Shown piece by piece: positions 1 through 12,906 of a stretch of DNA of 12,906 nucleotides. The stretch's first letter is position 1; every line of letters starts with the position of its first letter. Under the pieces are notes generated by a model that was not told the DNA's origin, searched no databases, and saw only the letters and a list, made by a program, of their open reading frames with translations. Origin of the DNA: Candidatus Heimdallarchaeota archaeon (GTDB lineage Archaea; Asgardarchaeota; Heimdallarchaeia; Heimdallarchaeales; Heimdallarchaeaceae); contig JAEOTK010000201.1 in the NCBI GenBank assembly GCA_016839875.1, positions 1 through 12,906 on the forward strand, read 5' to 3'. The position numbers and the translations under genes are program-made.

Positions 1-362
1 CTATTTCATCTTCGGGAGAGACAAAGATTGAGGATCAACTTGCTCTAACTGAAGGATTTGTCGAAATTGAAGTAGTTCTTTCAATACTGGGACATGGTGC
101 AACTGTAACTATAGATAATCTCCAATATAATATTCTTCAATCTTCGGAAGAAACACAACCAGGTATTCCTAGTGAGATAGTTGATATACCATTCTTCAAA
201 GCTCCGAAGAATATAGCTATTGGATTGTTTGTGCTCTTTGATTGTTGGTTGTTATTGGGAATTGTCTTACGAATTTACAGAGGACACAAACTGAAGAAAA
301 AACAGCTTACTGAAAATGATGAGTTCATTTTAGAGATTGCTCAACTCTCTCAAGATTCATAG
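1..362 (+). CDS. C-terminal end of a membrane-anchored surface protein (5' truncated by the window)
   Basis: An open frame enters at position 3 and ends with TAG at 360-362, giving about 119 residues of a protein whose start lies upstream. The first 70 residues are rich in beta-forming and polar residues, as in an extracytoplasmic sandwich domain. Next comes one hydrophobic helix (around IAIGLFVLFDCWLLLGIVL), then a basic stretch (RIYRGHKLKKK), which by the positive-inside rule puts the short acidic C-terminal tail in the cytoplasm. I infer a type I surface protein held by one C-terminal membrane helix. I do not recognise the family. It is followed by a 60-base gap that contains a promoter, so it is probably not in the same transcription unit as the next genes. 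Confidence 0.75.
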   Translation, partial: ISSSGETKIEDQLALTEGFVEIEVVLSILGHGATVTIDNLQYNILQSSEETQPGIPSEIVDIPFFKAPKNIAIGLFVLFDCWLLLGIVLRIYRGHKLKKKQLTENDEFILEIAQLSQDS

Positions 363-394
363 ATTTTAGTCTAATTTCAAATAGATTCTCCTAC

Positions 395-410
395 TTTAAA
401 AACCAATTCA
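395..410 (+). promoter_or_regulatory. Archaeal promoter P1: TATA box plus CAATTCA element
   Basis: TTTAAAAA at 395-402 is followed by CAATTCA at 404-410, and the next ATG is at 423. An archaeal TATA box lies about 25 bases before the transcript start, so the mRNA would begin at or next to the ATG (leaderless). The same two-part pattern with the same spacing precedes the genes at 3344 and 9195, which is the main reason to believe it. Confidence 0.55.
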
Positions 411-422
411 CTGATTGTACAA

Positions 423-1817
423 ATGAGCATGGCATTTACATCCACTATATTTAGCAAACTAAAGCAATTTAGTAAAAATCAGAAGAATAGTATAAAGGAG
501 AAACTCTATTCTAAAGGAGAGTTTCCTTTGTATTTCCAGATATTCATTGCAATAATCTTCTGGTTGTTTTTATTCGTTCTTTTGCTTATTGTTTGGAATC
601 CAGAAATGAAGTGGAGCCTTGGTATCATTGCAGTAGTTGGAGCATATTTAGTAGTTGAAGCAGTAAATTATGTTGGTCGAAAAACTGTTGCAAAAGATTC
701 AAAAGAAGAAGAAGATGTAGAGGATTATGAGATAGAAGAAAAGCTTTCTCCAGAGATGGAACTGCTTGAATACAACTCAATTATTATAAGTGATGTCTTC
801 AAATCTGGAGGATTTGTTTTATCGAAAAAAGACAAAGGAAAATTATTACTCACTCCAGTCATTGTTCAAACTATAAGTTCGATATCATCAACAAATTCCT
901 TATTCAGTTTCCTTTCAGGAACTTCATTGAGAAAAATCAGTTTGAAGTATCATTGCAGTGTAGTAGATTCATCTCGATATGAAGTTCTGCTCCTTAAAGG
1001 TGCTTCTACAAGATGTAGAATAAGATCTTTTTCAAATGCTCTTCTAAAATTGAGAGAGACATTTTTTTATGAGGCGATTGATTTGATTTCAGAATTGAGG
1101 ATAGAGAATAGAATTGAGTTAGAAGCTCCTACATCAGAGATTCTACAGGAATTATTCCCAACTTATTCGAAAATAATCAAGATATCTAGCGATCAATCAG
1201 AAAATGAAAGTATATCCTCTATTTCTTCAAATGAAATTATTGAATTAGAGGAAAAAATTGAGGAAGAAATTATTGAGACAGAAACAGAAGAGGTTCTTCA
1301 GGCTGAAGTTCCAAAGACAGAATATTCTGATAAAGAAGCTCAACAAAGAAATATGATGGTAGAGGTTCTTCTACAAGAACTTGATTTCTCATTTGAATCT
1401 TTCTTGAGTGCTGCAAAAGGCTATTACAAGAAAAGTATAGAAAATAATCTTGGAAAGACCTATCAAATAAAACAAGATAAATTTCTAAAAACAGTCTACT
1501 TGTTTTGCGATAAGAACAATCTTCCATTTTTCTATCCTTCTTATTCATATTTACTAAAGATCATAGAATTTTTGGAGATAGAATTTCCATCTTCTTCCGA
1601 TATAGAGAATTACATCATGAAACTAGCAGATGAGTATATCTCAATAGTAATTCCAGAAGATGTAACTGCTGAACTCAATACTTTCTTAGAACAGAAATTC
1701 AAGAATAATGGAAATGGTCAAACTACATCTAATAGTATGCAAAGTACTGATGTAGAATCAATTCCACTACCCCCATCCAAAGTAACAGAAAATGAAGGAG
1801 ATGAGACAAATGATTGA
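423..1817 (+). CDS. Two-helix membrane protein with large cytoplasmic domain, family unknown
   Basis: The product has 464 residues. A basic N-terminus is followed by two hydrophobic helices at about 36-60 and 63-83, joined by a very short loop, so both ends should be cytoplasmic. An acidic linker (about 92-106) leads to an alpha/beta region (about 108-255), then a strongly acidic low-complexity stretch (about 260-300). A helical domain follows (about 310-430), with a polar disordered tail. No catalytic motif or nucleotide-binding loop is visible, and I do not recognise the family. It is the first gene of unit A and overlaps the next membrane protein, so it may be a membrane scaffold for the ATPases encoded downstream; that is inference. 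The ATG at 423 lies 28 bases after the start of the TATA box. A second in-frame ATG at 429 is possible. Confidence 0.85.
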   Translation: MSMAFTSTIFSKLKQFSKNQKNSIKEKLYSKGEFPLYFQIFIAIIFWLFLFVLLLIVWNPEMKWSLGIIAVVGAYLVVEAVNYVGRKTVAKDSKEEEDVEDYEIEEKLSPEMELLEYNSIIISDVFKSGGFVLSKKDKGKLLLTPVIVQTISSISSTNSLFSFLSGTSLRKISLKYHCSVVDSSRYEVLLLKGASTRCRIRSFSNALLKLRETFFYEAIDLISELRIENRIELEAPTSEILQELFPTYSKIIKISSDQSENESISSISSNEIIELEEKIEEEIIETETEEVLQAEVPKTEYSDKEAQQRNMMVEVLLQELDFSFESFLSAAKGYYKKSIENNLGKTYQIKQDKFLKTVYLFCDKNNLPFFYPSYSYLLKIIEFLEIEFPSSSDIENYIMKLADEYISIVIPEDVTAELNTFLEQKFKNNGNGQTTSNSMQSTDVESIPLPPSKVTENEGDETND

Positions 1818-2466
1818 AGATATGTTTTTCCTGAATATAATAGAATTTTATCTCAAGTTTTGGTTGATTTCTCTATTCTTAAGATGGATATTATCCTTTA
1901 TGCCTGGAAAGATATTTGAGCTAATATCTTTTATTGGTAATTTAGTTCGCCATCCTGTAAAACGGTTTTTCTACTGGTTATACGGAGTAAAAGTTTTAGA
2001 AACCGATTTGGAGAAATCTGTATTTCAAACCGAAGAAGTTGTGAGTTTTGATTGCAGAATAACTTCGAACGTAATCGGTCCACTGCTAATTCTGACATAT
2101 GTTGGGTCTTTCATATTCTACTGGGCTGGATATCTTTATGATATTGAACAAACCTGGATAAGTATAACTCTCTACGTTTTAGCTTTTGCTATAATTCTAA
2201 TGTCAGCTCCTAGCTATCACGAATCAGAAGAGCTGATTAGAGTAAGCATCAAATCGATCTTCATATGGTTAGCAAAAGTAGTAGTACTTTGTATACCAAT
2301 TTACTTACTTCTACATTATCTTGTAGGTATAGAAACACTTGCTCAGGGTGCCTTTATTCTAGCACTGATGATACCATTCTATCATCATAGAGGTGAAGCA
2401 AAAGAGGAGAAATTCGTCAAAACCAAAAAAGCTAAGTTAATCGAGGCTGACCCATTTGGTGAATGA
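1810..2466 (+). CDS. Polytopic membrane protein, family unknown
   Basis: I chose ATG 1810 (218 residues). It overlaps the previous stop by 8 bases, as at the other junctions here, and has GGAG at 1797-1800 with a 9-base gap. An in-frame ATG at 1792 would add six residues. Hydrophobic helices lie at about 13-30, 88-110, 115-134, 149-172 and 176-191, with an amphipathic stretch at 35-46, so four or five membrane passes. Residues 50-85 and the Lys-rich C-terminus (from about 194) are soluble. There is no HExxH, DEDD or other obvious catalytic motif, and I do not recognise the family. Its place between a two-helix membrane protein and a RecA-type ATPase suggests a pore or anchor component of one complex. 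The small VirB3/VirB6/CedA-type membrane proteins of DNA transporters are a structural analogy only. Confidence 0.82.
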   Translation: MIEDMFFLNIIEFYLKFWLISLFLRWILSFMPGKIFELISFIGNLVRHPVKRFFYWLYGVKVLETDLEKSVFQTEEVVSFDCRITSNVIGPLLILTYVGSFIFYWAGYLYDIEQTWISITLYVLAFAIILMSAPSYHESEELIRVSIKSIFIWLAKVVVLCIPIYLLLHYLVGIETLAQGAFILALMIPFYHHRGEAKEEKFVKTKKAKLIEADPFGE

Positions 2467-3292
2467 CAATAATACACCTTTTTCAAGCGTAAAATATCCT
2501 ATGGATAATGAAGAAACGATTGAGAAAACTGCTAAAAATGAAGAAGAAGTAATTCAAGGAACAAGTCAAATTTCTGAGATACCATCAATAGTATCTACAA
2601 AAGAGATTAGATCTCCAGAAAAGAAAATCAATGATGTTCAAATAGAAAGCGAACCAATCCTCGAAGAGGTTGATGAAATCAGCTTTATCGACATTAGAAA
2701 AGAAAATAATCTAATACACATCTATGGTCCTCCTAGCAGCGGAAAAACAACTTTCGCAATACAGGCAGCTATTGAGATATTTCCTCAAAATTCATACTTT
2801 CTGATTACCAGTCATTCAACATCATTTTTGAAAAGAATGAAATTAATGATAGCTGATAATAGATGGAAAGAACACAAAGAATTGAGTAAACATCTTTATC
2901 CAATATCAACCAGCAATTTGGCAGAATTGGAGGAACAAATTGAACAGTTCAAGTTGATTAATCCAAATGAGGTTGGATTAATTGTTATAGATCATATCAC
3001 TGATTACATTCGAGGGGAAATACACAAAGAAGAAAGAAGAATGAGATTAAGAAACATCCTTGAGACACTTTATCTATTAGCTGATGAAAAGCATTGTAAA
3101 GTAATTCTGGTTAATGGTTTTTCTTACAAGGATTCAGCTCCGGCTGAAGATATTATCGAATCTTTTTGTGATTTGACTGTTTTAGCGGAGAATGATGGGA
3201 TGGATACAAATTTACTTGTAGAGGAGGAGAGATTTAAGATTCGATTCGATAATTCTGGAATAAAGAATATTCATTTGAATATCTACTTCTAG
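2459..3292 (+). CDS. RadB-like RecA-family ATPase with acidic N-terminal extension
   Basis: There are 277 residues from GTG 2459, chosen because it gives the same 8-base overlap as the neighbouring junctions; TTG 2456 is the alternative. Residues 1-75 are acidic, Ser/Ile/Lys-rich and probably disordered. The rest is a compact RecA core: Walker A GPPSSGKTT (90-98); Walker B LIVIDHITD with Asp178 followed by an arginine (DYIRGE), as in the ViDSit..yR pattern of RadB and RadA; and a strand (KVILVNGF) where RadB and RadA carry the TNQV sensor. There is no helix-hairpin-helix domain, so it resembles RadB or other archaeal RadA paralogues rather than RadA itself. ATP binding looks intact. The usual Walker B serine is replaced by His179. 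Its place after two membrane genes is unusual and suggests that it works at the membrane. A KaiC-like ATPase is the alternative. Confidence 0.8.
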   Translation: MNDNNTPFSSVKYPMDNEETIEKTAKNEEEVIQGTSQISEIPSIVSTKEIRSPEKKINDVQIESEPILEEVDEISFIDIRKENNLIHIYGPPSSGKTTFAIQAAIEIFPQNSYFLITSHSTSFLKRMKLMIADNRWKEHKELSKHLYPISTSNLAELEEQIEQFKLINPNEVGLIVIDHITDYIRGEIHKEERRMRLRNILETLYLLADEKHCKVILVNGFSYKDSAPAEDIIESFCDLTVLAENDGMDTNLLVEEERFKIRFDNSGIKNIHLNIYF

Positions 3293-3309
3293 ATTGAGTA
3301 TTATCCTCG

Positions 3310-3325
3310 TTTTTAAATCAATTCA
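3310..3325 (+). promoter_or_regulatory. Archaeal promoter P2: TATA box plus CAATTCA element
   Basis: In the 51-base gap before the gene at 3344, TTTTTAAAT (3310-3318) is followed directly by CAATTCA (3319-3325), in the same register as P1. The expected transcript start is about 3339, which leaves only a few bases of leader. It probably drives the nuclease-like, HerA-like and helicase genes as one mRNA. Confidence 0.55.
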
Positions 3326-3343
3326 AGTATAATAGGTTGAAAC

Positions 3344-3814
3344 ATGGCTTACAGTATTGAGAATCAGTTAGTAGATGAACTTGCTGATAAATGGAAAAAC
3401 GAAGAAAAGCAAGTTGTGAAGGAGTTAACTATCCCTATTGTAAATCAGATTTATTACGATAATTATCTAGAAGGAAGAGAATATATTAGAATAGACCTTG
3501 CAGCTTACGATGATCAAACTGATGAGATTATCTTCGTAGAAGCTGAAAATGGACTTTATCTACAACATCCTCAGATATATCTTCCATTTTGTAATAAGCT
3601 TTACATACTATGCCCAGAAGACAAATCTTCATTCAGAGATGAACAAATAAAATGGAGCAAAAGTGAAGGAATTGGGATTATAGAGAGGGCAAAAACTGGA
3701 GGTTTGAATGTCTCATTAAATCCAACTTCAAGGAATATTTTTCCGGCTGTTAATGCTTTCGTGAAATCTAGGTTTTTCAAAAGAGTAGAGAAGGAGAGGA
3801 AAAAAAATGCTTAG
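3344..3814 (+). CDS. PD-(D/E)XK-fold nuclease-like protein with variant active site
   Basis: The 156-residue product has the layout of the restriction-endonuclease-like (PD-(D/E)XK) fold. Glu6 lies in the first helix, Asp51 ends a strand in RIDLAAYD, and Glu66-Ala-Glu68 ends the next strand (IIFVEAENG). A helix containing Gln74/Gln77 and Tyr79 follows, resembling the Q..xY motif of RecB-type nucleases. The normal E-x-K lysine is Glu68, so cleavage activity is uncertain; it may be a variant nuclease or a DNA-binding or structural relative. It is the first gene of unit B and overlaps the HerA-fold gene by 8 bases. In many archaea HerA is paired with the NurA nuclease. This protein is not NurA but holds the equivalent genomic position. 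The ATG at 3344 follows the promoter closely. Confidence 0.65.
   Translation: MAYSIENQLVDELADKWKNEEKQVVKELTIPIVNQIYYDNYLEGREYIRIDLAAYDDQTDEIIFVEAENGLYLQHPQIYLPFCNKLYILCPEDKSSFRDEQIKWSKSEGIGIIERAKTGGLNVSLNPTSRNIFPAVNAFVKSRFFKRVEKERKKNA
3793..3799 (+). promoter_or_regulatory. Strong ribosome-binding site inside the end of the nuclease-like gene
   Basis: GGAGAGG ends 7 bases before ATG 3807. It lies within the last codons of the upstream gene and fixes the start of the HerA-like protein, supporting coupled translation across the 8-base overlap. Confidence 0.6.
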
Positions 3815-6800
3815 ACTTCCAACAAGAAAAAAACAAACAAACAGACTATATGGTCCAAAGAAGACTCTATATATCCTGAAGGATAAAAATAAAGTTACAA
3901 TTTATGCGACTTTTATCATTAAACCATACAAAGCAATAGATGTAGAAGAAGATTCGAAGAAGAGATTCCCATATAACCAGAAACAAGAGGAGAAAAAAGA
4001 TCCTCTACTTTTGTTATTGAATCAGCTGAAGCATCTTAAGATTTCCTTACATAGAATGTTTATTCCAGGAAATGTTTCAAAGAAGAATAAAAAGGAAGAG
4101 AATACAACAAAATCGAAAACAAAGAATACACTTCTTGATGATCTCTTTGTTGAAGATAACAGCTCAATTGAGGTTTCCCTATCATTCTATATTGTAAAAG
4201 TATGGAAAGAATTCAGCCTTCTAGAATCTTTTTATTCTATAGAAGAACTGGTTGAAGATTTTCGAGCTCTACTGCGAAATGAATTGAAGCAGAAGCTTGA
4301 GAACGTAGGTAGAGTAGGCAGAATATTAGGAAGTACTCTTGAGGAATTTATTCTTTACAGTACTCTCGATCATAGTAATTTTCTATCTTCTGATAACAAA
4401 ATATTTAGTGATTTGACTAAGGATTATGCTGTAATTGAAAAAAACACAGATTTTCACAAATCGTTCAAACCAGGTCCAGCTGTAGATTTGAGACCTGAAA
4501 GCGTATTCTCATTTCCCACAGGAATAACATCAGATGACAATTTGCTAATTGGTCTAGCTGATAATGATTCTCCAATAGGATTTCCACCTAACCCCATGTT
4601 TCCTTTGTTAATATCTGGAGATAAAAGAACTAGAGAGATTATAACATGTAAGCTATTTGAACAAAATAAGAATTTCATTTTACTAGATCCCAAATCTAAT
4701 CTGGAATTCAAGGATAGGATAAAATCCTCTTTTGACTATCTAACATTAGGTGAGGATTTTCTGTTTAATGTATTAACTCCAGTCACAGCAGAATCTTATA
4801 TGACTGAAAAGATTTCGTCTCAATATCTTGGAAATTTTATAGATATTATCAAAGCAGTATCAGATGTGAGAAATGATGCAGCTGTTTTATTGAGAGATCT
4901 CATAGATTTCTATGTAAATGAATACCAAGAGGAACAAGAAGAGATACTCTTCCCACGTCATGATACACCAGTATCATTGGATGACCTCTACACAATGTTA
5001 ACTGTAGATCCTGGTGGTTTGATAATTACTGATTTTCAGCTTTCTACTGTGAGAGCTTTGATTAATGACATAAGGGATGTTAGTATAAGTGAAACAACTA
5101 GAATCAATGAAATAAGAGGATTAGAACAGCTGTTTTCATCCAGTAAAATTATCGATTTTAGTGCTCAAGGTTACAAAATTCAGAAGCTTTTCCTTTATTC
5201 ATTTTTACTTCAATTAACTGTTATCACTCAAGTAATGGATTTTGATGAAGATATCCTGATTTATATCGATGATGCTGAATTATTCTTCTCAAGAGAAATT
5301 GAAAAAACAATTTTAAAACATATACTCAAAAAACTTGAAAACAGCCCTTTCAAACTTATATTTTCTACACCTTTCCCATCTCAATTGGCTTCAGCTGTTT
5401 TTGATCTTACACACAATAGAATCATTGGTAATCTGAAATCAGCTAGGTGTCTAAAACTAATTTCTGATTCCCATGGGTTGGATAAAATCCAACATGAGTT
5501 TATTCGACGACTACCTAAGAATAATTTTTTGTTAGTACGAGAAGATCTTCAGGAGAAACCTATTTTGTTAAGATTCTTTCCAGATGAAGCAGATAGACAT
5601 GATACAGAGAAACTTGAAAGGGTTATGCAAAAGGAATCAAAGCAAATCGAGGATAAGTTTGGAGAAACACAAATATCTCCTAACTTAGAAGAATTTTCGA
5701 AATTGTATCCTGTTATGTTAGACGTATTAGAAAAACTCTCAACAAAGGTGAACAGAGGGATAAATACTGAATCAATTGTTAATCTCTTCCCAAATAGGGA
5801 AACTAAGGATGTCAAGGAAACCGTATCTATTCTTGAATTATATGGATATATTTTCATAGAAACAGTTGATAAAAGAGGAAAAAAAGGAGAATATTGGACG
5901 AAAATTACTCCTCGAGGAAAGAAGTTTCTGGATAAATTGAAGTACAAAGAATTAATCAAAGAGAGGAATAAAGAAGCTGAGAATTTACAGAAACAAGAAT
6001 CAGGTTCAAAAGACGATTTATCTTCCTTTGTTGAATCATCATTAATTGAAGACACTCAAACAAAAACACATGAATTAGATAATGATAGAGAAAGTCTTCA
6101 GAACATAAGAAAAAGTATTCAAGATATTAGGGATTCTAAAGATGAAGTCAAAGAGAAACTTGGAGCTCTTAATCTTATTCTTAAGAAACTTATGTCTGAT
6201 ATAGATAGCAGTCAAGAAGACGATTACCATAGACTCAATGAATTTAGAGCATCTCTAACAAACTTAATTCTTGAAGAGAAATCGCTTAAGAATATACCTG
6301 CAAAAATCCAAAAGAGAATTTTTGATAAATCTCTCTCTCTTATTGATGAAATCCAGATTCAATCTTCGTTTAAAGGAAAAAGACTTTCAGATGAAGATGA
6401 AAAAAATGTGAACAGAATTATAGAAAATGAACTAAAATCTGATAAATGGAGAGACTTTGAAAGAGAAGTCTTCCTAACAGAGATTCCAGAATTATCAAAA
6501 ATAGGTAAAAAGAACAAGAAAATCACGGATTTCCTTAGTTCTGAAAATCCTGAAGTTATACTGAGAGGTTTAGAACTCTCAATTGATATACCGAAGAAGG
6601 AGTTTGTTTTTGCTGCTAAAAAAACGATAGCTTCGCTTATGCAAATCAAGATGAGATTTTACCCAAATATGGACATAGAAACATATCTAGAAGAAATCTG
6701 CACATTTTTTGAAAATCAAAGTATGCCGGAGCCATTTGAAAACTCTATGCAATTGATCAGCGAATATGCACTACTAAAGATAGTTGGATCAAAGCATACA

Positions 6801-6944
6801 ACAGAACAAAAAAAGAGAAAGAAGATAATCGAAATCATACAGGAAGAATCTGATTCTTTTGTTTTCGATTTTACAGATAAGGAAAAGGGTAGTATTGTAA
6901 ATCAATTGATTTCAAAACTGAGGAAGAGAATGAATAATGCATGA
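3807..6944 (+). CDS. HerA/VirB4-fold ATPase-like protein with degenerate Walker A, winged helix and coiled coil
   Basis: The product has 1045 residues. The N-terminal ~240 residues are a basic, partly beta region of unknown fold. The core (about 245-590) follows the HerA/VirB4/DUF87 order: IGLADNDSPIGF (the family's G...dg.pv strand); the P-loop position, which reads SGDKRTRE (270-277) and lacks the GK[ST] signature; ILLDPKSN (as in viDpkGE); a helical insert; a Walker B-like strand IYIDDAE (485-491, DD in place of DE); and FSTPFPSQLA (as in aTQ.Ps.la). A winged helix follows (about 628-710), then charged coiled-coil segments (about 711-840) and a C-terminal helical domain. The fold assignment rests on motif order. 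Loss of the P-loop implies no normal ATP hydrolysis, so it may be a structural ring or act with an active partner. The start is fixed by GGAGAGG at 3793-3799. It overlaps both neighbours by 8 bases. Confidence 0.72.
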   Translation: MLRLPTRKKQTNRLYGPKKTLYILKDKNKVTIYATFIIKPYKAIDVEEDSKKRFPYNQKQEEKKDPLLLLLNQLKHLKISLHRMFIPGNVSKKNKKEENTTKSKTKNTLLDDLFVEDNSSIEVSLSFYIVKVWKEFSLLESFYSIEELVEDFRALLRNELKQKLENVGRVGRILGSTLEEFILYSTLDHSNFLSSDNKIFSDLTKDYAVIEKNTDFHKSFKPGPAVDLRPESVFSFPTGITSDDNLLIGLADNDSPIGFPPNPMFPLLISGDKRTREIITCKLFEQNKNFILLDPKSNLEFKDRIKSSFDYLTLGEDFLFNVLTPVTAESYMTEKISSQYLGNFIDIIKAVSDVRNDAAVLLRDLIDFYVNEYQEEQEEILFPRHDTPVSLDDLYTMLTVDPGGLIITDFQLSTVRALINDIRDVSISETTRINEIRGLEQLFSSSKIIDFSAQGYKIQKLFLYSFLLQLTVITQVMDFDEDILIYIDDAELFFSREIEKTILKHILKKLENSPFKLIFSTPFPSQLASAVFDLTHNRIIGNLKSARCLKLISDSHGLDKIQHEFIRRLPKNNFLLVREDLQEKPILLRFFPDEADRHDTEKLERVMQKESKQIEDKFGETQISPNLEEFSKLYPVMLDVLEKLSTKVNRGINTESIVNLFPNRETKDVKETVSILELYGYIFIETVDKRGKKGEYWTKITPRGKKFLDKLKYKELIKERNKEAENLQKQESGSKDDLSSFVESSLIEDTQTKTHELDNDRESLQNIRKSIQDIRDSKDEVKEKLGALNLILKKLMSDIDSSQEDDYHRLNEFRASLTNLILEEKSLKNIPAKIQKRIFDKSLSLIDEIQIQSSFKGKRLSDEDEKNVNRIIENELKSDKWRDFEREVFLTEIPELSKIGKKNKKITDFLSSENPEVILRGLELSIDIPKKEFVFAAKKTIASLMQIKMRFYPNMDIETYLEEICTFFENQSMPEPFENSMQLISEYALLKIVGSKHTTEQKKRKKIIEIIQEESDSFVFDFTDKEKGSIVNQLISKLRKRMNNA

Positions 6945-9126
6945 TAAAATGCTGAATGAAAAGGATCTAACAGCGTTTCAGAATAAATGCCTAAATGCTT
7001 TTCAACATAAGAAAGATGTTCTTGCAATTGCACCAAGTTCTGCAGGAAAGACGTTTATAACAGAGAAATTCATCATGGAATATTTCCACTCGATATATGG
7101 CAAATTCCTAAATTCACCTAGAAGATTCAAAGTAGGCTTTGTCTTACCATACAAATCTTTAGCAATTCAAGAGTTTAACAATTTCTCAATTTTGGTTGAA
7201 CAAACCGGAATTAAGGTAATGTTAGCTGTAGGAGGGGTGGAGATAAGGGAAGAAGATGTGGCTGAAGCAAATATTATTGTAGGAACATATGAGAAATTCT
7301 TGACATTACTAAAGAGATATCCTCTTCTAAAGAAATATCTCAAAATTCTATGTCTTGATGAATTCCATTTCTTGGGAACTGAAAGAGGAACAACAATTGA
7401 GGAGATTATATTAGAATGGCAAAGAAGCGAGAACAAGGCACAATTAATTTTACTATCATCTTCAATATCAAATGCTATTGAAATTGCTGACTGGCTGAAT
7501 GTTGTTCCTATAATCGAGAATAGTAGACCAGTACCACTAAGCTATTCACTTGAGATCTCTCCAGATACAATTAAGTTCATTAACAACATTAAGAATGAAC
7601 AAAATCAAATACTAGTATTCAGTCAATCTCGTTCTGAAACCGAATTTGTAGCAGAGAATCTTGCACAAAAAAAGAAAGCAAAGAAGGATACCAGTTTTGA
7701 TGATATTTTCGCTTCTGTTGTAGGTTCAGTAGAGGATGAAAGTATCTCTAAAGCATTGCAAAATGCATATTTCCCTTCGCTTCTAAAGGATGTTATTCAA
7801 AAAGGTATAGCTTATCATCATGCTGGTTTAAGCGATATAATTAGAATGTTTGTTGAGGAGATGTTTCTAAGAGGAGATGTTGACATTTTAGTTTCAACAT
7901 CAACATTGGCAGCTGGAGTAAATCTACCTGCTGATGTTTCAGTTTACACATTGAAACACAGTAGAATAACTTCTGAAAATAACTTGGTTTTTCAAACGCT
8001 AGGAAGAGCAGGAAGATTAGGATATAAAGACAAAGGAAAAGGAATTGTCCTTGTATCTAATGAGAGGATGAGGAAAAAGACTGAAGGAAGGTTTTTCGAC
8101 TTAAGCAGTGAAAACACATATGTTCCCATATACCATGCAATTGAAAGTAAATTTGGTGATTACGACTTTCTGGTTAAGTATTTTCAAGATTGCATGTTTC
8201 ATAATAGTGAAGCATTTTCTAGTAAGTTAACAAATCTGATAGATTATATTGAGGATTCTCTGTGGTTCTATCAAAAACGAACCAAGTTGATGAGAAATGT
8301 AACTGACTATGAGCTGATGAATGCTCTATTTTCATCAACTAGTTCTAATCTTGATACAGGAGAAATCTTAGACTTTTACAAAAGGTTCGATAGTGCTCGC
8401 GGGATTCATGGAAGAAAACTATCAATTCAATCAATAGAAGGCTTAAATCAAGCAGCTGTAGTTGCTAATATCAGAGAACAATCAAAATTACACCAAATCT
8501 ATCTATCTCCGTCTAGGAGAAGTTGTACCTGCCAAAATAAACATTCTAACTTCATTTGCAGACATCAGAGATTTTTGTTAGAACAATATCCTGAAGCTCA
8601 AGAAAGATGGCTGAACAATTATGGAATTTTTGATTTTCTAACTAAAGAAGGATTCATTGTTAAATCCTCTGGAGAAAAACTTAATCTTACATACATGGGA
8701 CAGATAAATGCAAGATATTTTATTCACCCTTACGATTTCCTAGATTACTTAGAATTTTGTAGTACTAACCAAGAGATTACCATAACTCAATACCTGAAAC
8801 AGTTTATCACCAAAGATAAGAGAATTAAGCAAGAGATCAAATCAAATGAACTTTCCTCACTGCAAGCGATAAAATTCGCTCAGGACATAGTTAATGGGAA
8901 GGAGGTTATAGATATCTGTTCAAAATACAATGTAAGTGATAGTTTCATTAATGATTGGAGAGAAAGCATTTACAGATTTATGAAGATGTTTCAGTCAATC
9001 AACTATTTTACAGGTAAGAAAGATGAAGCAGAAAAGATCTCTAAACTATTAGAAACTAGTAAAGGAATTTTGGAGATAGACTACCTCCTATCTAAAGAAA
9101 AACGAAGTAATCAAGCACTAACTTAG
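6937..9126 (+). CDS. Ski2/Hel308-type DNA helicase with SWIM zinc-binding motif
   Basis: There are 729 residues. Superfamily 2 motifs appear in order: I, APSSAGKT (32-39); II, DEFH (141-144); III, LLSSSIS (about 172-178, SSS in place of SAT); IV, around ILVFSQSRSETE (about 224); V, STSTLAAGVNLP (about 320-331); VI, QTLGRAGR (353-360). This set is typical of Ski2-like helicases such as Hel308, an archaeal 3'-5' helicase acting at stalled forks. Beyond the core lies a SWIM motif, C530-T-C532-x8-C541-R-H543, then a winged-helix ending typical of the family (GFIVKSSGEKLNLTYMGQ) and a helical C-terminal domain. SWIM motifs bind zinc and mediate DNA or protein contacts. The ATPase looks fully active, unlike the neighbouring HerA-fold protein. 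The ATG at 6937 overlaps the previous stop by 8 bases, with GAGG at 6920-6923. ATG 6949 is an alternative start. Confidence 0.88.
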   Translation: MHDKMLNEKDLTAFQNKCLNAFQHKKDVLAIAPSSAGKTFITEKFIMEYFHSIYGKFLNSPRRFKVGFVLPYKSLAIQEFNNFSILVEQTGIKVMLAVGGVEIREEDVAEANIIVGTYEKFLTLLKRYPLLKKYLKILCLDEFHFLGTERGTTIEEIILEWQRSENKAQLILLSSSISNAIEIADWLNVVPIIENSRPVPLSYSLEISPDTIKFINNIKNEQNQILVFSQSRSETEFVAENLAQKKKAKKDTSFDDIFASVVGSVEDESISKALQNAYFPSLLKDVIQKGIAYHHAGLSDIIRMFVEEMFLRGDVDILVSTSTLAAGVNLPADVSVYTLKHSRITSENNLVFQTLGRAGRLGYKDKGKGIVLVSNERMRKKTEGRFFDLSSENTYVPIYHAIESKFGDYDFLVKYFQDCMFHNSEAFSSKLTNLIDYIEDSLWFYQKRTKLMRNVTDYELMNALFSSTSSNLDTGEILDFYKRFDSARGIHGRKLSIQSIEGLNQAAVVANIREQSKLHQIYLSPSRRSCTCQNKHSNFICRHQRFLLEQYPEAQERWLNNYGIFDFLTKEGFIVKSSGEKLNLTYMGQINARYFIHPYDFLDYLEFCSTNQEITITQYLKQFITKDKRIKQEIKSNELSSLQAIKFAQDIVNGKEVIDICSKYNVSDSFINDWRESIYRFMKMFQSINYFTGKKDEAEKISKLLETSKGILEIDYLLSKEKRSNQALT

Positions 9127-9145
9127 AAGAGTATTTTCGGTCAAG

Positions 9146-9151
9146 TTTTTT
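9146..9151 (+). terminator. Possible archaeal oligo-T terminator after the helicase gene
   Basis: A run of six T lies 20 bases after the helicase stop and just before promoter P3. Archaeal RNA polymerase can terminate on such runs without a hairpin. It is short, and I see no supporting stem, so this is tentative. Confidence 0.3.
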
Positions 9152-9156
9152 CTCAC

Positions 9157-9173
9157 TTTATAAGTCAATTTCA
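9157..9173 (+). promoter_or_regulatory. Archaeal promoter P3: TATA box plus CAATTTCA element
   Basis: TTTATAAG (9157-9164) is followed by CAATTTCA (9166-9173), matching the layout of P1 and P2 with one extra T. The ATG at 9195 is 38 bases from the start of the TATA box, so a leader of about 10 bases is expected. This gives the recombinase its own transcript, separate from the helicase gene. Confidence 0.6.
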
Positions 9174-9194
9174 CAATATAAACTTAGAAAAGAC

Positions 9195-10391
9195 ATGGCA
9201 AGCTTAAATAAAAATAGTGAAAAAGCTGAAAAAGCTGCTGGAAGTGCGAAAAAAACCACTAATAAAGCAGATCCATTAATGAAATTCTTGTCAGGCATTA
9301 AAGGTCTTTCAGACACTATGAAAAAACGAGTACACAAAGTACTAACGACAGAAGGAATTGTTGATCCTAGGGGAATTCAAGCTTTAACAAAGAAACAACT
9401 AGAACAACTTCCTGGAATTAGTGATGCTACTGCAAGTCTTCTGTTTGAAAATCTTGAAGTCAAATCAGAAGGGAAAATCTTTCTTTCTCTTGAAGAGAGA
9501 GAGGAATTGGAGACGGTCAGATCTAAGATACTCACAGGTGCAAAAGAACTAGACGATATACTTCAAGGAGGAATACCTACAGGAACATTTGTAGAATTAT
9601 ATGGTTCTCCTCAGTCTGGGAAAACTCAGATATGTTATACTCTGAGCGCGAACACTCTCCTTCCTAAGGATTTTGGAGGATTGGAGGCAGGAGTAATTTG
9701 GTTAGACACTGAAGGTTCATTTAATGTACAAAGATTGAAACAGATTCTCTCATATTATCAGTACACATACAATTTACCAAAAGATAAACCAGATACAAGC
9801 AAATTTGTAGTTGCTTCTGCAAGAACCTTAGCTCAGATTGAACAAGCAATCAAAGAAGCTGGAAGAATCATTCCAAAGAACAATGTCAAATTACTTATCG
9901 TTGACAGTCTCATGGATCCATTCAGAAGTGAATATGGAGGACTAGGTCAACTTGCTGATAGACAAAAACACCTGAATAGAGTTTTGCATTCCTTAATGAG
10001 AATTGCTGAAGCATATGATTTAGCAGTTGTATACACCAACCAAGTGATGGCAAATCCTGATCCTTTTGCAACTGCAATGGACAAAGTAATGCCTGTTGGT
10101 GGATTTGTTCTGGGACATGCAAGTGATATCCGTTTATGGTTACGAAGAGCAACCTCAAAAATTAGGAATCAGTATGAAGCTCCAAATGCTCGAAGAGCAC
10201 TAATTACTGACTGTGGATGGCTTCCTCAAGTTGAATGCCACTTTTCCATAGGAGTTTTTGGGATTTGTGACGTTGAAAACGAAGCTAAACATAAAAAATT
10301 AGCTTTAGAAATTGGTTTGGGTTTAGATCAACAAACTCCTGAGGAAGAAGAAGAAGAAGAAGTTCAGACAGAGTTTGCTACCATAGACTGA
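9195..10391 (+). CDS. radA: RadA/RAD51-family recombinase, divergent
   Basis: There are 398 residues. A Lys/Ala-rich leader (1-28) precedes a helix-hairpin-helix domain (about 30-90, LPGISDATA). The RecA core has Walker A GSPQSGKT (137-144), DTEGSF, Walker B LLIVDSL with Asp237 followed by DPFRSEYGG, NQVMANPD (282-289), and GG at 302-303 in the L2 loop followed by LGHASDIRLWLRR. This order is that of archaeal RadA, which forms filaments on single-stranded DNA and catalyses strand exchange. Departures from typical RadA: the oligomerisation motif F-x-x-A reads FLSL (96-99); the usual PhLPEgE..F near the end reads GWLPQVECHF; and a seven-Glu run sits in the tail. It may be this organism's main RadA or a paralogue. 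The ATP site looks intact. It has its own promoter and lies 12 bases before a secreted-protein gene. Confidence 0.85.
   Translation: MASLNKNSEKAEKAAGSAKKTTNKADPLMKFLSGIKGLSDTMKKRVHKVLTTEGIVDPRGIQALTKKQLEQLPGISDATASLLFENLEVKSEGKIFLSLEEREELETVRSKILTGAKELDDILQGGIPTGTFVELYGSPQSGKTQICYTLSANTLLPKDFGGLEAGVIWLDTEGSFNVQRLKQILSYYQYTYNLPKDKPDTSKFVVASARTLAQIEQAIKEAGRIIPKNNVKLLIVDSLMDPFRSEYGGLGQLADRQKHLNRVLHSLMRIAEAYDLAVVYTNQVMANPDPFATAMDKVMPVGGFVLGHASDIRLWLRRATSKIRNQYEAPNARRALITDCGWLPQVECHFSIGVFGICDVENEAKHKKLALEIGLGLDQQTPEEEEEEEVQTEFATID
10341..10361 (+). repeat. GAA triplet run encoding the acidic tail of the RadA-like protein
   Basis: One GAG followed by six GAA codons encodes seven consecutive glutamates near the C-terminus. 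Such a run can change length by slippage without breaking the frame. The usual core ends before it, so the tail is probably a disordered acidic extension. Confidence 0.8.
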
Positions 10392-10397
10392 GGTGAT
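10390..10397 (+). promoter_or_regulatory. Near-perfect Shine-Dalgarno sequence for the secreted-protein gene
   Basis: GAGGTGAT overlaps the RadA-family stop codon and ends 6 bases before ATG 10404. It selects that start over ATG 10399, which is closed by a stop after one codon. It suggests translation from a transcript shared with the recombinase gene. Confidence 0.7.
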
Positions 10398-10403
10398 AAT
10401 GTT

Positions 10404-12906
10404 ATGAAAAGGGCTGGTTTCTTTCTCTTCCTATTCTTAATTGTCCCTCTTCCTCTAACTCAAACAATAGTGGAGGGATTCTTTGTTAATTCGACTTCAG
10501 ATGCTGAAGATGCATACAGCTTTACAATTGATACTAGCTCATCTGAATCTACTCAACAACAGATAATCAAGATTGTTTCATCCAAGGATAAGAAACAATA
10601 TACTGATACATCTAAAGATAACTCATTACCAAGGCTTTCTCCGGCTACATATTCGAGTTATACTTCAGCTGTTGCCAATGCTTCAATTATACAGAAGAAT
10701 GAGGTGGTTCAAGCTTCTGCTACTACAGAATTTGAGCTTCTGGGAATGTTTCCTGTTGATCATGGAGATCATTACTGGTATGACCTAGTATCCGTTCTAG
10801 TAGATGAAGATACAGCTGTTGGAGCTCTATCTCATAAACAGATTGCAACCCAATTTTCAATCCCATATAATGCAGAATTCATGTCTTTTTCATTTAATCT
10901 TTCTCAAATTACTTCATTATCATCTAACCAAATTGACTTCTATCTTTCAGATAATCTCCTGAATTACCAATCAGACTATCTAATGAAATATGAAGTAACA
11001 TATCACAATTATAATTTTCACAAAAACAATGTTAACTCTCCACTACTCTTTATGTATTGGGATCATCCTCTCTCATTACAAGTGGACAACCAACTAACAG
11101 CTGATCAAGACTATTATGCGATACTTGAATCAGCGAGTAATTTCTCTCTTCAATATTCGAATGATGTTTCTGGATCTGATGATAATAAGATATTCACCTA
11201 TAATTCAGGTTGGGAGGAACAGAACAATATTGATATGCAATTCGAAGTTTATTCAGGTTCATTACTCCAAACCTCAACTGTGAATTTAAGTGGTCAAACA
11301 ACAGTAATTTTCGATTCTGCAGTAGTTGCTGATAGACATCATAGACTTACAGTAGCTTATTATGATCCTCTACGCTCATATGACAGTTCTTCAGATTTTT
11401 GCGACATAGAAATATTGGATTCTCTCATTCCTGAGTATCTTACACTCACTTCTCCTCCAACTGCTGAATACTCTGATGAAATTGACATAATAGCAAAAGT
11501 CGAAAATATGTATCTTCAACCTTTAACTAACATAAATGTGAGTTTCTATATTTCAGAAGACAATTCCTCATGGTCTTTTCTTTCTTCTGAGCTAACTGAC
11601 ATTGAAGGATTTGCTATAGTGAATTACTTGATTTCTGATGCTTCAGGTATTCTCTATTTCAAATCATCTGCAGGAATACTTGATGATTTCAGTGCTACGG
11701 AAAGGCAAAAAGAGCCTATTCAAGTTCAAGCTCCCAGAATTGATTGTATTTATGGCAGTGCAGTTGGTTCAGCTTCTTTAACTCTCTATTCTCTTGAAAC
11801 CAGAGTTGTGGATAATGAAGGAAATCCAATAGTTGGTTTGATGGTACAATTCTATATGCAAGGATTGATTTTACCTATCATTGTTGCTACAAATACTTCA
11901 GGTTGGGCTGTAACTCCTATTGGATTCTTAGACTGGAATGCAGGATATTATTCTAACTCATATTGGATAGTAATTTCAATGGATTCGAATCTTTATAGTT
12001 ATTCTCCCACAACTTATGGCGATATTAACATATCTCAAAATAACATCTCATTACAAGCTCCAGCTGGAATAGAAGGATATTGGAACGAGCCTTTAGATCT
12101 AGATATACGGTTCTTTGACAGTGATGGAGACTTCATCCCTAATCTCAATTTTGAAATCATTCTCTATGATGAGAACACAGCGATAAATACAACCTTAGGA
12201 ATATTCCAAACAAATTCAACTGGATATGGATCTTTGTCTTTTCCAGCAGAATTCTTTACTCCAGGTAATCATCTGATATATATCAAAGTTAATTCGATGA
12301 ACTATAGTTTGTTTGAACAAGCAGTACCTTTAACTCTATTAAATGATAAAGCAATAATTTCTGTGAATATTAGCAATAACATCACGTACATCTATAATTC
12401 AATCTTACATGTTGATACTTTTGTTACTGATCATTTTGGCAATCCTTTGGAAAATATTTCTGTTCAAATCTATGTTTCTATGCCTAATTATTTTGATTTC
12501 TGGGATGAGATATACACTGTAGTAACTAACAGCTCTGGTATTGCATCTATTGACATTATTCTTACTTTAGATGCTGGTGATATGCTGAACATTCTTATCA
12601 ATACAGCTGATTACTATCAAGACTCCATTCTTTACTATCTTGCAGCTGATCCATTTATATCTTACATAACTTGCATTCAAGCTCCAAGTTCGTTTGAAGA
12701 ATTATCAGATATTTCTTGTACAAATCAAGAAACAATCGAGATAAGAGGAAGGCTTGTTTCAAATGATTTGCCTGTTGTAAATGAACTTGTAACACTAACA
12801 ATCTTAGGGGTGGAATATCAAATCTACACTGATGGAAATGGATATTTCAGTCTCTTCTATTTTGTTGATCAAGGAGGATTCATTGAAGTTTTGGTTGAAT
12901 TTGATA
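10404..12906 (+). CDS. Large secreted or surface protein with Ig-like repeats (3' truncated by the window)
   Basis: The frame stays open from ATG 10404 to the window end, giving 834 codons with no stop. Residues 1-25 form a signal peptide: MKR, then a hydrophobic core (FFLFLFLIVPLPL). A Ser/Thr/Gln-rich stretch (about 27-110) leads to a beta-rich domain (about 110-340) of unknown family. From residue 345 there are at least five Ig-like repeats of about 97-109 residues, recognisable by a strand plus turn such as VVDNEGNP or VTDHFGNP and later TN.SG. At least 15 N-x-S/T sequons suggest heavy glycosylation outside the cell. It probably ends in a membrane anchor beyond the window. The likely role is surface layer or adhesion. 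Its position 12 bases behind a recombinase gene is odd. Confidence 0.88.
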   Translation, partial: MKRAGFFLFLFLIVPLPLTQTIVEGFFVNSTSDAEDAYSFTIDTSSSESTQQQIIKIVSSKDKKQYTDTSKDNSLPRLSPATYSSYTSAVANASIIQKNEVVQASATTEFELLGMFPVDHGDHYWYDLVSVLVDEDTAVGALSHKQIATQFSIPYNAEFMSFSFNLSQITSLSSNQIDFYLSDNLLNYQSDYLMKYEVTYHNYNFHKNNVNSPLLFMYWDHPLSLQVDNQLTADQDYYAILESASNFSLQYSNDVSGSDDNKIFTYNSGWEEQNNIDMQFEVYSGSLLQTSTVNLSGQTTVIFDSAVVADRHHRLTVAYYDPLRSYDSSSDFCDIEILDSLIPEYLTLTSPPTAEYSDEIDIIAKVENMYLQPLTNINVSFYISEDNSSWSFLSSELTDIEGFAIVNYLISDASGILYFKSSAGILDDFSATERQKEPIQVQAPRIDCIYGSAVGSASLTLYSLETRVVDNEGNPIVGLMVQFYMQGLILPIIVATNTSGWAVTPIGFLDWNAGYYSNSYWIVISMDSNLYSYSPTTYGDINISQNNISLQAPAGIEGYWNEPLDLDIRFFDSDGDFIPNLNFEIILYDENTAINTTLGIFQTNSTGYGSLSFPAEFFTPGNHLIYIKVNSMNYSLFEQAVPLTLLNDKAIISVNISNNITYIYNSILHVDTFVTDHFGNPLENISVQIYVSMPNYFDFWDEIYTVVTNSSGIASIDIILTLDAGDMLNILINTADYYQDSILYYLAADPFISYITCIQAPSSFEELSDISCTNQETIEIRGRLVSNDLPVVNELVTLTILGVEYQIYTDGNGYFSLFYFVDQGGFIEVLVEFD
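11436..12906 (+). repeat. Tandem Ig-like (Big-1-like) repeats within the surface-protein gene
   Basis: Five protein-level repeats start at about residues 345, 442, 551, 650 and 759. Three begin with the tripeptide QAP (442-444, 551-553, 759-761). Each has a D-x-x-G-N-P-like turn (degenerate in the first and last copies) and, about 30-45 residues later, a T-N-[ST]-[ST]-G or related turn. The DNA is not repetitive, so the copies are old and diverged. The fifth is cut by the window end. Confidence 0.7.

What the first reader, a model, noticed from the sequence alone, without database searches (positions are those of the whole stretch)
423..10391. Candidate membrane-linked DNA transfer and recombination module
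Seen: two membrane proteins, a RadB-like ATPase, a PD-(D/E)XK-fold protein, a HerA/VirB4-fold protein, a Ski2-type helicase and a RadA-family recombinase, all on one strand, with four overlapping junctions and three look-alike promoters. Known: crenarchaeal DNA import (Ced) combines small membrane proteins with a HerA/VirB4-type ATPase, and HerA-NurA with Hel308 and RadA process DNA ends. Inference: this locus could bring DNA across or up to the membrane, process it and hand it to RadA. None of the genes looks like classical NurA, Mre11 or Rad50, so it is not the standard end-resection operon.
Basis: partly seen in the sequence, partly recalled or inferred. Interest (0 to 1): 0.82.

Follow-up and report, generated by a model that had tools for sequence, protein, structure and literature searches.

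The report
Membrane-tethered recombination kit of Asgard archaea
Some of the archaea thought closest to complex cells carry, next to giant cell-surface proteins, a second set of DNA-recombination genes that includes an apparently inactivated relative of a DNA-pumping ring, tied to the membrane; it looks like a machine for handling DNA at the cell envelope, but it is untested.

Summary
In detail: seven genes on one strand, four overlaps, three TATA-type promoters. The cluster is larger than given: it starts with a ~612-aa anchored surface protein and ends with a ~2,110-aa Ig-domain surface protein that follows the RadA gene by 1-14 nt in 7 of 7 loci (12 nt in the window). The order is largely fixed in Heimdallarchaeota (g4-g5 adjacent 15 of 15, g5-g6 12 of 12) and inherited like housekeeping RadA. 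Diverged forms recur in other Asgard groups.

The nuclease-like protein is a PD-(D/E)XK fold by model. The RadA is a fourth, most diverged paralog. HerA, NurA and (8 of 9 genomes) Hel308 exist elsewhere, so this is a second, membrane-tethered kit.

Best mechanism: a membrane platform that captures, trims and strand-pairs DNA arriving at the envelope (uptake or cell-to-cell exchange). Platform and DNA handling are well supported; transport is inferred. Ced/T4SS membership fails on the ATPase. Novel, untested.

The parts
3..362 (+). C-terminal end of c8, a ~612-aa surface protein: signal peptide, ectodomain, C-terminal TM, short cytosolic tail
   Evidence: 49-67% identity to c8 genes in relatives; full length and TM in relatives; directly upstream of g1 in 7 of 7 loci
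391..402 (+). TATA-type promoter element before g1 (TTTAAA at 395)
   Evidence: similar element in most of the relatives printed
423..1817 (+). g1: N-terminal 2-TM hairpin plus ~380-aa cytosolic domain, no known family
1810..2466 (+). g2: 4-5 TM membrane protein, no known family, 64-81% identical to the window's among 11 relatives
   Evidence: distant homologs in other Asgard genomes, hhalign 99.1%, E 7e-19
2456..3292 (+). g3: RadB-like RecA-fold ATPase with low-complexity N-terminus; P-loop Lys-Thr kept in 14 of 14, the Gly before Lys is Cys or Ala in 5 of them
3308..3318 (+). TATA-type promoter element before g4 (TTTAAA at 3312)
3344..3814 (+). g4: PD-(D/E)XK-fold nuclease-like protein; invariant E27, R49, D51, E66, E68, N69 (ExE in place of ExK)
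3807..6944 (+). g5: HerA-like core without P-loop (about residues 260-600), then a winged-helix-like part (about 635-712) and a helical C-terminus
6937..9126 (+). g6: Ski2/Hel308-type SF2 helicase with C-terminal SWIM-like zinc motif CxCx8CxH (13 of 13)
9156..9164 (+). TATA-type promoter element before g7 (CTTTATAAG)
9195..10391 (+). g7: fourth, most diverged RadA-family paralog; P-loop intact; FxxA-type motif reads FLSL; acidic C-terminus
10404..12905 (+). N-terminal part of c7 (g8 in scripts), a ~2,110-aa Ig-domain surface protein with signal peptide and C-terminal TM, probably co-transcribed with g7 (12-nt gap)

Best explanation
A dedicated, vertically inherited DNA-processing platform at the cell membrane of Asgard archaea, built from paralogs or analogs of the canonical recombination kit. 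SHOWN by sequence: two anchored surface proteins (c8, c7), two membrane proteins (g1, g2), a P-loop-less HerA-like protein (g5), a PD-(D/E)XK-fold protein (g4), a Ski2-type helicase with SWIM-like motif (g6), a RadB-like ATPase (g3) and a diverged RadA (g7), kept together. INFERRED: g5 is an inactive HerA-type ring or clamp, tethered through g1/g2, that holds DNA and positions g4 (taking NurA's place); g6 unwinds, and g3 and g7 load on the single strand for homologous pairing; c7 and c8 reach out to a partner cell or surface. MOST LIKELY use: catching DNA that comes in at the envelope (cell-to-cell exchange or uptake) and handing it to recombination; movement would be driven by g6 and RecA-type filament growth, not by g5.
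For: Conserved order and vertical inheritance: adjacency counts; distances of g5, g6, g4 follow housekeeping RadA (Mantel r 0.86, 0.91, 0.82, each p 0.0005, 10 genomes; a control RadA paralog gives 0.85, p 0.001). Re-association in diverged genomes: G017, at 36% identity for g5, keeps g1-g6, c8 and c7 side by side in another order; five loci of group G055-G063 keep c7-like, c8-like, g2, RadB-like, g5-like and g4 genes; G016 likewise has g5, g4, g2 and a signal-peptide+TM protein. Membrane tether: the same HerA-like core stands behind TM segments in G177-G179 and in G011/G166, whose homolog P0155 is named Njordarchaeota. HerA identity: hhalign to HerA proteins of related genomes 73%, E 3e-5, colinear over 310 columns; to the TM-fused type 97.4%, E 1.1e-11; controls RadA and helicase 0.28% and 0.08%; P0156, a relative of the G166 protein, passes the Pfam HerA_C cut-off, 24 vs 22 bits. 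Paralog kit: HerA-type 9 of 9, NurA 9 of 9, high-scoring Hel308 8 of 9, and in 6 of 9 all three within about 7 kb; four RadA-family clades. g7 and the giant Ig protein 1-14 nt apart, 7 of 7.
Against: No pore, pilin, relaxase or ComEC is known here (ComEC 0 of 9 genomes; pilin and relaxase not searched). g5 has no P-loop, so the obvious motor is missing. The cluster is not always intact: in G004 (L005) g4-c7 lie on another contig than g2; g6-g7 are separated by two genes in L002 and L006, and g7 is missing with 4 kb of room in L017; in G003, G007 and G008 g7 lies on another contig than g5; of 12 genomes of group G041-G054 with both g4 and a g5-like hit, 7 have them within about 7 kb and 5 do not; no g7-type RadA lies in the five G055-G063 stretches read. 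g1 has no detectable homolog in two distant groups. Helicases differ between groups. Another P-loop-bearing DUF87 family scores only 2.7% with g5. Only hydropathy supports the topologies.
Confidence: 0.5

Rival explanations
1. A membrane-anchored repair or chromosome-anchoring platform that never moves DNA across the envelope: it holds broken or replicating chromosomal DNA at the membrane for end trimming and RadA loading.
For: Part-for-part parallel to HerA-NurA-Hel308-RadA; vertical inheritance; no ComEC; XPD-like and Hef-like helicases lie in the cluster of other groups.
Against: Does not explain the two anchored surface proteins, one of about 2,110 aa and apparently in the RadA transcription unit.
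Confidence: 0.28
2. A membrane-linked antiviral or anti-plasmid defence system that senses and degrades incoming DNA (works like Zorya or Kiwa, both recalled).
For: Nuclease fold plus helicase plus membrane proteins; PADLOC gives HamB for g6 (E 4.9e-32, over the SF2 helicase core) and weak mad8 matches for g3, g5 and g7.
Against: Distances follow the species' RadA; the one viral-contig scan with g5 gave no relative; largely fixed gene order; a RadA paralog and Ig proteins are not usual defence parts (recall).
Confidence: 0.1
3. A Ced/Ted or T4SS-type DNA importer that is simply too diverged to recognise.
For: Small membrane proteins with a HerA/VirB4-fold protein; Ted loci also hold HerA and ParA-type genes (PMC9905601 passages), and G013 has a ParA-type ATPase beside its HerA-like protein.
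Against: The ATPase has no P-loop (0 of 19, 0 of 5, 0 of 11, 0 of 3, 0 of 3, 0 of 6), and it matches archaeal HerA.
Confidence: 0.07
4. Two or three unrelated housekeeping units that happen to be neighbours in these genomes.
For: Three promoters; insertions and breaks between units (L005; for G041-G054).
Against: Re-association in rearranged order in G017 and in distant groups; TM-HerA fusions.
Confidence: 0.05

Closest known systems
Archaeal HerA-NurA (with Mre11-Rad50, Hel308, RadA) end-resection kit
   Same: HerA-family core, a nuclease-fold partner encoded next to it, a Ski2-type helicase, RadA-family recombinase
   Different: HerA core without P-loop; PD-(D/E)XK protein instead of NurA (RNase H fold, per PMC9905601 passage); SWIM-like motif on the helicase; RadA is a diverged paralog; membrane and Ig surface proteins attached; HerA and NurA exist elsewhere in 9 of 9 genomes tested
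Ced / Ted DNA import systems of Thermoproteota
   Same: Small membrane proteins beside a HerA/VirB4-fold protein; DNA repair genes near Ted
   Different: No ATPase-competent HerA/VirB4 protein; no pilin recognised (none searched for); giant Ig surface proteins; RadA paralog inside the cluster
Eukaryotic Shu complex (SWS1-SWSAP1, SWIM protein with a Rad51 paralog; SWIM membership recalled)
   Same: SWIM-like motif protein kept together with Rad51/RadA paralogs
   Different: Here the SWIM-like motif sits on a Ski2-type helicase, with membrane proteins; no sequence test of kinship was made
MmcB-like PD-(D/E)XK proteins (PDB 3dnx; family name recalled)
   Different: 13% identity; ExE instead of ExK motif in g4; gene context of 3dnx not looked at

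Membership tests
HerA family (core of g5) | HerA fold, motif order from P-loop strand through Walker B to the last core strand | tested here: met
   hhalign A16 vs HerA proteins 73%, E 3e-5, 310 columns; vs TM-fused type 97.4%; controls 0.3% or less; HerA_C over cut-off for P0156, a relative of the fused type; not confirmed by a structure model
HerA family (core of g5) | Walker A (P-loop) for ATP hydrolysis | tested here: not met
   0 of 19, 0 of 5, 0 of 11, 0 of 3, 0 of 3 rows and 0 of 6 further proteins; HerA rows of A18 9 of 9
HerA family (core of g5) | hexameric ring on DNA | not testable with these tools
   model of g5 failed (pLDDT 46.8)
HerA-NurA end-resection operon | NurA (PF09376) encoded beside HerA | tested here: not met
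   no NurA match among the window's proteins; NurA lies beside a HerA elsewhere in 7 of 9 related genomes
Ced/Ted and T4SS importers | ATP-competent VirB4/HerA-type ATPase | tested here: not met
   no P-loop in g5
Ced/Ted and T4SS importers | VirB6/CedA-like channel and VirB2/CedA1-like pilin | not tested
   no CedA/VirB6/pilin sequences were fetched; g1 and g2 have no Pfam or NCBIfam family over cut-off
PD-(D/E)XK superfamily (g4) | alpha-beta-beta-beta-alpha-beta core | tested here: met
PD-(D/E)XK superfamily (g4) | catalytic D and (D/E)xK | tested here: inconclusive
   D51 and E66xE68 invariant in 68 of 68 rows, the lysine place is Glu
RadA/Rad51 recombinases (g7) | Rad51 domain with intact P-loop | tested here: met
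   PF08423 E 6.5e-56; P-loop 8 of 8
RadA equivalog | score over the NCBI RadA cut-offs | tested here: not met
   219 vs 259 and 192 vs 361 bits
Hel308 | score over NF040935 cut-off (1200 bits) | tested here: not met
   160.7 bits for g6; the Hel308-like copies elsewhere in related genomes score 621-640 in 8 of 9, also under it
Anti-phage defence systems in PADLOC | full-length match to a system protein | tested here: inconclusive
   only matches over shared helicase or ATPase domains

The most novel reading that the evidence does not exclude
Asgard archaea possess their own, previously undescribed genetic-exchange machine: giant Ig surface proteins make contact between cells, a small membrane complex anchors an ATP-dead HerA ring, and a dedicated nuclease, SWIM-type helicase, RadB-like factor and exchange-specific RadA paralog turn incoming DNA into recombinants. 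It would be an archaeal parallel of a recombinase set aside for mating, in the lineage next to eukaryotes.
Probability: 0.33. Interest if true: 0.93.

Novelty: new variant of a known kind. Interest (0 to 1): 0.8.

Why it matters
No DNA-exchange machine of Asgard archaea turned up in the listings, and how recombination became specialised before eukaryotic sex is an open question; a published study finds a RadA duplication in Heimdall- and Gerdarchaea but took long-branch copies out of its data (PMC12722695, passages). A diverged RadA paralog that seems to share a transcription unit with a giant surface protein, beside an apparently ATP-dead, membrane-linked HerA relative, makes that question testable with defined genes. 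It is also the first case that I know of (recall) of a P-loop-less HerA kept over deep time.

Tried and rejected
Own-genome search: not held. AlphaFold of g5 with 19 rows failed, so no fold search was run on it. PDB sequence searches with g5 (single and profile) and g4 found nothing useful. g1 against the 259-aa 2-TM protein of group G055-G063 and against the TM-HerA fusion: no match, so their equivalence rests on topology and position only. The 950-aa DUF87 family as a close parent of g5: not supported (2.7%). A8 against A20 directly: weak (3.5%); A20 is linked through A16 (52%, E 1.4e-4), so A20 as a g5 relative is probable, not certain. Viral origin: the one viral-contig scan with g5 gave no relative; the phage collection gave only 24-26% RecA/UvsX/RadA-type hits for g7 (20 of 21 listed). 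The idea that g7 is the housekeeping RadA: rejected. A last protein search with a broad g5 alignment (A22) found 12 proteins; one named an organism, Njordarchaeota. Literature: (listings); none listed describes this cluster; PMC12722695 and PMC9905601 were seen as passages, PMC11868833 as abstract and outline, all others as listings only. Fold families absent from the structure list are not excluded.

Rows left out: the RadA tree holds 37 rows; of the 10 genomes three 320-aa-type rows (L041 and L047, not caught by the ORF script, and one without locus) and three g7 rows (G003, G007, G008) are not in it. A1 holds 19 of the 31 hits (the window among them); A17 holds the window and 67 of the 120 listed (124 found) hits. 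A18 leaves out the HerA of G001 (94% identical to that of G002).
Full report
What is there. The window (33% GC) codes on one strand for nine proteins, the first and last cut by the window ends. I call them c8 (3-362, C-terminal end), g1 (423-1817), g2 (1810-2466), g3 (2456-3292), g4 (3344-3814), g5 (3807-6944), g6 (6937-9126), g7 (9195-10391) and c7 (10404-12905, N-terminal part). The four overlaps are 8, 11, 8 and 8 nt, and TATA-type boxes stand before g1, g4 and g7 in the window and, in much the same place, in most relatives printed. This suggests three transcription units: g1-g3, g4-g6 and g7-c7.

Whose it is. g5 has 30 homologs besides itself in the protein database; those whose name tells an organism are Heimdallarchaeota, Heimdallarchaeaceae or 'Asgard group archaeon'. 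One pattern scan of the species-genome collection gave 17 loci, all so named. The window's own genome is not held.

Conservation. Among the 17 loci, counting only those that hold both genes, neighbours on one strand are: c8-g1 7 of 7, g1-g2 11 of 11, g2-g3 11 of 11, g3-g4 13 of 14, g4-g5 15 of 15, g5-g6 12 of 12, g6-g7 5 of 7, g7-c7 7 of 7 with gaps of 1-14 nt (the window itself is not counted). Breaks: L004 has one gene between g3 and g4; L002 and L006 have two genes between g6 and g7; L017 has 4 kb of room for g7 but lacks it; in L005 the 2.5 kb before g4 hold other genes, and g2 of that genome (G004) lies on another contig; in G003, G007 and G008 g7 lies on another contig than g5, which in drafts may or may not mean a real break. 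Distances of g5, g6 and g4 between 10 genomes follow those of housekeeping RadA (Mantel r 0.86, 0.91, 0.82; each p 0.0005); a control RadA paralog gives 0.85. The cluster is thus inherited with the chromosome.

Deeper relatives. g5 (profile A1) is in 19 of 227 Asgard genomes, one of them (G017, single 3.33-Mb contig) at 36% identity. In G017 the genes run c7, g1, g2, g3, g4, g5, g6, c8, with g7 about 4 kb away: the same set in a different order. g2 (A3) is in 28 of 227 and g4 (A14) in 42 of 227. I read loci of five of the nine genomes G055-G063: all five hold an Ig giant, a c8-like and a 2-TM protein, g2, a RadB-like protein, a g5-like protein and g4. Pfam names an XPD-like helicase and a Hef-type protein in L065; genes of like size stand at the same places in others, which were not scanned. 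hhalign supports g5 (95.1%, E 3e-8), g2 (99.1%), g4 (99.8%) and c8 (92.5%) but not g1 (0.6%). G016 has a 1,208-aa g5, a DEAD/HhH helicase, an XPD-like helicase, g4, g2, a 2-TM and a signal-peptide+TM protein. Of seven loci read from group G041-G054, four hold a RadA-like gene, six an XPD-like helicase and all seven g4; a g5-like protein (A20) is in 14 of 227 genomes, all in this group. Of the 12 genomes with both g4 and A20 hits, 7 have them within about 7 kb on one contig; in G049 and G051 they are far apart on one contig, and in G042, G043 and G044 on different contigs.

The HerA-like protein. g5 aligns with HerA proteins of related genomes over 310 columns, in register from the P-loop strand through Walker B to the last core strand (73%, E 3e-5); the controls RadA and helicase give 0.28% and 0.08%, while another, P-loop-bearing DUF87 family gives only 2.7%. 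It aligns better with proteins of G177-G179 (97.4%, E 1.1e-11, through the winged-helix part), which carry TM segments before the core. Their profile also finds two 966-972-aa proteins with N-terminal TM in G011 and G166 and shorter ones in G013, G066, G077 and G079. A homolog of the G166 protein, P0155, is named Candidatus Njordarchaeota, and another, P0156, passes the Pfam HerA_C cut-off (24 vs 22 bits); P0156 as predicted begins after the TM region. No P-loop was found: 0 of 19 (A1), 0 of 5 (A8), 0 of 11 (A16, which overlaps A1 and A8), 0 of 3 (A20), 0 of 3 (A21) and 0 of 6 others; HerA rows 9 of 9. The Walker B place reads IDDAELFF-like in A1. ATP hydrolysis is therefore unlikely (inference). 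That a membrane anchor is fused to this core in two groups is the best evidence that g5 works at the membrane through g1 or g2.

The helicase. g6 matches Ski2/Hel308-type helicases and ends in CxCx8CxH, 13 of 13, also in G017 with a like motif; two g6-like helicases near the HerA-like genes of G013 and G066 have similar motifs, the two cut g6-like pieces in the G077 and G079 loci show none. I recall this as the SWIM motif, known from SWS1, a partner of Rad51 paralogs; kinship was not tested.

The recombinases. Ten Heimdall genomes each hold four Rad51-family classes; the tree puts them in four separate groups, g7 with 100/100 support on a stem of 2.7 changes per site (37 rows; the tool warns of long branches, so the order among groups is unsure). 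The motif that reads FxSA, FxNA or FxTA in the housekeeping copies reads FLSL in 8 of 8 g7 rows and FKSL in G017; I recall FxxA as the polymerisation motif. Matsuo et al. report two RadA clades in Heimdall- and Gerdarchaea and took out long-branch copies (PMC12722695, passages); whether g7 is in one of their clades was not tested.

Why a second kit. In 9 related genomes tested, a HerA-type protein is in 9, NurA in 9 and a high-scoring Hel308 in 8; in G001, G002, G004, G009, G010 and G017 the three lie within about 7 kb, away from the window-type cluster. So the standard end-resection set is separate, and the window cluster is a paralogous or analogous kit (HerA to g5, NurA to g4, Hel308 to g6, RadA to g7) with membrane and surface parts added.

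Surface parts. c8 has signal peptide, ~550-aa ectodomain, C-terminal TM and short tail; c7 is 2,110-2,121 aa in the full copies seen, with Ig-like domains, signal peptide and C-terminal TM. In G079 and G077 the RadA-like gene is followed by a large anchored M28-peptidase protein, two small membrane proteins and then the HerA-like gene. A RadA-type gene next to a large surface protein thus recurs.

Mechanism. The simplest reading that uses all parts: surface proteins bring or hold a partner or DNA, g1/g2 form the membrane seat, g5 is an ATP-dead ring or clamp with a winged helix that may bind DNA, g4 trims or nicks, g6 unwinds, g3 and g7 coat the strand and pair it. Platform and DNA handling are well supported; import or exchange is inference (0.5 for the whole statement). 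A membrane-anchored repair platform without transport remains a serious rival (0.28). Defence (0.1) is disfavoured by vertical inheritance. A diverged Ced/T4SS (0.07) fails on the ATPase, but g1/g2 were not compared with CedA or VirB6.

Novelty. All folds are known, and the cytosolic part parallels a known kit, so I file it as a new variant of a known kind; the arrangement with an apparently ATP-dead, membrane-linked HerA and a surface giant matches no system in the listings, which cover open-licence papers only.

Noticed in passing
L002:3209-4438, L010:600-1784, L011:2949-4226, L012:915-2093, L016:3051-4313: A ~400-aa protein (c9) is divergently transcribed right upstream of c8 in 5 loci; the L016 copy has about 5 TM by hydropathy, the L002 copy no Pfam family over cut-off.
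   Followed up: partly
L064:9701-10366: G017 has a second, stand-alone g2 homolog about 270 kb from the cluster (E 3e-36), without the other cluster genes beside it.
   Followed up: partly
L018:949-2211: G001 has an additional, diverged RadA-type copy (420 aa) grouping with the housekeeping clade on a long branch.
   Followed up: no
L029-L038 and L039-L047: Two further Rad51-family paralogs (about 450 and 320 aa) are present in each of the ten Heimdall genomes; their neighbourhoods were not read.
   Followed up: no
L006:8825-13873; L017:4167-8271; L002:15345-17221: Genes on the opposite strand lie between g6 and g7 (L002, L006) or after g6 (L017); those of L006 and L017 belong to one family, c12.
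   Followed up: no
L104:12236-14992; similar-sized genes in L105, L106, L110: Group G041-G054 carries a ~918-aa DEAD helicase beside g4; an MrfA-type zinc domain (PF09369) was shown in the L104 copy, the only one scanned.
   Followed up: partly
L121:845-3385: Beside the TM-HerA protein of G166 lies an 846-aa protein with HEPN and thioredoxin matches just over cut-off.
   Followed up: no
L120:6299-7189: An ATPase with a ParA/MinD-like P-loop (KGGIGKS; assignment by motif, recalled) directly follows the HerA-like gene of G013, as ParA-type genes do at Ted loci.
   Followed up: no
L092:361-3207 and relatives (A19): A separate ~950-aa DUF87 family with intact P-loop (such as GQIGRGKT) occurs in these genomes; role unknown.
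   Followed up: partly
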